Shown here piece by piece: positions 1 through 64,000 of a DNA stretch of 64,000 nucleotides. The stretch covers positions 1 to 64,000 of the forward strand of contig JACQSX010000028.1 of the NCBI GenBank assembly GCA_016211105.1, read 5' to 3'. Below the pieces are notes generated by a model. That model searched no databases and was not told the origin of the DNA. It was given only the letters and a program-made list of their open reading frames with translations. Source of the stretch: Acidobacteriota bacterium. Lineage in GTDB: Bacteria; Acidobacteriota; UBA6911; JACQSX01. Position numbers and translations under genes: made by a program. The stretch's first letter is position 1. Each line of letters starts with the position of its first letter.

Positions 1-1
1 G

Positions 2-142
2 GAGATGGTGATGCCGGGGGACAATGTGAATGTGGAGATTGACCTGATCTCGCCGATTGCGATGGAGAAAGGGCTGCGCTTTGCGATTCGGGAGGGAGGG
101 CGCACCGTCGGAGCTGGAACCGTCACCGAAATTCTGGAATAA
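2..142 (+). CDS. tuf: Elongation factor Tu, C-terminal end (partial)
   Basis: The first 46 codons of the window, in frame from base 2 to a TAA, read as the C-terminal end of EF-Tu domain 3: [20 protein letters not shown], then [22 protein letters not shown]-Tu delivers aminoacyl-tRNA to the ribosome. The rest of the gene lies upstream of the window. Its position just before rpsJ is the usual str-to-S10 junction. The 158 bp between tuf and rpsJ show no clear terminator. Confidence 0.95.
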
Positions 143-300
143 AGTCATCAATCATCTGTCACCAGTCATAGGAGATTCGTCGTCAATGATGGGTCACAAA
201 GCTGGTCGGGCTGTTGAGGGATGACGGGTGGCAGACTAAACCCCGAGGTAAAGCGTGGATCCGAGGTGATGGACCAGATGCGAAATGAGATAAAGAAGCC

Positions 301-627
301 ATGATCAATGAAAAAATCCGAATTCGGCTGAAGGCGTACGATTACCGCGTTCTGGATCAGTCAGCGGCGGAAATCGTCGATATTGCCAAGCGCACTGGAG
401 CCCGCGTTTCCGGCCCGATCCCTTTGCCCACGGTAAAAAACCGCTATACGGTTTTGCGCTCGCCTCATGTGGACAAGAAATCGCGGGAGCAATTTGAGAT
501 TCGAACACACAAGCGCCTGGTCGACATCCTGGAACCGACGCCTCAAACGGTGGACCAGTTGATGAAGTTGGATCTGCCTGCTGCGATTGATGTAGAGATT
601 AAGGCTTTTGGCGCGGAGCATAAGTAA
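301..627 (+). CDS. rpsJ: 30S ribosomal protein S10
   Basis: 108 residues, slightly longer than the usual 102-105. It carries the family core [18 protein letters not shown] near the start and [19 protein letters not shown] in the middle. S10 is a 30S head protein and also the NusE antitermination factor. It is the first gene of the S10 operon, 10 bp before rplC. The ATG at 301 gives the expected N-terminus. Confidence 0.98.
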
Positions 628-636
628 GGAACCTAC

Positions 637-1260
637 ATGTCAGACAGTTTAATTGGAATTAAGGTTGGAATGACACAGAGGTTCGATTCGCAAGGCAATG
701 TCGTCTCGGTGACAGTGATTAAGGCGGGTCCATGCGTGGTAACGCAACGGAAAACTAAGGAAAAGGACGGCTACGACGCGGTTCAGGTTGGTTTTGTTGA
801 GGGCAAGAAAATCAAAGCGGTAACCCACGCCATGGAGGGACACTTCAGAAAAGCTGGTGTGCCGCCTGCAGGAATTCTTCGCGAATTCCAATACCTGAAC
901 TTGGCGGATCTAAAAGTGGGAGATCAACTCCTCGTAGGTTCCTTGTTCAAGGAAAATGATGTTGTCAAGGTTAGTGGAATTTCCAAAGGGCACGGGTTTG
1001 CCGGCGTAGTCAAGCGGCACGGTTTTCGCGGTGGTCGTGCGACGCACGGATCCATGTTTCATCGGGCCCCTGGTTCGATCGGAGCTTCGGCATTTCCATC
1101 ACGTGTTTTGCCAGGGATGCGCGCGGCGGGTCGGATGGGGAACGAAAAAGTGACGATTCGAGGGCTGCGGGTCGTAGCGGTGGATATCGAAAACCATCTT
1201 CTGCTGGTGAACGGGGTGATTCCAGGACGCAGGGGCGGTTACGTCATTGTTTCCAAGTAG
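637..1260 (+). CDS. rplC: 50S ribosomal protein L3
   Basis: 207 residues. The N-terminus ([12 protein letters not shown]) and the central glycine/histidine-rich loop ([16 protein letters not shown], then [13 protein letters not shown], about residues 120-150) are typical of L3, which reaches towards the peptidyl transferase centre. It follows rpsJ by 9 bp and precedes rplD by 12 bp, the conserved S10-operon order. Confidence 0.98.
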
Positions 1261-1272
1261 CGGGCAGCGCTT

Positions 1273-1902
1273 ATGGCGATTGTTACGGTAAAAAATTTGA
1301 AAGGCGAGTCAGTGGGAAATCTGGATCTAGCCGACGAAGTCTTTCGCGCGCCGATGAATCAAACACTTGTTTGGGAAGCGGTCCGACATTATTTGGCTGC
1401 ACAAAGGCAGGGAACGGTGTCCACCAAGACTCGTGGCGTGGTCAGTGGGAGTGGAAGGAAGCTGTGGCGCCAGAAAGGGACGGGACGAGCGCGTGTCGGA
1501 AGTATCCGCAGTCCCCTTTGGACTCACGGCGGCACAGTGTTCGGTCCCACTCCCAGAGATTACGGTTACTCATTTCCCCGCAAGAAGCGCCGCGGTGCCT
1601 TGTGCGCGGCCCTCGCGGGCAAATTACAGGATGAAAAGTTGACGGTAGTTGAAGATCTCAGGTTGGACACTCACAAAACCAGGGATTTTTGCAAGGTGCT
1701 GCAAGACTTCGGATTGCAACGTCGGGTTTTGATCGTTAATCATGACCATGGCAACATTAATTTGCTTCGCAGTGCCCGCAATCTGGCGTGGGTCAAGCTG
1801 GTGGACAGTTCCAGTGTCAATGTATACGACCTGGTGTCTCATGGTTCAGTGGTGTTCACGCGCAATGCCATCCTGCAGTTGCAAGAGATATTGAAGAAAT
1901 GA
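1273..1902 (+). CDS. rplD: 50S ribosomal protein L4
   Basis: 209 residues. The exit-tunnel loop signature GRKLWRQKGTGRARVGSIRS lies at residues ~62-81 and is followed by GGTVFGPTPRDY. L4 lines the peptide exit tunnel and in some bacteria autoregulates its operon; no leader structure showing that was identified here. The stop codon overlaps the rplW start (ATGA). Confidence 0.98.
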   Translation: MAIVTVKNLKGESVGNLDLADEVFRAPMNQTLVWEAVRHYLAAQRQGTVSTKTRGVVSGSGRKLWRQKGTGRARVGSIRSPLWTHGGTVFGPTPRDYGYSFPRKKRRGALCAALAGKLQDEKLTVVEDLRLDTHKTRDFCKVLQDFGLQRRVLIVNHDHGNINLLRSARNLAWVKLVDSSSVNVYDLVSHGSVVFTRNAILQLQEILKK

Positions 1903-2204
1903 AGATCAAGCTGAAAACCAAGTTTAATGTTCTGGAGAGCCCGCATCTGACGGAGAAAAGCACTGCTTTGAAAGAAAGCACGGGCGTTCTGGTGTTCAGG
2001 GTGCGCCCTGACGCCACCAAGCAAGATATCAAAGCGGCGGTAGAAAGTCTTTTTAGCGTCAAAGTGGCTACCGTGCGCACCTGTAATTTTTATGGAAAGA
2101 AGAAAAGGATGGGCCGTTTCACTGGCCGTCGCCCCAGTTGGAAGAAGGCGTTTGTGACTCTGAAACCGGGTGAAAAGACGATCGAATTTTTCGAGAGCGC
2201 ATAA
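1899..2204 (+). CDS. rplW: 50S ribosomal protein L23
   Basis: 101 residues from the ATG at 1899, which overlaps the rplD stop. A longer frame upstream would only translate rplD sequence. The protein shows the L23 pattern: SPHLTEKS near the N-terminus, [17 protein letters not shown], then a basic loop ([19 protein letters not shown]) and the C-terminal beta strand. L23 sits at the tunnel exit and docks trigger factor and SRP. Confidence 0.96.
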
Positions 2205-2215
2205 GCGGACAATTT

Positions 2216-3037
2216 ATGGCCATTAAAGTTTTCAAACCGACTTCTCCGGCGATTCGTTTTCAGACGGTTCAGACCGGCGAGGAGTTGACACGCGTCGCCC
2301 CTGAGAAGAGTTTGATGGTTTCCCTGAAACGTTTGAGTGCGCGCAACAACATGGGCCACATGACGGTTCGCCATCGTGGCGGAGCTCATAAGCGTCAGTA
2401 TCGCATCGTCGATTTCCGACGTGACAAAGACGGTATTGCAGCCAAGGTTTTTTCAATCGAATACGATCCCAACCGCTCAGCGCGCATCTCGCTATTACAT
2501 TACGCGGACGGAGAAAAACGCTACATTCTGGCTCCCGAAGGATTAAAGGTGGGGGCTACGGTGGTTTCGGGGGCTGAGGCGGATATTGTCGTGGGCAATT
2601 GCCTGCCTTTAATCAATATTCCGATCGGAACGGTAATTCATAATATCGAGTTGAAGCGAAGCCGTGGAGGACAACTGGTGCGGAGCGCGGGCGGCGGGGC
2701 GCAGTTGGTGGCCAAAGAAGGGAATTATGCCCAGGTTCGTCTGCCGTCGGGCGAGATTCGCCTGGTGGATATCCAGTGCCGTGCCACGATCGGGCAGGTT
2801 GGAAACCTGGAGCATGAGAACGTTTCTATTGGCAAGGCTGGTCGAAGCCGGTGGTTGGGTCGGCGTCCTGCGGTGCGAGGAGTCGCCATGAATCCGGTAG
2901 ATCATCCCCATGGAGGAGGTGAAGGAAAAACTTCGGGCGGCCGGCACCCCGTGTCTCCTTGGGGTTTGCCGACGAAGGGTTACAAGACTCGGAACAACAA
3001 GAGGACTCAGCGATTCGTTATTCATCCTAGAGGGTAA
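2216..3037 (+). CDS. rplB: 50S ribosomal protein L2
   Basis: 273 residues, the standard length. The C-terminal signature [20 protein letters not shown] contains the conserved histidine near the peptidyl transferase centre. The N-terminal RNA-binding OB part ([17 protein letters not shown]) is also present. It lies in conserved order between rplW and rpsS. Confidence 0.98.
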
Positions 3038-3046
3038 GGAGAGAAC

Positions 3047-3337
3047 ATGCCCCGGTCGGTAAAGAAAGGTCCATTTATTGATCCTCATTTACAAAAGAAA
3101 ATAGAGGCGCTGAACAAAGCCAACGAGAAGACAGTGGTAAAGACTTGGTCGCGTCGGTCCACCATTGTTCCAGAAATGGTGGGACACACCGTTGCGGTGC
3201 ATAATGGGAAAAAATTTATTCCGGTGTATGTCTCCGAAAATATGGTGGGGCATAAGTTGGGAGAGTTCTCACCTACGAGAACCTTCCGCGCCCATTCCAC
3301 CAAGGCAGAGAAAGCCGTGGCGGTGAAGCCCGCTTGA
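3047..3337 (+). CDS. rpsS: 30S ribosomal protein S19
   Basis: 96 residues. [18 protein letters not shown] at the start and [20 protein letters not shown] near the end are diagnostic of S19, which binds 16S rRNA in the 30S head next to S13. An AAGGAGAG-like ribosome binding site lies just before the ATG. Confidence 0.98.
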
Positions 3338-3382
3338 ACGCGTTTCTCGGCGCCGGCGTGAAGCACTTTGGCAGGTTTGGTT

Positions 3383-3739
3383 ATGGAAGCAAAGGCACGA
3401 GCTAAGTACGTGAAGGGATCGCCACAGAAAGCGCGTCTGGTGGTGGATTTGATCCGTGGCAAAACAGTCGATGAAGCTTTGGCAATCCTTCGAACTGTTC
3501 GCAAACGTGCCGCGGGACCGGTGGCCAAGGCGCTGAAGTCAGCGGTCGCCAACGCGGAGCAGAAGTCGCCCGCTGCGAATGTGGATGATTTTGTCGTTTC
3601 GCGCGCTTACGTGGACTTGGGTCCCACGAAGCAGCGCCGTCGGATCCGGCCGGCTCCTATGGGTCGCGCTCATCGCGAACGTCGCTGGTCCAGTCACATC
3701 ACCATCCATGTCTCGGACGGACAGCAGCAGGAAGAATGA
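3383..3739 (+). CDS. rplV: 50S ribosomal protein L22
   Basis: 118 residues from the ATG at 3383 (MEAKARAKYVKGSPQKARLV), which matches the normal L22 N-terminus. An in-frame TTG at 3368 would add five residues and is less likely. The C-terminal hairpin region that lines the exit tunnel (RRIRPAPMGRAHR) is present. Confidence 0.96.
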   Translation: MEAKARAKYVKGSPQKARLVVDLIRGKTVDEALAILRTVRKRAAGPVAKALKSAVANAEQKSPAANVDDFVVSRAYVDLGPTKQRRRIRPAPMGRAHRERRWSSHITIHVSDGQQQEE

Positions 3740-3754
3740 AGCAGGAGGAATAGG

Positions 3755-4603
3755 ATGGGTCAGAAAGTTCATCCATACGGCTTTCGTTTAGGGTACAACC
3801 GCACATGGAAGTCACGTTGGTTTGCCAAGAAAGATTACGGCAAGTTGCTGCATGAGGATCTGCAGATTAAGAAGAACTTGAAGAAGCGCTTTGCGCACGC
3901 GGGCGTTTCCAATATTGAAATAGAGCGGGCTGCCAACAAGCTTACACTTTTCATTCACACCTCGCGTCCGGGAATTATTATCGGTCGCAAAGGCAGCGAG
4001 ATCGACAAATTGAAGGCAGATTTGCAAATCGCTACCGGCCGTGAAGTCTTCATCAATATCCAGGAGATTAATAAGCCGGAGCTGGACGCGCAGTTGGTGG
4101 CCGAGAGCATTGCACAGCAGTTAGAGAAGCGGGTTGCGTTTCGACGCGCCATGCGCCGGGCGGTGGACACCAGTTTGCGCTTTGGTGCCCGGGGAATTAA
4201 GGTACGCTGCGCAGGGCGATTGAATGGCGCGGAAATTGCTCGCTCTGAATGGTATTTGCACGGTCAACTGCCCCTGCATACGCTGCGCGCCGACATCGAT
4301 TACGGCTTTGCGCAAGCATATACCACTTACGGCGTCATTGGCGTGAAATCTTGGATTTATAAAGGGGATGTTTTTGAAGGCGTTACCGAATCGGGGCCTC
4401 GTTCGTTGCGAGAAAGAGGGAGGGAGCGTCATGAACCTGGTCGCGAAGCCCGTGTGGTAGCGAGTGAAGAGACAGCCGCACGTCCTGCGTCACAAGTTGC
4501 CGGACCAGCATCGGTCGAACCATCGGCGCCGGGTCCGGAGAAGAATCCTGAGGTCGAGCCTGGGATTGCCACAGATGCTGATGTAGATGAGACGACTACA
4601 TAA
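3755..4603 (+). CDS. rpsC: 30S ribosomal protein S3, C-terminally extended
   Basis: 282 residues, against about 210-240 in most bacteria. The N-terminal part has the KH domain with [20 protein letters not shown] (about residues 69-88), and the C-terminal S3 domain includes [20 protein letters not shown]. From about residue 212 there is a low-complexity tail rich in Glu, Ala and Pro. The tail is an extension of unknown role; the ribosomal core is intact. Confidence 0.97.
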
Positions 4604-4621
4604 GGCGAGAAGGAAGCGATC

Positions 4622-5038
4622 ATGTTGATGCCGAAGAAAGTCAAATATCGCCGCCAACAAAAAGGCCGAATGAAGGGGCTGGCCACTCGTGGGAACTCTG
4701 TGGATTTTGGAACATTCGGGTTGAAAGCACTGGAGCCCGGATGGATCTCCGATCGCCAGATTGAGGCGAGCCGCATTGCGATGACGCGGTTTGTCAAGCG
4801 CGGCGGAAAAATTTGGATTCGGATTTTTCCCGACAAACCCATCACCAAGAAACCTGCGGAGACACGCATGGGCAAGGGGAAAGGAGCTCCAGAGGGGTGG
4901 GTGGCGGTGGTGAAGCCTGGTCGCATCCTGTATGAGATGGGCGGTGTAACCGAGGACGTGGCGCGCGAAGCGATGCGTTTGGCAGCCCACAAGTTGCCCA
5001 TCCAAACCAAGTTTGTGGCGCGTTTTGGGGATGAGTAG
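4622..5038 (+). CDS. rplP: 50S ribosomal protein L16
   Basis: 138 residues. The start [19 protein letters not shown] and the internal [20 protein letters not shown] are characteristic. L16 contacts the A-site tRNA elbow and helps order the peptidyl transferase centre. It sits between rpsC and rpmC as usual. Confidence 0.98.
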
Positions 5039-5051
5039 CTAGAGGGTAGAA

Positions 5052-5264
5052 ATGAAAGCAGCCAGATTCAGGGAGATGTCATTGGAAGAGCTACACGTGG
5101 AAGAGATGAACCTTTCGGAGGAGCTCTTTCGGCTTCGCTTTCAGGGTGCTACTGGGCAGTTGGAAAGGCCGTCGAAGATGAAAACGGTACGCAAGGACAT
5201 TGCGCGCATCAAAACAATCATCTCAGAGAAAATGAGAGAGGCACATGGAACAGCACACGGCTAA
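5052..5264 (+). CDS. rpmC: 50S ribosomal protein L29
   Basis: 70 residues, an all-helical small protein with the L29 pattern ([20 protein letters not shown], then [11 protein letters not shown]). It sits beside L23 at the tunnel exit. The last 20 nt overlap the start of rpsQ in another frame, so the two are probably translationally coupled. Confidence 0.96.
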
Positions 5265-5520
5265 GGGACGCAGGCCACGCAATCGAAAAGTAGGCACCGT
5301 CGTCAGTAATGCCATGCAAAAGTCGGTGATTATCGCAGTTACCAGGCAGATGCCGCACCTCTTGTACAAGAAATATGTACGCCGCACGCACAAGTTCATG
5401 GCACACGATGAAGAAAACAAGTGTCGGGTCGGAGACAAGGTTGAAATTGAAGAGACGCATCCGCTCAGCAAGCGGAAGCGGTGGATCGTGCGCGAAATCC
5501 TGTCTCGGGCGACGGAGTGA
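5245..5520 (+). CDS. rpsQ: 30S ribosomal protein S17
   Basis: 91 residues with the OB-fold S17 core ([20 protein letters not shown]) and the later [18 protein letters not shown]. The ATG at 5245 lies inside rpmC. A start after the rpmC stop would remove part of the conserved core, so the overlapping start is preferred. Confidence 0.97.
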
Positions 5521-5526
5521 GAGACA

Positions 5527-5895
5527 ATGATTCAGATGCGGACCATCTTGGAAGTAGCGGATAACTCAGGAGCCAAGCGCATCGCGTGTATTCTGCCGCT
5601 GGGCGGTTCTACGGGAGCGGTCGCGCACCTGGGCGACATTGTGACTGCTTCGGTAAAGGAGGCCACTCCAGACGGAGCGATCAAGAAGGGAGCCGTAGTG
5701 AAGGCGGTGATTGTCCGAACGAAGAAAGAGACTCGTCGTAAGGACGGAACCTATATCAAGTTTGACGAAAACGCCGCGGTGCTTATCAACGACGCGAGAG
5801 AGCCCATCGGCACTCGAGTTTTCGGGCCTGTCGCTCGGGAATTGCGCGATCGGCAGTTTATGAAGATTGTTTCGTTGGCGCCCGAGGTTTTGTGA
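5527..5895 (+). CDS. rplN: 50S ribosomal protein L14
   Basis: 122 residues, the standard length. The signature regions [18 protein letters not shown] and [17 protein letters not shown] are both present. L14 lies at the subunit interface near the factor-binding region. It starts 6 bp after rpsQ and ends 1 bp before rplX. Confidence 0.98.
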
Positions 5896-5896
5896 C

Positions 5897-6223
5897 ATGG
5901 CCAGATTACATGTGAAGAAAGAGGACCAGGTGTTTGTCCTCGGCGGGAAAGATCGAGGAAAAACGGGGCGCGTTTTGCGCGTTTTTCCAGCAAAGGAGCG
6001 GGTGGTCGTGGAAAATGTCAATTTGGTGAAACGGCACACCCGCCCCAATCCCCAGAAGAACATTAAGGGAGGAGTGGTCGAAAGGGAGGCCCCACTTCAC
6101 ATCTCCAGCGTGCAGGTAGTCTGTCGCTCATGCGGCAAGCATAGCCGGGTCACGTTTCAAAGGCTTGAGGACGGACGCAAGGTTCGAATTTGTAGGAAAT
6201 GTGGGGGAACGATTGATAAGTAA
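5897..6223 (+). CDS. rplX: 50S ribosomal protein L24 with zinc ribbon
   Basis: 108 residues from the ATG at 5897; a longer frame would only overlap rplN. The N-terminal KOW motif ([18 protein letters not shown]) is clear. The C-terminal half has a four-cysteine zinc ribbon, CRSC...CRKC, typical of the longer bacterial L24 form. L24 is an assembly initiator of the 50S subunit. Confidence 0.97.
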
Positions 6224-6316
6224 AGGCCCATCGCATGGCGTGACGATGCTTCGTGCAGTAGCGACCGTCGATTGCCGACAATGGGTACTGGGCGGACCGT
6301 GGGCGGTGGAAAACCT

Positions 6317-6862
6317 ATGAGCAGATTGAGGGAACTGTACAAAACCGAAATCATGCCTGCGCTGGCACTACGTTTCAAATACGACAGCCAGATGGCGATT
6401 CCCAGGGTGGAAAGAATCGTCATCAATATGGGGGTGGGAGAAGCGATCCAAAATGCAAAGGTATTGGACGCTGCGACGGAGGAGATTGCAGCAATTTCCG
6501 GTCAGAAACCGGTGGTTACAAAAGCCAAAAAAGCGATTGCTGCGTTTAAGCTGAGGAAGGGCATGCCTATCGGCTGCATGGTGACGCTTCGGGGCGAGCG
6601 GATGTATGAGTTCCTGGATCGCCTGATTAGCATCGCACTGCCTCGAGTGCGCGATTTCCGCGGCGTGTCCCCGCGCTCGTTTGACGGTCGCGGCAATTAC
6701 ACCTTGGGATTGAAAGACCAGTTCATTTTTCCGGAAATTGACGTTGGGAAGGCGGAAAAAATACGTGGCATGAATGTAACGATCGTAACTACAGCCAAGA
6801 CGGATGAAGAAACCCGGGCGCTCTTGGAGCATTTTGGAATGCCATTCATGAAGCGCCCGTAG
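6317..6862 (+). CDS. rplE: 50S ribosomal protein L5
   Basis: 181 residues from the ATG at 6317 ([16 protein letters not shown]). An upstream in-frame ATG at 6272 would add an atypical Gly-rich stretch. Core motifs include [14 protein letters not shown] and the loop [21 protein letters not shown]5 binds 5S rRNA in the central protuberance. Confidence 0.97.
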
Positions 6863-6875
6863 GACTGAAAAGAAT

Positions 6876-7061
6876 ATGGCAAAAACCTCAATGATTGTTA
6901 AAGCGAACCGAAAACAGAAATTTTCCACGCGGCAATATCACCGTTGTAGGCGCTGCGGCCGCCCGCGAGGCTACCTGCGCCGGTTCGAACTTTGTAGAAT
7001 TTGTTTTCGTGGATTGGCATTGGCGGGGGAAATTCCCGGAGTGATCAAAGCCAGTTGGTAA
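6876..7061 (+). CDS. rpsN: 30S ribosomal protein S14, zinc-binding type
   Basis: 61 residues, the short zinc form (type Z). The ligands are visible as CRRCGR then CRICFR, with [19 protein letters not shown] between them. There is no sign here of a second zinc-free paralogue. Confidence 0.97.
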
Positions 7062-7072
7062 GGGAGTAGCCA

Positions 7073-7477
7073 ATGAGTGTAACGGACCCTATTGCAGACC
7101 TGTTGAGTCGGATTCGCAATGCAATTCGCGTTAGGCACGTTACGGTCGAAGTGCCCGCCAGCCGGTTCAAGGTTGAGATTCTGAAGATTTTGAAAGAGCA
7201 GAGCTTGATCGACAATTACAAGATCTCTAAAGCTCCCGGAGGGCTTCCAGGTTCGATCACGGTCTTACTGAAATATGATGAGCAGGGCAACCCCGCTATC
7301 ACTTCGTTGGAGCGAGTAAGCCGCCCTGGCTGCAGGGTGTACGTAAAAAAGAAAGATATTTTGCCGGTTCTGAGCGGCTTGGGGATCAGCATTGTCTCCA
7401 CTTCACGGGGGTTGATGACAGGTGCACGTGCGATCGAGGAAGGTGTGGGCGGGGAAATTTTGTGTGCCATTTACTAG
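7073..7477 (+). CDS. rpsH: 30S ribosomal protein S8
   Basis: 134 residues. It begins MSVTDPIADLLSRIRNAIR and ends with the conserved STSRGLMTGARAIEEGVGGE. S8 is a primary 16S rRNA binder. It is followed by a 149-bp spacer before rplF, longer than its neighbours' spacers and without an obvious gene or terminator. Confidence 0.98.
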   Translation: MSVTDPIADLLSRIRNAIRVRHVTVEVPASRFKVEILKILKEQSLIDNYKISKAPGGLPGSITVLLKYDEQGNPAITSLERVSRPGCRVYVKKKDILPVLSGLGISIVSTSRGLMTGARAIEEGVGGEILCAIY

Positions 7478-7626
7478 CGTCAACAAGTGTTGGCCGGGGA
7501 CGGGGAGGGATGCGTTGCCGATGAGTGTTGGAAGAAACGGGAGATCGGTGATCCAGGCCCCTGGTTCGGTTGCGGTAAAGGGTTGAGAAGTCGGATTTCA
7601 GGAACGAGGAGGCGGTAGCGCCGATT

Positions 7627-8187
7627 ATGTCTAGAGTTGGGAAAAAACCGATAGCGTTGCCTGAAGGCGTCAAGGTGGATATAACCAAGAGACAGGTCGA
7701 GATCCAGGGCCCTAAAGGGAGGATTGCGACTTTGCTTCCTGACGGGATCCGTTGCATGGTGCAGAATAGCCAACTGTTGGCGCAGCGTTCCAACGATAGT
7801 AAAAGCCAGATGGCATTGCACGGTATGGTGCGCAGCCTATTAGCGAATGCGGTAGCGGGTGTGACGCGAGGCTTTAGACGCGAACTTGATGTGTTGGGTA
7901 TTGGATTTAAGGCGGAATTGAAGAAAGACACGGTGCTGTTTTCGCTGGGATATTCCCATTCAATCGAATATGCGATCCCGGAGGGAATCAAGATTACCGT
8001 GGAGAAGGCGACCAAGACACTCCAGAACTACGTAGGAACGATTATGGTGGAAGGGAGCGATCGACAAAAGGTGGGGCAAGTGGCGGCGGATATTCGCTCC
8101 CTGCGTCCTCCCGATCCTTATAAAGGAAAAGGAATTCGTTACGTCGGTGAGCAGATCAAGTTGAAGGTGGGCAAGAAGGGAGCCTAG
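7627..8187 (+). CDS. rplF: 50S ribosomal protein L6
   Basis: 186 residues. It has the duplicated L6 fold signatures MSRVGKKPIALPEGVKVDI at the start and LRPPDPYKGKGIRYVGE near the end. L6 lies near the sarcin-ricin loop. Confidence 0.98.
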   Translation: MSRVGKKPIALPEGVKVDITKRQVEIQGPKGRIATLLPDGIRCMVQNSQLLAQRSNDSKSQMALHGMVRSLLANAVAGVTRGFRRELDVLGIGFKAELKKDTVLFSLGYSHSIEYAIPEGIKITVEKATKTLQNYVGTIMVEGSDRQKVGQVAADIRSLRPPDPYKGKGIRYVGEQIKLKVGKKGA

Positions 8188-8190
8188 CGG

Positions 8191-8559
8191 GTGTTGCAGC
8201 TACACAATGCCAACAAACAGCGTAAAAGGATTCATCTGCGAATCCGTAGGAAGCTCGGAGGTACGGCTAAACGGCCGCGGCTCAGTGTTTACCGTAGTCT
8301 TGATCATATATACGCGCAACTGGTGGATGACGTCACAGGGCGCACTCTAGTGTCGGCCTCTACTCTGGATAAAGATTTACGGGCATCCATCAAACGCGGG
8401 GGCAATATCGAAGCCGCCAAGATGGTGGGTAGGCTGATTGCCGAGCGGGCAAAAACAGAGGGAATTGAGCGGGTCGTGTTTGACCGAAGCGGGTATATCT
8501 ATCATGGCCGTGTCAAGGCGCTGGCGGAAGCAGCACGGGAAGCTGGTTTAAGATTTTAA
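8191..8559 (+). CDS. rplR: 50S ribosomal protein L18
   Basis: 122 residues from a GTG start at 8191, four bases after the rplF stop. The family core [18 protein letters not shown] and the terminal [17 protein letters not shown] are clear. L18 binds 5S rRNA with L5. No ATG gives the full conserved N-terminus, which supports the GTG. Confidence 0.96.
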
Positions 8560-8568
8560 GGGGGAACC

Positions 8569-9075
8569 TTGGAGAAGATTGATCCAAATTTACTGGACCT
8601 GAAAGATCAGGTGGTGTCGATTAACCGCGTGACTAAGGTTGTCAAGGGTGGGAAAAATCTGAGTTTCAGCGCCCTCGTAGTAGTGGGAGATCACAATGGC
8701 CATGTCGGATTTGGAGCAGGAAAGGCAAAAGAGGTTCCCCAAGCGATCCGTAAGGCAATCGAGAGAGGCAAGAAGAACTTGATACGAGTGCCTCGCATAC
8801 GTACAACGATTCCCCATATGGTGGTGGGGCGATTTGGTGCCGGACGCGTGTTGTTGAAACCAGCGAAGGAGGGGACAGGCGTAATCGCCGGGGGGCCGGT
8901 ACGCGCGGTGATGCAATCTGCGGGCATTTCCGATGTGGTCACAAAGTCTTTGGGATCGCCGAACCCCCACAACGTGATCAAGGCAACTTTTGAGGGGCTG
9001 TGCGCCTTGAAGTGGCCCAAGGAAGCAGCAGCAGAAGAGAGCGGGTTAGAGATGATAGGCAAGATCAATGCCTAG
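8569..9075 (+). CDS. rpsE: 30S ribosomal protein S5
   Basis: 168 residues from a TTG at 8569, preceded by an AGGGGGA ribosome binding site. The double-stranded RNA-binding-like region [20 protein letters not shown] and the later [19 protein letters not shown] identify S5, which influences decoding fidelity. The N-terminal helix ([20 protein letters not shown]) supports this start. Confidence 0.96.
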
Positions 9076-9277
9076 AAAAAAGCAACAAAAAGGTTTGCAA
9101 GAGATGCTGCGCATTAAGTATGTGCGCAGTGCAATCGGTTTTCCCAGCAAGCAGAAGGAAACTGTGCGTGGCCTGGGTCTGACCCGTTTGAATCAGGTGG
9201 TCGAGCGACCGGATACGCCTCAAATACGAGGGATGGTTGCCAAGATCCCGCATCTGGTCACTATTTTGGAGTCTTAG
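9068..9277 (+). CDS. rpmD: 50S ribosomal protein L30
   Basis: 69 residues from the ATG at 9068, overlapping rpsE by 8 nt. The L30 core [20 protein letters not shown] begins about 14 residues in, so a shorter start at the internal ATG (9104) is possible. The C-terminus ([13 protein letters not shown]: [16 protein letters not shown]) is typical. Confidence 0.95.
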
Positions 9278-9280
9278 GGA

Positions 9281-9733
9281 ATGACGTTATCGTTAAACAC
9301 TCTTGCGGCGCCAGCGGGCGCCAATCGGGAGCGTAAGCGGGTAGGACGAGGCCCGGGATCCGGACTGGGAAAAACAGCCGGGCGCGGCAGCAAGGGCCAG
9401 AAGTCACGTTCGGGCTACCGGCATCGGGCAGGTTTTGAAGGTGGTCAAATGCCGCTTCATCGACGTTTGCCCAAGCGTGGGTTCAAGAACATTTTCAGGC
9501 GCGATTACGCGGAAGTGAATTTAGATCTGCTCAACCGTTTTGATGCTGGCGCTACGGTCACACCGGAAATTCTGGTGGAGCGAAGGCTTATCAGCAAGAG
9601 TAAGGCAGGAGTGCGTGTGTTGGGAAATGGAAAGTTGGATCGTGCGCTGACCGTCCGAGCACATCATTTCAGCAAGAATGCGCTGGAGAAGATCAGGCAG
9701 GTCGGAGGCACGGCAGAAGTGATCACTGCATGA
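9281..9733 (+). CDS. rplO: 50S ribosomal protein L15
   Basis: 150 residues. The Gly/Arg-rich N-terminal extension ([20 protein letters not shown], then [20 protein letters not shown]) and the C-terminal globular part are standard. It overlaps the secY start by 4 nt. Confidence 0.98.
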
Positions 9734-11145
9734 GTGCAAACATAAACCCGATTGTTGATAGCATCAAGAACATTACCAACATCCCGGAGCTGCGTAACCG
9801 GATCCTGTTCATGTTAATGATGCTGGCTGTCTATCGGGTGGGTTCGTGGGTTCCCACCCCTGGCATCGATAGCGCCGCGCTGGAACAGATGTTTGCTAGC
9901 CAGACCAACACGATCTTTGGATTTTTGAATATGTTTTCTGGCGGCAACCTAAGCCGTCTCAGCGTCTTCGCGCTTGGCATCACCCCCTACATCACCGCTT
10001 CGATCATTCTCCAACTGTTGACCGTCGTCTGGCCCTATCTGGAAAGACTTTCTAAAGAAGGGGAATTGGGTCGGAAGAAGATTACTCAATATACCCGCTA
10101 TCTGACGGTCGGGCTGAGCATAGTTCAATCCTTTGCCACGGCCATCGCGTTGGAGCGCACCACTGGCGCAGGCGGCCCTCCTGTGGTCCCACACCCTGGA
10201 TGGACTTTTCGGTTTATTACTGTGATCACGCTAACCACCGGTACCGCTTTTATCATGTGGGTGGGAGAGCAAATCTCCGAGCGAGGGATCGGGAATGGGA
10301 TTTCCTTGATTATCTTCGCCGGAATCGTGGCTGGATTGCCCCACGCGATTTTCGCTTTGTATGAAAACGTCTCGAATCGGACGATGAGTCCTATCACGAT
10401 CATCATCCTGTTGGCGATGATGGTGGCGGTCGTGGCCGCCGTGGTTTTCGTGGAACGAGGTCAGAGGCGCATTCCGGTCCAATATGCCAAGCGGGTCGTT
10501 GGGCGGAAGATGTACGGAGGCCAGTCCACGCACTTGCCGCTGCGAGTCAATTCTGGCGGTGTCATCCCGGTAATTTTCGCCGCCTCCATTGTCGCTTTTC
10601 CTTCGACGTTGGGGTTGGTCTTCCAGCAATCGTGGGTGAGAGGCTTCACCCAACAACTGCAGCAAGGATATCCCCTGTACAATCTGTTTTATATCTGCGG
10701 CATTATCTTCTTCTGCTTCTTTTATGTCGCAATTATTTTCAATCCTGACGAAGTGGCCGATAACATTCGCAAATACGGTGGCTTTATTCCCGGCATTCGT
10801 CCTGGCAAACGTACCGCAGAGCAGATCGATCGCATATTGACCCGGCTGACCTTCGCCGGTGGAATTTACCTGGTGCTGGTTGCGCTGCTTCCTGAGTTTT
10901 TGATTACCGGCTTCAAGGTGCAGCCCATTCCCTGGATTGGACCAACTCTGGATAACCTATTGAACCGATTTAACCTGGATATTATCACTACGGGTATGGG
11001 ATTGACCTTTTACTTTGGAGGAACATCTCTGTTGATCGTCGTAGGTGTCGCGATGGACACGGTCCAGCAAATCGAGAGCCAGTTGATTATGCGCCACTAT
11101 GATGGTTTTTTGAAAAAGGGCCGGATCCGAGGTCGAAGAGGTTAA
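9730..11145 (+). CDS. secY: Protein translocase subunit SecY
   Basis: 471 residues with about ten hydrophobic membrane segments. Family signatures include the first segment ([20 protein letters not shown]), the plug region after it ([20 protein letters not shown]) and [12 protein letters not shown] segments near the end. SecY forms the conserved protein-conducting channel with SecE and SecG. As in many bacteria it ends the spc cluster and is followed directly by adk (1-nt overlap). Confidence 0.98.
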
Positions 11146-11789
11146 TGTCCAGAGTGATTGTGATGCTGGGCCCGCCGGGATGTGGGAAAGGAACACAGGC
11201 AAAAAAATTAGCCTCGCACCTGAACGTGCCACACATTTCCACCGGAGATATGCTGCGCGAAGCGGTGGCGCGGGGCGGCGAGCTGGGGGTGAAAGCAAAG
11301 GCAAGCATGGACGCCGGAGTGCTGGTTGCCGATAGAGTCGTGGATGCTATCGTGCAGGAAAGGGTGGCACAGGCGGACGCTTGCAACGGTTATGTCCTGG
11401 ACGGGTATCCCAGAACGATGAAGCAGGCGGAGTTTCTGCAGAGAATATTGGACAAACACGATCTTGTGTCCTTCAACATTCAAGTCGAAGATGAGGAACT
11501 AGTCCGTCGGCTTTCCGGCAGGCGCACCTGTACTGCGGCGGGCCATATTTTTCACCTGCAATTCAATCCCTCGACCAGGGGAAATGTTTGTGACAAGGAC
11601 GGCTCTCCGCTGATCCAGCGGCCTGACGACGGGGAGGAAGTTGTCCGGAAGCGTTTAAGCGTATATTATAAAGATACGGCACCGCTCGTTGAGCACTTCC
11701 GTTCCAGGCCACGGTTTCATCAGATCGCGGGAAATCGGTCGCCCGAAGAAATCTTTAAAGAGTTGCAAAGCATTGTGGATCAAGAATGA
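11145..11789 (+). CDS. adk: Adenylate kinase
   Basis: 214 residues. It has the P-loop GPPGCGKGTQ at residues 8-17, the AMP-binding STGDMLREAV, and DGYPRT. The LID domain is the long type (about residues 124-161). Of the four residues that hold zinc in many Gram-positive enzymes only two cysteines remain (CTAAG and CDKDG), so zinc binding is doubtful. The enzyme interconverts ATP plus AMP with two ADP. Confidence 0.97.
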   Translation: MSRVIVMLGPPGCGKGTQAKKLASHLNVPHISTGDMLREAVARGGELGVKAKASMDAGVLVADRVVDAIVQERVAQADACNGYVLDGYPRTMKQAEFLQRILDKHDLVSFNIQVEDEELVRRLSGRRTCTAAGHIFHLQFNPSTRGNVCDKDGSPLIQRPDDGEEVVRKRLSVYYKDTAPLVEHFRSRPRFHQIAGNRSPEEIFKELQSIVDQE

Positions 11790-12535
11790 TCGTTTGTAAG
11801 TCTTCCGAAGAGTTGCAAAAGATGTGGCACAGTGCGCTGATTGTCGCTGACGTTTTGGAAAAAATTAAGGAGTTCGTGGACGTAGGCGTGAAAACAAAGG
11901 ATCTGGATGCGATGGCTGAGGAAATCATATTGAAGACAGGGGCCAAACCCGCTTTTAAGGGATACAACGGTTTTCCCGCGACGCTATGTACTTCGATTAA
12001 CAGCCAGATTGTGCATGGAATTCCCGGAAATTACAAATTGCGAGAAGGCGACATTGTGAGCATTGATTGCGGTGTCTACTGCGACGGCTTTTATGCCGAT
12101 GCGGCGATCACAGAGCCGGTAGGGAAGGTCGGTGAAGAAATAAAAACGTTATTGCGTGTAACTGAGGAAGCCCTCTACCAGGGAATTGAACAGGTGCGTG
12201 TCGGGAATCGGGTCTCAGATATCTCGGCTGCGGTCCAGGCACATGTTGAACCGTACGGGTTCTCGGTGGTGAGAGAATTTGTTGGACATGGCATTGGGAA
12301 AGAACTGCACGAAGAACCGCAGGTTCCCAATTACGGACCGCCAGGCCGCGGACCGAAGCTTGTGGAGGGGATGGTGCTGGCAATCGAGCCGATGGTTAAT
12401 ACCGGCGGCCCCGCGCATCGAACGCTGGAGGATGGCTGGACAGCAGTAACACTGGATGGGGGTTATTCGGCGCATTTTGAGCATTCAGTTGCTGTGACCG
12501 CCAACGGTCCTTGGATTCTCAGCCAGAAAATCTGA
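11786..12535 (+). CDS. map: Methionine aminopeptidase, type I
   Basis: 249 residues. It shows the pita-bread fold metal ligands ([15 protein letters not shown] with two Asp; [12 protein letters not shown] with His; late Glu residues in AIEPMV and FEHSVAV). The enzyme removes the initiator Met from nascent proteins. Its ATG overlaps the adk stop (ATGA). No N-terminal extension is present. Confidence 0.97.
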
Positions 12536-12537
12536 TT

Positions 12538-12756
12538 ATGCCGAAGGAAGACGCAATCGAAGTTGTGGGTACGGTGATTGAGACTCTTCCCAACGCCATG
12601 TTCCGGGTAGAATTGGAGAACAAGCACCAAGTGTTGGCACATATTTCAGGCAAGATGCGGAAGAATTTCATTCGCATCTTACCTGGAGACAAGATTCTCG
12701 TGGAATTGTCGCCTTATGACTTGACGCGAGGGAGGATCATTTACCGTTACAAGTGA
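12538..12756 (+). CDS. infA: Translation initiation factor IF-1
   Basis: 72 residues from the ATG at 12538, the usual IF-1 length. The S1-type OB fold signatures are [20 protein letters not shown] and the end [16 protein letters not shown]. It starts 2 bp after map. Confidence 0.97.
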
Positions 12757-12861
12757 AAGGGGCAAGAATCACCAGTTCCCAGTGGGCGTCGAGTTCGCGC
12801 CGATGGAGAAGGAGGAAACCCATGCATTGCTTGGTAATTCTTGCACTTGGTGACCGAAGAC

Positions 12862-12975
12862 ATGAAAGTTAGAGCATCCGTCAAGAAAATTTGTGATAAG
12901 TGCAAGATCATACGTCGCCGTGGTGTGATCAGAATTGTTTGCGTTAACCCGAAACATAAACAGCGACAGGGATAA
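12862..12975 (+). CDS. rpmJ: 50S ribosomal protein L36
   Basis: 37 codons, [20 protein letters not shown] followed by a Cys and a His near the end: the C-x2-C, Cys, His zinc set of the zinc-type L36. It sits between infA and rpsM as expected. The gene is short but its motif is unmistakable. Confidence 0.97.
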
Positions 12976-12984
12976 CAGGACAAA

Positions 12985-13356
12985 ATGGCCAGAATTGCCG
13001 GAGTAAATCTCTCTGAAAACAAAAGAATTGAAATTGCGCTGACCTGTATTTATGGCATCGGACGACCTCGGTCCAATCAGATACTGAAACTGGCAAACGT
13101 GAATCGAGACTGTAAAGTTCGTGAGCTCACGGAGGAAGAACTGGCGCGGATTCGTCAGATCATCCAGGATCAGGGAAGCGTCGAGGGCGATCTGCGCAAA
13201 GAAGTCCAGCTCAATACAAAAAGATTAATGGATATCGGTTGCTATCGTGGACTGCGGCATCGCAAGGGCTTGCCGGTTCGTGGTCAGCGCACTCATACCA
13301 ATGCACGTACCCGCAAGGGGCCGCGCAAGGTTGGCGGGTTGAGAAAGAAAGCTTGA
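12985..13356 (+). CDS. rpsM: 30S ribosomal protein S13
   Basis: 123 residues. It begins [20 protein letters not shown] with the helix-two-turn-helix region after it, and has the basic tail [17 protein letters not shown]13 contacts the P-site tRNA and forms an inter-subunit bridge. Confidence 0.98.
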
Positions 13357-13379
13357 GGAAATAAGACAGGAGCCATTGC

Positions 13380-13820
13380 ATGGCAAAAGATCAGCCGGAA
13401 GTCCCATCAGGTGGAACCGTCAAGAAAACGGTCGTCAAGAAGCGAGCGGGTAAGAAGAAGGAACGCCGTATCGTCCCGCACGGGATCGTGTACATCAAGG
13501 CAACGTTTAATAACACCGTCGTGACCATCACTGATCAAGAAGGGAACTTGGTGGTTGCTTCCAGCGCAGGGGCGATGGGTTTCCGGGGTTCTCGCAAAGG
13601 CACGCCGTTTGCGGCGCAGCAGGCAGCGCAGAGGGCCGCCAATACCGCCAAGGAGAACTTCGGGATGAAATATGTCGATGTGCGCGTTAAAGGGCCGGGG
13701 GCAGGCCGAGAGTCCGCGATTCGCGCGCTAGCAGCCGCCGGCGTTGAAGTCCGTTCCATCAGGGATGTGACGCCGATTCCTCATAACGGCTGTCGACCGC
13801 CAAAACGCAGGAGAGTCTAG
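13380..13820 (+). CDS. rpsK: 30S ribosomal protein S11
   Basis: 146 residues with a basic N-terminal extension of about 25 residues. The core ([18 protein letters not shown], and [20 protein letters not shown]) and the end [16 protein letters not shown] are diagnostic. S11 forms part of the 30S platform near the mRNA exit. Confidence 0.98.
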
Positions 13821-13942
13821 ACAATGTTAGGTTCGGATGACAACGTTGAATGAAACTCAATCAGCGACATTCGAAATTCGTCATTCGTTATGGAACAACA
13901 TGAACGAAAAAATTTCGCCTGAAAGCGGCGGAGGTAATTAGT

Positions 13943-14572
13943 TTGGCAAGATATCGTGGGTCTGTCTGTCGGCTTTGCCGCCGGGAAGGGATGAAACTCT
14001 TCTTGAAGGGGCAAAGGTGTTTCTCAGAAAAGTGCGCGGTTGAAAAAAGGAGTTGGGCACCCGGAGAACACGGAAAGGATACCCGGAGCAAGACGCTCGG
14101 CTACGGGCTGCAACTGCGAGAAAAACAAAAGGTAAAGCGACTTTACGGCATTCTAGAGAATCAATTCCGCAATTATTTCGAGAAGGCGGTGCAGCAGCGG
14201 GGCATTACGGGCGAACGCCTATTGACTTCTCTGGAACGAAGACTGGATACCGTGGTGTTGCGTGCGGGATTTGGTAGTTCACCTTCCCATGCGCGGCAAC
14301 TGGTTCGTCACGGTCACGTTTTGGTCAATGAGAAAAAGGTGAATATCCCGAGCTATCTGGTATCGGCTGGTGATGTGGTCGGCCTGAAACCAAAGCTGCA
14401 CAGCAATCCACAGGTGCAGATGTCCGTGGACTTAGCCGCCGGCCAAGCGTTCCCCAAGTGGCTTGAGGTAGACAAGGAGCATCTGAAGGTAACGGTACGC
14501 GAGTTGCCGCGTCGTGAAGACATTCGCCTCCCGATTGAGGAACAACTGATCGTCGAGTTGTATTCGAAATAG
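13943..14572 (+). CDS. rpsD: 30S ribosomal protein S4, zinc-containing form
   Basis: 209 residues from a TTG at 13943, which gives the canonical MARYRGSVCRLCRREG start. Four N-terminal cysteines (C-x2-C, then C-x4-C in QRCFSEKC) match the C+ zinc form. The S4 RNA-binding domain (ERRLDTVVLRAGFGSSPSHA, then RQLVRHGHVLVNEKKVN) follows. S4 starts 16S folding. A 122-bp spacer separates it from rpsK. Confidence 0.97.
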   Translation: MARYRGSVCRLCRREGMKLFLKGQRCFSEKCAVEKRSWAPGEHGKDTRSKTLGYGLQLREKQKVKRLYGILENQFRNYFEKAVQQRGITGERLLTSLERRLDTVVLRAGFGSSPSHARQLVRHGHVLVNEKKVNIPSYLVSAGDVVGLKPKLHSNPQVQMSVDLAAGQAFPKWLEVDKEHLKVTVRELPRREDIRLPIEEQLIVELYSK

Positions 14573-14732
14573 TTGGGACAGTGGTCTGGTGTTGGTGGTT
14601 TATGGTGTCCGGGTCATCAGTGATCGATAAGATTTGGAGGTTCCGGCCAGTGGTCGCTGTCCACTGACAAGAGACGCAAGGTCTTTACGCGAGAGCGAGA
14701 GAAATTTTAAAAAATGGAGTGAAAAAAAAGAA

Positions 14733-15725
14733 ATGAAAGGTTTTCAAAAACCGAAAAGACTTGCTTGCGATTTCGAAACGCTGACCAATAGTTACGGTCA
14801 TTTCTATGCGCAGCCATTTGAACGTGGATATGGCACAACCATAGGCAACGCTGTGCGTCGGGTTCTACTGTCCAGCATCGAGGGGGCTGCAATCACGGCG
14901 GTGAGAATCGAGGGCATTTTGCACGAATTTTCTTCTATTCCGGGTGTGGTGGAGGATGTGACCGATATCATTATGAACGTGAAAACAGTGCCCATTCGCC
15001 TTAATGTGGATCATCCCAAGACATTGTATCTGGAATCCAAAGGTCCCGGTGCGGTAACCGCTGCGGATATCAAACCGGATCCGGATGTGGAGATTTTGGA
15101 TCCATCGATTCATCTGGCTACCGTGGGCGACGGAAAGCTTTCCATGGAAATGCGGGTAAAAAAGGGTCGCGGCTATGTTTCGTCGGATGAAAATTTCGAC
15201 CCCGATCTGTCTCTGGGATTCATCCCGGTTGACTCGGTGCACTCGCCGGTGCGAAAAGTCAACTATTACGTAGAGGCAGCCCGATTGGGCCAGGCCACCG
15301 ATTACGACCGCCTCAATCTGGAGATCTGGACCAATGGGTGCATCACGCCTCAAGATGCCATCGCGCGAGCAGCTAAGTTGATCAAGGACCACATGTTCAT
15401 ATTCATCAACTTCGAAGAGGAACCGGAGCCGGAAGAGCAGCTTGTGGATACCAAACAGGACCTGATCAACGAGAATTTGCAAAAATCCGTCGAGGAGTTG
15501 GAGTTATCCGTACGTTCCTACAACTGCTTGAAAAACGCCAACATTAAAACCATCGGTGAACTGGTACAGAAAACAGAAGCCGAAATGCTGAAGACGAAAA
15601 ACTTCGGCAGGAAGTCTCTAAATGAGATCAAAGAGATCCTACAGGAAATGGGACTGCACTTTGGAATGAAGCTGGATGAGCATGGTTGTCCCATTCGCGA
15701 AGATAGCGTCGGCGCCAGGGGCTAG
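14733..15725 (+). CDS. rpoA: RNA polymerase alpha subunit
   Basis: 330 residues from the ATG at 14733. The N-terminal dimerisation domain has [20 protein letters not shown]. The C-terminal domain (from about residue 240) has [20 protein letters not shown] and [15 protein letters not shown], used for UP-element and activator contacts. A longer frame begins at 14634 but lacks conservation. The 160-bp spacer after rpsD holds no gene. Confidence 0.97.
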
Positions 15726-15729
15726 TAAA

Positions 15730-16173
15730 ATGCCACACCAAGTAGCGGGAAGAAAACTGGGACGCACCACAGCCCACCGGAAGGCGTTGTTTCGCAACCT
15801 GGTGACGGAGCTCTTCGACAAAGAGCATATTGTGACCACGCTGTACAAAGCAAAGGAAGTCCGTCCCGTTGCTGAGAGGATGATTACGCTGGGCAAGAGA
15901 GAAAATTTGCACGCTCGGCGCCAGGCTCTTTCCTTCATTAAGAAGAAGGCGGTAGTACAAAAGCTGTTTAGCACGATCGCTCCCAGATTTTCAGACCGTA
16001 GCGGTGGATACACCCGCATTATCCGCCTTGGTTTTCGGAAAGGCGACAGCGCGGAGATGGCTCTGATCGAGCTGTTGGGAAGCGAGTATAAGCCTAAGAT
16101 TGAGAAGAAGGGCAAAAAGGCCGCCTCTACAAAGACCAAGAAGGCGGCGGAACGTGCCGATACAAAATCGTGA
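15730..16173 (+). CDS. rplQ: 50S ribosomal protein L17
   Basis: 147 residues from the ATG at 15730; an upstream frame would read rpoA sequence. [20 protein letters not shown] and the [20 protein letters not shown] region identify L17. A Lys/Ala-rich tail of about 25 residues follows the fold. It ends the ribosomal supercluster. Confidence 0.97.
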
Positions 16174-16688
16174 AGTACCGAAAACAAAAAGTATTTGTCG
16201 CGATGGTTGTGTTTGCTCTGTCTGGCATCCTGCTGGCCGCGCAAGACTACCAAGATTACAACGAAAATGAAATTGGGTTTGTTTTCAGCGCGACAAAATT
16301 TCGGACAACCACGGAAGTCGGAATGGGTGGCAGATTCGTTCGTAATTACACCCGAAATCTCGGATTCGAATTCCATGGAGGCTTTTACCCGAGTAACGAC
16401 CTTGTAAACTTTTACCAGGCCATTTTCAATTTTCGGGGAACCTACCGGATGGAGGAACGTCATAAGGTCAACTTTTTGGGCGTCTTTGGCCCTGGCTTTC
16501 TGATCGTGGATCCTAAAACTGGAGGTGGCAGAAGCGCTCACGTTGCGTTCAATGCGGGAGGTGGCTTGGAGGTGGTGCCGTACCCGAATGTGGCCATCCG
16601 AGCCGACGTTACGGATTTTGTTTTCTTCTCAGAGGGCGACGTCTCGAATAACGCCGATTTTAAGCTTGCCGTGATGTATCGCTGGTAG
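16170..16688 (+). CDS. Predicted outer-membrane beta-barrel protein
   Basis: 172 residues from a GTG that overlaps the rplQ stop; an ATG at 16203 is an alternative. The N-terminus is a signal peptide ([13 protein letters not shown]). The mature part consists of alternating hydrophobic strands with aromatic ends ([24 protein letters not shown] at the C-terminus), like small OmpA-type barrels. The terminal aromatic residue fits BAM recognition. Specific function unknown. Confidence 0.6.
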
Positions 16689-16833
16689 GAAATTGTCTCA
16701 ACGAGGTCGGTGACGCCGAATCTGCCCGCGGGCTGAATGAGCAAATTTGAAACGGTTGCGGTTTCGGCGATCCTTCGTATAGTCACCTCTTTACGGCGAA
16801 GATGCCCGATGTGTGATCCCGGACGAGGAGATC

Positions 16834-18402
16834 CTATCCTGAAAATATAACGATCTTGTTCCTGCCGGCTTTCTTGGCCTGGTAGAGAGCCTTATCTACG
16901 TTCTCCTCCAACTCCTTTACATCTTTGGCATGGTCCGGGTAAGAGGCAATTCCAACGCTTAGCCCGATTACCCCGAAGGCGGATGGATTCCTCTCCAATT
17001 CCTGCATGATGCGCTCCACCAGGCGCTGGGCCTTGGTCGCGTCAGTCTCGGGCAGGATAAGCGCAAATTCATCGCCACCGTAGCGGGCGACCACGTCGCT
17101 GATGCGAGAGCCCTTCTTGAAGACTTGGGCAACATAGATCAGCACCTTGTCTCCGCCGGAGTGTCCGTAGTGATCGTTGATGTCCTTGAAGTGGTCCAGA
17201 TCCATTAGCACCACGGTACACTGTCTTTGCTTTCGCCGCGAGCGCTCTAGTTCCTCCTCCAGCCTTTCATAAAAATGCCTTCGGTTGGCGATTTGCGTAA
17301 GGCTATCCGTTTTGGCCTGACTCTCGATCTTCTTAAAAAGCTGGGCCATCTGCAAAGCAATCGCGACTTGTGTGCCCAGAAATTCAAACTTCACTTTTTC
17401 TTCGTCCGTCCACCGATGGGCGCCTTTGCGAAAAATACGCAATTCTCCGAAGTCCTGATTTTCGGACCGGAGCCTTGTCACCATACGCGACTGGAAAGAA
17501 AGTTCAGGTGAAGCGACCGGCGCGGCAGAGCTCATCGGTTGAGGGCTGTTTGGCTGGTTGGCATCGGACGCTGCCGAACGGTCGGCACAGAAAGCCCCTG
17601 AGCGGACGCTGTCGCCCTCCATTAGTAGCAGTTCCACAGCGTCAGAATGCATAATCTCTTTGACGGTGCGCGGGCATTTTGCGACGATCTGCTCCTCGTC
17701 CAAAGAGCGCGTCAGATCGCGGCCGAAGTTAAAAAGATCTTGCGTGAATTCAAGCGTTCGCTGAGCCCTGTGCTCCTGCTGGCGCTGTTGAAAGAGAAGC
17801 AAACCAAAAAATAGGGCAACCACAAAAATGAAAGGGATCCGGATTAGCAATTCAGGTGAAACGAGGAAACCGGCAGGATCGGTGCTCCACATCAACCATC
17901 CGTAAAAGCAGGCGATCAGGAAAGTGGCGATGGCCAAGAACCTTAGGTTTCTAATGATCGCCGCGAGAATCAGCACTAAGATGAACACCAGGTAAAAATC
18001 CGTGCTCGCAAACCCGGTGAAATAAATAACGGCGATGATCGCCGCCGTGTCCAATGTAGCCAGCACGATGGAAATCCAGCGTCGAAAACCAACCCTGCCC
18101 AGCAGTATGGTCACCAGGCCTGTCGCGATCAGCAGCAGTGCAGTAAGAACCAGGTTGGCGAAAGCGAACTGCTGCTTTTCGGAGAACTGCAGAAGATAGA
18201 CAGCAGCCACGACGATCATCCACTGCAATTCCAAAATGTGTCGATCGCTGGGAAAAGCCTGCTCTTTAATCTGCAAGATTTGCAACATGTTACAAAGGAC
18301 AGCGCGTAAATTGCAAGATCTGTTCCAATTTGACCCTTTCTTGTAGGCTTGCGGATAAATATCAATAACATTTGCTGCTGGGGCCATTCTTGTCTCATTC
18401 AT
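16834..18402 (-). CDS. Membrane GAF-GGDEF diguanylate cyclase
   Basis: About 522 residues from the ATG at 18402; the frame stays open to 18582 but that would cross the ribA start region, and ATGs at 18387 and 18288 are alternatives. The N-terminal part has about six membrane segments. A GAF-like region follows, with a Ser/Pro-rich insertion, then a C-terminal GGDEF domain with RYGGDEFALILPE. That intact active-site motif predicts cyclic-di-GMP synthesis. It is convergent with the upstream small beta-barrel gene and divergent from ribA. Confidence 0.85.
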   Translation of the reverse strand: MNETRMAPAANVIDIYPQAYKKGSNWNRSCNLRAVLCNMLQILQIKEQAFPSDRHILELQWMIVVAAVYLLQFSEKQQFAFANLVLTALLLIATGLVTILLGRVGFRRWISIVLATLDTAAIIAVIYFTGFASTDFYLVFILVLILAAIIRNLRFLAIATFLIACFYGWLMWSTDPAGFLVSPELLIRIPFIFVVALFFGLLLFQQRQQEHRAQRTLEFTQDLFNFGRDLTRSLDEEQIVAKCPRTVKEIMHSDAVELLLMEGDSVRSGAFCADRSAASDANQPNSPQPMSSAAPVASPELSFQSRMVTRLRSENQDFGELRIFRKGAHRWTDEEKVKFEFLGTQVAIALQMAQLFKKIESQAKTDSLTQIANRRHFYERLEEELERSRRKQRQCTVVLMDLDHFKDINDHYGHSGGDKVLIYVAQVFKKGSRISDVVARYGGDEFALILPETDATKAQRLVERIMQELERNPSAFGVIGLSVGIASYPDHAKDVKELEENVDKALYQAKKAGRNKIVIFSG

Positions 18403-18538
18403 ATTTGCATGATGGCAAGACCGGCCGGTCAGAGACACGTTTAGTGTTGCAAAATAAAGAGTTATGATGATCGGGTGGGCTGTTGAGCTTGAATTTTCAC
18501 CCCCCCCAATACGATCGCCTATCTGGTATACTCGCTTC

Positions 18539-19129
18539 ATGCCTCTGAATGAAAAGAAGGTATCGCGATCAGCGCTGCCCACGGATGTGGGGGCTTTTAC
18601 GATTTACGGATTTGAGGAATCTACAAGCGGCGAGGAGGCAGTAGCTTTGGTCCAAGGAACCGTGCCTTGCCCCGATGCTCCCCTGGTTCGCATCCACTCG
18701 CAGTGTCTGACTGGGGATGTCTTTGGCTCTCATCGGTGCGACTGTGGAGCACAACTTAGGGCTGCGCTGCGAAAAATTGCGGCTGAAGCGTCAGGGGTCC
18801 TCCTGTATCAAATGCAGGAAGGGCGTGGGATCGGGCTGATCAACAAGCTAATGGCATACGAGTTGCAAGATCAGGGAGTGGATACAGTGGAGGCCAATGA
18901 GAAGCTCGGCTTTGCTGCTGACCAGCGCGAATACCAATTTTGCGCGGATATCCTGAAGTATTTGGGCGCTACCGAGATCCGGCTCTTGTCCAATAACCCG
19001 GCGAAAAGGGAGGCCTTGGAAAAGGAAGGAATTCGTGTGCAGGCGATGGTTCCGTTAAAGGTAAGGCACTCCAAGCGAGCCGATACGTACATGAGGACGA
19101 AGCGGGACAAGTTGGGACACCTCCTGTAG
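18539..19129 (+). CDS. ribA: GTP cyclohydrolase II
   Basis: 196 residues from the ATG at 18539. The zinc site reads SQCLTGDVFGSHRCDCGAQL and the catalytic segment YQMQEGRGIGLINKLMAYEL. The enzyme opens the GTP imidazole ring in the first step of riboflavin synthesis. It stands alone without an N-terminal RibB (DHBP synthase) domain. No FMN riboswitch was recognised upstream. Confidence 0.95.
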   Translation: MPLNEKKVSRSALPTDVGAFTIYGFEESTSGEEAVALVQGTVPCPDAPLVRIHSQCLTGDVFGSHRCDCGAQLRAALRKIAAEASGVLLYQMQEGRGIGLINKLMAYELQDQGVDTVEANEKLGFAADQREYQFCADILKYLGATEIRLLSNNPAKREALEKEGIRVQAMVPLKVRHSKRADTYMRTKRDKLGHLL

Positions 19130-19203
19130 CAGCGGGCCAGACGCGGTGTCTGCGTCTGGACAGGCGGCTGACCCGCGATTAGATTTTAGAGCGGTCGAGG
19201 GAA

Positions 19204-20679
19204 ATGGGTAGCAGTACGGCTCTTGTATCACCATTGATGCGCCAACTTGGATCGATCTTGCTGATTTCTTGCTATGAGCTCGGTCATCAGCCCTTAGGGA
19301 TCGCCTCTCCGATGGCGTTCTTGCAAAGAGCGGGATACCGGCCCAGAGGTCTGGATATCTCCTTCCAGAGTTTGGACACAGATGCGATCGTTCGTGCTCG
19401 TTTTATCGGAATCTCGGTCCCGATGCACACCGCATTGCGTCTCGGCGTACGCGTCGCCGAGTTTGCCCGCCGCATTAACCCGAATTGCCATGTTTGTTTT
19501 TACGGACTCTACGCGTGGCTCAACGCTGATTATTTGTTGGCGACCGTTGCCGATTCCATTATTGGCGGGGAGTTTGAGGAGCCGCTGGTTGCGCTGGTGC
19601 GGGCAATCGAGGTAGAACGCTTCGACGATGTCGAAGGAGTCAGCCGGCGGGATAGCAAGTCTGGGCCCTTTTTGAAGCGCCTATTTTTTGCGCCGCCGAG
19701 CCGGACAATGCTGCCTTCGCTGGAAAGATACGCGCATCTGGAATACGATGGAGTTCGACGGCCAGCCGGCTATGTGGAAGCAAGCCGGGGTTGCCTGCAT
19801 CGCTGCCTTCATTGCCCGATATCGCCCGTTTACCGAGGGCGTTTTTTTGTGGTCCCGGAGAAAATTGTTCTGCAGGATATCCGACAGCAAGTTGCTGTGG
19901 GAGCAGCTCATATTACGTTTGGAGACCCTGATTTTCTTAACGGTCCTGGGCACACGCTCCGAATCGCCCGTCGTATGCATGAAGAGTTCCCGGACTTGAC
20001 GTTCGACTTGACGACCAAAGTAGAGCACATTGTCAAGCACCGCTCGCTGTTCGCCGAACTGCGCGCGCTGGGTTGCCTATTCATTGTTTCGGCGGTTGAG
20101 TCGTTGAGTGATATGGTTCTGGCATGTCTGGAGAAGGGCCATATACGGGCCGATGTTTTCGAAGCGCTCAACATTGTCCGGTGTGCGGGGATCTCGTTCC
20201 GGCCCACCTGGATTCCATTCACGCCATGGGCCACGCTCGCTGACTATACAGACATACTCGATTTTGTGGAGGGTGAAGGGCTGATTAACCATGTGGATCC
20301 GGTGCAGTACAGCATCCGGCTGCTGGTCCCACCGGGCTCTGACCTGCTGTCTCGGCCTGCCATTCAGCCATTTCTGGGAGCGCTTGACTGCGGATCCTTT
20401 AGCTATCACTGGACCCATCCAGATCCGCGCATGGATACGCTCTATCGAAAAGTTAGAGTGGCAATAGAGGAGGCGGTGCGGAAAGGTGAGAGTCCGGCGG
20501 CGATGTTTTATCGGGTACACGGGATTGCCAGTACAGAACCTCGTCGCGGAGCGCTAACGACGCAGCGATCCGCTGACGCGCTGCAGAAGGGATCCCCGCG
20601 ATTGAGTGAGCCATGGTTTTGCTGAGCGGAGCCGATGGAGGGCCAGTTCGGCCCTCTTGAGACGCCGGCGATTGTCTAG
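19204..20679 (+). CDS. CUAEP-tail radical SAM selenoprotein (UGA read as Sec)
   Basis: A 473-codon frame ends at TGA 20623-20625, but the sequence continues in frame as Ala-Glu-Pro and 15 more codons to TAG (20677-20679), giving 491 residues. The end reads Cys-Sec-Ala-Glu-Pro. This is the tail that names the CUAEP/CCAEP-tail radical SAM family, so Sec474 is well supported. The N-terminal ~115 residues look like a B12-binding-type fold. The [4Fe-4S] motif is C197-x3-C201-x2-C204 (CLHRCLHC). A strong hairpin follows the UGA. The reaction is unknown. The adjacent NifU-like and ATP-grasp genes probably act with it. Confidence 0.88.
20638..20656 (+). promoter_or_regulatory. Candidate bacterial SECIS hairpin of the radical SAM gene
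   Basis: GAGGGCC and GGCCCTC form a perfect 7-bp stem with a 5-base loop AGTTC. The loop begins 20 nt after the last base of the UGA. Bacterial SECIS elements are short hairpins about 15-37 nt downstream of the UGA with a G (often GU) early in the loop; this one fits in place and shape. Seen directly; function inferred. Confidence 0.75.
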
Positions 20680-20842
20680 TTTTCCGCAACTACAAACGTC
20701 ATCACAATTGTGAAAAGGGGACACTAGGATGGGACGCTTATCCGGTTTAAAATAGTAAAGGATACCTTGTGCGAATCCTAATTCAGCGGCCAAAATAGGA
20801 AGTGTCGGCAGCCGCGGATCTCGGATCGAGACAAAAAGGAGC

Positions 20843-21445
20843 ATGAGCGTGGAGCAGGAAATCAAGATTGTAGCTGAAGTAGATAAAGAGGATATTGCTG
20901 TCTGCAGGTTTACGGTTGACCGGCCAGTGTATGCGGGTCGTGTGGACTTTGCCCGCAGTGGGGGAGCGAAAGGCGTGCCCTTGGCTGAAAAACTTTTCGA
21001 GATCGAGGACATTACTCAGGTCTCAATGTTCGGCCCTGTTGTGGTGGTTAGCAAGCTTGCAGATCGAAGTTGGAGAGAGATCGGAAAACAAGTCGGAGCC
21101 GCCATCCGTGAATACCTGAAATCGGGGATGGGCCCGACCGAAGAGCGGTTCCAGGCTTCTCTAGCGGAGCCCGCCGCGATGCGAAAGAAGATTCAAGAAC
21201 TTTTCGACGCCCAAATCAACCCCGGCGTAGCGACGCATGGGGGGTGGGTGGAACTGATCGATGTCAAGGATAATAACGTTTATCTGCGTATGGGCGGTGG
21301 CTGCCAGGGGTGCGGGATGGCCGATGTAACTTTGAAACAAGGCATCGAGGCATTAATTCGGGAGAAAGTCCCCGAAGTCTGGCAAGTGCTCGACGTAACC
21401 GACCACGCAGGGGGCACCAATCCTTACTACGAGCCGGCCAAGTAA
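20843..21445 (+). CDS. NifU/Nfu-like iron-sulfur scaffold protein
   Basis: 200 residues. The first ~95 match the Nfu N-terminal domain (LAEKLFEIEDITQVSMFGPV). The C-terminal part is a NifU-like domain with a cysteine pair in MGGGCQGCGMADVTL. Such proteins assemble or carry [4Fe-4S] clusters. Its place between the radical SAM gene and the ATP-grasp gene suggests it supplies clusters for that enzyme; this is inference. Confidence 0.88.
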   Translation: MSVEQEIKIVAEVDKEDIAVCRFTVDRPVYAGRVDFARSGGAKGVPLAEKLFEIEDITQVSMFGPVVVVSKLADRSWREIGKQVGAAIREYLKSGMGPTEERFQASLAEPAAMRKKIQELFDAQINPGVATHGGWVELIDVKDNNVYLRMGGGCQGCGMADVTLKQGIEALIREKVPEVWQVLDVTDHAGGTNPYYEPAK

Positions 21446-21515
21446 GGATGAGGTCAAAAAGTTGACCGCACGATTCATCTGTGTTGTATTCGTTTGCGAC
21501 TAGAGCGACCGTCCT

Positions 21516-22805
21516 ATGCCGCGTGTCCTGCTACTTTTCCCCACGACAACCTACCGCGCAGAAGCGTTTCTCAGGGCAGCGACGCGGTTGGGCGCAGAGA
21601 TAACGGTCGCCACCGAGGAAGATACCGCGTTGACCGGGTTGAATCCTCACCGATTGCTGACGCTTGACTTTGACGATCCTGCTGGAGCCGTGCGCCGAGT
21701 AGCAGGATTTGCTCGTGAATATCCCATTGACGCAGTTGTGCCGGTGGATGAGCAATCGGCTGTAGTTGCCGCCGCTCTTGCTGCGGCCTTATCCCTGCGC
21801 CAGAACTCGCTCCAGTCAACCTTGGCGGCGGGAAACAAGTACCGGATGCGCGAGATCTTACGACGGGGAGGGATACGCACTCCTTCGTATCAACTCTTTT
21901 CGGTGGACGACAATCCTGAGTTCCTGGCTGGTGAGGTTAAGTACCCTTGTGTTGTCAAACCGTTGATCCTGTCAGGCAGTCGTGGTGTTATCCGCGCCGA
22001 TACTGAAGAGGACTTTGTGCGCGCTTTCCGGAGATTGGCAGCGATCCTTTGTGCCCCCGACGTTGCAAAATGCGGTGCTGCCGCGCGACAGATCCTTGTC
22101 GAAGACTTTATAGCGGGGAAGGAGGTAGCCGCCGAAGGACTCCTCTCCGGTGGCAAGCTCCACGTGTTGGCGATCTTCGACAAGCCGGACCCGCTTGATG
22201 GTCCGTTCTTTGAAGAGACTATTTATGTCACCCCCTCAAGATTGGCGCCGACGGCGCAGGCGGAGATTTCCTCCTGTGTGGCGGCTGCGGCTAAGGCGCT
22301 GGGTCTTACAGAAGGTCCGCTGCACGCGGAACTGCGCGTAAGTGAAGCGGGACCGTGGATCATTGAAGTGGCGGCGCGGTCGATCGGCGGACGTTGTTCT
22401 CGGGCTTTGCGCTTCGACGGCGGGGCGTCGCTTGAAGAAGTCATCTTGCGACATGCTCTCGGTATGGAGATTCAGTCGATCCAACGCGAGCAAGAGGCGG
22501 CGGGTGTGATGATGATTCCAATACCGAAGGGCGGGATACTGAAGGAAATCAACGGCGTGGTGGAGGCAAAGAATGTCGTTGGGATTGAGGAAGTCTCGAT
22601 CACCGCTCACAAGGGGCAAGAACTAGTGCCTCTTCCTGAAGGATCGCGTTACTTGGGCTTCATCTTCGCTCGTGGCGCCACTTCGGAGAGCGTCGAGGTA
22701 GCGCTGCGTCGGGCCCATTGTCACCTTGACTTCGTCATTGAAGCGGAGGTGACCAAGGCGCGATGGCACGACGTCGGACTGGTAGGTCCGCCTTGCAGAA
22801 TGTAG
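21516..22805 (+). CDS. ATP-grasp domain ligase
   Basis: 429 residues with the ATP-grasp arrangement: an N-terminal preATP-grasp part, then YPCVVKPLILSGSRGV (nucleotide-binding lysine), then the metal-binding GPLHAELRVSEAGPWIIEVA with SIGGRC. Such enzymes join a carboxylate to an amine or thiol through an acyl-phosphate. The substrate is not identifiable. It follows the NifU-like gene by 70 bp in the same direction, so it probably belongs with the CUAEP radical SAM gene. Confidence 0.85.
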   Translation: MPRVLLLFPTTTYRAEAFLRAATRLGAEITVATEEDTALTGLNPHRLLTLDFDDPAGAVRRVAGFAREYPIDAVVPVDEQSAVVAAALAAALSLRQNSLQSTLAAGNKYRMREILRRGGIRTPSYQLFSVDDNPEFLAGEVKYPCVVKPLILSGSRGVIRADTEEDFVRAFRRLAAILCAPDVAKCGAAARQILVEDFIAGKEVAAEGLLSGGKLHVLAIFDKPDPLDGPFFEETIYVTPSRLAPTAQAEISSCVAAAAKALGLTEGPLHAELRVSEAGPWIIEVAARSIGGRCSRALRFDGGASLEEVILRHALGMEIQSIQREQEAAGVMMIPIPKGGILKEINGVVEAKNVVGIEEVSITAHKGQELVPLPEGSRYLGFIFARGATSESVEVALRRAHCHLDFVIEAEVTKARWHDVGLVGPPCRM

Positions 22806-22881
22806 ATTTCCCGCGCATTCTCCAGAAAGCTCTGTTCAGGATTGCGGAGAGGGAATTGCAAATTTCCTGATGGCGACATGG

Positions 22882-23451
22882 TCATCGGATATCATCCGGA
22901 GTATCCTCTTTTCCGTCCGGCCCATTCGAAATGATTGTCGGTTTCCCGTTGGATATTCTCATCCTGTATTCATGATGCCATCCGTCCACACGGATGACCC
23001 GGTTCAAATATTTGGGGCTTAGCTTGTCGATCAGATCGACAAAGTCGGATGCGGAGGGGGGCACGCCTTCTTGGACGTTGTATTTTTCGATTGCGTCCAG
23101 GATTGACTGCATATCCTGGCGAGTATGCCGCGCTCGGATATTGTCCAGTGCCTCTTTCAGATCTTGGACACTTTCCCATCCGAGTTCGCCTAAACGCACT
23201 TCTTTTAGAACCCATCGATTATTCTCTCTTTGGAATCGAAAACCGGTGGTCACGGTGCCTTCAGCGGTAGCCATGGAACCGAAAGAGTTAAAATCGCTGA
23301 ACAGGATTAAAGGGCTGAGCGATTCAAGCTCGCTCCCCCGTAGCAGATTCCCGGCTAGTCTTTCTCCCTTGCTTCTGCTCGCGCAGCCCGCGCAACTCAA
23401 AATGCAACTGACGGTGAGGAGCGTCCATCCAATGCTTTTCTTTCCGTACAT
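22882..23451 (-). CDS. Lipoprotein with GspG-like C-terminal domain
   Basis: 189 residues from the ATG at 23451. A lipoprotein signal ends in LSCAGC (lipobox; lipidated Cys at about residue 23). The C-terminal part, VDGWHHEYRMRISNGKP and SNGPDGKEDTPDDI, resembles the calcium-binding end of type II secretion pseudopilin GspG. There is no pseudopilin N-terminal helix, so it is not a pilin itself. Role unknown. Confidence 0.6.
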   Translation of the reverse strand: MYGKKSIGWTLLTVSCILSCAGCASRSKGERLAGNLLRGSELESLSPLILFSDFNSFGSMATAEGTVTTGFRFQRENNRWVLKEVRLGELGWESVQDLKEALDNIRARHTRQDMQSILDAIEKYNVQEGVPPSASDFVDLIDKLSPKYLNRVIRVDGWHHEYRMRISNGKPTIISNGPDGKEDTPDDIR

Positions 23452-23597
23452 AGTGTCATCCTTACTAGCGAATTCGCAAACTGATCGCGAAGTTAAGTAT
23501 AAGTATAGAGAGGAAATGGAAGTATTGTGAAGGCGAACCAAGGTGCTATCTTCGTAGGCAAGGTGATGGTTATTTTTACGGATCGCTTGCCCTCTGT

Positions 23598-25718
23598 ATG
23601 AGCAAGCCGCCTTTGAGATTGGATACGCCAATTCAGTTTGTCAAGGGAGTGGGCCCCCGCCGGGCCTCTGACCTCTCTAAGGAACGAATCGCAACGGTAG
23701 AGGATTTTCTGCTGTATTTGCCGTTCCGTTACGAGGATCGATCCAAGTTTAAGAAAATTTCGGAGTTGCGGGATGGGGAAGTTGCCGTCGTTCTTGGGCA
23801 AGTGGCATTGACCGGTATTCGGCATGCTCAGCGCAAGAGACTTTCTATTTTGGAAGTGGTAGTCCGCGACGAAAGTGCATTGCTCGGTTTAAAGTTTTTT
23901 AATCAACCCTTTCTCAAGAACATCATTCGGCGCGGAGACTGGGTAGTGGCGTACGGTGAAGTGCGATGGGATCCATTTAAGCCGGGCCGTCTCAGCATGC
24001 AGCATGCGGAGTTTGAGATCATCGACAATCCCATGCACAAGCAGGTTCATGTAGGGCGGATCACTCCAATTTACAGAAGGATCGGCACAGTTAGTGGAAA
24101 AGTCATCCGGCAGATTGAGTGGGACGTGCAGCAGGAAATCGATGAAAAGGTCCCCGCATGGTTGCCTCGGGCGGTAGAGGCCAAGTTGGGTTTGCCGGAC
24201 CGAACTACTGCGGTCTTGGGGTTACATGCGCCTCCCCTTGACTACTCGAAGGCGGAAAGGCTGAAAGAGCTGAACGCGTTTCAGTCTCCATTTCATTTTC
24301 GCCTGATCGTTGAAGAATTTTTCCTGTTTCAAACCGGATTACTGATCGCGCGGCAAAGGCGAGAGGAGCGGATCAAGGACCGGAAAATAGAAATCACCGA
24401 TTCCATTCGTGAGCGCCTAAAAAGGATGCTCCCCTTTCATCCTACCGCAGCCCAGAAGGAGGTTCTGCGGGAAATTGTGGAAGATTTACAAAGCCGTCAT
24501 CCGATGAATCGACTGCTTCAAGGAGATGTGGGAAGCGGGAAAACTATCGTTGCGGCCCAGGCGGCACTGGTCGTGGTTGATAACGGGTGGCAGGTGGCAG
24601 TCATGGCTCCGACCGAAATCCTGGCGGAGCAGCATTATCGGACTTTCAGCAAATTGTTTGCTCCTCTGGGTGTGAACACCGCGTTGCTCTCGCGACCCAC
24701 TTCAAAGCAAGAGCGGTCCGAAATTCAAAAGGCTTTAAGCAACCGTTCTCTGAATCTGCTCATCGGAACGCATGCGCTCATTCAGGGTGTAGTGCAATTT
24801 TCCAAACTCGGTTTTGTCATCATCGATGAACAGCACCGTTTCGGAGTGATGCAACGCTCTGCGCTAATGGGAAAAGGAGAAAACGTTGACACCTTGATCA
24901 TGACAGCCACCCCGATTCCGCGCTCGCTGGCGATGACGGTGTATGGCGATTTGGATGTGTCCGTCATCGATCAGCTTCCACCGGGTAGAAAGCCGATCCG
25001 CACCATCCTCAAGTCCCAAGCGAATCGCGAAGAGGTGTACGAACTGGTGGAGAGAGAGATCGCCGCGCGCCGTCAAGCGTATGTCGTCTACCCGCTCATT
25101 GAAGAATCGGAAAAGGTTAATTTGCGCGCAGTTAAAACGATGGGTGAAGAACTATGCCGCCGTTTTCCCAAGCTTCGCATTGGGGTGCTGCACGGCAGGC
25201 TGAAACCTGCAGAAAAAGACAAGTTGATGGGCAAGTTTGCCGCCGCGCAGATTGATATTCTGGCCGCAACAACCGTAGTTGAGGTGGGCATCGATGTACC
25301 CAACGCCACGGTTATGGTGGTGGAACATGCCGAAAGATTCGGTCTCTCCCAGTTGCATCAGTTGCGCGGCCGCGTCGGGCGGGGCGCGCAAGAGTCCATC
25401 TGCGTGCTCCTGGTGGATCGTGTCAGTTCAGAGGATGCCTGGGAGCGGTTACAGATTATGAAGAAATCGCAAGACGGATTTTTGATTGCGGAGAAAGATC
25501 TAGAAATTCGAGGGCCAGGCGAGTTTGCGGGCACGCGCCAGTCTGGGGTTCCGTTATTTCGGCACGGGAATCTGTTGCGTGATCTCAAGCTCATGCAAAT
25601 CGCCCGCGAGGAAGCCGCTAGCTACCTGCGAAGCTTAAGTGGCAACGAAAGAGATTTCTATGTTGCGAAAATGGGAAAGGCTTGGCAAGCCAAATTTCAG
25701 CTAAGCAGAGTGGGATGA
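23598..25718 (+). CDS. recG: ATP-dependent DNA helicase RecG
   Basis: 706 residues. The N-terminal wedge/OB part begins IQFVKGVGPRRASDL. The helicase core has the Walker A segment LLQGDVGSGKTIVAAQAALV, the DEQH box (VIIDEQHRFGVMQR), motif III (TATPIPRS) and the C-terminal QLRGRVGRG. RecG remodels branched DNA and stalled forks. It overlaps rsmD by 4 nt. Confidence 0.97.
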   Translation: MSKPPLRLDTPIQFVKGVGPRRASDLSKERIATVEDFLLYLPFRYEDRSKFKKISELRDGEVAVVLGQVALTGIRHAQRKRLSILEVVVRDESALLGLKFFNQPFLKNIIRRGDWVVAYGEVRWDPFKPGRLSMQHAEFEIIDNPMHKQVHVGRITPIYRRIGTVSGKVIRQIEWDVQQEIDEKVPAWLPRAVEAKLGLPDRTTAVLGLHAPPLDYSKAERLKELNAFQSPFHFRLIVEEFFLFQTGLLIARQRREERIKDRKIEITDSIRERLKRMLPFHPTAAQKEVLREIVEDLQSRHPMNRLLQGDVGSGKTIVAAQAALVVVDNGWQVAVMAPTEILAEQHYRTFSKLFAPLGVNTALLSRPTSKQERSEIQKALSNRSLNLLIGTHALIQGVVQFSKLGFVIIDEQHRFGVMQRSALMGKGENVDTLIMTATPIPRSLAMTVYGDLDVSVIDQLPPGRKPIRTILKSQANREEVYELVEREIAARRQAYVVYPLIEESEKVNLRAVKTMGEELCRRFPKLRIGVLHGRLKPAEKDKLMGKFAAAQIDILAATTVVEVGIDVPNATVMVVEHAERFGLSQLHQLRGRVGRGAQESICVLLVDRVSSEDAWERLQIMKKSQDGFLIAEKDLEIRGPGEFAGTRQSGVPLFRHGNLLRDLKLMQIAREEAASYLRSLSGNERDFYVAKMGKAWQAKFQLSRVG

Positions 25719-26380
25719 TGCGCATCATTGCCGGAAAATTTAAGGGAAGAATTCTTCACTCCTTTTCCGGACGAAGCGTGCGTCCTACCAGTGACCGGCT
25801 CCGCGAAACTCTGTTTGATATCTTGCAAGACGATGTGGAAGGCTCTTTGGTATGGGACGCTTTTGCGGGAACCGGAGCGCTTGGGTTGGAAGCCCTCAGC
25901 CGGGGCGCAAAGTGGGTGGTATTTACGGAGAAGAGCCGGCAAGCGTTGAGGCTGCTGCAAAAAAATATTCGTTTGCTGGGTGTTTCTGGCTCGGTTCGAC
26001 TAGTTCAGGGCGATGCCGTCAGTTGGGCGTCGCGTCTAGGATATTGCTTTGATCTGGTTTTTTTGGATCCGCCCTACGACTTTCACAGCTATCTGGATCT
26101 CGCCTTGGCAATTGGGACGCATCGAGTTTGCCGGCCGCAGGGGAAAATCATTTTGGAGCATCACAAAAACTCTTCCCATGTCGCGAGGCTATTGAAAAGT
26201 TTCAAATCGGCACGACAAGTGCGTCAGGGAGAGTCCGTGCTTTCTTTTTTTTTCGGAGAAGAGTTCATTCGTGGCTCGGCCGACTGGATGGCACATCGAG
26301 TCTCGCTATATACGGCAGATCCCGATATTCTTCCCCGTAATCCAACCCGTAGCCGATCACGTACTCCTCGCCGATCGTAA
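25715..26380 (+). CDS. rsmD: 16S rRNA (guanine966-N2)-methyltransferase RsmD
   Basis: 221 residues from the ATG at 25715, overlapping the recG stop. It begins MMRIIAGKFKGR, with the SAM-binding DAFAGTGALGLEALSRGA and the catalytic DPPY motif in VFLDPPYDF. The last ~38 codons run antiparallel over the end of hpt (116 nt) and exceed the usual family length, so the C-terminal tail may be nonconserved. Confidence 0.92.
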   Translation: MMRIIAGKFKGRILHSFSGRSVRPTSDRLRETLFDILQDDVEGSLVWDAFAGTGALGLEALSRGAKWVVFTEKSRQALRLLQKNIRLLGVSGSVRLVQGDAVSWASRLGYCFDLVFLDPPYDFHSYLDLALAIGTHRVCRPQGKIILEHHKNSSHVARLLKSFKSARQVRQGESVLSFFFGEEFIRGSADWMAHRVSLYTADPDILPRNPTRSRSRTPRRS

Positions 26381-26843
26381 AGCCTCGATAGTCGATGGGC
26401 ACGTCAATAATTCGGATCGATTTACGATCCAGCAACGTGCAGATCGAAAGAGATGCAGGGTGGCGTGCCCTCAGGTTTCTCAAGAGGTAGTTGGTGCTGA
26501 AGCCCGTATCGATGATGTCTTCGATAATCAGGATGTTTCTGGCCTGGACATCGGAGTCAAGATCCTTGAGGATGGCTATTCCGGTAGGGCGCCCGTGCTT
26601 CCGAAACTTGGTGATCGACATAAAGTCCAGCTTCACGGGCAGGTCAATTTGCCGAATCAAGTCGCAAGTAAATACGACGGCGCCTTTTAACATCGCTACG
26701 ACCAGGAGATCTCGACCGGAAAAATCGCGGGTGATTTCCCGTCCTATCTGCGTAACACGGGCGTCGAGAACTTGTTGGGAAAAGAGCACTTCTCCCAAGC
26801 CGAGGTAATTCTTGAAGTTCAGGGTTGTTTCATTCAATGCCAA
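26265..26843 (-). CDS. hpt: Hypoxanthine phosphoribosyltransferase
   Basis: 192 residues. The PRPP-binding motif is IIEDIIDTGFSTNYLL, and the flexible-loop region is FMSITKFRKHGRPTG. It salvages hypoxanthine/guanine to nucleotides. The ATG at 26843 overlaps the end of the upstream nuclease-like gene by 14 nt, so the two are probably co-transcribed on the minus strand. Confidence 0.94.
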   Translation of the reverse strand: MALNETTLNFKNYLGLGEVLFSQQVLDARVTQIGREITRDFSGRDLLVVAMLKGAVVFTCDLIRQIDLPVKLDFMSITKFRKHGRPTGIAILKDLDSDVQARNILIIEDIIDTGFSTNYLLRNLRARHPASLSICTLLDRKSIRIIDVPIDYRGFTIGEEYVIGYGLDYGEEYRDLPYIARLDVPSSRPSHE

Positions 26844-27195
26844 GTTTGAGCAACAGGCTTTCGAAACTCCTTCGATAAATGATTACCAGGCTCACTTCAG
26901 GATAAAGTTGTCGAAATAGACGGATCTTGCGGTTTTTCTTTGTGACGTGCTTCTGCCGGAGAGTCGTTACTTCTATAAACACGTTGTATTCGGGCAGATA
27001 GAAATCCGGAGTGAAACTTTCAGTTACCTTTCCCTCCGGATCACGCGCCAACGGAAAACAAACCGCTTCGTAAAGCCACTGGATGCGATAGAACGACAAA
27101 AGGTCGGAAAAATCCTTTTCGCTAGGATGGGCGAAAGAGAGAGGCGCGAGTGTGTTGCAGCTAAACTCCTGAGTAGATTCGACCTTGGTTTCCAA
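26830..27195 (-). CDS. Hypothetical protein with PD-(D/E)xK nuclease-like motif
   Basis: 121 residues. The segment FTPDFYLPEYNVFIEVTTLR has the PD...(D/E)xT spacing typical of restriction-endonuclease-like folds, and VSLVIIYRRSF follows. The Lys of the classical motif is replaced by Thr. Activity is unknown. It lies directly upstream of hpt. Confidence 0.55.
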   Translation of the reverse strand: METKVESTQEFSCNTLAPLSFAHPSEKDFSDLLSFYRIQWLYEAVCFPLARDPEGKVTESFTPDFYLPEYNVFIEVTTLRQKHVTKKNRKIRLFRQLYPEVSLVIIYRRSFESLLLKLGIE

Positions 27196-27254
27196 TACTG
27201 CGTCCTTCAGGCATAATTTTAGGTCGAGGAACCTGGCCAGTCAAGAAAAGAATA

Positions 27255-29756
27255 CTATACCTTGGGTTGATAGTGATCTTTGCTACAGTATCTAGTAGTA
27301 AGCGTTGCCAGGAGGACGGCGAGAAACGAAAGCCACTCGCCACCGCCAGATGGCGGGTGCGGGTAATGCGGCGCAATCAGGATATACGGAGCCCAAAAGT
27401 AAGGGTTGGACATAGAAACCGAGTAGACCCCGACCTGGAATGAATTTCGGCGGAACTGGAGGCGAGCCCGACGAAAATTTTGAGCCAGTGAAGCCTCGCG
27501 CAATGGCAGTCGATAAAACTCAGCTAGCAGCCGTGTGGAATGTTGGTCGATCGGCCACAGTGTGGCGATGATCTGGCGGGCTCCGGCGGCTTGAAATCCG
27601 CTGGATAAACCAAGAAGTCCATTTCCAAATCCGGAAATCTCACCGGCTGAGTCACAGGAACTCAGCACAATCAAACGATAGGCTAATCGGGTTTGGGCGA
27701 TCTGGCGAGCAGTAACAACATCTTGAGTGGCCAGGGTAGACAGCGCCGGGAATGTTTGGTTTGACAGCGAGTGCCCAGCATAATGGAGCATGTCACTCCG
27801 GTTTTGACGTACTTCGTCCCAAGTCCCTGCCACGTGGGTACCCCGAGGTAAGAAGGCCAGATCCTCGACCGGACCGTCCAGCCACGCCGTCAGACTTTCT
27901 AAGGTACGCGGTTTGCCTTCAGGAACATGCAGCGTATCCCAATAGCGAATGGCAGCCTTTTCTAACAGCGGTCTCCCGCTGTTACTTTCAAGTATTTCAA
28001 AGGGAACCGCGTGGAGTTTGCCGTCTGGTAGGATGGTCCAGCAGCGAGTGCCGGCAAGGTCGCTTTCCAGCGGTTCAATTACCGTGCGGTACAGGAGATT
28101 CGCGATTTGCCGATTGTAAAGAGGCGCCAGCAAATTGACAGTGTGGCCGAATGGGGCAACTAGAGAGTCGATATGACTTCCCAGGGTTGATTCGGGCGTA
28201 TTCAGTACAATGCAGTCTAGCGTCTCGCGCCGTATGATCCAGACAAAAGTTCGTTGGTCGGTGACACAAAAATCGATGACTGCGCAGTCCGGTCCCAGGC
28301 TTTGCTGTAACAAGTGCAGGGCAGGGTGAGGTCTGCCTCGCGCAAAGCTCTTGCCCATTTCCCAGACGGTCAAGCCCTGGTAGATTTTCCCCTGCTGGAC
28401 GAAGGCGGATGTCCAGAGTCTGGCTACCTCCAGGACCCGCGCGGAGAAATTGAATTCAAAGTCAGTACCCAGCTTGTGTCTCTGCAGATGAAGGAAGGCT
28501 TCCCGACAACTTTCCTCGACTCTTTTCAGATTTCTCTCCCGATAATAGATTTGCGCGCGCAGAAGTTCCATCTGCCAGCGATTTGGGTCGTCTTTGACAA
28601 GCAAGGGGGCAGCCTCGGCAAGCAGTCTGGACGCCTCCGCGCCGGAGGGAGCAACCCGGAGAGCATCACAAAGGGCGTCAGAAATGAATTCTGGATTCTT
28701 CGTTTGTTCAGCCTCCCGCAATGACGATGTTGCCAGGGCCAGTGCTTGATTCGTTTTGCCGATTGAGCGCAGATATTGCTGATGCAGACTGAGACGTTGA
28801 AAGTACGCTGCTGACTTCTTCGGCGCCGCCTTGGCAAGGATGACTCGAGCGTCTTCGGCATGGTGCAGTGCCAATAAACAGTCCGCAATATTGTTCTCCA
28901 CCGTGGGCACGTCGGGATGCCCCGGGGGAAGAAATCTCAGGCACTGACGATAGTATTCAAGGGCCGCCTTGAAATTGCCGCATTCATGGTAAAGCGTAGC
29001 CAGGTTGTTGGCGGCGGCAGCGATTCCCTCGCGATACTCGATGGCTGCGTGGAGTTCCAGAGCGTGGTAGTAGTGCTGTAAAGCGGGATAAAGATCCCCC
29101 TGTTTTTGCGAGTTCATACCCAGGTTTTCCTGGACCATGGCGTCAAGATGTGTGGGATTTTCTGAGCGCTGCAATGTCAGGCATTGAGACAACCAGCGAT
29201 TCGATTCGGGAAATCGGCCTTCATCGGCAAGAGTGTAGGCGATGAGGAACAAAAGGTGCTGTTGCTGCCACCGCCGGTCGCCTGCCCTGGCAATTTGCAG
29301 AGCCTTTTCGAACTGTTCCCTCGCTTGGCGCCAGTTCCCGTTTTGCTTATCGCGCAGGCCCCTTTCCTTATACCCGTAAATCTCTTTCAGTGAGCTAGCA
29401 TCCAAGCTGGCGATTTCGCTGAGAGCGTGGTTACGCAGTTGTGGTTGCAGCAGTAGCAGGGCATGTCGGTACCTCCGAGCGAATTCCTCGCCGTGCGTCG
29501 CCAGCCCCTTTTCGAAGGCTTTGCTTGCCTCGTTCTGATGGTCGAGAAAGATCGCCTTGGCCCGAGCCAGATCCGCGCGCCGCAAAGCGCGAAGGAAGTC
29601 GCCCGCCACATCCGGTTTGACGGGTGAGATAAGCGCCAGGGATACGATCGGGGCGCAAAGCAGGGTCGAGAGGGGCAAGCCTCTGAGCCGCAATCGCGCA
29701 CGTCCGGAAACGACCGCAATGTCTTCCATCCTGACGTTCCGTTTCTGACTCGACAC
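27255..29756 (-). CDS. TPR-CHAT caspase-like protease
   Basis: 833 residues. A hydrophobic segment near residues 29-47 suggests export or membrane anchoring. A long helical-repeat part (about residues 60-470, TPR-like) follows. The C-terminal CHAT domain carries the catalytic His (LHYAGHSL) and Cys (IVLSSCDSAG) and the late ATLWPIDQHSTRLLAEFY. CHAT proteins are caspase-like peptidases. It follows an ECF sigma and TPR anti-sigma gene in one minus-strand operon, so its expression or role is probably tied to that signalling pair. Confidence 0.85.
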   Translation of the reverse strand: MSSQKRNVRMEDIAVVSGRARLRLRGLPLSTLLCAPIVSLALISPVKPDVAGDFLRALRRADLARAKAIFLDHQNEASKAFEKGLATHGEEFARRYRHALLLLQPQLRNHALSEIASLDASSLKEIYGYKERGLRDKQNGNWRQAREQFEKALQIARAGDRRWQQQHLLFLIAYTLADEGRFPESNRWLSQCLTLQRSENPTHLDAMVQENLGMNSQKQGDLYPALQHYYHALELHAAIEYREGIAAAANNLATLYHECGNFKAALEYYRQCLRFLPPGHPDVPTVENNIADCLLALHHAEDARVILAKAAPKKSAAYFQRLSLHQQYLRSIGKTNQALALATSSLREAEQTKNPEFISDALCDALRVAPSGAEASRLLAEAAPLLVKDDPNRWQMELLRAQIYYRERNLKRVEESCREAFLHLQRHKLGTDFEFNFSARVLEVARLWTSAFVQQGKIYQGLTVWEMGKSFARGRPHPALHLLQQSLGPDCAVIDFCVTDQRTFVWIIRRETLDCIVLNTPESTLGSHIDSLVAPFGHTVNLLAPLYNRQIANLLYRTVIEPLESDLAGTRCWTILPDGKLHAVPFEILESNSGRPLLEKAAIRYWDTLHVPEGKPRTLESLTAWLDGPVEDLAFLPRGTHVAGTWDEVRQNRSDMLHYAGHSLSNQTFPALSTLATQDVVTARQIAQTRLAYRLIVLSSCDSAGEISGFGNGLLGLSSGFQAAGARQIIATLWPIDQHSTRLLAEFYRLPLREASLAQNFRRARLQFRRNSFQVGVYSVSMSNPYFWAPYILIAPHYPHPPSGGGEWLSFLAVLLATLTTRYCSKDHYQPKV

Positions 29757-29809
29757 GTTCGCCTTTCCCGCGACGGCAACTTCTCGAGGGCGTCGGGATT
29801 ACCCGCCCG

Positions 29810-30481
29810 TCACCTGCGTAATTTACCGAGTAGAGAGATCGCTTCTTGTTGGAACTCGCCGGCGCTGCGCGCAGCCCTGTCCAAATATTTCTTGGTTCCG
29901 GCTTCGTCTCCCTGGCGTAGTCGCAAATTGGCCAGATACCATTGCACGCGGTTGTCTTGTGGATTCCGTCGGGCCAGCTCGGTGAAGAGTTTTTCAGATT
30001 CCACAAGCTGGTTCCGTGCGTAAAGGACATTGGCTAGATAAAAAACGCCTTCGTAGTCTTCCGGGTGCTGTGCCAAGAATTGTCGAAACTGTCTTTCAGC
30101 GCTTGGCCAGTCGTTTTGCGCATAGGCGCGTGCCGCCGCAATAAAGCCGTCAGGCAGACGGGGGGACCGGAGTTGCGGCGGCACCATCGGATAGGGTGTA
30201 CTTACGGCTAATTGGGTCACGTCCCTGGGTGTCATTGCAAGCCAATATCCGATCAGACCTGCGAGAACAATCCCGGCAGCAATTGGCCAAGTTCGGATGC
30301 GCCAGTCCGAAACGGATCGGAGGCGCCTCAGTGCAACCCGATTCTCGCGTATTTCTAACAGTAGACGCAGGCGGTCGTTGCAGTCGGCACACCGTTCTAA
30401 GTGCTCGGTCACCGAAGACGTCTCCGCAGCATCGAGTTCAGATCTCAAAAACCCGGTTAGGTCGATTTCCTGGCATTGCAT
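29810..30481 (-). CDS. Zinc-finger anti-sigma factor with TPR domain
   Basis: 223 residues. The N-terminus has the zf-HC2-like anti-sigma pattern (C near the start, then HLERCADC: H-x3-C-x2-C). A membrane segment (AAGIVLAGLIGYWLAM) comes next, then an exterior TPR-like part (YAQNDWPSAERQFRQFLAQH). The start overlaps the ECF sigma gene by 25 nt, which indicates coupled expression. It most likely sequesters that sigma factor at the membrane. Confidence 0.82.
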   Translation of the reverse strand: MQCQEIDLTGFLRSELDAAETSSVTEHLERCADCNDRLRLLLEIRENRVALRRLRSVSDWRIRTWPIAAGIVLAGLIGYWLAMTPRDVTQLAVSTPYPMVPPQLRSPRLPDGFIAAARAYAQNDWPSAERQFRQFLAQHPEDYEGVFYLANVLYARNQLVESEKLFTELARRNPQDNRVQWYLANLRLRQGDEAGTKKYLDRAARSAGEFQQEAISLLGKLRR

Positions 30482-31032
30482 GACTGCTCAACCTTCCAAT
30501 ATCCTTTTTTATGAAGAGCTTTCCGTATCCGGTCCAATCCGAGGATCATGCGACTGCGAAGTGTGGAGATGGGAATGCCAGTGGATTGGCTAAGCGCTGT
30601 CAGCGTGGGAGGCGATTCCTCCAGCACCAGCATCTGAATCGCAAATCGCTGTTCTTCGGGCAGTTTCCTCAGTTCCTGCATAATCTGGCGCAATCGCTGG
30701 TGATTGAACCTGGCTTCTTCCTTCTGAAGCAATTGTTGAATGGGAGAGTTCGTGCGCACGTCGGCCACGCGGTCCGCCTCAGCCAGATCTTCTTGAGCAT
30801 TCTCTTTACGGCGGTGGTGGTAAAAATCAATGGAGGTATTGGTCACGATGCGCTTCAGATAGAGGAGTGCTTCATCGGGTTGGTCAATGTCAAGGCGCGA
30901 ACGCAGTGCTCGTCGAAAGGCCTCTTGGATGATCTCCTCAGTAGTATCCGCGCGACGGACGATGGCGAAAGCGATATGCTTGAAGAGGCGTAGATGGCTC
31001 GCCCAGAGCCCTTCCAAAAGGTAAGGATCCAT
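30457..31032 (-). CDS. ECF-type RNA polymerase sigma factor
   Basis: 191 residues. Region 2 is seen in TEEIIQEAFRRALRS and region 4 in LPEEQRFAIQMLVLEE followed by an HTH (LTALSQSTGIPISTLRSRMI). It is the first gene of a sigma/anti-sigma/CHAT operon. Its target promoter was not identified. Confidence 0.85.
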   Translation of the reverse strand: MDPYLLEGLWASHLRLFKHIAFAIVRRADTTEEIIQEAFRRALRSRLDIDQPDEALLYLKRIVTNTSIDFYHHRRKENAQEDLAEADRVADVRTNSPIQQLLQKEEARFNHQRLRQIMQELRKLPEEQRFAIQMLVLEESPPTLTALSQSTGIPISTLRSRMILGLDRIRKALHKKGYWKVEQSCNARKST

Positions 31033-31062
31033 TTTGTCGCCTAACAGGCGGACAAGGCCAGC

Positions 31063-31431
31063 TTACATCCGTTTGACTTTCGCTCTTGTTCCCTGCGTAT
31101 CTAGTTTGTAGGTCTGCTCGATGAACCGGAGCATCAACTGCTTGTGCTCCTCGCTCAAGCCCTTCCAAAGTGCTACTACTTTTTTCAGGTCCTTGTCCAA
31201 TTTTGGCGGTGTGATCTTGAATTCCGGTTGCGTGGGCGGAAAGAAATCTCGGACTTCCACCCCCAGGGCGTTCGCTAATCTCTGCAAGGTCGCTAGCGTG
31301 GGGTTGATGTGATTATTCTCCAGGCGGGAAACATAATAATCGTCAATCTGAAGGCGAGCCGCAATTTCGCGCTGTGTCAGTTCCTTTGCCTCGCGTATTT
31401 CTCGGATACGTTCTCCCAATGTCTTCACCAT
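31063..31431 (-). CDS. XRE-family transcriptional regulator
   Basis: 122 residues. The N-terminal HTH_3 domain reads LGERIREIREAKELTQREIA, then RLENNHINPTLATLQRLANA. A ~50-residue helical tail follows. It lies 30 bp upstream of the ECF sigma gene in the same direction and may regulate it or itself. Divergent from the coaD-side gene. Confidence 0.85.
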   Translation of the reverse strand: MVKTLGERIREIREAKELTQREIAARLQIDDYYVSRLENNHINPTLATLQRLANALGVEVRDFFPPTQPEFKITPPKLDKDLKKVVALWKGLSEEHKQLMLRFIEQTYKLDTQGTRAKVKRM

Positions 31432-31556
31432 GCTTGCTCCTCCAGTGGGATTGGCTGGGCCTTAAAGTGTATTTACCTGGAGCAATACAATAAAAGTACT
31501 ATTGTGGAAAAGCAACAATTTTAAATTTTGTTCGCAGGATTCAGCACCGTAGAGTT

Positions 31557-31805
31557 ATGGGAGTTATGAGCCAGGAAATCCATCGGTTAAAAACTGAAGT
31601 GGCGGTGCTGCTTGCCTGCGCGCGAACGCGATTGGACAAGGCAAAATGGGCCTTCATTCAGGGGTTGTTACAGGAGATGGAGGAACGGGTGGGCCCGTCC
31701 TCGGAAGACTTGAGCCGGCAGTTACTGCAGGAGCGGGATCATTTGAGCGCCATTATTGAAAAATGCCGGGGCACCGATGCTGTTATAATGACTCGCCGTA
31801 AATGA
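31557..31805 (+). CDS. Hypothetical small helical protein
   Basis: 82 residues from ATG 31557 (31566 possible). It is predicted almost wholly helical, with charged heptad-like stretches (LKTEVAVLLACARTRLDKA). Its stop overlaps the coaD start (ATGA-type), so the two are probably translated together. No family recognised. Confidence 0.5.
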   Translation: MGVMSQEIHRLKTEVAVLLACARTRLDKAKWAFIQGLLQEMEERVGPSSEDLSRQLLQERDHLSAIIEKCRGTDAVIMTRRK

Positions 31806-32302
31806 GGAAAGTTTCCAGCGGCGGCATTACGGCAATTTATCCGGGTTCCTTTGACCCAATTACCAACGGCCATCTTGATGTAATTAAACGCTGTTGTAAT
31901 TTATTTGAAAAGGTCATCGTGGCCGTGCTTCTCAATGCGGCAAAAACACCGCTGTTCTCCACTGCGGAACGGGTGCGAATGCTTCGCGAGGCAACAGGTC
32001 ACCTGAAAAACGTTTCGGTTGAGACCTTCGAGGGCCTGTTAGTCGATTATGCGCGGCGTAAGAGGGCGCGCGTCATTGTGCGGGGGATTCGGGCAGTTTC
32101 CGATTATGAGTATGAGCTGCAGATGGCTTTGATGAACCGACGGCTGGATGACAGCATTGAAACAGTGTTCATGATGCCAGCCGAATCCTATTCCTACCTG
32201 AGTTCTCGTCTTGTAAAAGAGGTTTTCCTTCTGGGCGGGAGTGTAAATGGTTTGGTCCCCCCGACGGTGGAAACTGCGCTGGCGAAAAAGATTAAGCGGT
32301 AA
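31802..32302 (+). CDS. coaD: Phosphopantetheine adenylyltransferase
   Basis: 166 residues. The nucleotidyltransferase motif YPGSFDPITNGHLDVI (T/HxGH type), the VRGIRAVSDYEYELQMALMN segment and SSRLVKEV near the end are all present. It makes dephospho-CoA from 4'-phosphopantetheine and ATP. Confidence 0.96.
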   Translation: MRKVSSGGITAIYPGSFDPITNGHLDVIKRCCNLFEKVIVAVLLNAAKTPLFSTAERVRMLREATGHLKNVSVETFEGLLVDYARRKRARVIVRGIRAVSDYEYELQMALMNRRLDDSIETVFMMPAESYSYLSSRLVKEVFLLGGSVNGLVPPTVETALAKKIKR

Positions 32303-32331
32303 AATCTTCACAGAACTGCCTGAATTCAATC

Positions 32332-32580
32332 ATGCTCTATGTGGTGGCGTTGTTTCTTTGGGCGGCGTGTCTGGTTTCCGGGATCGCTTTGGCGGCTGAT
32401 CGCCCTCGGCGCGCCGGAGTGACGAGTGAACCTGTAGCCAGCGTTTTCGACGCGCTGTACAACCTTGATTATGGAATTGCAATCGCCGATTTCCGCAGGT
32501 TCATCGCTCTCAACCTGTCGGATCCCGCAAGTTACGTGTATTTAGGGATTGCGTACTGGATGCAGTGTATGTCCCCTTAA
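32332..32580 (+). CDS. Small exported protein, possibly a truncated TPR protein
   Basis: 82 residues with a signal peptide (LYVVALFLWAACLVSGIALA) and one TPR-like helix pair (YNLDYGIAIADFRRFIALNL, then YVYLGIAYWMQ). It stops right where further TPR repeats would be expected, which suggests a truncated gene. The next 139 bp contain no continuation in any frame that could be recognised. Confidence 0.45.
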   Translation: MLYVVALFLWAACLVSGIALAADRPRRAGVTSEPVASVFDALYNLDYGIAIADFRRFIALNLSDPASYVYLGIAYWMQCMSP

Positions 32581-32719
32581 GCTGGTGGATGAATCCGGAT
32601 TAATTTCCGGTAAGGCGCGAAATCTGTGGAAGGTGGAGAAGTTTCAGACGGTCCTGTCCCAGTCTGCAAGGAACGGAGACGTTGAACCTTCCAAGTTGTA
32701 ACCTGTAAGCTGTAATACA

Positions 32720-33262
32720 ATGCGGCGTTCAGCTCTCCTGATTATCGTCTTCTTGGCAGTAACTGCTACGTTCTCATACGTTCGCTGGAGAACGACGCGA
32801 TACGATTATCTGATTGCCCAAGGGGCAGCCAAGTACGACCTCGATTTTCACTTAGTCAAATCTCTAATTTACGAGGAGAGCTGGTTTAATCATTTTGCCC
32901 GCGGAAAAGTAGGCGAAGTAGGGCTAATGCAGATCACTCCTATCGCAGCCGACGATTACATGCGGATCAGAAAGATAAAGATTCATCCGGACGACCTATA
33001 TGACCCTGAACTTAACATTGAAGTCGGTTGTTGGTATTTGCGCAGTTCCATCGACCGATATAAGGATTTTGAAGATCCCCTGCCTTACGCGCTGGCGCGC
33101 TACAATGCGGGTGAATTACGGGTGAACAAGTGGCTGGAGCCGCCGCCAAGAGACCACTCCGAACCCGCGCAGAATTTTTTGGATCGTGTCGACTACCCTT
33201 CCACGCGGCACTATGTGAAAAAGATCTTGCGGCGGTATGCGCTGCAGAACTACTTTTTCTAA
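32720..33262 (+). CDS. Lytic transglycosylase (SLT domain)
   Basis: 180 residues. An N-terminal membrane anchor (ALLIIVFLAVTATFSYV) precedes the SLT fold with catalytic Glu in IYEESWFNHFARGKVGEVGL followed by MQITP, and LARYNAGELRVNKW. It cleaves peptidoglycan glycan strands. Length fits a minimal membrane-attached enzyme. Confidence 0.88.
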   Translation: MRRSALLIIVFLAVTATFSYVRWRTTRYDYLIAQGAAKYDLDFHLVKSLIYEESWFNHFARGKVGEVGLMQITPIAADDYMRIRKIKIHPDDLYDPELNIEVGCWYLRSSIDRYKDFEDPLPYALARYNAGELRVNKWLEPPPRDHSEPAQNFLDRVDYPSTRHYVKKILRRYALQNYFF

Positions 33263-33323
33263 TTCGGGCCCCGGTCGGCAGCCGGCCTTTGAGTTTTGGC
33301 CTGCGACATTAGATTTTGTTTCA

Positions 33324-33869
33324 CTATTTTGGTTTCTCCAAGATGGGTTCTTTGCGGCCAAAAAATTCCATCTTCAAGACACGGTAATCCTCTCTCACGT
33401 CAGGTGAGTCGAAGTTCATTTTATTGATCCTCTCGGCGGCGTCGTTAAACCGGGGCTCCGACAAGGAGTCAAGCATGCAGAGCTGGTTTCCTAGCTGGAC
33501 AGAGACGGATTGAAAGGACTGGATCGAAGCAAAGCCGCCTTTCAGCACCAGCCCGATAAATGAGTTCGGCAAGATTTTCATGTTCGACGTGAGATAAGGA
33601 TCCGAGGGGTTGCCCGTCTCAAGGATGATCTTGTCTACCTTGACGGCCTGGTCCTGCGTGTCCGTTAGGAGGATGTCCTGAGGACGGAGATAGTAGGTCT
33701 TATCGGTAAAGTTGACGACGTTCAAGATCGCTTCTTTTTGAGCTGTTAGTTCGAAGGTCAAGATAAAATCGTACTGGGCGTAAATGAAATGGCGACCGCT
33801 GGTCTCCGCACGCAGACCCGCTATGGAGAGGAGCGAAACAAGAAGGGGATAGACGATCCGAGTTTTCAT
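33324..33869 (-). CDS. Hypothetical secreted protein
   Basis: 181 residues with a signal peptide (YPLLVSLLSIAGLRA). The mature part is beta-rich (FILTFELTAQKEAILNVVNF). No cysteine cluster or known motif was recognised. It lies downstream of pyrF on the same strand, 106 bp away. Confidence 0.5.
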   Translation of the reverse strand: MKTRIVYPLLVSLLSIAGLRAETSGRHFIYAQYDFILTFELTAQKEAILNVVNFTDKTYYLRPQDILLTDTQDQAVKVDKIILETGNPSDPYLTSNMKILPNSFIGLVLKGGFASIQSFQSVSVQLGNQLCMLDSLSEPRFNDAAERINKMNFDSPDVREDYRVLKMEFFGRKEPILEKPK

Positions 33870-33975
33870 AGCAGTCTCAGTTTATCGTAATTTGTCAGCG
33901 CCGGGGTGATGGGGAAGGGATTCGCGCCCGTGTGCTGCCTGTGCGCGGGTTGCGCTTTCCAAATGCGTCGTTGAT

Positions 33976-34689
33976 CTAGAATTGCTTCATTGCGACTTCT
34001 ATTTCTTCGCGTATTTTCCGGGCGGCCTGCGAGGGATCCAGCGCCCGAGTGATCGGCCGGCCCACCACAAGATAATCCGCTCCTGCAGAAATAGCTTCTG
34101 CAGGCGTCATGATCCGCCGTTGATCGTTGGCGGTACTGGCAGAGGGCCGAATTCCGGGCACGATCTTCTTCAACTTCACGCCAGCGAGCCGTTTTAGCTC
34201 CCATGGTGAGCAGACCAATCCGTCTACACCGGCAGCGCAAGCGGCTTCCGCCAAGCGGATCACCGCCTCTTCGATGGAATCCCGCGGAAAGATTTGTCTC
34301 CATAATTCTGTAGAAAAACTGGTCAGAACGGTCACCCCCAACAACAGCGGGCGGTCCGCCTGGGGGAAGTCACGGATTGCGGTGACGGCGGATCTCATCA
34401 TTTCCACCCCGCCTGAAGCATGGAGCGTGACCATTGCTGGCCGCAGCCGGGCTGCATTATGCACGGCTGCAGCCACAACCTCGGGAATATCGTAAAATTT
34501 CAAGTCGAGAAATACACGACTTCCTTTTTCCACCAGCCGCTGAATCAACGTCGGACCTTCCAAAGTAAACAGGTGGCTGCCTACCTTAAAAGAATGAGTA
34601 ATTGGAGCCAAAAGTTCCGCCAGTTGGAGAGCCTGAGCGCCAGAGGTGACATCCAGGGCTACGATTAAGCGATCATTGGAAGTTGGCAT
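33976..34689 (-). CDS. pyrF: Orotidine 5'-phosphate decarboxylase
   Basis: 237 residues. The catalytic motif LDLKFYDIP (Asp-Lys-x-x-Asp), the start RLIVALDVTSGAQAL and the phosphate-binding VVGRPITRA are clear. It performs the last step of UMP synthesis. It is divergent from pyrRBC, with a 339-bp intergenic region. Confidence 0.96.
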   Translation of the reverse strand: MPTSNDRLIVALDVTSGAQALQLAELLAPITHSFKVGSHLFTLEGPTLIQRLVEKGSRVFLDLKFYDIPEVVAAAVHNAARLRPAMVTLHASGGVEMMRSAVTAIRDFPQADRPLLLGVTVLTSFSTELWRQIFPRDSIEEAVIRLAEAACAAGVDGLVCSPWELKRLAGVKLKKIVPGIRPSASTANDQRRIMTPAEAISAGADYLVVGRPITRALDPSQAARKIREEIEVAMKQF

Positions 34690-35028
34690 CGCTGACCCTT
34701 CAATCTCGACTGCCGTGAGTCATTGGAACATTGCCAGTCAAGGGCAATGGCGCTGTTCTTTTCATCGAAAATATTCCGGATCGAGTTGCTGTCGCTTGGC
34801 CAGTGCGGCACTGAAATCCTTCATCATGATGTTCTTACCACATGACGGTCGGCTTTACGGAAAAAAATGACTTGCATATTAAGATTTGCCCGTCCGGAAC
34901 GTTGCGCAATTGCTTCGGGCCGTTGCACATCGATTGGGCGCAGTCTGTCGCCGATGGTCCATAGTAAACAATTGCCCATTCCCTTTTAAAAAGACATCGG
35001 GTATTGTACCAAGGCATTAACGCTGCTT
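34690..35028 (+). other. Intergenic region between pyrF and pyrR
   Basis: 339 bp separating the divergent pyrimidine genes. It must hold promoters for both directions, but no convincing -35/-10 pair could be assigned. No conserved PyrR-binding anti-antiterminator loop or terminator was recognised ahead of pyrR. Confidence 0.5.
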
Positions 35029-35595
35029 ATGGAACGTCAAATCATGTCCGCCAGACAGATGGAGTTGGTGCTGGCTCGTATTGCCGCCGAGATCGTCGAG
35101 AAACACCCGGATCTGGATAATCTACTTCTAATAGGTATTCGCCGCCGGGGAATTCCGCTGGCCGGACGCCTTCAGAAGCACATTCAGGGTCTGACGCAGA
35201 AAAACATACCGCTAGGCATTCTGGATATTACGCTCTATCGCGATGATCTGACCACAGTGGCCGCGCAGCCGGTGGTGGAAAGCACGCGGATCGACATTCC
35301 CGTGGAGGGGAGGAAGGTGATTCTAGTCGACGATGTTCTTTATACTGGCAGAACCGTGCGTGCGGCCTTGGATTTGCTGGTGGATTTTGGACGGCCCAGG
35401 CAGGTGGAATTGGCTGTGCTGATCGATCGGGGCCATCGCGAGCTGCCGATTCAGGCCGATTATATTGGCCAAGCCATTCAAACTGCGGATGAGGAAGTCG
35501 TGGAAGTACAGTTGCTTGAAGTTGACAAGGCAGAAAGAGTGCTGCTGACGAACCGAGAACTCGTTCGCAAGAAAAGGAAAATTTCTACAAAGTGA
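35029..35595 (+). CDS. pyrR: PyrR bifunctional pyrimidine regulator / uracil phosphoribosyltransferase
   Basis: 188 residues. PRPP loop: KVILVDDVLYTGRTVRAALD. The N-terminal LLLIGIRRRGIPLAGRL is also typical. PyrR proteins bind pyr mRNA in Firmicutes; here the order pyrR-pyrB-pyrC is kept but no RNA target was seen. It precedes pyrB by 20 bp. Confidence 0.95.
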   Translation: MERQIMSARQMELVLARIAAEIVEKHPDLDNLLLIGIRRRGIPLAGRLQKHIQGLTQKNIPLGILDITLYRDDLTTVAAQPVVESTRIDIPVEGRKVILVDDVLYTGRTVRAALDLLVDFGRPRQVELAVLIDRGHRELPIQADYIGQAIQTADEEVVEVQLLEVDKAERVLLTNRELVRKKRKISTK

Positions 35596-35615
35596 GTTAG
35601 TCTCTCCTACGGGAA

Positions 35616-36560
35616 ATGCCGCTGAACCGCCGCCACCTTCTCGGAATTGAAGATCTGGATCCGGTAGAAATTGAGTTGATCCTGAAAACGGGAGAGTCGT
35701 TCCGTGAAATTTCTGCCCGTCCCATCAAAAAGGTTCCAGCCCTGCGTGGGAAGACCATTATTAACCTGTTCTTTGAGCCGTCTACGCGAACCCGCTCCTC
35801 ATTTGAGATCGCCGCCAAGCGCCTCAGTGCGGACACGGTAAATTTTTCCCATTCCAGCAGCAGTGCGCTTAAGGGAGAAACCATCATTGACACGGTCAAA
35901 AACCTGCAATCAATGGCGCCCGACGCCTTGGTGGTGCGCCACCCAGCGAGCGGAATTCCCCTGGTACTTTCCAAGCACGTGAAATGTTGCGTGATCAATG
36001 CCGGCGACGGCATGCACGAGCATCCCACCCAGGCATTGCTGGACATGATGACCATCCGCGAGCACAAACAGAAACTGAAAGGCTTGAAAGTAGCTATTAT
36101 TGGAGACATCCGTCACAGTCGGGTGGCCCGCTCCAACATCTATGGACTGACGAAAATGGGAGCCAAGGTCTGGTTATGCGGGCCTCCCACGTTGTTGCCC
36201 CGGGAGTTTGAACAATTCGATGTCAGATTAACCTGGGACATTCGCGAGGCATTGGAGAAGGCCGATGTCGCCATCATGTTGCGTATCCAGTTGGAGCGAC
36301 AAGGCGAGAATTTTTTCCCCTCTGTAAAGGAGTACTTTGATCGTTTTGGACTCGATCGCGACAAATTGCGGCTTGCCAAGCCCGATGTTTTGGTGATGCA
36401 TCCAGGTCCGATTAATCGCGGCGTGGAGATTTCTTCTGAGGTAGCGGACGGAGAATTTTCGGTGATTTTGGAGCAGGTGGCCAACGGAATTGCGGTGCGC
36501 ATGGCCTTGCTTTATTTGTTGTTACTGCCGGGTGCATCTACGCAAGTGGTGTGGGACTGA
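35616..36560 (+). CDS. pyrB: Aspartate carbamoyltransferase, catalytic subunit
   Basis: 314 residues. The carbamoyl phosphate site is [18 protein letters not shown], and [12 protein letters not shown] and [12 protein letters not shown] complete the family pattern. It condenses carbamoyl phosphate with aspartate. No pyrI regulatory chain gene follows; pyrC does. Confidence 0.97.
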
Positions 36561-36642
36561 TATCGATTCTACGTTTGGCTCGATTGCTCTTTGCATGTTG
36601 GGTGCGGCGTGTGAACAGAAAAGGTCTTCAAGAGACGGCAAC

Positions 36643-37938
36643 ATGACAATTCTATTTCGGGGCGCGCACATTGTGGATCCCGGCAGCAACTGGGATGGTC
36701 TCGGTGATTTACTTGTGGAGAATGGCAGAATTGCGGAAGTAAGAAAGTCGCTGCCACCCGAGAAAGGTTGGGAAATCATTGATGCCGCGGGATTGATCTT
36801 GACTCCCGGCCTGATTGATATGCATGTGCATTTGCGGGAGCCGGGCCGAGAGGATGAGGAAACGATTGAATCCGGCTGCCGCAGTGCGGTCGTGGGGGGG
36901 TTTTCTTCGGTTGCCTGTATGCCGAACACCGATCCGGTCAATGATTCGGAGACGGTCACACGGTTTATCCTCGAGAAAGCGCGCGCCGCGGGCACGGCGA
37001 ATGTATATCCGGTGGGAGCCATCAGTAAAGGGAGTCGAGGCGAGCAACTCGCAGAGATCGGCGAAATGGTCAAGGCGGGGGCCCGGGCGATCAGTGATGA
37101 CGGGCACCCGATCATGAACGCACAGTTGATGCGTCGCGCCATGGAATATGCATCGATGTTTGATATCGCAGTTATTGATCACTGCGAAGATACGTATCTG
37201 GCGGCTGCGGGATCTATGAATGAGGGCCGGGCGAGCGTGAGGCTTGGCTTGTCAGGAATGCACAGTTGCGCCGAAGATGTACAGGTGGCGCGCGACGTGA
37301 TTTTGGCCGAGGTTACGGGCGCTCGAGTCCATATCGCGCACCTCTCCTCTGCGCGCTCCCTGTCGATGGTTTCCAGGGCCAAAGAAAAATCGGCGCCGGT
37401 GACGTGTGAAGTGACTCCCCATCACCTGATACTGACGGACGAGGACATTGTTGACTACGACACGAATTTTAAGATGTATCCCCCGCTGCGCTCGCGTGCC
37501 GATCGAAAGGCGCTGTTGGCAGGGTTGGCCGACGGCACGATTGACGCGATTGCTTCGGATCACGCCCCACATAATGCCGATGAAAAAATGCTTGATTTCC
37601 AAAACGCGCCGTTTGGCATTTTGGGACTCGAGACGACGTTACCGCTCGCTGTGACGCATCTGGTGCGCAAAAAGGTCATCGATTGGTCTCGACTGGTCGA
37701 GCTCTTGTCACGTAACCCGGCCCGCATTCTTAAGTTGGAAAGCAAGGGAAGTCTTAAGACAGGAAGCGACGCCGATATTACCCTGATTGATCCTCGGATA
37801 TCGTGGACGATTGAACGGCCGAAGTTACGTTCTCGGAGTCGCAACACTCCATTTGAAGGGTGGAAAGTCTATGGGCGCTGCGTGGGAACCATGGTCGGTG
37901 GTCGCTGGGTGTTCCAGGAACTAAACGTTGCTCGTTAA
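36643..37938 (+). CDS. pyrC: Dihydroorotase
   Basis: 431 residues from the ATG at 36643; the longer frame back to 36490 reads over pyrB. Metal ligands are in DMHVHLREPGREDEETI and in the late SDHAPH motif. It closes carbamoyl-aspartate to dihydroorotate and is the last gene of the pyrRBC unit. Confidence 0.95.
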   Translation: MTILFRGAHIVDPGSNWDGLGDLLVENGRIAEVRKSLPPEKGWEIIDAAGLILTPGLIDMHVHLREPGREDEETIESGCRSAVVGGFSSVACMPNTDPVNDSETVTRFILEKARAAGTANVYPVGAISKGSRGEQLAEIGEMVKAGARAISDDGHPIMNAQLMRRAMEYASMFDIAVIDHCEDTYLAAAGSMNEGRASVRLGLSGMHSCAEDVQVARDVILAEVTGARVHIAHLSSARSLSMVSRAKEKSAPVTCEVTPHHLILTDEDIVDYDTNFKMYPPLRSRADRKALLAGLADGTIDAIASDHAPHNADEKMLDFQNAPFGILGLETTLPLAVTHLVRKKVIDWSRLVELLSRNPARILKLESKGSLKTGSDADITLIDPRISWTIERPKLRSRSRNTPFEGWKVYGRCVGTMVGGRWVFQELNVAR

Positions 37939-38029
37939 CACGTTGGCAAGTCAGCAGGTTGGCTAGTGTCTCGGTGGCAAAAATACGCTTATTTATGCGC
38001 CAAGACACCAGACTGCATTCGAGGTCCAG

Positions 38030-38326
38030 TCATTTGTCAGGCAGCGCCACAATAATATCGCCGGGACGCGCAAAGTTGAAATCTTCGCGCGCAACTTTCT
38101 CGATCGCGTTCGGGTCGGACTTCAGCTGTTTAATATTCTTCAGCAGGCTTTCATTTTCCGTCCGCAGTCGGCTGTTTTCCACACTGAGCGCTTCAAACTG
38201 CTTTCGGTACTCGCGCAGCTTGCGATATCCTCCCTTTCCAAGGATACAGAAATAAAGCAAAGCCATGACAGACAGCAGGAGCAAAATAAAGAAACTTTCC
38301 CGGCGTAATCGATCGGTGGCACTCAT
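38030..38326 (-). CDS. FtsB/DivIC-family septum formation protein
   Basis: 98 residues. One membrane span (FFILLLLSVMALLYFCILG), then a coiled coil (LREYRKQFEALSVENSRLRT), and a C-terminal EKVAREDFNFARPGDIIV typical of the family. Such proteins bridge FtsL and FtsQ at the divisome. It is convergent with pyrC. Confidence 0.85.
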   Translation of the reverse strand: MSATDRLRRESFFILLLLSVMALLYFCILGKGGYRKLREYRKQFEALSVENSRLRTENESLLKNIKQLKSDPNAIEKVAREDFNFARPGDIIVALPDK

Positions 38327-38410
38327 GATATTTTTCTCATCGGGAATTGAAGTTTATCGGTTCCCCATGCAGAGGCGCCATGGATCGACGTCTTCAGTCG
38401 GAAAACACCC

Positions 38411-38779
38411 ATGACGGACTTTTCGGTGGTCCTTACTACAGTAAGCTCAGAGGAGGAGGCTCGCAGACTGGCCAGATCTTTGGTCCAATCTCGCCTTGCG
38501 GCCTGCGTTAACATTATTTCAAACGTGACATCCATTTACAACTGGAAAGATCAGATGCAGGAGGATAGGGAATTTTTACTTTTGATCAAGACCCGATCCA
38601 GCCTGGTCACGGCCATGAAAGCGCACTTTGTCGGCAGGCATCCGTACGAGGTTCCGGAATTCATCGCGATCGATATTGGGGAAGGGTCGGATGCCTACCT
38701 TGGGTGGATGGGGGACTGGCTAAAGGTGAAGGCAAAAAGGTCGAAGGTCGAAAGTCGCAAGTCGGGCCGGAGATCGTAG
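38411..38779 (+). CDS. cutA: CutA-like divalent cation tolerance protein
   Basis: 122 residues. The family core is RLAACVNIISNVTSIYNWKD and HPYEVPEFIAIDI. CutA forms trimers and was linked to copper tolerance, though its role is debated. The last ~15 residues read into an inverted repeat (38753-38827), so the C-terminus may be repeat-derived. Confidence 0.9.
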   Translation: MTDFSVVLTTVSSEEEARRLARSLVQSRLAACVNIISNVTSIYNWKDQMQEDREFLLLIKTRSSLVTAMKAHFVGRHPYEVPEFIAIDIGEGSDAYLGWMGDWLKVKAKRSKVESRKSGRRS

Positions 38780-38827
38780 GTCAGAGATCACAACTTAAAG
38801 CCGAATTTCGCCCTGCGACTTGCGACT
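38753..38827. repeat. Short inverted-repeat element
   Basis: AGTCGCAAGTCG (38753-38764) and its exact reverse complement (38816-38827) flank about 50 bp. Further GGTCGAAGG-like short repeats lie just to the left. This looks like a small repetitive or MITE-like element inserted at the 3' end of cutA. Confidence 0.55.
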
Positions 38828-38838
38828 TACAGCTACCA

Positions 38839-39495
38839 ATGTTGAAAAAGTTTGGGGAAGAGAAATTGAATTTTCTGTTGCGCCAGCATTTTGCCGGCTC
38901 CGTCGCGTTGTTTCTGGAGCGCTGGAACGTGCAGCCAGGAACCGATGGCGAGATGTTGCTGGACGGCTTTTTTGATGAGCTGAGTTGTAGGGGGCTTGAG
39001 GAGTCAGAGACCTTTCATGTTCGTCTCTTGCCTCATCGATGGAAAGCGAAAGGAGCCAAGGGGGCGGCGCTCCTGTTGAGCTTATATGAGCCCGAATTGC
39101 GATTTCAAAAAGCGATTCTATTTCGGGCGCGTGCCAGTATGAATCGGGCCCTTACCGAAGAAGGCAACTTGTTCGACATGGATCACATCAAGGAAGAAGC
39201 GGCCGAACTGCTAGAGATCAGCCAGTCTTCCTGTTTCGCAAGCTTTGCTCCGCAGGGAATCCACGTGATCTCAGCCAGCAGTGTGTTGGGAAACAATGCA
39301 AGCGATGCCTACCTGTTGAAGAATTTTTACTACCTAAACATTGCAGACTTCGTGGGCAATCTTTTTTTCAAGTGCTTTCTCGGGGATAGCCGTCCCAGCT
39401 TTATCGCCGCGCTTCAGGGGGGCGCCTACTGCCGAAACTTGCTGGAGATCCGGATCACTGGAATGCCGCAGGTCTCGCAACCTCAGCTCTTTTAA
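38839..39495 (+). CDS. Conserved hypothetical protein
   Basis: 218 residues from the ATG at 38839; the open frame to 38704 reads through the inverted repeat and cutA. It is a soluble mixed alpha/beta protein without signal or membrane segments (start KKFGEEKLNFLLRQHFAGSV; end ISASSVLGNNASDAYLLKNF then YYLNIADF). No known motif was recognised. Confidence 0.55.
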   Translation: MLKKFGEEKLNFLLRQHFAGSVALFLERWNVQPGTDGEMLLDGFFDELSCRGLEESETFHVRLLPHRWKAKGAKGAALLLSLYEPELRFQKAILFRARASMNRALTEEGNLFDMDHIKEEAAELLEISQSSCFASFAPQGIHVISASSVLGNNASDAYLLKNFYYLNIADFVGNLFFKCFLGDSRPSFIAALQGGAYCRNLLEIRITGMPQVSQPQLF

Positions 39496-39839
39496 AGGTA
39501 AAGGGCGCTGCCAGATCTGCTTGGCGGTCAGTCCTCTTCCGATTCCGGTATGGGGGTCTGACGACAGCTAGGAAACGACCTCTGCAGACAGGGAGCGAGG
39601 TACTAAGATACCCGCCACCGATCCGAGTTGCGCCTAGCTGCCCAAGATCGGACGCACATACGGATACCCGCCCACGAGCTCTTGAGCACACGATTGAAAA
39701 GCCAAGGAATCTCAATGAACTCATGGTAGGAAGGAGTGAACGAAATGTCAAATCCAGCCAACTGCAGATGTCGCGGCCGAGGCGACAAATATCTACGTAT
39801 TTATGAGTCGAGTACTTAGGCCGAAGCTCGCGCTTCGGC
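39496..39839 (+). other. Intergenic region without a supported gene
   Basis: 344 bp between convergent genes. A 24-codon frame at 39745-39819 has a good AAGGAG ribosome binding site 10 bp upstream and encodes a Cys/Arg-rich peptide, but coding cannot be shown. The right end holds a hairpin that could end hemD transcription. Confidence 0.4.
39820..39839 (-). terminator. Hairpin directly after hemD
   Basis: GCCGAAGC and GCTTCGGC form a perfect 8-bp stem with a 4-base loop, placed immediately 3' of the hemD stop on the minus strand. There is no clear U tract, so it may stabilise or pause rather than act as a classical intrinsic terminator. Confidence 0.45.
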
Positions 39840-40625
39840 TCAGGCAGAAATTGATTCGCCGCCTTGGGTTTCTTGCGCGAAGGCTCTTTCCAGAGCTTGG
39901 ATAATTCCGTCTGTTGACGCATCGGCGGCCATCCAGTCGACGCTTAACCCCAACTCCCGCATCCTCTGGGCGGTTGCCGGCCCAACAGCGCAATATTTCA
40001 GAGGACTGCGAACCGCCTCTACCGGGCGTTTCGAGGCGAAAACCTCGGCCGCCGAACCGCTCATGAACACGACTGCGTCGATCTCGCTCCAGGGAGCAAC
40101 TTGCAGGACCGCGATTCCACCAGGGTCGGGGGTAGTGCGGTAGAGTGGCACCTCAGTTATCCGCGCTCCCATGCGTGACAGAGCGCCGCGCAGGAGATCG
40201 CGTGTTTTCTCCGCTAAGAAAAGTCCAAATCTTTTCCCGGTGAGGTCGAGCTGTCCCAAAGCCTGGATCAAGCCTTCCGAACTGGCGGTTTCGGGAACCA
40301 GAGATATCTTCCAATTGCATTGCTTTACTGCCGCTGCTGTCGCAGACCCGATGACCGCGATCTGCATGCGCTCCGGCATGCTGGCTCTCATTCTCCGGAA
40401 GTGCTGGCAAAAGTAGTCCACTCCGTTGGCGCTCGTGAATACAAGCCAATCGAAATCCTCCAGCTTGGAAATCACCAATCTCGTCCCTTCTGGATTGATG
40501 GATTCCGTCCGGATTAACGGTGCCACATACACGATCGCCTGTCGTTTTTCCAGTTCTTGTTGTAATCCGGCGGACTGCCGCGCCGGGCGCGTCAGGAGAA
40601 TGTGTTTGTTCTGCAAATGGCTCAT
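39840..40625 (-). CDS. hemD: Uroporphyrinogen-III synthase
   Basis: 261 residues. It shows the weakly conserved HemD pattern: ILLTRPARQSAGLQQELEKR, DWLVFTSANGVDYFCQHF and VVFMSGSAAEVFA. It closes and inverts ring D of the tetrapyrrole. No other haem gene is adjacent. Confidence 0.87.
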   Translation of the reverse strand: MSHLQNKHILLTRPARQSAGLQQELEKRQAIVYVAPLIRTESINPEGTRLVISKLEDFDWLVFTSANGVDYFCQHFRRMRASMPERMQIAVIGSATAAAVKQCNWKISLVPETASSEGLIQALGQLDLTGKRFGLFLAEKTRDLLRGALSRMGARITEVPLYRTTPDPGGIAVLQVAPWSEIDAVVFMSGSAAEVFASKRPVEAVRSPLKYCAVGPATAQRMRELGLSVDWMAADASTDGIIQALERAFAQETQGGESISA

Positions 40626-40828
40626 GGCAAATTCAGGCCTCGGCGACTCCTTTGATCAGTTTTTGGCGAGGGCAAAAGCGAGCGCATGTGCCGGCACGGA
40701 TTTCCGCGATGTAGAAAGTCATTTCCTCATTGTAGGATGGTAGGTGAGCTTGTGACAAATCTCCATTGTGCAACGTTGTGCTCCCTTGGCGGCGGATCGT
40801 AAATTGAGACTCTCAAAGTTACGATTTC

Positions 40829-41038
40829 AAATTGCGGATCTCGGATTGCGGATGGTTGCAGTTACACGGCCGTATATTTTGGGTCGGGAAGCGTTTCGGT
40901 TTTTTTGTGTCGACCTGATTTTGGGGGAGAGGTAAATCTTATATTGTCGTCCTGTTTGATTTAATGAGCAATTCAAGGTTTGCAATGCGAGATCGCCGTT
41001 CGGATAATCTGCAATCCGCAATCCGAAATCTGCAATTT
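40829..41038. repeat. Inverted repeat pair flanking the EamA gene start
   Basis: The 25-bp sequence at 40829-40853 (starting AAATTGCGGATC) recurs in inverted orientation at 41014-41038 with two mismatches. More ATCCGCAATCC-type units lie nearby. Their translation gives Q-S-A-I-R-N strings, a familiar artefact of such repeats. The element explains the odd first residues of the open frame beginning at 40964. Confidence 0.6.
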
Positions 41039-41092
41039 GAAATTGGGACTTCCACACTCCGCAATCCGCATTCGGCCCGGCCGATTGTTGCC

Positions 41093-41944
41093 ATGATTCT
41101 GACTGCGCTCCTCTGGAGTACCAGCGGTTGGTTGATCAAGGTGATTTCAATGGACGCAGTTTCCATGGCGGGATGGCGTTCCGGCATTGCCGGCCTTACA
41201 TTGCTTCTCATTGCGCGTGCCTGTAAGATCCCGGTGGGTCTCCCAAGAGATGGTCTCTGCTGGCTCGCTGCCGTTTTCTACGCCGTAATCCTGTTCCTGT
41301 TTGTGGCCGCGACCAAGGTCACGGCTGCTGCCAATGTTATTTTCTTGCAATATACCGCTCCCATTTACGTGTTGCTGCTGGAGCCGATTTTTCTGAAGAC
41401 TCGCTTTCGGTTTCGAGATGCGGGCTTTGTGGGTCTGGCGGTTGTTGGCATGTCGCTTTTCTTTCTGGGGCGGATCGAGGTAGGGGACTGGCGCGGAAAC
41501 GCTATGGCGCTGGGCAGCGGGATGGCCTTTGGCGCGTTTGCCCTGATTGCGCGGTCGCAGCACGAGAATGATCGGGCGCGCTGGCAGGCAGTGATTCTTG
41601 GAAACTTCGTTTTGTTTGCTGCAATGCTGCTGTTCTTTCTCTGCAGTCCGGCGCGCATGTCCTGGCCGGGCGGCAAACTTCAGACGGCAGGGCTGCTCTT
41701 CCTGGGTCTGTTTCAGATTGGCTGCGCCTATGCCCTGTTTACCTATGCCATCTCAAAAATATCCGCGTTGGAAACGATGCTTTTAGCGATGCTTGAACCG
41801 ATATTAAATCCGGTGTGGGTTTATCTCGGCACTAGAGAAATCCCCTCGCCATGGGCGTTCTGGGGCGGAGCGCTGATCCTTGGGGCCGTCGTGGGACGGA
41901 CATGGCTTGAAGCTCGCGTGTCTAAGTTTCACGGCAATGGGTAG
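41093..41944 (+). CDS. EamA/DMT-family transporter
   Basis: 283 residues from the ATG at 41093 (MILTALLWSTSGWLIKV). Starting at 40964 would translate the adjacent repeat. Ten hydrophobic segments and the duplicated EamA fold (late KISALETMLLAMLEPILNPV) indicate a drug/metabolite-type exporter. Substrate unknown. It is the last chromosomal-looking gene before the tRNA. Confidence 0.85.
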   Translation: MILTALLWSTSGWLIKVISMDAVSMAGWRSGIAGLTLLLIARACKIPVGLPRDGLCWLAAVFYAVILFLFVAATKVTAAANVIFLQYTAPIYVLLLEPIFLKTRFRFRDAGFVGLAVVGMSLFFLGRIEVGDWRGNAMALGSGMAFGAFALIARSQHENDRARWQAVILGNFVLFAAMLLFFLCSPARMSWPGGKLQTAGLLFLGLFQIGCAYALFTYAISKISALETMLLAMLEPILNPVWVYLGTREIPSPWAFWGGALILGAVVGRTWLEARVSKFHGNG

Positions 41945-41946
41945 AA

Positions 41947-41965
41947 CAGGATTCCCCCAATCCTG
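41947..41965 (+). terminator. Hairpin after the EamA gene
   Basis: CAGGATT and AATCCTG form a 7-bp stem around five C, three bases after the stop codon. The U tract is weak (CTTTC), so it is a possible terminator only. Confidence 0.4.
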
Positions 41966-42161
41966 CTTTCCCGCGGCAGGCGCTTTTGCGCTCCCCTGGT
42001 TTGTCCGGAGCGTAGTGCGGGTTTCCTAAATTGAAATGATCGAGGTCGACCCAATCGAGGTACGTAGGCCTTTTACACAGCTTGACGTGGTTATCGCCCT
42101 CGTCGTGTCGTGCTCCCAAGTTGACAGATGCCAAACGGCACAGTAATATCAATGGACGTGG

Positions 42162-42238
<77 letters not shown>

Positions 42239-42255
42239 ACCTTCTATCTTCGCTG

Positions 42256-42278
42256 GCCACTGCAAAGTGGCTTTTTTG
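42256..42278 (+). terminator. Intrinsic terminator of tRNA-fMet
   Basis: GCCACT-GCAA-AGTGGC followed by six T: a textbook rho-independent terminator 17 bp after the tRNA. Confidence 0.85.
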
Positions 42279-42319
42279 TTGGATTTGCAGGGCTGAGCGA
42301 CCATTTTTCATTTCCCAAA

Positions 42320-42580
42320 TTAGTGTACCTTTTCGGTGCTTGACGCCTTTTCTACAACATTTCTACAACAAAAACTTCCGAGAGCATCTCCCAGAATTGA
42401 AGCTGCCTGGTCGATATCGTCCTCATCCAGGTGGGTGTAAATATCCGCCGTGGTCGAAACGGTAGCGTAACCAAGCTGCCTCTGTGCGATCTTAATACTG
42501 CCTGTCTCGCTGTGAAGAATGGAGCCAGCCAGATGCCTGAAAGCGTGGCAACCGGACGCTCTGGCGATCCGTCGAATGCC
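42320..42580 (-). pseudogene. Tyrosine recombinase (integrase), C-terminal remnant
   Basis: On the minus strand one frame reads RRIARASGCHAFRHLAGS and LGYATVSTTADIYTHLDEDD, ending at TAA (42320-42322). This is the C-terminal catalytic part of a phage-type integrase: the H-x-x-R box (HAFRH) and the nucleophilic Tyr in IYTH. The upstream ~300 codons are missing; sequence beyond about 42580 no longer matches. Its place 82 bp from the tRNA-fMet 3' end fits an element integrated at that tRNA. Confidence 0.85.
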
Positions 42581-43426
42581 GGCCAGTGCCGGCCCACTTT
42601 TTGTCTGTGAAAAAATGGACGAAGGCCTTCTCGATCAGTGCGAACACAATCAAGACTGGCAGGAACGATATCTGCATGTCTTCGCGTCGGCTTTGGATCA
42701 AGTGTTCAACTCCTTTGAGTCCAGTCATTGCGCATCCTGTTCGCCTCAGTTGCGGCGGCTGCCAGCGGCAGCCGGTACGCTCGATCGGGAGTATGAAATC
42801 ACTGAGGATACCGGGGAAATTGAAGATCTCTTGCGAGTGGAGGAACCACCGAAAACCAAGTACCAATCTCTAGCAATGCAGGTGCAGGCTCCATGGAGAA
42901 CGCGGGGACGAGCGATCCCGGAGCCGTCAAGCCCTCCGGTGCAGCCAAGCAGGGCAAAAGACGGGTTTGCCAGTACCAAGGACCCAATGCCTTTGGCCAG
43001 GACAACTATACAGAGAGCTCCTTGATTGTGCGGCAGGATTAGGAAGGCTTTGAGGTCAAGGACATCAGCGCTGGCAAGACCTATCGGGTCCAAATTGATC
43101 AAGGCGAGATGGGTGGGGCCCTGCAACTGCGGTCTGGACGCCGGCCCTCCACCGCCTTATCAATGCTCGCACCAGATCGCCGTGCGCGGGCTACTGTTTA
43201 ATCGCTGGTGGTTCGGAAAGCCGTATCCGCGAAGGTGGCGCGGGTGTCGTTGAATGTCGGGAAAGCGCCTGCCAGGCTCATTCCAGCCTGGCAGGCGCAC
43301 CTTACTAAGGCAGCAACCCGAGTCAAGGTGGTCCCAATAAATTGTTTACATGCGCGTGCCGGTAATGATACTTTTATGGCAAAAGATATCATAGTTCAGG
43401 GTTGACGAGATTAAAGTATCACTGAA
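42581..43426 (+). other. Gene-poor stretch with unassigned fragments
   Basis: 846 bp with no supported intact gene. A frame from about 42895 reads QYQGPNAFGQDNYTESSLIV, meets a TAG at about 43039, then continues as EGFEVKDISAGKTYRVQIDQ. This looks like a decayed gene of unknown family. Its 3' part contains copy A of the 110-bp repeat. Confidence 0.45.
43097..43206 (+). repeat. Direct repeat copy A
   Basis: 110 bp, about 85% identical without gaps to 46421-46530, in the same orientation. Shared blocks include GGCCCTGCAACTGCGG and CACCAGATCGCCGT. The two copies bracket the Fic, nucleotidyltransferase and ParE-type genes. Confidence 0.7.
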
Positions 43427-44599
43427 ATGCAACTAACTGATTTTACAAAGGATATGTGGGGAGAGGTGGGTTGGAGCACAACCGGATACCACTATTTTGT
43501 TCCCGGTCCGCTTCCGCCACTCCTAATTGCTAGCTGGGAGCTGACGCAAAGGCTTTCACAAGCAGATCGAGCGGTGAGTGAATTGTCAGGGACCGCGCGA
43601 AACCTCCCGAATCCGCATCTTCTTATCGGGCCCTTTATCCGGCGTGAAGCCGTTCTGTCCAGCCGCATCGAGGGAACAGAGGCATCGCTTTCGGATTTGT
43701 TTTTCTTTGAAGCGGCGGGTCCGGCGTGGCCGACGGGGGAGCGTCCTGCCGACGTTGTTGAAGTCGCCAACTATGTGCGCGCCATGGAATATGGCCTCAA
43801 GCGGCTTAAGGAACTTCCTCTTAGCCTTAGATTGATACGTGAGCTACACGGGAAACTCATGGAAGGGGTGCGCGGGGATCGCCTCACACCTGGCCAGTTC
43901 AGAAGGTCTCAGAACTGGATCGGCCCGGCTGGCTGTACGTTGGCAGATGCAACCTATGTGCCGCCGCCGGTGAGAGAAATGAACGAGGCACTCGATAGGT
44001 TTGAGAAGTATCTTCATCAAGAATCACCCTTGCCGCCGCTGATTCGGATGGCTCTGGTGCACTATCAGTTTGAAGCGATTCATCCTTTTCTGGACGGCAA
44101 CGGGCGGATTGGAAGGTTGCTGATTTCGCTGCTTTTATGTCATGAAGGACTGCTCGCCCAACCACTCCTTTACCTGAGCGCCTACTTTGAACAAAACCGC
44201 CAGGAGTACTACCGCCGGCTGCTGGCTGTGAGCCAATCAGGTCAATGGTCGGAATGGATTCACTTTTTCCTGACGGGTGTGGCCCGGCAGTCTCGAGATG
44301 CGATTTGGAGGACCGGGAAACTTCTGGATTTATGGCAGTCCTATCGGAGGAAGTTCCAGTTGGCTAGATCCTCGGCGCTGCTGATGCGGTTAGTCGATGG
44401 TTTATTTGAATCCCCGGTGATCAGCATCTCCCGGGCCGCCGCCCGCCTTGGAGTCACTCATCGCTCTGCCACTCTGAATATCCAAAAAATGGTCGACACC
44501 GGCATCTTGACGGAGGTGACCGGACGAGAGCGATACAGGCTGTTCTTGGCGCGCGGAATTCTCAGTGTTATTGAAGAAGAAAGGAAAGAGGGAGGATAA
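43427..44599 (+). CDS. Fic-family protein (AMPylator-like)
   Basis: 390 residues. The Fic motif is complete: HPFLDGNGRIGR (residues ~222-233). An N-terminal SSRIEGTEAS carries the (S/T)xxxE(G/N) inhibitory helix, as in class II Fic proteins. A C-terminal winged-helix-like part (ARLGVTHRSATLNIQKMVDT) suggests DNA binding. Fic enzymes usually AMPylate target proteins. No separate antitoxin gene is needed when the inhibitory helix is internal. Confidence 0.9.
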   Translation: MQLTDFTKDMWGEVGWSTTGYHYFVPGPLPPLLIASWELTQRLSQADRAVSELSGTARNLPNPHLLIGPFIRREAVLSSRIEGTEASLSDLFFFEAAGPAWPTGERPADVVEVANYVRAMEYGLKRLKELPLSLRLIRELHGKLMEGVRGDRLTPGQFRRSQNWIGPAGCTLADATYVPPPVREMNEALDRFEKYLHQESPLPPLIRMALVHYQFEAIHPFLDGNGRIGRLLISLLLCHEGLLAQPLLYLSAYFEQNRQEYYRRLLAVSQSGQWSEWIHFFLTGVARQSRDAIWRTGKLLDLWQSYRRKFQLARSSALLMRLVDGLFESPVISISRAAARLGVTHRSATLNIQKMVDTGILTEVTGRERYRLFLARGILSVIEEERKEGG

Positions 44600-45094
44600 C
44601 ATCCTTGGTCGCCGACGTATCGATATCCCGAACAGAGTTTTGCGCGACTGGAGATGGATAGGGAGTTGCATTGGCAGAAATTCACGAGCGGCGTAGCCTA
44701 TCCCCTGTGAGAGACTGATAACCTGCCTGCATGGCTTCCGCGGCGCGCGACAAAGGCTTTCGACACCGAGAAGCAGAGCGCTGGAAACGTGAATGCTGAT
44801 GTGTCGTCGGAAACCACAACACACACTGGGGCCGAATGGGAGACTGGAAGTTCTTCGATCGGAATTTGGATTCGGGGGAATTCTTAAGCGATCCAGCGGT
44901 GAAGTAAGAAGTCAGAAACCCCGGATGAATCCCGTGTTGCGTATAATATCGCTCTACATCTCCAGACCAGAGCGCCTTTTTGCAACCAAGCCAGTTTAAG
45001 AAGCCAGGTTTTCTGGAGATAGCCAAAAGTCGCGGAACAGTAATACGAAAATGTAACGTGCAACAACAGCTTTTGTTTTAATGAAAGAGTGACA
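44600..45094 (+). other. Intergenic region, no supported gene
   Basis: 495 bp between Fic and the nucleotidyltransferase. Open frames exist on both strands, the longest on the minus strand at 44682-45026, but none shows a known motif, signal peptide or good ribosome binding site. Confidence 0.45.
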
Positions 45095-45385
45095 ATGACG
45101 GTTTTGGAACTGCTTCAGGACAAACGCGAAGAGATTCTCCGGATCGCTGAAAAGCACGGCGTGCGCAATGTGCGTGTTTTCGGATCTGCCGCGTGCGGGG
45201 AGGCAACCGATAAAAGTGACATTGACCTTCTAGTGCGGGCGGCGAATCAGACAAGTGCATGGTTTCCGGCCGGATTTGTGGAAGAGCTGGAGAACCTGCT
45301 TGGCTGCCGGGTTGAGGTGGTTACGGAGGATGGACTCTATTGGCTTTTGCGCCGGCGTATCCTCAAGGAAGCTAGGCCGCTGTGA
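45095..45385 (+). CDS. MNT-type nucleotidyltransferase (antitoxin-like)
   Basis: 96 residues from the ATG at 45095 (GTG 45089 also possible). The minimal nucleotidyltransferase motif is VFGSAACGEATDKSDIDLLV (GS...DxD). Such proteins are the antitoxin half of HEPN-MNT pairs and can AMPylate the HEPN toxin. The partner gene directly downstream is only a stub here. Confidence 0.85.
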   Translation: MTVLELLQDKREEILRIAEKHGVRNVRVFGSAACGEATDKSDIDLLVRAANQTSAWFPAGFVEELENLLGCRVEVVTEDGLYWLLRRRILKEARPL

Positions 45386-45432
45386 AGAAGGATCCGCGCG
45401 TCTATCTTGCAACGATTGCCGTTCATCGATAA
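45382..45432 (+). pseudogene. HEPN toxin stub
   Basis: A GTG overlapping the nucleotidyltransferase stop opens a frame VKKDPRVYLATIAVHR that ends in TAA. KKDPRVYLA is the usual start of HEPN partners, but the remaining ~95 residues are gone. The toxin is therefore lost by truncation. Confidence 0.6.
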
Positions 45433-45705
45433 TTCGTTGTACTTGTCTTTAGAGCTATAAGATCGATCAGTGCCTTCTCGCGCATCGCCAAGTATTGTTC
45501 AAAGTTATTGGAGAGTAGGGGAGAGGCGATACCCACTCTCGCCATTCTTGATAAGCCGTCAGAACGTCGTTTAAACTACAGAAAACTTGTAAGTAGATTT
45601 CGGATAAGTTTGGTTTTTCGGGTTTGCACCTGCTCTTAACCCGGCCTATCGAAAAGCAGCACAGACTGGTTGCAGTGGGGCACAGGAACGCATAGACTTT
45701 AGAAT

Positions 45706-45921
45706 ATGGCACGCATGATTCCTGTGGACGACTTGACCGCGGAAGAACGTATCGAGCTCATCGCCAGGCTGTGGGATAGTCTCGACCCCGCGGTGGCTGC
45801 GCCGATCACGCCTGCGCTGTCCGCCGAATTGGATCGCCGCGAAGCAGAGGCTAACGGGGCGCCGGATGCAGGTAATGCCTGGTCAGACATCAGGAGTGAA
45901 CTCCGCAAAAGGCTTGAGTAG
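45706..45921 (+). CDS. Addiction-module antitoxin
   Basis: 71 residues, acidic and helical, with the pattern LTAEERIELIARLWDSL and a C-terminal WSDIRSELRKRLE. This matches the small antitoxin family (putative addiction module component) found before ParE-type toxins. It abuts the toxin gene, which starts at the next base. Confidence 0.82.
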   Translation: MARMIPVDDLTAEERIELIARLWDSLDPAVAAPITPALSAELDRREAEANGAPDAGNAWSDIRSELRKRLE

Positions 45922-46221
45922 GTGCGTCGGCTCCGTGTTCGCAAGATCGCTGGGGCCGAAATTGTTGCTGCCTTCGAGTGGTATCTCAAGCGATCACCGG
46001 CTGCGGCGCGGCGGTTCCTTGACGCGGTTGACGAAGCGATGACTGCTATCGAGGAAGCGCCAGAGCGTCACACAATAATTCAGAGCCGCCTTCATCGGAT
46101 TCTATTACGACGCTTCCCGTACGCCGTTTACTACAAGGTGTTTCCATCGACGATCAGCGTTGTGGGCGTGATTCACGGGCACCGCCACCTGGACACGTGG
46201 TTGCGGCGTGCTGCGCCCTGA
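45922..46221 (+). CDS. ParE/RelE-family toxin
   Basis: 99 residues from a GTG that follows the antitoxin stop without a gap. It shows the family layout: AAFEWYLKRSPAAARRFLDA, then RFPYAVYYKVFPSTISVVGV and IHGHRHLDTW at the end. Gyrase-poisoning (ParE) and ribosome-dependent (RelE) activities cannot be told apart from sequence alone. Confidence 0.85.
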   Translation: MRRLRVRKIAGAEIVAAFEWYLKRSPAAARRFLDAVDEAMTAIEEAPERHTIIQSRLHRILLRRFPYAVYYKVFPSTISVVGVIHGHRHLDTWLRRAAP

Positions 46222-46420
46222 AGAGCAAATGCTGCTGCCGGGCGCGCAAGTTCTCAAGGAAGTCATAGAACGAAATTTATTCCGTTACATCGGTTCGCCT
46301 GGAACGGGAACGGAAGACCTTGAGGATTGCTTACGGCTTGAGGTCTCTGGTGTGGATGCGGGCGATTCCACAATTTTGAACAGCCGACTTCAATCCAAGG
46401 TCAAGCGCGGGGGTCCAACG

Positions 46421-46530
46421 GATCAAGGGAAGATGGATAGGGCCCTGCAACTGCGGCCTGGATAAGGGGCCTCCGCCTTCGTATCAATGCTCCCACCAGA
46501 TCGCCGTCCGCGGGCTGCTGTTTAATCGCT
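46421..46530 (+). repeat. Direct repeat copy B
   Basis: 110 bp, about 85% identical to 43097-43206 in the same orientation. Copy B lies between the toxin module and a merT remnant. Between 46222 and 46420 only a weak frame is present. Confidence 0.7.
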
Positions 46531-46571
46531 ATCGCTGTGTTGCATTTGGCCGATAGCGGTGGCGGTATTGG

Positions 46572-46619
46572 GCGCTGGCATTTCTTACGTTTCCCTACTA
46601 TTCGAGGTTTTTAGTTTGA
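46572..46619 (+). pseudogene. merT C-terminal remnant
   Basis: The frame ALAFLTFPYYSRFLV followed by TGA matches the last 15 residues of the intact MerT-like gene at 60535-60870 (ALAFLAFPDYSRFLV). Upstream similarity stops abruptly. A deletion or recombination next to repeat copy B removed the rest of this merT. The spacing to the following HMA gene is the same as in the intact copy. Confidence 0.75.
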
Positions 46620-46642
46620 ACTTTTCATTTTGAGGAGAGTTT

Positions 46643-46981
46643 ATGAAACAACCGAAGACTGTAATTTTTTTGATTCTTTCACTATTCGTTATCGCAGGGT
46701 GGGTCGCAACACGGCGGAGCACGATTTCCGCCGACGACAAGGCCGCGCAGCCGGCGCAGCTTGAGAAAATAACTTTTAAGGTTCAGGGGATGACCTGTGG
46801 AGGTTGCGCCCTGGCAGTAAAGAAGACTCTGGAAAAACAGCAGGGAGTCCGCAAAGCGGAAGTCTCACTGGAAAAAGGAGAAGCGATTGCCGAAGTAAAA
46901 AGAGGCAATGTCAGGCCTGAGGACCTGGCTGATGCGGTCACCAAGGTCGGGTACAAAACGACGGTGGTAAGGCTCAATTAG
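46643..46981 (+). CDS. MerP-like HMA protein with membrane anchor, copy 1
   Basis: 112 residues. An N-terminal hydrophobic segment (TVIFLILSLFVIAGWVA) exports or anchors it. One HMA domain carries the metal site GMTCGGC (about residues 50-56) and the typical KAEVSLEKGEAIAEV strand. It is a paralogue of 60895-61230. It should bind a soft metal such as Hg(II) at the outer face of the membrane and pass it to a MerT-type carrier. Confidence 0.88.
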   Translation: MKQPKTVIFLILSLFVIAGWVATRRSTISADDKAAQPAQLEKITFKVQGMTCGGCALAVKKTLEKQQGVRKAEVSLEKGEAIAEVKRGNVRPEDLADAVTKVGYKTTVVRLN

Positions 46982-46997
46982 TGGAGGATTCGACAAA

Positions 46998-47526
46998 ATG
47001 TCTCAGTGCTGTCCTACTGCAGCATCCTCGTGTTCAAACACTCAAGCGATGGAACGCCGCCTGGGAATTTGTCCCGAGTGCGGCAACAAGGGAACGAAAG
47101 TCCAACCGATTACGGTGCAAAGCCTGGTCCGGCCGGACCGCCACGTGGGAATCCAGGAAACCCAGTATCACTACTGCGCTACCCCTGAATGCGATGTCGT
47201 GTACTACTCGAATAGAGCCGATCTCGTTTTTCAGAAAAGAGATCTCACCGTCCGCATAGGAGCTAAGGAAAACGTTGATCCCATCCCTGTGTGCTATTGT
47301 TTTGGACACACGGAGCGATCCATCCAGGACGAAATTGAAAGCACAGGCAGTTCCTCTGCCGAGGAAAAGATACGCGCCGAAATAAAGGGGGGGCAACTGC
47401 GCCTGTGAAAGGACCAATCCTGCGGGAACCTGTTGTCTGGGAGACGTGCGAGCCGTGACCCGACGTTTGCTTCACAGGAAAGCGGCCGCAGAAGATCGTT
47501 GCACTATTACGTGTGCGAAGATGTAA
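46998..47526 (+). pseudogene. CopZ-type zinc/iron-sulfur protein, copy 1, frameshifted
   Basis: The frame from 46998 gives 136 residues with CCPTAASSC, ICPECGNKG and IPVCYCFGHTERSI, as in the N-terminal Zn/[2Fe-2S] domain of CopZ-like copper chaperones. It stops early at 47406. Compared with the intact copy at 61276, a run of seven G (about 47387-47393) has shifted the frame: with six G it would continue as NCACERTNPAGTCCLGDVRA to a stop at 47526. Either a real frameshift or a sequencing error in the G tract. Confidence 0.75.
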
Positions 47527-47601
47527 ACGGAACCTGTCTGTCTCAGGGGTGTCTTTCGTGCTTCTCCTGTTCCGTCTTCTGCATTTGCCAAAACATCGGA
47601 T

Positions 47602-48165
47602 CTAACCATCGCCGTGGAATTTACGCACGTTTGTCTTGTCGGCTTTGCGCGCCCAACCCCGGTCCCGTGCCCAGTCCAAGAGTTTTTCGCTCAACCGGTT
47701 CCTGCCCCGGTGCAAACGCGACATCACGGTACCGACCGGACAGTGAAGCACTTCGGCAATCTCCTGATAGGTCATCTCTTCTACGTCCCGGAGCAGGACT
47801 ACCTCGCGGAAATCCTCGGGAAGAGCCCGTACGGCTCGGACAACCTCCTCGTCTGGCACTTTCGCCAACAACTCGTCTTCAAAGCTCGCCGTCGATGGCT
47901 CTGGCGCCGGTGTTTCGGAAATCTCGACGGTCAGACGGAGGTTGCTTTTTCTCATCCAGTCCCGGTATGCATTGTGAGCTATTTTTAGTAACCAGGACTT
48001 GAGCGAGAAGTCTGCGTTGTAAGAGCTGCGGTATCGAAGCGCGCGCAGAAAGGTTTCCTGCGTAAGATCCTCGGCTGTCTGCAGATCGTCGCACAGGTGG
48101 CACAGGAAACGGTGAACATCTTCCAGAAACGTGGGTACCGCCTTCTCAAATTCCCTGCGATTCAT
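47602..48165 (-). CDS. ECF-type RNA polymerase sigma factor
   Basis: 187 residues. Region 2: LQTAEDLTQETFLRALRYRS. Region 4: LPEDFREVVLLRDVEEMTYQ then EIAEVLHCPVGTVMSRLHRG. It faces away from a zinc-finger anti-sigma gene at 48424; the pair probably works together across the 258-bp repeat-bearing intergenic region. Confidence 0.88.
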   Translation of the reverse strand: MNRREFEKAVPTFLEDVHRFLCHLCDDLQTAEDLTQETFLRALRYRSSYNADFSLKSWLLKIAHNAYRDWMRKSNLRLTVEISETPAPEPSTASFEDELLAKVPDEEVVRAVRALPEDFREVVLLRDVEEMTYQEIAEVLHCPVGTVMSRLHRGRNRLSEKLLDWARDRGWARKADKTNVRKFHGDG

Positions 48166-48260
48166 TTACAGTCCAAAAGAGCACTTTTTTGGTTCACAAG
48201 TCAAGGCGGGAACCGACTTGCCCTCCCCCAGTTTTTATACGGCCCGGCTGTGTTGCCTTG

Positions 48261-48286
48261 GAGTGCGGCGACGCGTCGCCGCACTC
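48261..48286. repeat. 26-bp perfect palindrome (REP-like)
   Basis: GAGTGCGGCGACG followed by its exact complement, 26 bp without a loop. It can form a cruciform or strong hairpin and looks like a REP-type extragenic palindrome. It is followed four bases later by another palindrome. Confidence 0.7.
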
Positions 48287-48290
48287 TTTT

Positions 48291-48310
48291 GGGCGCGACA
48301 TGTCGCGCCC
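48291..48310. repeat. 20-bp perfect palindrome (REP-like)
   Basis: GGGCGCGACATGTCGCGCCC, perfectly self-complementary. It lies in the spacer of a divergent sigma/anti-sigma pair. A further ACCGCACTCC block at about 48331 echoes the first palindrome. Confidence 0.7.
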
Positions 48311-48423
48311 TCCCAAAGCGGCCTCGTGCGACCGCACTCCAAAGCCCATGCCGAAGCGGCAGGCGGCCTGGGGAATAAATGGTTGCCCGGCCCGGTAGTT
48401 ATTCATAGACGTGAAGGAATCTA

Positions 48424-49089
48424 ATGATGAAAACTGAAGCAACTGATTGTCACAAATTTGAGCCGATTCTCGATCTTTATCTGGACAGCCAGCTTAGCCC
48501 GGAGTCCCGATCTGATTTCGAGCGACACGTTTCTACCTGCGCGCGCTGCTTGCAAAGATTGCGCTCACGGCAGACTCTTCTGGAGCGGGTTCGCCGGTCA
48601 GGGCGGGAGGTGAAGATCCCGCCGCAGGTGGCGGCAAGGATATTGAACAGCGCCCGCCGTGAGCTTAAGTGGCACTCTCACGTTGGTTGGAGGTGGGGCG
48701 GCGCGGTCGCAGCTCTCTGCCTGCTGTCTGTTCTGAGCGTTTGGCTTTTTACCGGCCCCTTCCTTTGGAAAGCGGGCCAGATCGAGACGCTGGAAGGCAG
48801 ATTGGTGTGCATGGGTAAGATGCTTGGGGAACGGTATCGGGCCCACTGGGATTGCGCCAACTACGGCCACCTTCCGGTGATCGAAACCAACAGCGGCCAG
48901 TTGTGGCACCTGGTGAATAATCGGGCGGCTCACGACCTAGCCGTCAACATGGATGATGACAGTCAATCGCGAGTCCGGATTGTGGCCTATGTCTACCCGA
49001 AGGAGCACTTTCTGGAAATTAGAAGCTATCAGCTACTTCGATCAGAATTTCAGGAAAAGAAGGGAGCAAAGCAAAATGAGAATATCTAA
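48424..49089 (+). CDS. Zinc-finger anti-sigma factor
   Basis: 221 residues. The N-terminus has the zf-HC2 pattern (C-H then HVSTCARC: H-x3-C-x2-C). One membrane span (AVAALCLLSVLSVWLFTGP) separates it from an exported domain with conserved-looking Cys (VCMGKML, DCANYGH). It probably restrains the divergent ECF sigma. The gene overlaps the next one by 14 nt, so it heads a + strand operon through the DUF255 protein. Confidence 0.82.
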   Translation: MMKTEATDCHKFEPILDLYLDSQLSPESRSDFERHVSTCARCLQRLRSRQTLLERVRRSGREVKIPPQVAARILNSARRELKWHSHVGWRWGGAVAALCLLSVLSVWLFTGPFLWKAGQIETLEGRLVCMGKMLGERYRAHWDCANYGHLPVIETNSGQLWHLVNNRAAHDLAVNMDDDSQSRVRIVAYVYPKEHFLEIRSYQLLRSEFQEKKGAKQNENI

Positions 49090-49468
49090 GCGTTTCAATC
49101 TCTTGATCATGTCATCCCTGATGACGGCCGCAAGCTTACTCGTGTTGGCCCAACAGAGCGTCTCGCCACAGCAGAAGGCCGCCGTAAGCAAGGCAATCAC
49201 CGACTATGTACAAAGGGACCAGCAGTTAAAAGGGGCTTTCCTGGTTAAGGATAAGAAAGCGGGAGCCGTGCGGGAGTTGAAATTCGATCACGTACATTCA
49301 GGTGTTGATAAAACGGCAGACGGCCGATATGTGGCGTGTGTAGATTTCAAGCAGGGAAACAAAGTGCTGGATGTGGACTTCTATCTGAAGCCCGCTACGT
49401 CTGGGGAGTTGCAGCTATCAGACATTCGTATCCACAAGATTGATGGCAAGGATGTCTCCGGGGAATGA
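49076..49468 (+). CDS. Hypothetical secreted protein
   Basis: 130 residues from the ATG at 49076. It has a signal peptide ([18 protein letters not shown]) and a mature PepSY/NTF2-sized domain ([20 protein letters not shown], then [20 protein letters not shown]). No known motif. It is coupled upstream to the anti-sigma gene and downstream to the DUF255 gene (4-nt overlap). Confidence 0.55.
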
Positions 49469-51774
49469 GAAAACCGAAGTACCTGAGAATCACAGGCGTC
49501 GTCATCCTAGCTGGAGCCCTTGCGCTGGCCGTTGGATTATTTCTGCGCCAGAGGGTTGTGGGACAGGAAAAACCCCTGACACAGCCCGGCGCAGTGGCAT
49601 CCTCTGGGTACCAGAGCACTGAGGTAGGTGCTGGCAAACCAAATCGGCTCATTGATGAGAAGAGCCCCTATCTGTTGCAGCATGCCTACAATCCGGTGGA
49701 TTGGTATCCGTGGGGTAGCGCCGCCTTTGAGAAGGCGCGCAAAGAGAATAAGCCGATCTTTCTGTCGGTGGGCTACTCCACTTGTCATTGGTGTCACGTG
49801 ATGGAACGCGAGTCGTTCTCCAATCCCAAAATCGCCGTCATCATGAACAAACATTTCATCAGTATCAAGGTGGACCGCGAGGAAAGACCGGATATCGATC
49901 ACGTTTATATGACTTTCGTGCAGGCCACAACCGGGGGCGGTGGTTGGCCTATGTCCGTTTTCCTGACTCCCGAACTGAAACCTTTCTGGGGCGGGACCTA
50001 TTTTCCCCCCGATGCGCGAAACGGAATGCCCGGATTTCGCCAGATTCTGTTGAAGGTGGCGGAACAATGGGAGAGCAATCGGGGGGCCGTCGTCGCTTCG
50101 GCCGGGAGAGTTACCGAAGCGCTGAAAAATTTGCGCGACGCCCCCGGGGACGAGAATGTGAAGCTGGGAAGAGAACTGTTGGACAGGACCTACCAGTGGT
50201 ACGTTTCGACCTACGGCGCGCGAAATGGAGGTTTTGAAGCAGCCCCGAAGTTTCCACGGCCCGTCAATTTCAATTTCCTGCTGCGCTACCATGCCCGGAC
50301 CGGGCAGAAGAAGGCTCTGGAGATGGCAACTCATACCCTGCGCAAGATGGCCGACGGCGGGATCCATGACCCCATTGGTGGAGGATTCCATCGTTACTCT
50401 ACCGACGAGCGTTGGTTTGCTCCTCATTTTGAAAAGATGCTGTACGACCAGGCGCAACTGGCCATCTCCTATCTGGAAACTTATCAACTCACCAAGGAGC
50501 CTTTCTTCGCAGCCGTAGCTCGAGACATTTTCGAATATGTCCTGCGGGACATGACGGACCAAGAGGGTGGTTTCTACTCGGCCGAAGATGCCGACAGCCC
50601 TGTCAGCTCCAGCAATCGCGACCAGCAGGCAGAAGGGGCCTTTTACGTCTGGACCCATCAGGAGATCGCTGCCCTTCTCGGCAATGATGCGGCGATTTTC
50701 GAGCACCATTATGGAGTAAGGGAGAGCGGAAACGTCGAGCGGGATCCTTTTGGAGAATTCAAGAATAAGAGCATTCTTCATGTTGCTTCCGGACTGGAAC
50801 AGACGGCGCAAAGGTTCAAAAAGCCGGCGAGCCAGATCAAAGAGATTCTGACCCGGGGCCGGCAGACACTGTTTCAGGCCCGGGCAAAGCGCCCGCGTCC
50901 TCATCCGGACGATAAGGTTCTTACCGCCTGGAATGGCCTGATGATTTCAGCCTTGAGCAGGGGTTATCAGGTCCTGCGAGAAGACAGGTATCTCAAGGCT
51001 GCTGAAAGAGCTGCGTCCTTTGTCACCGGCAGGCTCTATGACCAGCAATCAAAGCTTCTCAAGAGGCGCTACCGAAAAGGTGAGGCGGCTATCGCGGGGA
51101 TGTTCGACGACTATGCCTTCTTCACCCAGGGACTGCTTGACCTGTATGAGACGTCGCTCGACGGGCGCTGGCTGATAGTTGCGATGGAATTGACGGAAAC
51201 ACAGAACCGGCTTTTCTGGGACGCTGGAAAGGGTGGGTTTTACAACACGACGGAAAAAGATCCTTCCATTCTGATTCGTCTGAAAGAGGACTACGACGGG
51301 GCTGAGCCTTCGCCCAATTCCGTGGCAGTATCGAACCTGTTGCGCCTGTCTCAAATGTCCGACAACAGGAAATGGCGAGAGGTGGCGGATAGATCGATCA
51401 AGGCTTTTGGAAAACGCCTGTTCGAGAGCCCGCAGGCAATGCCGCAGATGATGGTGGCGGTAGATTTCCACCTAGACAAACCCCGACAGATTCTCATTGC
51501 CGGCGACAGAAACGCGCCCGACACGAAGGCCATTGTGCGTGAGATACACAGGCGATTTATTCCCAACAAGATCTTGGTTCTCGCAGACGGTGGAGCAGGC
51601 CAGCAGCGGCTGGCCGCAACTCTTGACATCTTGAACAGCCTACGCCGCATTGACGGCAAAGCCACCGCTTACATTTGCGAGAACTATGTCTGCCACCGGC
51701 CTACCAACGAGTTGGCTGTGGTCGTCCAATTGCTCGATGGAAAGGGCACCATACGGAAACGAGGTGAGGACTGA
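49465..51774 (+). CDS. DUF255 thioredoxin-like protein (YyaL/SPATA20 family), membrane-anchored
   Basis: 769 residues. An N-terminal hydrophobic segment ([16 protein letters not shown]) is unusual for this normally cytosolic family. The thioredoxin-like domain begins [20 protein letters not shown] and has the C-x2-C in [17 protein letters not shown] long (alpha/alpha) barrel part follows ([34 protein letters not shown]). Biochemical role unknown. Context suggests a periplasmic redox function in a sigma-controlled operon. Confidence 0.85.
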
Positions 51775-51842
51775 GCCAGTGCTGGTCGCCAAAAGATGAA
51801 AATACTCTCCGAGAACACGATCGAGTTCATAGAGGAAATCTT

Positions 51843-52913
51843 ATGCAGAACTTGGAACACAGAAGGGGTGTTCTTCAGAGGCCCTATCTCATTATTCTGG
51901 GCGCCGCTGTGGGACTCACCATGGTCCTTGAGGGTTGGGCTCTCATGCAGGAGGACAGGCTGGTAATCAATCAGGCATTGCTAGCAGCTCTCCCGCTGCT
52001 TCCGCTTCTGGTGGGCCTGACCCTTTGGGCTGTCTCGCCGCTCACTCCAGGCGGCAAGCGTAGAAAATGGTGGAACTGGCTTCTGCATTGGATAGGGGGA
52101 ACCGCTGCTGTACTTGTTGCCGTCGTCGTGGTCCACCTGGCATGGGTTTTCATGTTTCCTTACCACACTGCTGTGGCTTCCAATCGGCAGACGCTCTCAG
52201 TCGCCGACGCCTATAATTATCGCCACTTTGGCTACTCCTTCTATGTCCGCGGAAAACAGCGCCGCGTCGCGGAGGGTCAACACGTACTGGACGAGACATT
52301 GACCAACCTTCAAGGTAACAGAATTCAGCTTTCCAGCCTTTGGCAGGAAAGGCCAATCGTGGTGGAGTTTGGCAGCATTACCTGTCCCGTGTTTTGCGGC
52401 AAGATTGCGTCGATGGAGGAACTGGCCCGCAAGTACGCAGGAAAAGCAAATTTCTACGTGTTGTACGTCAGGGAAGCCCATCCGGGACAGAATTACCCAG
52501 CGCACCGAAGCTTCACACAAAAGTTAAACTACGCTCACGCTCTGGAACGTCTGGAAAAGGTCGAGCGCACGATCTTGATCTATGATCTGGAAGGAACAAT
52601 GAACCGGGATTACGGCGCGATGCCCAATTCTGTGTACGTCATTGGAAAGGATGGAATAATCGCCTACCGCGCGGACTGGAACGATCTTGCCCAAGTCGAA
52701 AGAACACTTGAGGCTGTCTTGGGAAGTGGCGGCAATGCGGCCGGCATTTGGCCGACCGGGATGCAGGACAACTTCGTGAAAGTAGATACTGGAGTTTTGG
52801 GTGGGTCTTTCAGGGTCCTGAGACGTTCGGGGTTTGCCGCCGTTGCAGACTTTGTCATGTCCTTTCCGAGTATGTCGATGGGGCGTGTGCAGGGAGGACG
52901 GTCCAGGAATTGA
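51843..52913 (+). CDS. Iodothyronine deiodinase-like membrane redoxin (Cys form)
   Basis: 356 residues. Three N-terminal membrane segments (about 15-35, 45-65, 85-105) precede a thioredoxin-fold domain. The active-site stretch VEFGSITCPVF (Cys181) lines up with the NFGSxTUPPF site of deiodinases, where U is Sec. YVREAHPGQNYPAHR and GTMNRDYGAMPNSVYVI are further deiodinase-family features. Cys185 adds a C-x3-C pair. It stands 45 bp upstream of a Sec-containing HMA gene. Substrate unknown. Confidence 0.8.
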   Translation: MQNLEHRRGVLQRPYLIILGAAVGLTMVLEGWALMQEDRLVINQALLAALPLLPLLVGLTLWAVSPLTPGGKRRKWWNWLLHWIGGTAAVLVAVVVVHLAWVFMFPYHTAVASNRQTLSVADAYNYRHFGYSFYVRGKQRRVAEGQHVLDETLTNLQGNRIQLSSLWQERPIVVEFGSITCPVFCGKIASMEELARKYAGKANFYVLYVREAHPGQNYPAHRSFTQKLNYAHALERLEKVERTILIYDLEGTMNRDYGAMPNSVYVIGKDGIIAYRADWNDLAQVERTLEAVLGSGGNAAGIWPTGMQDNFVKVDTGVLGGSFRVLRRSGFAAVADFVMSFPSMSMGRVQGGRSRN

Positions 52914-52958
52914 ACCTATACGTCGATTTATTACGCCAAGCATGAGGAGGGAACCAAG

Positions 52959-53291
52959 ATGAAACGAAGGGATGTACTGTATTTTATGGGTCTTTCAGTA
53001 ACAGGGCTTCTAACTCTTCGAGGGTTTGCCCAGGAAGAATCGGGTAAAGAGAAGAAAGAAGAGGTTGTAACGTTGGCTATCACCGGCATGACTTGAGATT
53101 CCTGTGTCCAAACGGTGCAGTCTGCACTGGAATCGGTTAAGGGGGTCAAAGAAGCCAAGGTATCGCTGGAGGATAATGAGGCGGTGGTGAAATTTGACCC
53201 GAGCATGGCAAAGGTCGAGGATCTCATTAAAGCCGTCAAAGATGCCAAGGGGATGAACCGCTACGACGCTGAGGTCAAAAAGAAAAAATAA
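52959..53291 (+). CDS. MerP-like HMA selenoprotein (GMT-Sec-x2-Cys)
   Basis: 110 residues if TGA 53094-53096 is read as Sec46. The frame runs from the ATG at 52959, which has a GAGGAGGG ribosome binding site, to TAA at 53291. A Tat-like signal (MKRRDVLYFMGLSVTGLL) leads an HMA domain reading LAITGMT-Sec-DSCVQTVQSALE, with the normal HMA end VKEAKVSLEDNEAVVKFDPS. The UGA replaces exactly the first Cys of GMTCxxC while the rest of the domain is intact, so a nonsense pseudogene is unlikely. It should bind soft metal ions outside the cytoplasm. Confidence 0.87.
53115..53127 (+). promoter_or_regulatory. Candidate bacterial SECIS hairpin, HMA selenoprotein 1
   Basis: GTGCA-GTC-TGCAC forms a tight hairpin whose loop begins 24 nt after the UGA. 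An outer pairing GATTCC (53097-53102) with GGAATC (53129-53134) extends it. The TGCAGTCTGCAC core closely resembles the E. coli fdhF SECIS (TGCAGGTCTGCAC), including the GU in the loop. Confidence 0.8.
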
Positions 53292-53365
53292 ACTCCAGCA
53301 CCGCTCTCGGGGCCCCGAATACAGCCAAAGGCGGCGCAAAATATACAGCCGCCTGATGAGTCTCA

Positions 53366-53614
53366 TTATCCCTTCTTCTCTGTGAGCATACGGTCCAGCG
53401 ACCAAGCGCCGCCCCCTTTGATGAGCAGCGCGATGACAATCGCCAGAGCCAGCAGGTGGTACTCAAAACCCTCGCCCTGCTGCGCGCCTGTCCAATTCAT
53501 GAAGAATCCGTTCGAGAGATGCACGGCGAAAATGGCGACAAGCATCACGCACCCGATCCCGAGTGCGGCCACCCGGCTCAGCAAGCCGACGATGAGCCCC
53601 AGCGCGCCGCCTGG
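53366..53614 (-). pseudogene. DoxX-family protein, N-terminally truncated
   Basis: The minus-strand frame ending at 53366 reads VGLLSRVAALGIGCVMLVAI, then HLSNGFFMNWTGAQQGEGFE and a GGGAWSLDR end, which is the C-terminal two thirds of DoxX. The first part is missing: at about 53612 the sequence switches to a histidine kinase fragment on the other strand. It is convergent with the HMA selenoprotein gene. Confidence 0.75.
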
Positions 53615-53770
53615 CGAAGGTACGGGGTTGGGGCTCACCATTTGCTATGGGATTGTCAAGCGGTACCAGGGGAAAATCTGGGCACAGAAGTCCTCCCTTG
53701 GCGGCGCCGAATTCGTGGTGGAACTTCCAACTGCCCGATCCGCTTGCCCGGCGGCAGACCCACCTTCTAC
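53613..53770 (+). pseudogene. Histidine kinase C-terminal fragment
   Basis: The + frame reads GTGLGLTICYGIVKRYQGKI, then GGAEFVVELPTA: the G2 box and the last strand of a HATPase_c domain. Everything before the ATP lid is absent. The frame continues past the fragment to 53879 across the start of a response-regulator fragment, the order expected for a two-component operon. Confidence 0.8.
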
Positions 53771-53853
53771 TTCCAGCGAGAAAGTGGAAATCGGGTTGAC
53801 AGCCGGCGCTGTACGGGTGGACTGGCGACGCATTAGCAATCCGAGGATAACCC

Positions 53854-54030
53854 ATGTCGAAAATCCTAGTGGTAGATGATGAGCCGGCAGTTACTCATTT
53901 GCTGAGGTGGTTCTTAGAGAAAAAGGGCCATGAAGTGGTCACGGCTGCCGACGGAGTTGAGGCGCTGGCCAGCGTGCAACAGGAAAATCCTAAAGTTGTG
54001 CTTCTTGATATCTCCATGCCCCTAGCCACG
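53854..54030 (+). pseudogene. Response regulator receiver domain, C-terminally truncated
   Basis: About 59 residues: SKILVVDDEPAVTHLLRWFL and VVLLDISMP with the phospho-acceptor Asp. Similarity ends abruptly after SMP, where helix 3 should follow. The frame then runs without a stop into the MerC-like gene, an in-frame join that probably arose by recombination. Confidence 0.78.
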
Positions 54031-54051
54031 GCGGTAACAGGGGGAAACACC

Positions 54052-54435
54052 TTGAGCCATAGTCATGCGGATAAATGGGGACCGTTGGGCAGCATTTTTG
54101 CCGCTCTCTGCTGCTTGGGAGCGGCGCCTGCCTTAGCCGCGGTCTCCGCGTTGGGCTTGGGTTTTTTAATTAACGACATTATTCTGATTCCGCTCCTGGT
54201 GGTCTTTCTTGGCGCGACGATCTGGGCTCTCCGGAGAGATCGCAGCCGCCACGGGCGCACGGGACCGCAACGGCTTGCTTGGCTGGCGTCGCTTTTTACC
54301 GTGAGCGGTCTCTGGGTTTCCGGCGTGGTCGTGAGTTTGGGACTCATTCTGCTGGTGGCGGCCTCGATTTGGAATGTCGTTGTTACCTGGCAAACAAAAT
54401 TCCCCCTTGACTCCGTACCTAAGTCCAGGGTTTAG
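54052..54435 (+). CDS. MerC-like mercury transport protein, copy 1
   Basis: 127 residues from a TTG at 54052 with AGGGGGA upstream. The start LSHSHADKWGPLGSIFAALC matches the ATG-started paralogue at 61980. A Cys pair in ALCCLGAAPALAA lies in the first of about four membrane segments (FLINDIILIPLLVVFLGATI). MerC-type proteins carry Hg(II) inward. The frame is open upstream into the response-regulator fragment, so a fusion product cannot be excluded. The last codons overlap the promoter of the next gene. Confidence 0.75.
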   Translation: MSHSHADKWGPLGSIFAALCCLGAAPALAAVSALGLGFLINDIILIPLLVVFLGATIWALRRDRSRHGRTGPQRLAWLASLFTVSGLWVSGVVVSLGLILLVAASIWNVVVTWQTKFPLDSVPKSRV

Positions 54436-54438
54436 ACT
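54407..54438 (+). promoter_or_regulatory. MerR-type promoter ahead of the merR-like gene
   Basis: TTGACT (54407-54412) and TAGACT (54433-54438) are separated by 20 bp, the stretched spacing typical of MerR-controlled promoters. The left part TTGACTCCGTAC is the same as in the Tn21 mer operator. It overlaps the 3' end of the MerC-like gene. Confidence 0.65.
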
Positions 54439-54459
54439 CAGTTTGAAAGGAGAACGAGG

Positions 54460-54891
54460 GTGAACGGGCTGACTATTGGACATGTAGCCAAGCAAGCGGA
54501 GGTCCACGTTGAGACGGTCCGCTATTACGAGCGACGCGGAATCCTGCCGGAGCCAGCGAGGAGCCCATCTGGCTACCGTCAGTACGACACAGAAACGGTG
54601 CGGCTTATTCGGTTCATCAAGCGCGCGCAGGACCTCGGCTTCACACTTGGCGAGATCAAGCAGTTAATTGAGCTTCGGAGAAACTCCAGGCGGAACAGAT
54701 CCGCCGTAAGCGCACTTGCGACGGCAAAGCTCAGTGACATCGACAAGAAGATTCTCCAGTTGCAGGCGATGCGAAAAGCACTCGAACTTCTTGTTGATGC
54801 TTGCGCTTGCAAAGATCATAAGCTGGACTGTCCGATCATCGAAGCGCTCAACGACGACGAAAAGGGAATGATCATCAAAAAGGAGAAATAA
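54460..54891 (+). CDS. MerR-family metal-responsive regulator
   Basis: 143 residues from a GTG at 54460 preceded by AAAGGAG. The winged HTH reads LTIGHVAKQAEVHVETVRYY and RSPSGYRQYDTETV. C-terminal cysteines lie in DACACKDHKLDCPIIEAL. The helix-5 Cys of mercury-sensing MerR (position 82 type) is replaced by Ser/Val in NRSAVSALATAK, so the ligand may not be Hg(II) in the classical three-Cys mode. It should regulate its own operon. Confidence 0.85.
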   Translation: MNGLTIGHVAKQAEVHVETVRYYERRGILPEPARSPSGYRQYDTETVRLIRFIKRAQDLGFTLGEIKQLIELRRNSRRNRSAVSALATAKLSDIDKKILQLQAMRKALELLVDACACKDHKLDCPIIEALNDDEKGMIIKKEK

Positions 54892-54893
54892 CA

Positions 54894-55160
54894 ATGAAAA
54901 AACGAAGTGTTGAATTATTTACAGCAGCATGTCCCTGTTGTGACGAGACGATAAAGCTCGTCCAGGGCATGGTTTGTCCTAGCTGTGACGTTCAGATCCA
55001 TGACATGCGTTCTGACAAGGCTGCTCAGGAGAAGGCAAAACAATACGGCATCGGCAGCGTTCCGGCGGTCGTGGTCGACGGACGACTGGCTGACTGCTGC
55101 TTGGGCCGGGGTGTCAGGGAAGCATCCCTGCGCGCCGCCGGCGTCGGCGTCCCCCTGTAG
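54894..55160 (+). CDS. Thioredoxin-like cysteine-rich protein
   Basis: 88 residues. It begins KKRSVELFTAACPCCDETIK with CPCC, then MVCPSCDVQIHDMR and the cis-Pro region GIGSVPAVVVDGRLADCC. This is a glutaredoxin/thioredoxin-size fold with four extra cysteines. Such genes occur in mer-like operons and may pass metal or electrons. It starts 2 bp after the merR-like gene. Confidence 0.78.
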   Translation: MKKRSVELFTAACPCCDETIKLVQGMVCPSCDVQIHDMRSDKAAQEKAKQYGIGSVPAVVVDGRLADCCLGRGVREASLRAAGVGVPL

Positions 55161-55240
55161 AAAACTGACAAATGAAGAAAATCTTGCACTGCGGACCGCC
55201 GCAGGGTCGAGGCGGCAGTGATCAATAGGGCTTTTTTACC

Positions 55241-55732
55241 ATGAGGAGTGATGTGAAAATGAATACCAGGACATTTCGACAGGACCTCGGCGCTACCTTA
55301 AGCGGCGGCTTGCGGCGGGCCACGGTGAGTGAAATTCTCTCGGTCTACGGCGCCCTTCTTAGCTCGTTCGCCACCCTGGTTTGTTGCGCGCTGCCGGCAC
55401 TGTTGGTTTTGCTCGGATTTGGAGTGACAAGCGTTCTGACTTTTTTAACGGCGATCCCAGGGTGGCAAGACTTCTCCAGCTACGAAATTTGGCTGTTTCC
55501 GCTGAGCGGAATCTTGTTGGCTGCGGGCTTTTATTTCGCTTACTTTCGCCAAAACCCAGCCCAAGGTGAGGTTTGCGAAATTGCAGGGGGAGGCCAGGAA
55601 AGCGCCTGCTCTACCACCACACGCTGGAATCGCCGGCTTCTTTGGTTCTCAGTTTTCCTCTATAGCCTAGCCTTGGTAACAAACTTTTGGGGAATCGGTT
55701 GGATGAAAGCTCACGGGTACTTTGATCGCTAA
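55241..55732 (+). CDS. MerT-like membrane protein, long form
   Basis: 163 residues. The first membrane segment has the Cys pair in FATLVCCALPALLVLLGFGV, as in MerT helix 1. A second helix ([19 protein letters not shown]), a cytosolic loop with Cys (GEVCEIAGGGQESACS) and a third helix follow. MerT carries Hg(II) from MerP to MerA across the inner membrane. An in-frame ATG at 55259 is an alternative start. Confidence 0.8.
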   Translation: MRSDVKMNTRTFRQDLGATLSGGLRRATVSEILSVYGALLSSFATLVCCALPALLVLLGFGVTSVLTFLTAIPGWQDFSSYEIWLFPLSGILLAAGFYFAYFRQNPAQGEVCEIAGGGQESACSTTTRWNRRLLWFSVFLYSLALVTNFWGIGWMKAHGYFDR

Positions 55733-55750
55733 GTACCTCGAGGAGACCAC

Positions 55751-56665
55751 TTGAAAACAAAAAGATGGGTTATGTCTTTTCTGCTTTTGGGTTGCGTCGG
55801 ACTTGCAGACCCAGGGCTGCGGGCCCAGGCGATCATGGCGCCGAGTGGTAGAACGCTATTTAGCGGCGCGACTTTGGTGCGCTCGTTTGCTCAAGTCAAC
55901 CACTTTGCCCTTCGCTCCGATGGAGATTCAAAGGAGATCACCCAGTACATTACGCCCCTTGCTGTTGTTTATGGGTTTCATCCTAAATGGACGGTCGTCG
56001 TGGCTCAGCCGTATGTAACCGTAGACATTACCAGCCACAGGGGGGATGAAACGCGACGAGAAAACATAAACGGTCTCGGCGATTCGCAGATGTTTATTCA
56101 ATATGATGGGATTTATAGCCGCAACACCCCGGGAGGGCTGACCCGGCTCTCCGGTATTCTTGGTCTCCAGGCGCCCACGGGCGCACGACGGTTCTCCACC
56201 GGCGCTTTCGAATACACCGGGGGGCTAATTTTCGAAAAGCAGGCGAACTTGAAATATGTTTTCACTGCTGATTTTGAATACACCTTCGCTACTGAGAATG
56301 ATCGCGGATTAACAGTGGGCGACCGAGCCAGGTTTGATGCCGTGCCAGGGTACTTTGTTATTTCTCGGGAGAAACCTCTTCCGGATGCGAGCTGGCTCCG
56401 GAAGGTCTATGATCGGGCGTTTCGCGACGGGGCATATTTCATTTTGGAATTCAATGGCGCCTGGCAGGCCCATGCTCGTAGCCAGGGGACTGGGGTTGCC
56501 AACTCCGGCGGAACCACACTTTCGATTTCACCCGGCATCCAGTATTTTCCAGGCCGCAGCTTCTTGATCGAGTTTTCTTACGCGATTCCGGTGGCCAGGG
56601 AGCTAAATGGGACACAGCCCGAGCTGGAATCAACTTTTCTCTTTGGTTTCCGCTATCTGTTTTAG
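55751..56665 (+). CDS. Outer-membrane transporter-like beta-barrel protein
   Basis: 304 residues from a TTG with GAGGAGACC upstream. A signal peptide (WVMSFLLLGCVGLADPGLRA) is followed by a beta-barrel pattern resembling the MetA-pathway/outer-membrane family (GLGDSQMFIQYDG, LSGILGLQAPTGARRFSTGA), and the protein ends in FGFRYLF. It may form the outer-membrane pore or sensor of this metal locus. It is upstream of HMA selenoprotein 2 by 54 bp. Confidence 0.7.
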   Translation: MKTKRWVMSFLLLGCVGLADPGLRAQAIMAPSGRTLFSGATLVRSFAQVNHFALRSDGDSKEITQYITPLAVVYGFHPKWTVVVAQPYVTVDITSHRGDETRRENINGLGDSQMFIQYDGIYSRNTPGGLTRLSGILGLQAPTGARRFSTGAFEYTGGLIFEKQANLKYVFTADFEYTFATENDRGLTVGDRARFDAVPGYFVISREKPLPDASWLRKVYDRAFRDGAYFILEFNGAWQAHARSQGTGVANSGGTTLSISPGIQYFPGRSFLIEFSYAIPVARELNGTQPELESTFLFGFRYLF

Positions 56666-56719
56666 GTTCTGAATGAAACTCAGGGATGAGACAAGCAAGT
56701 CTTTTAGGAGGGTTTAATC

Positions 56720-57232
56720 ATGCGAAAGATAATCAGCCTGTGGCTTCTATTCGTGTCTATAAGCTTTCTTTCCACAGTGCCGGCCGCGGCCCAGGTGGTG
56801 AAGGCTATGGTCAAAATCAACGGCATGATATGAGGCCTCTGAGCTAAAGGGGCTCAGAAGGCCCTCGAACGCCTGGATGGCGTTGATCACGCAGAAGTGA
56901 ATTTGGTAAAGGGAGAGGCGCAGGTCGTTCCCAAACAGCGACAATCCTTCGATCCCATCCTAATTCCCAAAGCGGTCAGTGAAGCGGGCTTCACAGCACC
57001 TGAGGTCGTTGTGACCGTTGACGGGACTCTGATCAAGGGTGAGGAATTTCCCGAGCTGAATGTACCTGGGCTCGAACACTCATTTATGCTTGCTGGCGGA
57101 AAACAGGCCGCGGTGCTCGGAAAGCGCACCGACCTTACCGGGAAGAGAGTCCGTATAAGTGGCAAACTCCATCCCAGCCACGGCGACGCCCTACCAGGTC
57201 TAACAGTTGAAAACTTCCAGGTGGCGCCATGA
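56720..57232 (+). CDS. MerP-like HMA selenoprotein (GMI-Sec-x2-Sec)
   Basis: 170 residues if two TGAs are read as Sec (56831-56833, Sec38; 56840-56842, Sec41). The frame opens at the ATG 56720 with AGGAGGG before it. A signal peptide (LWLLFVSISFLSTVPAAAQ) leads an HMA domain: VKINGMI-Sec-GL-Sec-AKGAQ, then LDGVDHAEVNLVKGEAQVVP. Both UGAs fall exactly on the CxxC positions and the frame is otherwise open, so decay is improbable. The C-terminal ~75 residues (LTGKRVRISGKLH) look OB-fold-like. A diselenol site would bind Hg(II) very tightly; that is inference. Confidence 0.87.
56834..56863 (+). promoter_or_regulatory. Candidate SECIS hairpin A, HMA selenoprotein 2
   Basis: GGCCTCTGAGC pairs with GCTCAG-A-AGGCC: 11 bp with one bulged A, loop TAAAGGG. 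It begins right after the first UGA and contains the second UGA in its 5' arm. The stem is far stronger than expected by chance. The loop is larger than in textbook bacterial SECIS. Confidence 0.65.
56868..56884 (+). promoter_or_regulatory. Candidate SECIS hairpin B, HMA selenoprotein 2
   Basis: AACGCC-TGGAT-GGCGTT, a 6-bp stem with a 5-base loop whose second and third bases are G. The loop starts 32 nt after the second UGA, within the usual bacterial window. Confidence 0.6.
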
Positions 57233-57375
57233 CTGCAAGGACTAAAAAATCTGAGAGTCAAGGTAGCAGGGACGTGCCTGCTATCCAGAAGCTCGAGGAA
57301 TCTTTGCGTAGCCTGCATTTCTCGCAAGATTTGAATGCGACTGGAAGCTGCTACATCCCCGCTCGTTGGCTGGTG

Positions 57376-57404
57376 GTAGAGACGCCCCGGCGGGGCGTCT
57401 CTAC
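57376..57404. repeat. 29-bp REP-like inverted repeat
   Basis: GTAGAGACGCCCC-GGC-GGGGCGTCTCTAC: a perfect 13-bp stem with a 3-base loop. It lies in the gene-poor spacer after HMA selenoprotein 2 and looks like a dispersed extragenic palindrome. The spacer 57233-57488 has an open frame that crosses this palindrome and shows no motif. Confidence 0.7.
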
Positions 57405-57488
57405 GATATCGACATCGCCAAGTGAGTTTTCACAGAGTAAACACCCTGGCATTCGCTCCAACAGGAAATGTTTTGTGAGAAATGCGGC

Positions 57489-57894
57489 CTAGCGAGGCAG
57501 CAGAGGCCGGATCAGCTCGACCGGGACACCAAAATTACTCCCCGCAAAACCAGCCAAGATAGCGAAGTTGATACCAATGACTTCCCCCCGAGAGTTGAAG
57601 ATCGGTCCGCCGCTGCCTCCCTGTGTCGTCTGGGCGTCGTAGACCAGCCGGTCGGGGAGCACATCTCCAAGGTGTCCTTGAGTGGCGATAGGACGAATCA
57701 AGTTGCGGCGAGCCAGCGCCTGCGCCAGTTGTTCCAGACTGGAAGGTCCTTAGGAAATGACACTATCGATGGTTTGCTTGCTGTAGCGGGCCAGCATAGC
57801 TTCATAGCCGGCTGGATACCCCAACAGCAGGATCGGTTCCCCGGACCTTGGTTTAGCCCCGGACAAACTCAATACGGTTCGACGGGCGCCCGTT
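57489..57894 (-). pseudogene. Trypsin-like serine protease, truncated with a nonsense codon
   Basis: On the minus strand one frame reads LSLSGAKPRSGEPILLLGYP at its left, meets a TAA at 57750-57752, and continues in the same frame as SLEQLAQALARRNLIRPIAT, ending with the Ser active site QTTQGGSGGPIFNSRGEVIG. The N-terminal half with His and Asp is absent. Truncation plus an internal TAA mark it as a pseudogene. Confidence 0.8.
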
Positions 57895-58251
57895 ACGTTT
57901 GAACTCAAGAACTGGCTGGACCATCCCTTCGAGTCCTTATTGCATGGGGGTTGGCATGCTCCTGTAATCGTGGTCAACGGCAAGCTTTTCAGTCAGGGAG
58001 TGGTTCCGAAACCGGATCGCCTTGAACACAGGATTCGCGAGGCGTTGGCAGAACGGCACTCTCGCTGCCCGGTTTGCGGCAACGTTGTATTTGGCGAGGA
58101 CTATTCGAGCCATCGAAGAGAGGAAACGAAACGGCGCGTTATCAAGCTTATTCAGGCAGAGCACCCCGAATGGGTGGGTGCGGACGGCATGTGCCCCCAA
58201 TGCCTGGCTGCCTATGAACGACGGCTGGAGCGGGGAGAGCTCGTTGTTTAG
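57895..58251 (+). pseudogene. Thioredoxin-like/zinc-ribbon protein, 5'-truncated
   Basis: The frame reads ELKNWLDHPFESLLHGGWHA then PVIVVNGKLFSQGVVP, the C-terminal half of a thioredoxin-like domain. It is followed by a zinc ribbon (RCPVCGN ... MCPQC). It begins abruptly at the border with the protease fragment on the other strand, so the active-site end is lost. A TTG at 57940 could still start a short product of 103 residues. Confidence 0.6.
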
Positions 58252-58294
58252 GAATGAAGAATGAAGCGTGTCTTAATTCTCCGGAGGGACCAAC

Positions 58295-58615
58295 GTGACA
58301 TACATATGGGCATTGTTTACGGTACTGTTTTTGCTAGGACTTTACCTCTCCATACCTTCGGCCATATTAGTGAACAGGCTGCGCCATCGGAGAGTTTTGA
58401 ATAGGGGAGGCGGGCAACAGGCACAAACGGTGAAGAGATTTGTAGATAAGCTCGAAGACTGTTGGACTTGCACATCGAAATTCTGGTTTCAGTTGGAGCC
58501 CAAAGCAGTGGCGGCAAACAAAGAGCCAATCGAGACGCCAGAGCAGATAAGTTCTGCAGAGGCTTCCTGTCCTGTGAAAAGCAAAGCGCCGACTATGCCC
58601 GATCCATGCTGCTGA
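58295..58615 (+). CDS. Small membrane protein with Cys-Cys C-terminus
   Basis: 106 residues from a GTG with GGAGGGA upstream. One membrane span (LFTVLFLLGLYLSIPSAILV), then a cytosolic part with DCWTC and the last residues MPDPCC. A free Cys-Cys carboxyl end is the hallmark of small proteins seen in selenoprotein-linked metal loci, and mercuric reductase also ends in such a pair. The stop is a TGA; reading through gives only two residues. Function unknown; delivery of Hg(II) to MerA is one guess. Confidence 0.6.
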   Translation: MTYIWALFTVLFLLGLYLSIPSAILVNRLRHRRVLNRGGGQQAQTVKRFVDKLEDCWTCTSKFWFQLEPKAVAANKEPIETPEQISSAEASCPVKSKAPTMPDPCC

Positions 58616-58623
58616 GGTCCGTG

Positions 58624-59600
58624 ATGACGCCGGCGTCGCATTCGCTAAAGGTTGGCCTCGCGCTCTTCTGTGGCAGCAGTCGGGGCGCCGTGGAAATGGG
58701 CTTTTACATTTTTATCGCGGCGTCCGTGTGCAGCCTCGTCATGAGCGCCGATACCAGGCCAGATATCCACGCCGCACAACGGTCTCCCGTCTTCCGCACC
58801 AATGTGGAAATGGTGGTGATCCGGGCGGCGGTGACTGATCCTCTTGACCGCTATGTAGTGGGGTTGGAGAGGGAGCACTTTAAGGTATTTGATAATAAGG
58901 TGGAACAGCTTATCACCCACTTTTCTGACCATAACGCCCCGTTGAGCGTGGGAATTGTCTTGGACACCAGCGACAGCATGTCAGAGAAACTGGTGAGCGC
59001 GAAGAATTCCACAATGCGGTTCCTAAAACAAGGTACTCCGAGGATGAGTATTGTCTGCTGAGATTTAACGATCGGGTGATGCTGGTCCAGGACTTTACAC
59101 CGAGAAACGACGACATCCGCAAGCGGATGTCTTTCCTCAACACCAAGGGGCGCACAGCACTTTATGATGCCGTTTACGCCGGTTTGCAGAAGCTGTCAGA
59201 AGGGCGCAACGACAAGAAGGCTTTGATTGTTATTACCGACGGGGAAGCCAACAACAGTCGTTACACGTTTGCCGACGTAAAGGAATTTGCCAAGGAAACC
59301 GGCGCCCAAATTTATGTCATCGGAGAAAGGGGCAACCAAGGTTACGGTCCCGCTGTGATCAGTGAAATCGTAAGCCTCACCGGCGGGCGCGCTTTTTTCC
59401 CCGACAATCTAAAGTCACTGGACTATTACGTTGACCTGATCCACACCGAACTGCGAAACCAGTATGTTCTCGGCTATATCCCCACCAACGCCTCCCATGA
59501 TGGCAAATGGCACAAGGTGCAGGTCCGGCTGGAACCCCCTGAAGGCGTTCCCAAATTGAGCGTACGCGCCAAATCGGGCTATTTTGCGTCGAAACAGTGA
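58624..59600 (+). pseudogene. VWFA-related protein with an internal frameshift
   Basis: The 5' frame reads FRTNVEMVVIRAAVTDPLDR and VGIVLDTSDSMSEKL (a MIDAS DxSxS), ending at TGA 59059. The reading continues in another frame as DEYCLLRFNDRVMLVQDF through VITDGEANNSRYTF to 59600. Together they make one ~325-residue von Willebrand A protein of the type first defined in Acidobacteria. The shift lies near 59035-59043. It could be real or an assembly error. No clear programmed slip site was found. Confidence 0.75.
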
Positions 59601-60012
59601 TCGACCCATCCACAACAAAGAGAGAATTCCCACGAACACTTCGGTCTGCATGCCGGCCCACTGATTGCACACCTCATTCGTTGCGAACTCAGAGCGCCAC
59701 TCCAGCCTGTACAGATGATGTCGTGCCCGAATCGCTAGACCAAAGTCCTTTGTTAATCACGGTCATCATAAATCTGTAAGCGACAAGCTATAACTTCGAC
59801 TCACATGTCGCACTGAGACCGGCGGGAATGGAGATGCGATGGAGAAAAACATAAAGACTCTGGCCTTGGTGTGCCGCCGGGACTTCTGTCGGCATACTCC
59901 ACCACGTGTTACGCCACGAGGGCCTGAACGATTTTCTACATGAAGAGCGCAACCGGTGAAGAGCAAGTAGCGACGATGCCTGATCCGAGCAGCGCCCAGG
60001 AACATTTTTCGC
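59601..60012 (+). other. Intergenic region, no supported gene
   Basis: About 410 bp between the VWFA gene and the second merR promoter. Only short frames without motifs occur. It separates two blocks of the metal region. Confidence 0.5.
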
Positions 60013-60044
60013 TTGACTCTAAAGTCGACTGTAGGGCCTACGCT
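60013..60044 (+). promoter_or_regulatory. MerR-type promoter of the merR-merT-merP operon
   Basis: TTGACT (60013-60018) and TACGCT (60039-60044) with a 20-bp spacer that contains a partial dyad (TCTAAAGTCGACTGTAGG). The long spacing is typical of MerR-activated promoters. It places transcription start near 60051 and so favours the second ATG (60068) for merR. Confidence 0.65.
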
Positions 60045-60067
60045 AGCAGATGAAGACAGAAAGGGCT

Positions 60068-60538
60068 ATGAGACAAGGGGTATATCGCATCGGAGACGTT
60101 GCCAAGGAACTGGGTCTGACGCCCCAGGCGCTTCGCTACTACGAACAGGAGGGGCTTATTCCTAAACCTCAGCGAACGCCATCGGGCTATCGAATCTTTT
60201 CCGAAGACGCTCGCGCGCGATTGTTGTTTTTGAAACGTGCCCAGCAGTTCGGCTTCAAACTCGACGAGATCAAGACTTTATTGGGAGTGAAGGCCAACCG
60301 CCGTGGCTCCTGTGCACAGGTCAAATCGCTGCTGGATGCCAAGCTGGTTGAGCTGGAGGAGCGATTCAAGCAGATAAAACAATTGCAAACCGATTTGCTG
60401 CGATTGCGAAAGGAGTGTGAAGCAGCCTTTTCCGTCGATGCCTCCTGTCCGGTGATCATAGATTTTGCCAAAGACGTTTCCGGCAGTGTCAGCGCGCAAA
60501 ACATTCCCAAGAGACGGCGAGAGATTTCGTCTCTATGA
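60068..60538 (+). CDS. merR: MerR-type mercury-responsive regulator
   Basis: 156 residues from the ATG at 60068; the ATG at 60050 would lie at the predicted transcription start. HTH: YRIGDVAKELGLTPQALRYY. All three mercury-ligand positions are occupied: Cys in RGSCAQVKSLLD, and Cys in RKECEAAF and DASCPVI. It heads a tight operon with merT (4-nt overlap), merP and a CopZ-type gene, so it most likely senses Hg(II). Confidence 0.87.
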   Translation: MRQGVYRIGDVAKELGLTPQALRYYEQEGLIPKPQRTPSGYRIFSEDARARLLFLKRAQQFGFKLDEIKTLLGVKANRRGSCAQVKSLLDAKLVELEERFKQIKQLQTDLLRLRKECEAAFSVDASCPVIIDFAKDVSGSVSAQNIPKRRREISSL

Positions 60539-60870
60539 GCGATAAGCCTATTTTGTTTGGAGCATTAATCGCATCCTTTACCGCCTCGCTCTGTTGCGTT
60601 TTGCCGGTCGCCGTAGCGGTGCTGGGAATCGGTAGTGTCAGCGCCGCGGCGATCTTTGAGGGCTTCCGCCTGCCACTGTCGCTGCTGACCTTTGCATTGC
60701 TGGGAGTTGGGTTTTATTTTAACTATCGTCCGGCGAAGGAAAAGTGCGAGCCAGGAAGTGCCTGCGCCGTTCCCGCCCACCGAAGGCGCACCCGGATAAT
60801 TCTGTGGCTGATCACATTGGCGGCACTGGCGTTTCTTGCATTTCCCGACTACTCAAGGTTCTTGGTCTAA
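60535..60870 (+). CDS. merT: MerT-like mercury transport protein
   Basis: 111 residues, three membrane segments. The Cys pair in ASFTASLCCVLPVAVAVLG sits in helix 1 as in MerT. A second Cys pair lies in the loop (KEKCEPGSACAVP). It carries Hg(II) from MerP towards cytosolic MerA. The ATG overlaps the merR stop. Confidence 0.88.
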   Translation: MSDKPILFGALIASFTASLCCVLPVAVAVLGIGSVSAAAIFEGFRLPLSLLTFALLGVGFYFNYRPAKEKCEPGSACAVPAHRRRTRIILWLITLAALAFLAFPDYSRFLV

Positions 60871-60894
60871 GACTTCGTTTTGAGGAGAGCGTTT

Positions 60895-61230
60895 ATGAAA
60901 GGACTCAGTATTAGCATTTTCCTGTTACTGGTGTTGGGGCTGGCGGCCTGGGTGACTCTGCGACCCACCCCGGCGTCCAGCGACGACAAAGCCGCGGGTT
61001 CTCCGCAGTTGGAAAAAGTGGTTTTTAAGGTGGAAGGGATGACTTGTGGTGGCTGCGCTATGGGAGTGAAAAGGACCCTGGAGAAGCAGACGGGAGTGCA
61101 GAAGGCGGAAGTTTCCCTTGAAAAGGGCGAGGCGATTGCCGAAGTGGAAAAAGGTAGGGTCAATCCCACAGCCTTGGCCGCTGCGGTAACTCGGTTCGGA
61201 TACAAGACCACAGTGCTGAAAGTCAACTAG
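60895..61230 (+). CDS. merP: MerP-like HMA protein with membrane anchor, copy 2
   Basis: 111 residues from the ATG at 60895, with GAGGAGAG upstream; an in-frame start at 60880 is also open. Anchor: SISIFLLLVLGLAAWVTL. HMA metal site: GMTCGGCAMGVKRTLEKQ. It is the intact counterpart of 46643-46981. Both end VGYKTT/FGYKTT-VL. Its stop codon lies in a 20-bp palindrome. Confidence 0.88.
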   Translation: MKGLSISIFLLLVLGLAAWVTLRPTPASSDDKAAGSPQLEKVVFKVEGMTCGGCAMGVKRTLEKQTGVQKAEVSLEKGEAIAEVEKGRVNPTALAAAVTRFGYKTTVLKVN

Positions 61231-61246
61231 TGTCCCGGGACACTAG
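61227..61246. repeat. 20-bp perfect palindrome at the merP stop
   Basis: CTAGTGTCCCGGGACACTAG, fully self-complementary and containing the merP stop codon. It could form a hairpin in the mRNA between merP and the next gene, lowering downstream expression or protecting the upstream part. No U tract follows. Confidence 0.6.
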
Positions 61247-61275
61247 CGGTCGTCTTGTAAAGAGGAGAAGAAGAA

Positions 61276-61830
61276 ATGTCAGATTGCTGTTCTACCGCTT
61301 CGCCGGCTGCGAGCCGCTCAGCGAGGATTTGTCCCGCCTGCCAAAACAAGGGAAAACCAGTGCAGCTCATTACCGTGCGGAGCCTGGTGCGGCCGGAACG
61401 TAGGCCAGAAATTCAAGAAATCCAGCACTACTATTGTCCCACGCCCACTTGTGACATTGTGTACTTCTCGGCCGCCACAACTTCTCGCTTTCATAAGGAC
61501 AATCTCACCGTCCGCGTGGGCGCCAAGGAAACTGTCGACCCCATCCCAGTCTGCTACTGCTTTGGACATACGGAGGGATCGATCCATCAGGAAATCGAGG
61601 CCACGGGAAAGTCGTCTGCTGAGGAAAGCATACGGGCCGCCATTAAGGCGGGAGAGTGTACCTGCGAGACAAGCAATCCAGCAGGCGCCTGCTGCTTGGG
61701 CGACGTTCGAGCTGCGATCGACCTTTGGCTTCGTAAGATAAATGCTCGCTACCAGAGCGAGGAAGTGATGACAGCAGTGGACAACAGAACCAGCGCCGCA
61801 TGTTGTGAACCAACACAATGCAGCCGGTGA
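61276..61830 (+). CDS. CopZ-type zinc/iron-sulfur cysteine protein, copy 2
   Basis: 184 residues. Cys-rich throughout: SDCCST, RICPACQNKG, YYCPTPTCDIVYFS, IPVCYCFGHTEGSI, then CTCETSNPAGACCLGD and AACCEPTQC. The middle matches the N-terminal zinc/[2Fe-2S] domain of CopZ-like chaperones, but there is no HMA domain; the HMA is a separate gene upstream. It probably shuttles metal or electrons in the mer-type pathway. Confidence 0.78.
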   Translation: MSDCCSTASPAASRSARICPACQNKGKPVQLITVRSLVRPERRPEIQEIQHYYCPTPTCDIVYFSAATTSRFHKDNLTVRVGAKETVDPIPVCYCFGHTEGSIHQEIEATGKSSAEESIRAAIKAGECTCETSNPAGACCLGDVRAAIDLWLRKINARYQSEEVMTAVDNRTSAACCEPTQCSR

Positions 61831-61979
61831 CAGTTCTTGCTCGGTGGTCCTCGGTTGGCTTCAATCGAGTGGGCAGGGTAGCCGCACAAAGGTCGACGAA
61901 GCGACAATTAGGGACAAAGCTGAAATACGTTCGTCCCCGGCTTGCCTGCTAAGCTGCAAAAAGGAAGGGGAGAAATGAT

Positions 61980-62351
61980 ATGAGCGAAGTTCACGCAGAT
62001 AAGTGGGGACCCCTGGGCAGTATCTTCGCCGGCCTCTGTTGCCTGGGAGCGGCGCCTCTTCTGGCGGGCCTGTCAGCCTTGGGATTGGAGTTTTTGATTC
62101 ATGATACAATTCTGATTCCTCTGTTAATCTTCTTTCTCGGCGTGACGATTTGGGCACTGCATCGAAATCGAAGCCGCTGCGGCACTGCTGGGCCCCTGTG
62201 GCTGGTGTGGCTCGCGGCTGTTCTTACGCTGGGGAGCCTCTGGATCTCTGGTGTGGCAGTAGGCCTGGGACTGCTTCTTTTGGTATCGGCTTCGATCTGG
62301 AACGCAATAGCAACCAAGCGTTGTGAACCAACGAGAGGAATGATCAGCTAA
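61980..62351 (+). CDS. merC: MerC-like mercury transport protein, copy 2
   Basis: 123 residues. It begins SEVHADKWGPLGSIFAGLCC with a membrane Cys pair; four hydrophobic segments follow (FLIHDTILIPLLIFFLGVTI). It is the paralogue of 54052-54435. It has a good AAGGGGAG ribosome binding site. It provides an alternative Hg(II) uptake route towards MerA. Confidence 0.82.
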   Translation: MSEVHADKWGPLGSIFAGLCCLGAAPLLAGLSALGLEFLIHDTILIPLLIFFLGVTIWALHRNRSRCGTAGPLWLVWLAAVLTLGSLWISGVAVGLGLLLLVSASIWNAIATKRCEPTRGMIS

Positions 62352-62401
62352 GCGGGTTAGCAGGCTCATGCCGACAATGATTTAGGATTTAGGAAGAACC
62401 G

Positions 62402-62617
62402 ATGAGCCCTGAAGAAGTCAGTACCACACAGGCGCCGAGGTATGGCCCGAGCACCATTCACGCGGGTCTAGTGCTGTTTGCTATCGTGGGAGCCCTGGTT
62501 GTGTACAAGTGGGAAACAGCTGTTGGGATCCTTCAAAATGTTAGCGCCACAGGCGTGATGCCGACGCGGGCTGATGTTATTCCACTTGGTCGTGCTTCCG
62601 ACAGTCTCGATCGATGA
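62402..62617 (+). CDS. Small membrane protein, possible N-terminal part of a split permease
   Basis: 71 residues with one membrane segment (IHAGLVLFAIVGALVVYKW). The stop overlaps the start of the next gene (ATGA). The order and the short distance suggest it is the detached N-terminal part of a DUF318/ArsP-type permease, or a coupled small subunit. Confidence 0.5.
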   Translation: MSPEEVSTTQAPRYGPSTIHAGLVLFAIVGALVVYKWETAVGILQNVSATGVMPTRADVIPLGRASDSLDR

Positions 62618-62985
62618 ATTATTTCGCTGTCATCTGGCCCGCATTGCTCTTTGGTATCCTCATTGGTGGGAGTGTTCACGCATTTGTTTCTCCGCACTGG
62701 TTGACACGGGCACTGAGTGGCAGTCCGGGCCGAGCCCAGCTTGCCGCTGGGCTCGCTGGAACGCCGCTGATGCTTTGTTCCTGCTGTGTCGCTCCAATTT
62801 TCACAAGTGTATACGAGAGAACGTGGCGTTACGGTCCATCGTTGGCAGTGATGCTGGCCGCTCCTTCGCTAAATCCTGCGGCGCTCACCCTTACATTCAT
62901 GCTTTTTGGACTCCGCATTGGGACTATGCGTGTGGCAATGGGGATCGCAGCCGTCTTCTTGATGGGAACGGTGTTAGATCGATAG
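62614..62985 (+). CDS. DUF318/ArsP-type permease, N-terminal half only
   Basis: 123 residues. The family signature PLMLCSCCVAPIF (Cys-rich helix) and AAPSLNPAALTLTFMLFG are clear. Full-length relatives have a second half with about four more helices; here a TAG ends it after VFLMGTVLDR. It is probably a truncated gene. Such permeases export organoarsenicals or other soft-metal species. Confidence 0.6.
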   Translation: MNYFAVIWPALLFGILIGGSVHAFVSPHWLTRALSGSPGRAQLAAGLAGTPLMLCSCCVAPIFTSVYERTWRYGPSLAVMLAAPSLNPAALTLTFMLFGLRIGTMRVAMGIAAVFLMGTVLDR

Positions 62986-63128
62986 GAGAATTCCAGAAAT
63001 CCGCTTTACTCCCCCATTCCGTTTGTGAATGGTAGTTTGTGGACAGTATCCGGAATGACAACTCGCACCGGGCCAGGAAGTGTCACCTTCAAGATGGAGG
63101 TGAAATAACTCAACCGAGGGGAAGGCCA

Positions 63129-63260
63129 ATGATTCTTGCGCAGATGGAACCAATGGGCGGAATGAGGGGCATGATGTGGGGCATGTCTATCTACTGGGTC
63201 TTAGGCTTAGTCGTATTAGTTCTGCTGATCGTTTTGCTCGTGAAGATGATTCGGAAATAA
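63129..63260 (+). CDS. Very small membrane protein
   Basis: 43 residues from the ATG at 63129 with GGGGAAGG before it. A Met/Gly-rich start (EPMGGMRGMMWGM) precedes one span (YWVLGLVVLVLLIVLLVKMI). Met-rich leaders can bind Cu or Hg weakly. It lies between the permease and merA. Confidence 0.5.
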   Translation: MILAQMEPMGGMRGMMWGMSIYWVLGLVVLVLLIVLLVKMIRK

Positions 63261-63459
63261 AGCGGCGATCTGTGGTTAGGTCGACTCTTTGGTGGAGCGG
63301 TTGCGCTATCACAATATGGCTGCCGGCGGTCTGTGGGTCGGCTCCGGCGGACCTCACGGCGGATAACAGCCGTGTGAGTTGTGGTCCAAAGCAGCGAAAA
63401 AATCGCCTGGGCAGAATCCTGAGTCCTCCAATGGTATTTAAAAGGAAGGAGATAGCCAC

Positions 63460-64000
63460 ATGAGGAATCGCAAACATAGTACTCTGCGAATCGAAGGTAT
63501 GACCTGCGACGGCTGCGGGCGCCACGTCATAGCCGCGCTTAAAGCTGTGCAGGGAGTCGAAGAAGCGCAGGTTGGAAACTGGCGCTCCGGACGAGCTACG
63601 GTTATTTCCGACGAGAGCGCCGAGAGCAGAGCGCTCGTGGGAGCGGTGGAGAAGGCAGGCTATCGGGCCGTGCTCGAGGAACATCGTCCCCTGGAGGGGC
63701 AGAGTCGCGTGCCTTCTAGTAAGGAAGAATTTGATCTGATGATTGTCGGTGGAGGGTCTGCGGCCTTTGCAGCCGCCATCAAAGGCGCAGAACTGGGCGC
63801 CAAGATCGCTATCGTTGAAAAGGGAACCATTGGCGGTACCTGCGTCAACATCGGTTGTGTTCCATCCAAGACACTCATCCAGGCGGCCGAAATCTGCTAT
63901 CACTCGTCCTATTCCGATTTTGAAGGGCTCACGGCCTGCCCGCCTCCGTCAGATTGGCAGCGGGTGGTGCGGCAAAAGGATGAACTCGTTGCTGCTCTAC
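63460..64000 (+). CDS. merA: Mercuric reductase with N-terminal HMA domain (partial)
   Basis: 180 codons, open to the window end, from the ATG at 63460 with AAGGAAGGAG upstream. An N-terminal HMA domain has GMTCDGCGRH (Cys16, Cys19). The flavoprotein part starts DLMIVGGGSAAFAAAIKGAE with the redox-active GTCVNIGCVPSK (Cys128, Cys133), which identifies MerA rather than a generic HMA protein. It reduces Hg(II) to Hg(0) with NADPH. The HMA here keeps normal cysteines, unlike the two Sec variants in the same region. Confidence 0.92.
   Translation, partial: MRNRKHSTLRIEGMTCDGCGRHVIAALKAVQGVEEAQVGNWRSGRATVISDESAESRALVGAVEKAGYRAVLEEHRPLEGQSRVPSSKEEFDLMIVGGGSAAFAAAIKGAELGAKIAIVEKGTIGGTCVNIGCVPSKTLIQAAEICYHSSYSDFEGLTACPPPSDWQRVVRQKDELVAAL

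What the first reader, a model, noticed from the sequence alone, without database searches (positions are those of the whole stretch)
56720..57232. HMA domain with a Sec-x-x-Sec metal site hidden by two in-frame UGAs
A signal-peptide HMA gene has UGA at both positions of the CxxC metal site and is otherwise a clean 170-codon frame with a good ribosome binding site. An 11-bp hairpin follows the first UGA and a 6-bp hairpin follows the second. Two independent nonsense mutations landing exactly on both metal ligands and nowhere else is very unlikely. A diselenol HMA would be an exceptionally strong Hg(II) binder. Sec-containing HMA proteins may have been described before; I do not know of one with UxxU and this C-terminal domain.
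Basis: partly seen in the sequence, partly recalled or inferred. Interest (0 to 1): 0.95.

Follow-up and report, generated by a model that had tools for sequence, protein, structure and literature searches.

The report
Double-selenocysteine periplasmic mercury-binding protein
A bacterial gene carries UGA codons exactly where a metal-binding site normally has two cysteines, and relatives swap UGA and cysteine at those same two places, so it likely makes an exported protein whose two selenocysteines are predicted to grip mercury or a similar soft metal.

Summary
Codons 38 and 41 of a signal-peptide HMA gene (56720-57232) are UGA. The genome has selA, selB, tRNA-Sec (anticodon TCA) and a selD with its own UGA. 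In 92 HMA stretches from the loci held, the same two columns read UxxU 13, CxxU 3, UxxC 7, GxxU 1, CxxC 68; the closest named relative, HR10, is CxxU. dN/dS downstream of the UGAs is about 0.16. Instead, two hairpins after the second UGA recur together in 12 of 13 UxxU genes and in 0 of 68 CxxC relatives; the second fits the published bacterial SECIS model for the second UGA. The protein is a secreted HMA domain plus a probable OB-fold domain, beside a beta-barrel gene and MerR-, thioredoxin- and MerT-like genes, 6 kb from a MerA gene. Sec-x-x-Sec HMA proteins are already catalogued (NF041115), so the kind is known; the HMA+OB architecture, the barrel partnership and the two-hairpin element are what I found no account of. 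Mercury as ligand is inferred, and the nearest MerR-type regulator lacks one mercury-binding cysteine.

The parts
56706..56712 (+). ribosome binding site AGGAGGG, 7 nt before the ATG
   Evidence: read from the sequence
56720..57232 (+). selenoprotein gene (170 codons plus TGA stop) with UGA at codons 38 and 41
   Evidence: HMA PF00403 42.6 bits; dN/dS
56720..56794 (+). signal peptide MRKIISLWLLFVSISFLSTVPAAAQ (predicted by eye)
   Evidence: translation; low-confidence disordered N-terminus in the model
56810..56992 (+). HMA domain (residues 31-91)
56831..56833 (+). UGA codon 38, first metal ligand
56840..56842 (+). UGA codon 41, second metal ligand
56849..56865 (+). conserved hairpin 1 (6 bp, changes on both sides at 3 of 6 pairs)
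56868..56884 (+). conserved hairpin 2 (6 bp, loop UGGAU; NGGNN in the family), SECIS-like for the second UGA
   Evidence: model quoted
56993..57229 (+). C-terminal domain (residues 92-170), probable OB fold
55751..56665 (+). predicted beta-barrel protein (PF13557, 35.7 bits, cut-off 22), conserved neighbour
55241..55732 (+). MerT-like membrane protein with a vicinal CC pair (no family match; 34% identity over 101 columns to the window's MerT)
54894..55160 (+). small thioredoxin-like protein (PF13192)
54460..54891 (+). MerR-family regulator (TIGR02051 MerR 135.6 bits, below its cut-off 150.85; CueR 128.3)
60050..64000 (+). mer cluster: MerR-family regulator 60050-60538, MerT 60535-60870, MerP-like CGGC protein 60880-61230, zf-CopZ protein 61276-61830, MerC-family protein 61980-62351, MerA from 63460 to 65121 (beyond the window's end)

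Best explanation
The gene has UGA at both metal-ligand codons of an HMA domain and is under purifying selection downstream of them, so it likely encodes an exported selenoprotein whose Sec-x-x-Sec pair would capture Hg(II) or another soft metal in the periplasm. Shown: the frame, both UGAs, the Sec machinery of the genome, the C/U exchange in relatives, the neighbours, and the two hairpins that go with UxxU genes. Inferred: SelB reads both UGAs, helped by hairpin 2 (SECIS-like) and hairpin 1; the protein is cleaved and exported; the diselenolate pair binds a two-coordinate soft metal; the OB-like domain docks a partner; the neighbouring beta-barrel and MerT-like protein act with it in the outer and inner membrane; the MerA encoded 6 kb further on would finish detoxification. 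Mercury is the ligand I think most likely (about 0.6); copper, silver or gold are the alternatives.
For: Sec machinery: SelA 429.5 bits, SelB 361.9, SelD 360.1 with one in-frame TGA, tRNA-Sec 72.7 bits and ARAGORN anticodon TCA. Both columns exchange U and C: UxxU 13, CxxU 3, UxxC 7, GxxU 1, CxxC 68 of 92 stretches; 9 changes among 46 rows on a tree built without these columns. Of 24 distinct stretches with U at either column, 23 have no other in-frame UGA and one has only its terminal stop. dN/dS downstream of the UGAs 0.23/1.48 and 0.049/0.294. Both hairpins (at least 5 of 6 pairs) in 12 of 13 UxxU, 0 of 68 CxxC; 94.6% of pair cells standard, 0 of 500 shuffles as high. Neighbours: barrel within 1.1 kb in 11 of 14 loci, MerR-, MerT- or MerA-like genes in 6 of 14; MerA 568.4 bits, cut-off 454.45.
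Against: No protein or selenium evidence. Hairpin 2 lies 40 nt from UGA1, outside the 16-37 nt of the published model; hairpin 1 is 21 nt from UGA1 but its loop CAGAA lacks the required G. In one search the number of pairs with changes on both sides (4) was reached by 103 of 500 shuffles, and 4 of 6 pairs of hairpin 2 never vary. The window's own conserved-hairpin stretch folds no better than shuffles (z -0.90). UxxC genes lack this element (0 of 7). The adjacent MerR-type regulator has no cysteine where MerR has its first Hg ligand (role recalled). In 8 of 14 loci no MerR-, MerT- or MerA-like gene was seen (several are short contigs).
Confidence: 0.72

Rival explanations
1. A selenoprotein, but for copper, silver or gold: a CopZ-like periplasmic chaperone under a CueR-like regulator rather than a mercury protein.
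For: The protein's best NCBIfam row is a CopZ family (48 bits, below its cut-off 85). The adjacent regulator scores nearly the same for CueR and MerR (128.3 and 135.6 bits, both below cut-off) and lacks a cysteine at MerR's first Hg position.
Against: MerT-like gene in the same run, MerT, MerC and MerA 3-6 kb away; MerT/MerA-type genes near HR10's, G003's, G035's or G138's copies.
Confidence: 0.25
2. The Sec pair is a redox site (selenol/diselenide), for example reducing a metal or recycling the thioredoxin-like neighbour, rather than a metal-binding site.
For: Most known selenoproteins are oxidoreductases (review PMC9312934, abstract and passages); a thioredoxin-like gene lies in the same run.
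Against: The motif is the metal site of an HMA fold, not of a thioredoxin fold.
Confidence: 0.12
3. A decaying gene: two nonsense mutations in a former CxxC protein.
For: The two TGAs alone, read without relatives; 15 of 17 first database hits are annotated as fragments.
Against: Both UGAs recur at the same columns in 13 genomes, dN/dS about 0.16 downstream, Sec machinery present.
Confidence: 0.01
4. UGA is read as Trp throughout (another genetic code).
For: Database relatives P0003 and P0006 show W at both sites, probably because the source translated with another code (inferred; their DNA was not seen).
Against: TGA ends 6 of 20 ORFs of at least 250 aa in the window and the gene itself; tRNA-Sec present; relatives have Cys, not Trp, at these columns in all 68 CxxC stretches and the mixed forms.
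Confidence: 0.01

Closest known systems
NCBIfam NF041115, UxxU metal-binding (seleno)protein (listed as 'putative mercuric reductase', UxxU, 2 Sec, in PMC13188914)
   Same: HMA-type domain with Sec at both metal ligands
   Different: Model of 74 positions, HMA part only; the window protein scores 43.4 bits against a cut-off of 95 and has a signal peptide and a C-terminal domain
MerP (TIGR02052)
   Same: Exported HMA protein of mer clusters with a CxxC-type site
   Different: 32.3 bits against a cut-off of 92.55; Sec ligands; extra domain. A MerP selenoprotein is listed for ocean metagenomes in PMC2398784 (passage) without motif
MerT/CopZ fusion-like heavy metal transport selenoprotein (NF045683)
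   Same: HMA-type selenoprotein linked to metal transport
   Different: 27 bits against a cut-off of 375; no fused MerT part here
Cys-form HMA + C-terminal-domain proteins of metagenomes (for example P0019, P0020, P0042)
   Same: Similar length and two-domain layout, aligned along the window protein
   Different: Cys at both ligands (motif DGLxCPFCAYG in those printed); CxxC loci examined lack the paired hairpins (0 of 68)

Membership tests
HMA domain (PF00403) | score above Pfam's gathering cut-off | tested here: met
   42.6 bits, cut-off 24.8, with C for U
HMA domain (PF00403) | beta-alpha-beta-beta-alpha-beta fold | tested here: met
   model secondary structure and Foldseek matches to CopZ and MerP structures; predicted, not solved
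NF041115 UxxU metal-binding (seleno)protein | score above the curated cut-off | tested here: not met
   43.4 bits, cut-off 95
NF041115 UxxU metal-binding (seleno)protein | UGA at both ligand codons of an HMA site | tested here: met
MerP (TIGR02052) | score above the curated cut-off | tested here: not met
   32.3 bits, cut-off 92.55
Bacterial selenoprotein | in-frame UGA aligned with Cys of homologues | tested here: met
   both columns, 68 CxxC and mixed forms
Bacterial selenoprotein | selA, selB, selC and selD in the genome | tested here: met
[quoted passage not shown]
   hairpin 2 fits for UGA2 (31 nt) but not UGA1 (40 nt); hairpin 1 fits the distance for UGA1 (21 nt) but lacks the G
Bacterial selenoprotein | selenium in the protein | not testable with these tools
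   needs 75Se labelling or mass spectrometry
OB fold (C-terminal domain) | structural match to OB-fold proteins standing above unrelated rows | tested here: inconclusive

The most novel reading that the evidence does not exclude
A secreted diselenolate metal trap: a distinct HMA+OB family, apparently of Acidobacteriota, in which both metal ligands became selenocysteine, read by one conserved two-hairpin element that drives insertion of two Sec residues three codons apart, working with an outer-membrane barrel and a MerT-like pump as a selenium-based arm of mercury resistance.
Probability: 0.45. Interest if true: 0.78.

Novelty: new variant of a known kind. Interest (0 to 1): 0.62.

Why it matters
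Selenium's very tight bond to mercury (established chemistry, recalled) is usually discussed as a cause of toxicity; an exported protein with two selenols at a metal site would turn it into a defence. All four ligand combinations (UxxU, UxxC, CxxU, CxxC) occur naturally in one group of HMA proteins, with an RNA element that goes with UxxU. That makes two questions directly testable: how a bacterium inserts two Sec three codons apart, and what Sec gains over Cys at a metal site. Gene callers miss these genes: of 17 hits in the first protein search, 15 (the window's own among them) are fragments that start after the UGAs.

Tried and rejected
A scan of GTDB contigs with the window protein found nothing; with P0003 it gave 4 loci, of which HR10 alone is full length and the other three match the HMA part. 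No Rfam family matches near the gene (one tRNA in the whole window). A covariance model of the two hairpins found one strong match in the window's genome, this gene (three others at E 4.8 or worse), and in 199 genomes of the phylum matched 9, all of them sequences it was built from, so it revealed no further genes. The fold search with the full model returned mainly HMA domains, hence the C-terminal domain was predicted alone. Pseudogene and UGA=Trp readings were rejected. L051 (G003; GxxU, long branch, a TAA in frame) is unreliable; it was counted and kept in the tree. The 2007 paper on the Olavius symbiont, which I recall as the first report of the UxxU protein, is not held.

Limits of the counts. 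One search matched 178 of 396 genomes, many to the HMA part only, and its list was cut; I read the 30 loci it returned plus 25 further regions of other genomes, not all 178. The 18 CxxC-only genomes were those already at hand, not a random draw. The hairpin columns were taken from folds of the same UxxU sequences on which they were counted, so lean towards them; the CxxC rows are the independent control. Of the 68 CxxC stretches, 8 form hairpin 1 and 3 form hairpin 2 singly (at least 5 of 6 pairs), none both; among the 26 with part of the C-terminal domain it is 1, 1 and 0.

Full report
What is there. The frame 56720-57232 reads MRKIISLWLLFVSISFLSTVPAAAQ (signal peptide by eye), then an HMA domain whose motif is M-I-U-G-L-U-A, then about 79 further residues, and stops at TGA. 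AGGAGGG stands 7 nt before the ATG. Pfam HMA scores 42.6 bits against a cut-off of 24.8. The two UGAs are the only in-frame stops and sit on the two metal-ligand columns.

Can the cell read it? The window lies in a 3.5-Mb genome of 52 contigs, 93.6% complete. It has SelA (429.5 bits), SelB (361.9 bits), SelD (360.1 bits) and a tRNA-Sec match of 72.7 bits that ARAGORN calls tRNA-SeC with anticodon TCA; a second Rfam match above cut-off, 49 bits, is a tRNA-Ser by ARAGORN. SelD carries an in-frame UGA in the motif CAG-U-AAK, where Sec-form SelD proteins have Sec (recalled). UGA is still a stop: 6 of 20 ORFs of at least 250 aa in the window end in it. The phylum is probably Acidobacteriota: a same-class genome, G032, holds the 19,593-base contig of a protein named as from Acidobacteria bacterium AH-259-G07, an inference from matching contig length and protein.

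Relatives. A protein search gave 17 hits, of which 15 (the window's own among them) are fragments that begin downstream of the UGAs; the two full-length ones, P0003 and P0006, show W at both sites, probably an artefact of a translation code (inferred). Searching genomes with stops read through gave matches in 16 of 60 (the window's own included), with copies holding two in-frame TGAs at the site in G002, G003, G030, G032 and G035 besides the window. With a profile, 178 of 396 genomes of the phylum matched at E<=1e-8, many to other HMA proteins. Among 92 distinct HMA stretches in the loci held, the ligand columns read UxxU 13, CxxU 3, UxxC 7, GxxU 1 and CxxC 68. Of 24 distinct stretches with U at either column, 23 have no other in-frame UGA; the remaining one, G003's copy, has only its terminal stop. 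The closest named relative, Bacterium HR10, is 59% identical and has Cys (TGT) then UGA. On a 46-row tree built without the two columns the five states need 9 changes (shuffled mean 19.2, 0 of 200 as low), so Sec and Cys have been exchanged repeatedly; several branches of that tree are long or weak. Downstream of the second UGA, dN over dS is 0.23/1.48 (window and HR10), 0.049/0.294 (G032 and G030) and 0.461/2.194 (window and G003); for G003 and G002 dS is saturated. The far part of the gene is translated and selected.

Sec machinery elsewhere. Of 19 genomes with a U-type copy, SelA is above cut-off in 17 and SelB in 16; 18 have at least one, and G030 (72% complete) has only sub-cut-off pieces. 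Of 18 genomes in which I held only CxxC copies, SelA is above cut-off in 13 (in G111 as pieces) and SelB in 11; five (G083, G124, G166, G171, G381) have neither above cut-off. HR10 was not tested.

The RNA signal. What recurs is a pair of 6-bp hairpins after the second UGA: 56849-56865 and 56868-56884. On 14 sequences (13 UxxU plus HR10) 94.6% of pair cells are standard pairs (0 of 500 shuffles as high); 12 cells have changes on both sides (0 of 500); but 4 pairs with such a change is a number that 103 of 500 shuffles reach. Sliding partners by one column drops pairing to 46-48%. Hairpin 1 carries changes on both sides at 3 of 6 pairs. Hairpin 2 has 4 of 6 pairs that never vary, even where the encoded residues differ (RLDGV in the window, RQAGV in G138; read). 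Both hairpins reach 5 of 6 pairs in 12 of 13 UxxU genes (the exception, G128, folds a hairpin in a shifted register), 1 of 3 CxxU (HR10), 0 of 7 UxxC, 0 of 1 GxxU and 0 of 68 CxxC. Folding z-scores against synonymous resampling average -2.56 for UxxU, -0.69 for CxxU, -0.58 for UxxC and -0.53 for CxxC (-0.74 for the 26 CxxC with part of the C-terminal domain); the one GxxU scores -3.6. The published bacterial SECIS model asks for a 3-9 nt loop with G in its first two positions, 16-37 nt after UGA (PMC13188914, passages). Hairpin 2 (loop NGGNN) fits for the second UGA at 31 nt. For the first UGA it is 40 nt away, while hairpin 1 is 21 nt away but lacks the loop G in this copy. How one element serves two UGAs three codons apart is therefore open. 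HR10, with only the second UGA, keeps both hairpins.

The neighbourhood. On the same strand, in order: a MerR-family regulator (54460-54891), a small thioredoxin-like protein (54894-55160), a MerT-like protein (55241-55732; 34% identity over 101 columns to the window's MerT; no family match), a PF13557 predicted beta-barrel (55751-56665) and the selenoprotein. The gaps are 2, 80, 18 and 54 nt. A barrel relative lies within 1.1 kb on the same strand in 11 of 14 loci (13 UxxU plus HR10; the window counted, the others by tblastn), upstream in 9 and downstream in G030 and G032; G055, G122 and G154 show none. The barrels of HR10 and G003 pass PF13557's cut-off. G376 has MerR, Trx, barrel, HMA (UxxC) and MerT-like in nearly the window's order. 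Further on, the window holds MerT, a CGGC MerP-like protein (below the MerP cut-off), a zf-CopZ protein, a MerC-family protein and MerA (568.4 bits, cut-off 454.45), which begins at 63460 and runs past the window's end. MerR-, MerT- or MerA-like genes are seen in 6 of the 14 loci: the window, HR10, G003, G002 (MerR alone), G035 and G138; several of the other eight are short contigs.

How it likely works. Inferred: the protein is exported, Sec38 and Sec41 form a diselenolate site for a two-coordinate soft metal, and the load passes to the MerT-like protein's cysteines or stays bound. Mercury is the first guess from the company it keeps. Against this, the regulator of this gene run has no cysteine aligned with the first Hg cysteine of MerR (the role of that cysteine is recalled), so Cu(I), Ag(I) or Au(I) remain possible.

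Known or new? UxxU HMA proteins are known: NCBIfam NF041115, the row 'Metal-binding protein (putative mercuric reductase), UxxU, 2' in PMC13188914 (passages), and the same entry in PMC9312934 (passages); PMC2398784 lists a MerP selenoprotein (passage). The window protein fails those families' cut-offs. In the searches made (listings, and passages of four papers) I found no description of an HMA+OB Sec protein, of the barrel partner, or of the two-hairpin element; the library holds only open-licence papers.

Noticed in passing
window 52959-53291 (+): A second candidate selenoprotein: a short HMA protein with UGA at the first ligand (MT-U-DS-C, UGA at 53094-53096), HMA 62 bits, without the two hairpins.
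   Followed up: partly
window 51843-52913 (+): A deiodinase-family protein (PF00837, 55 bits) without in-frame UGA, directly upstream of the second candidate selenoprotein.
   Followed up: no
window 53854-54435 (+): One open frame joins half of a response-regulator receiver domain to a MerC domain, perhaps a recombination scar.
   Followed up: no
window 46643-47408 and 60880-61830 (+): Two copies of a MerP-like (CGGC) plus zf-CopZ gene pair in one window.
   Followed up: no
L101, L102, L103 (G122, G055, G154): A far UxxU branch (U-AT-U) that keeps both hairpins but shows no barrel or mer-type neighbour.
   Followed up: partly
L075, L100, L107, L109 (G099, G226, G135): UxxC copies fold a different hairpin (CACGC-CGTGC-GCGTG type) about 18-22 nt after their single UGA, nearer the usual SECIS place.
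   Followed up: no
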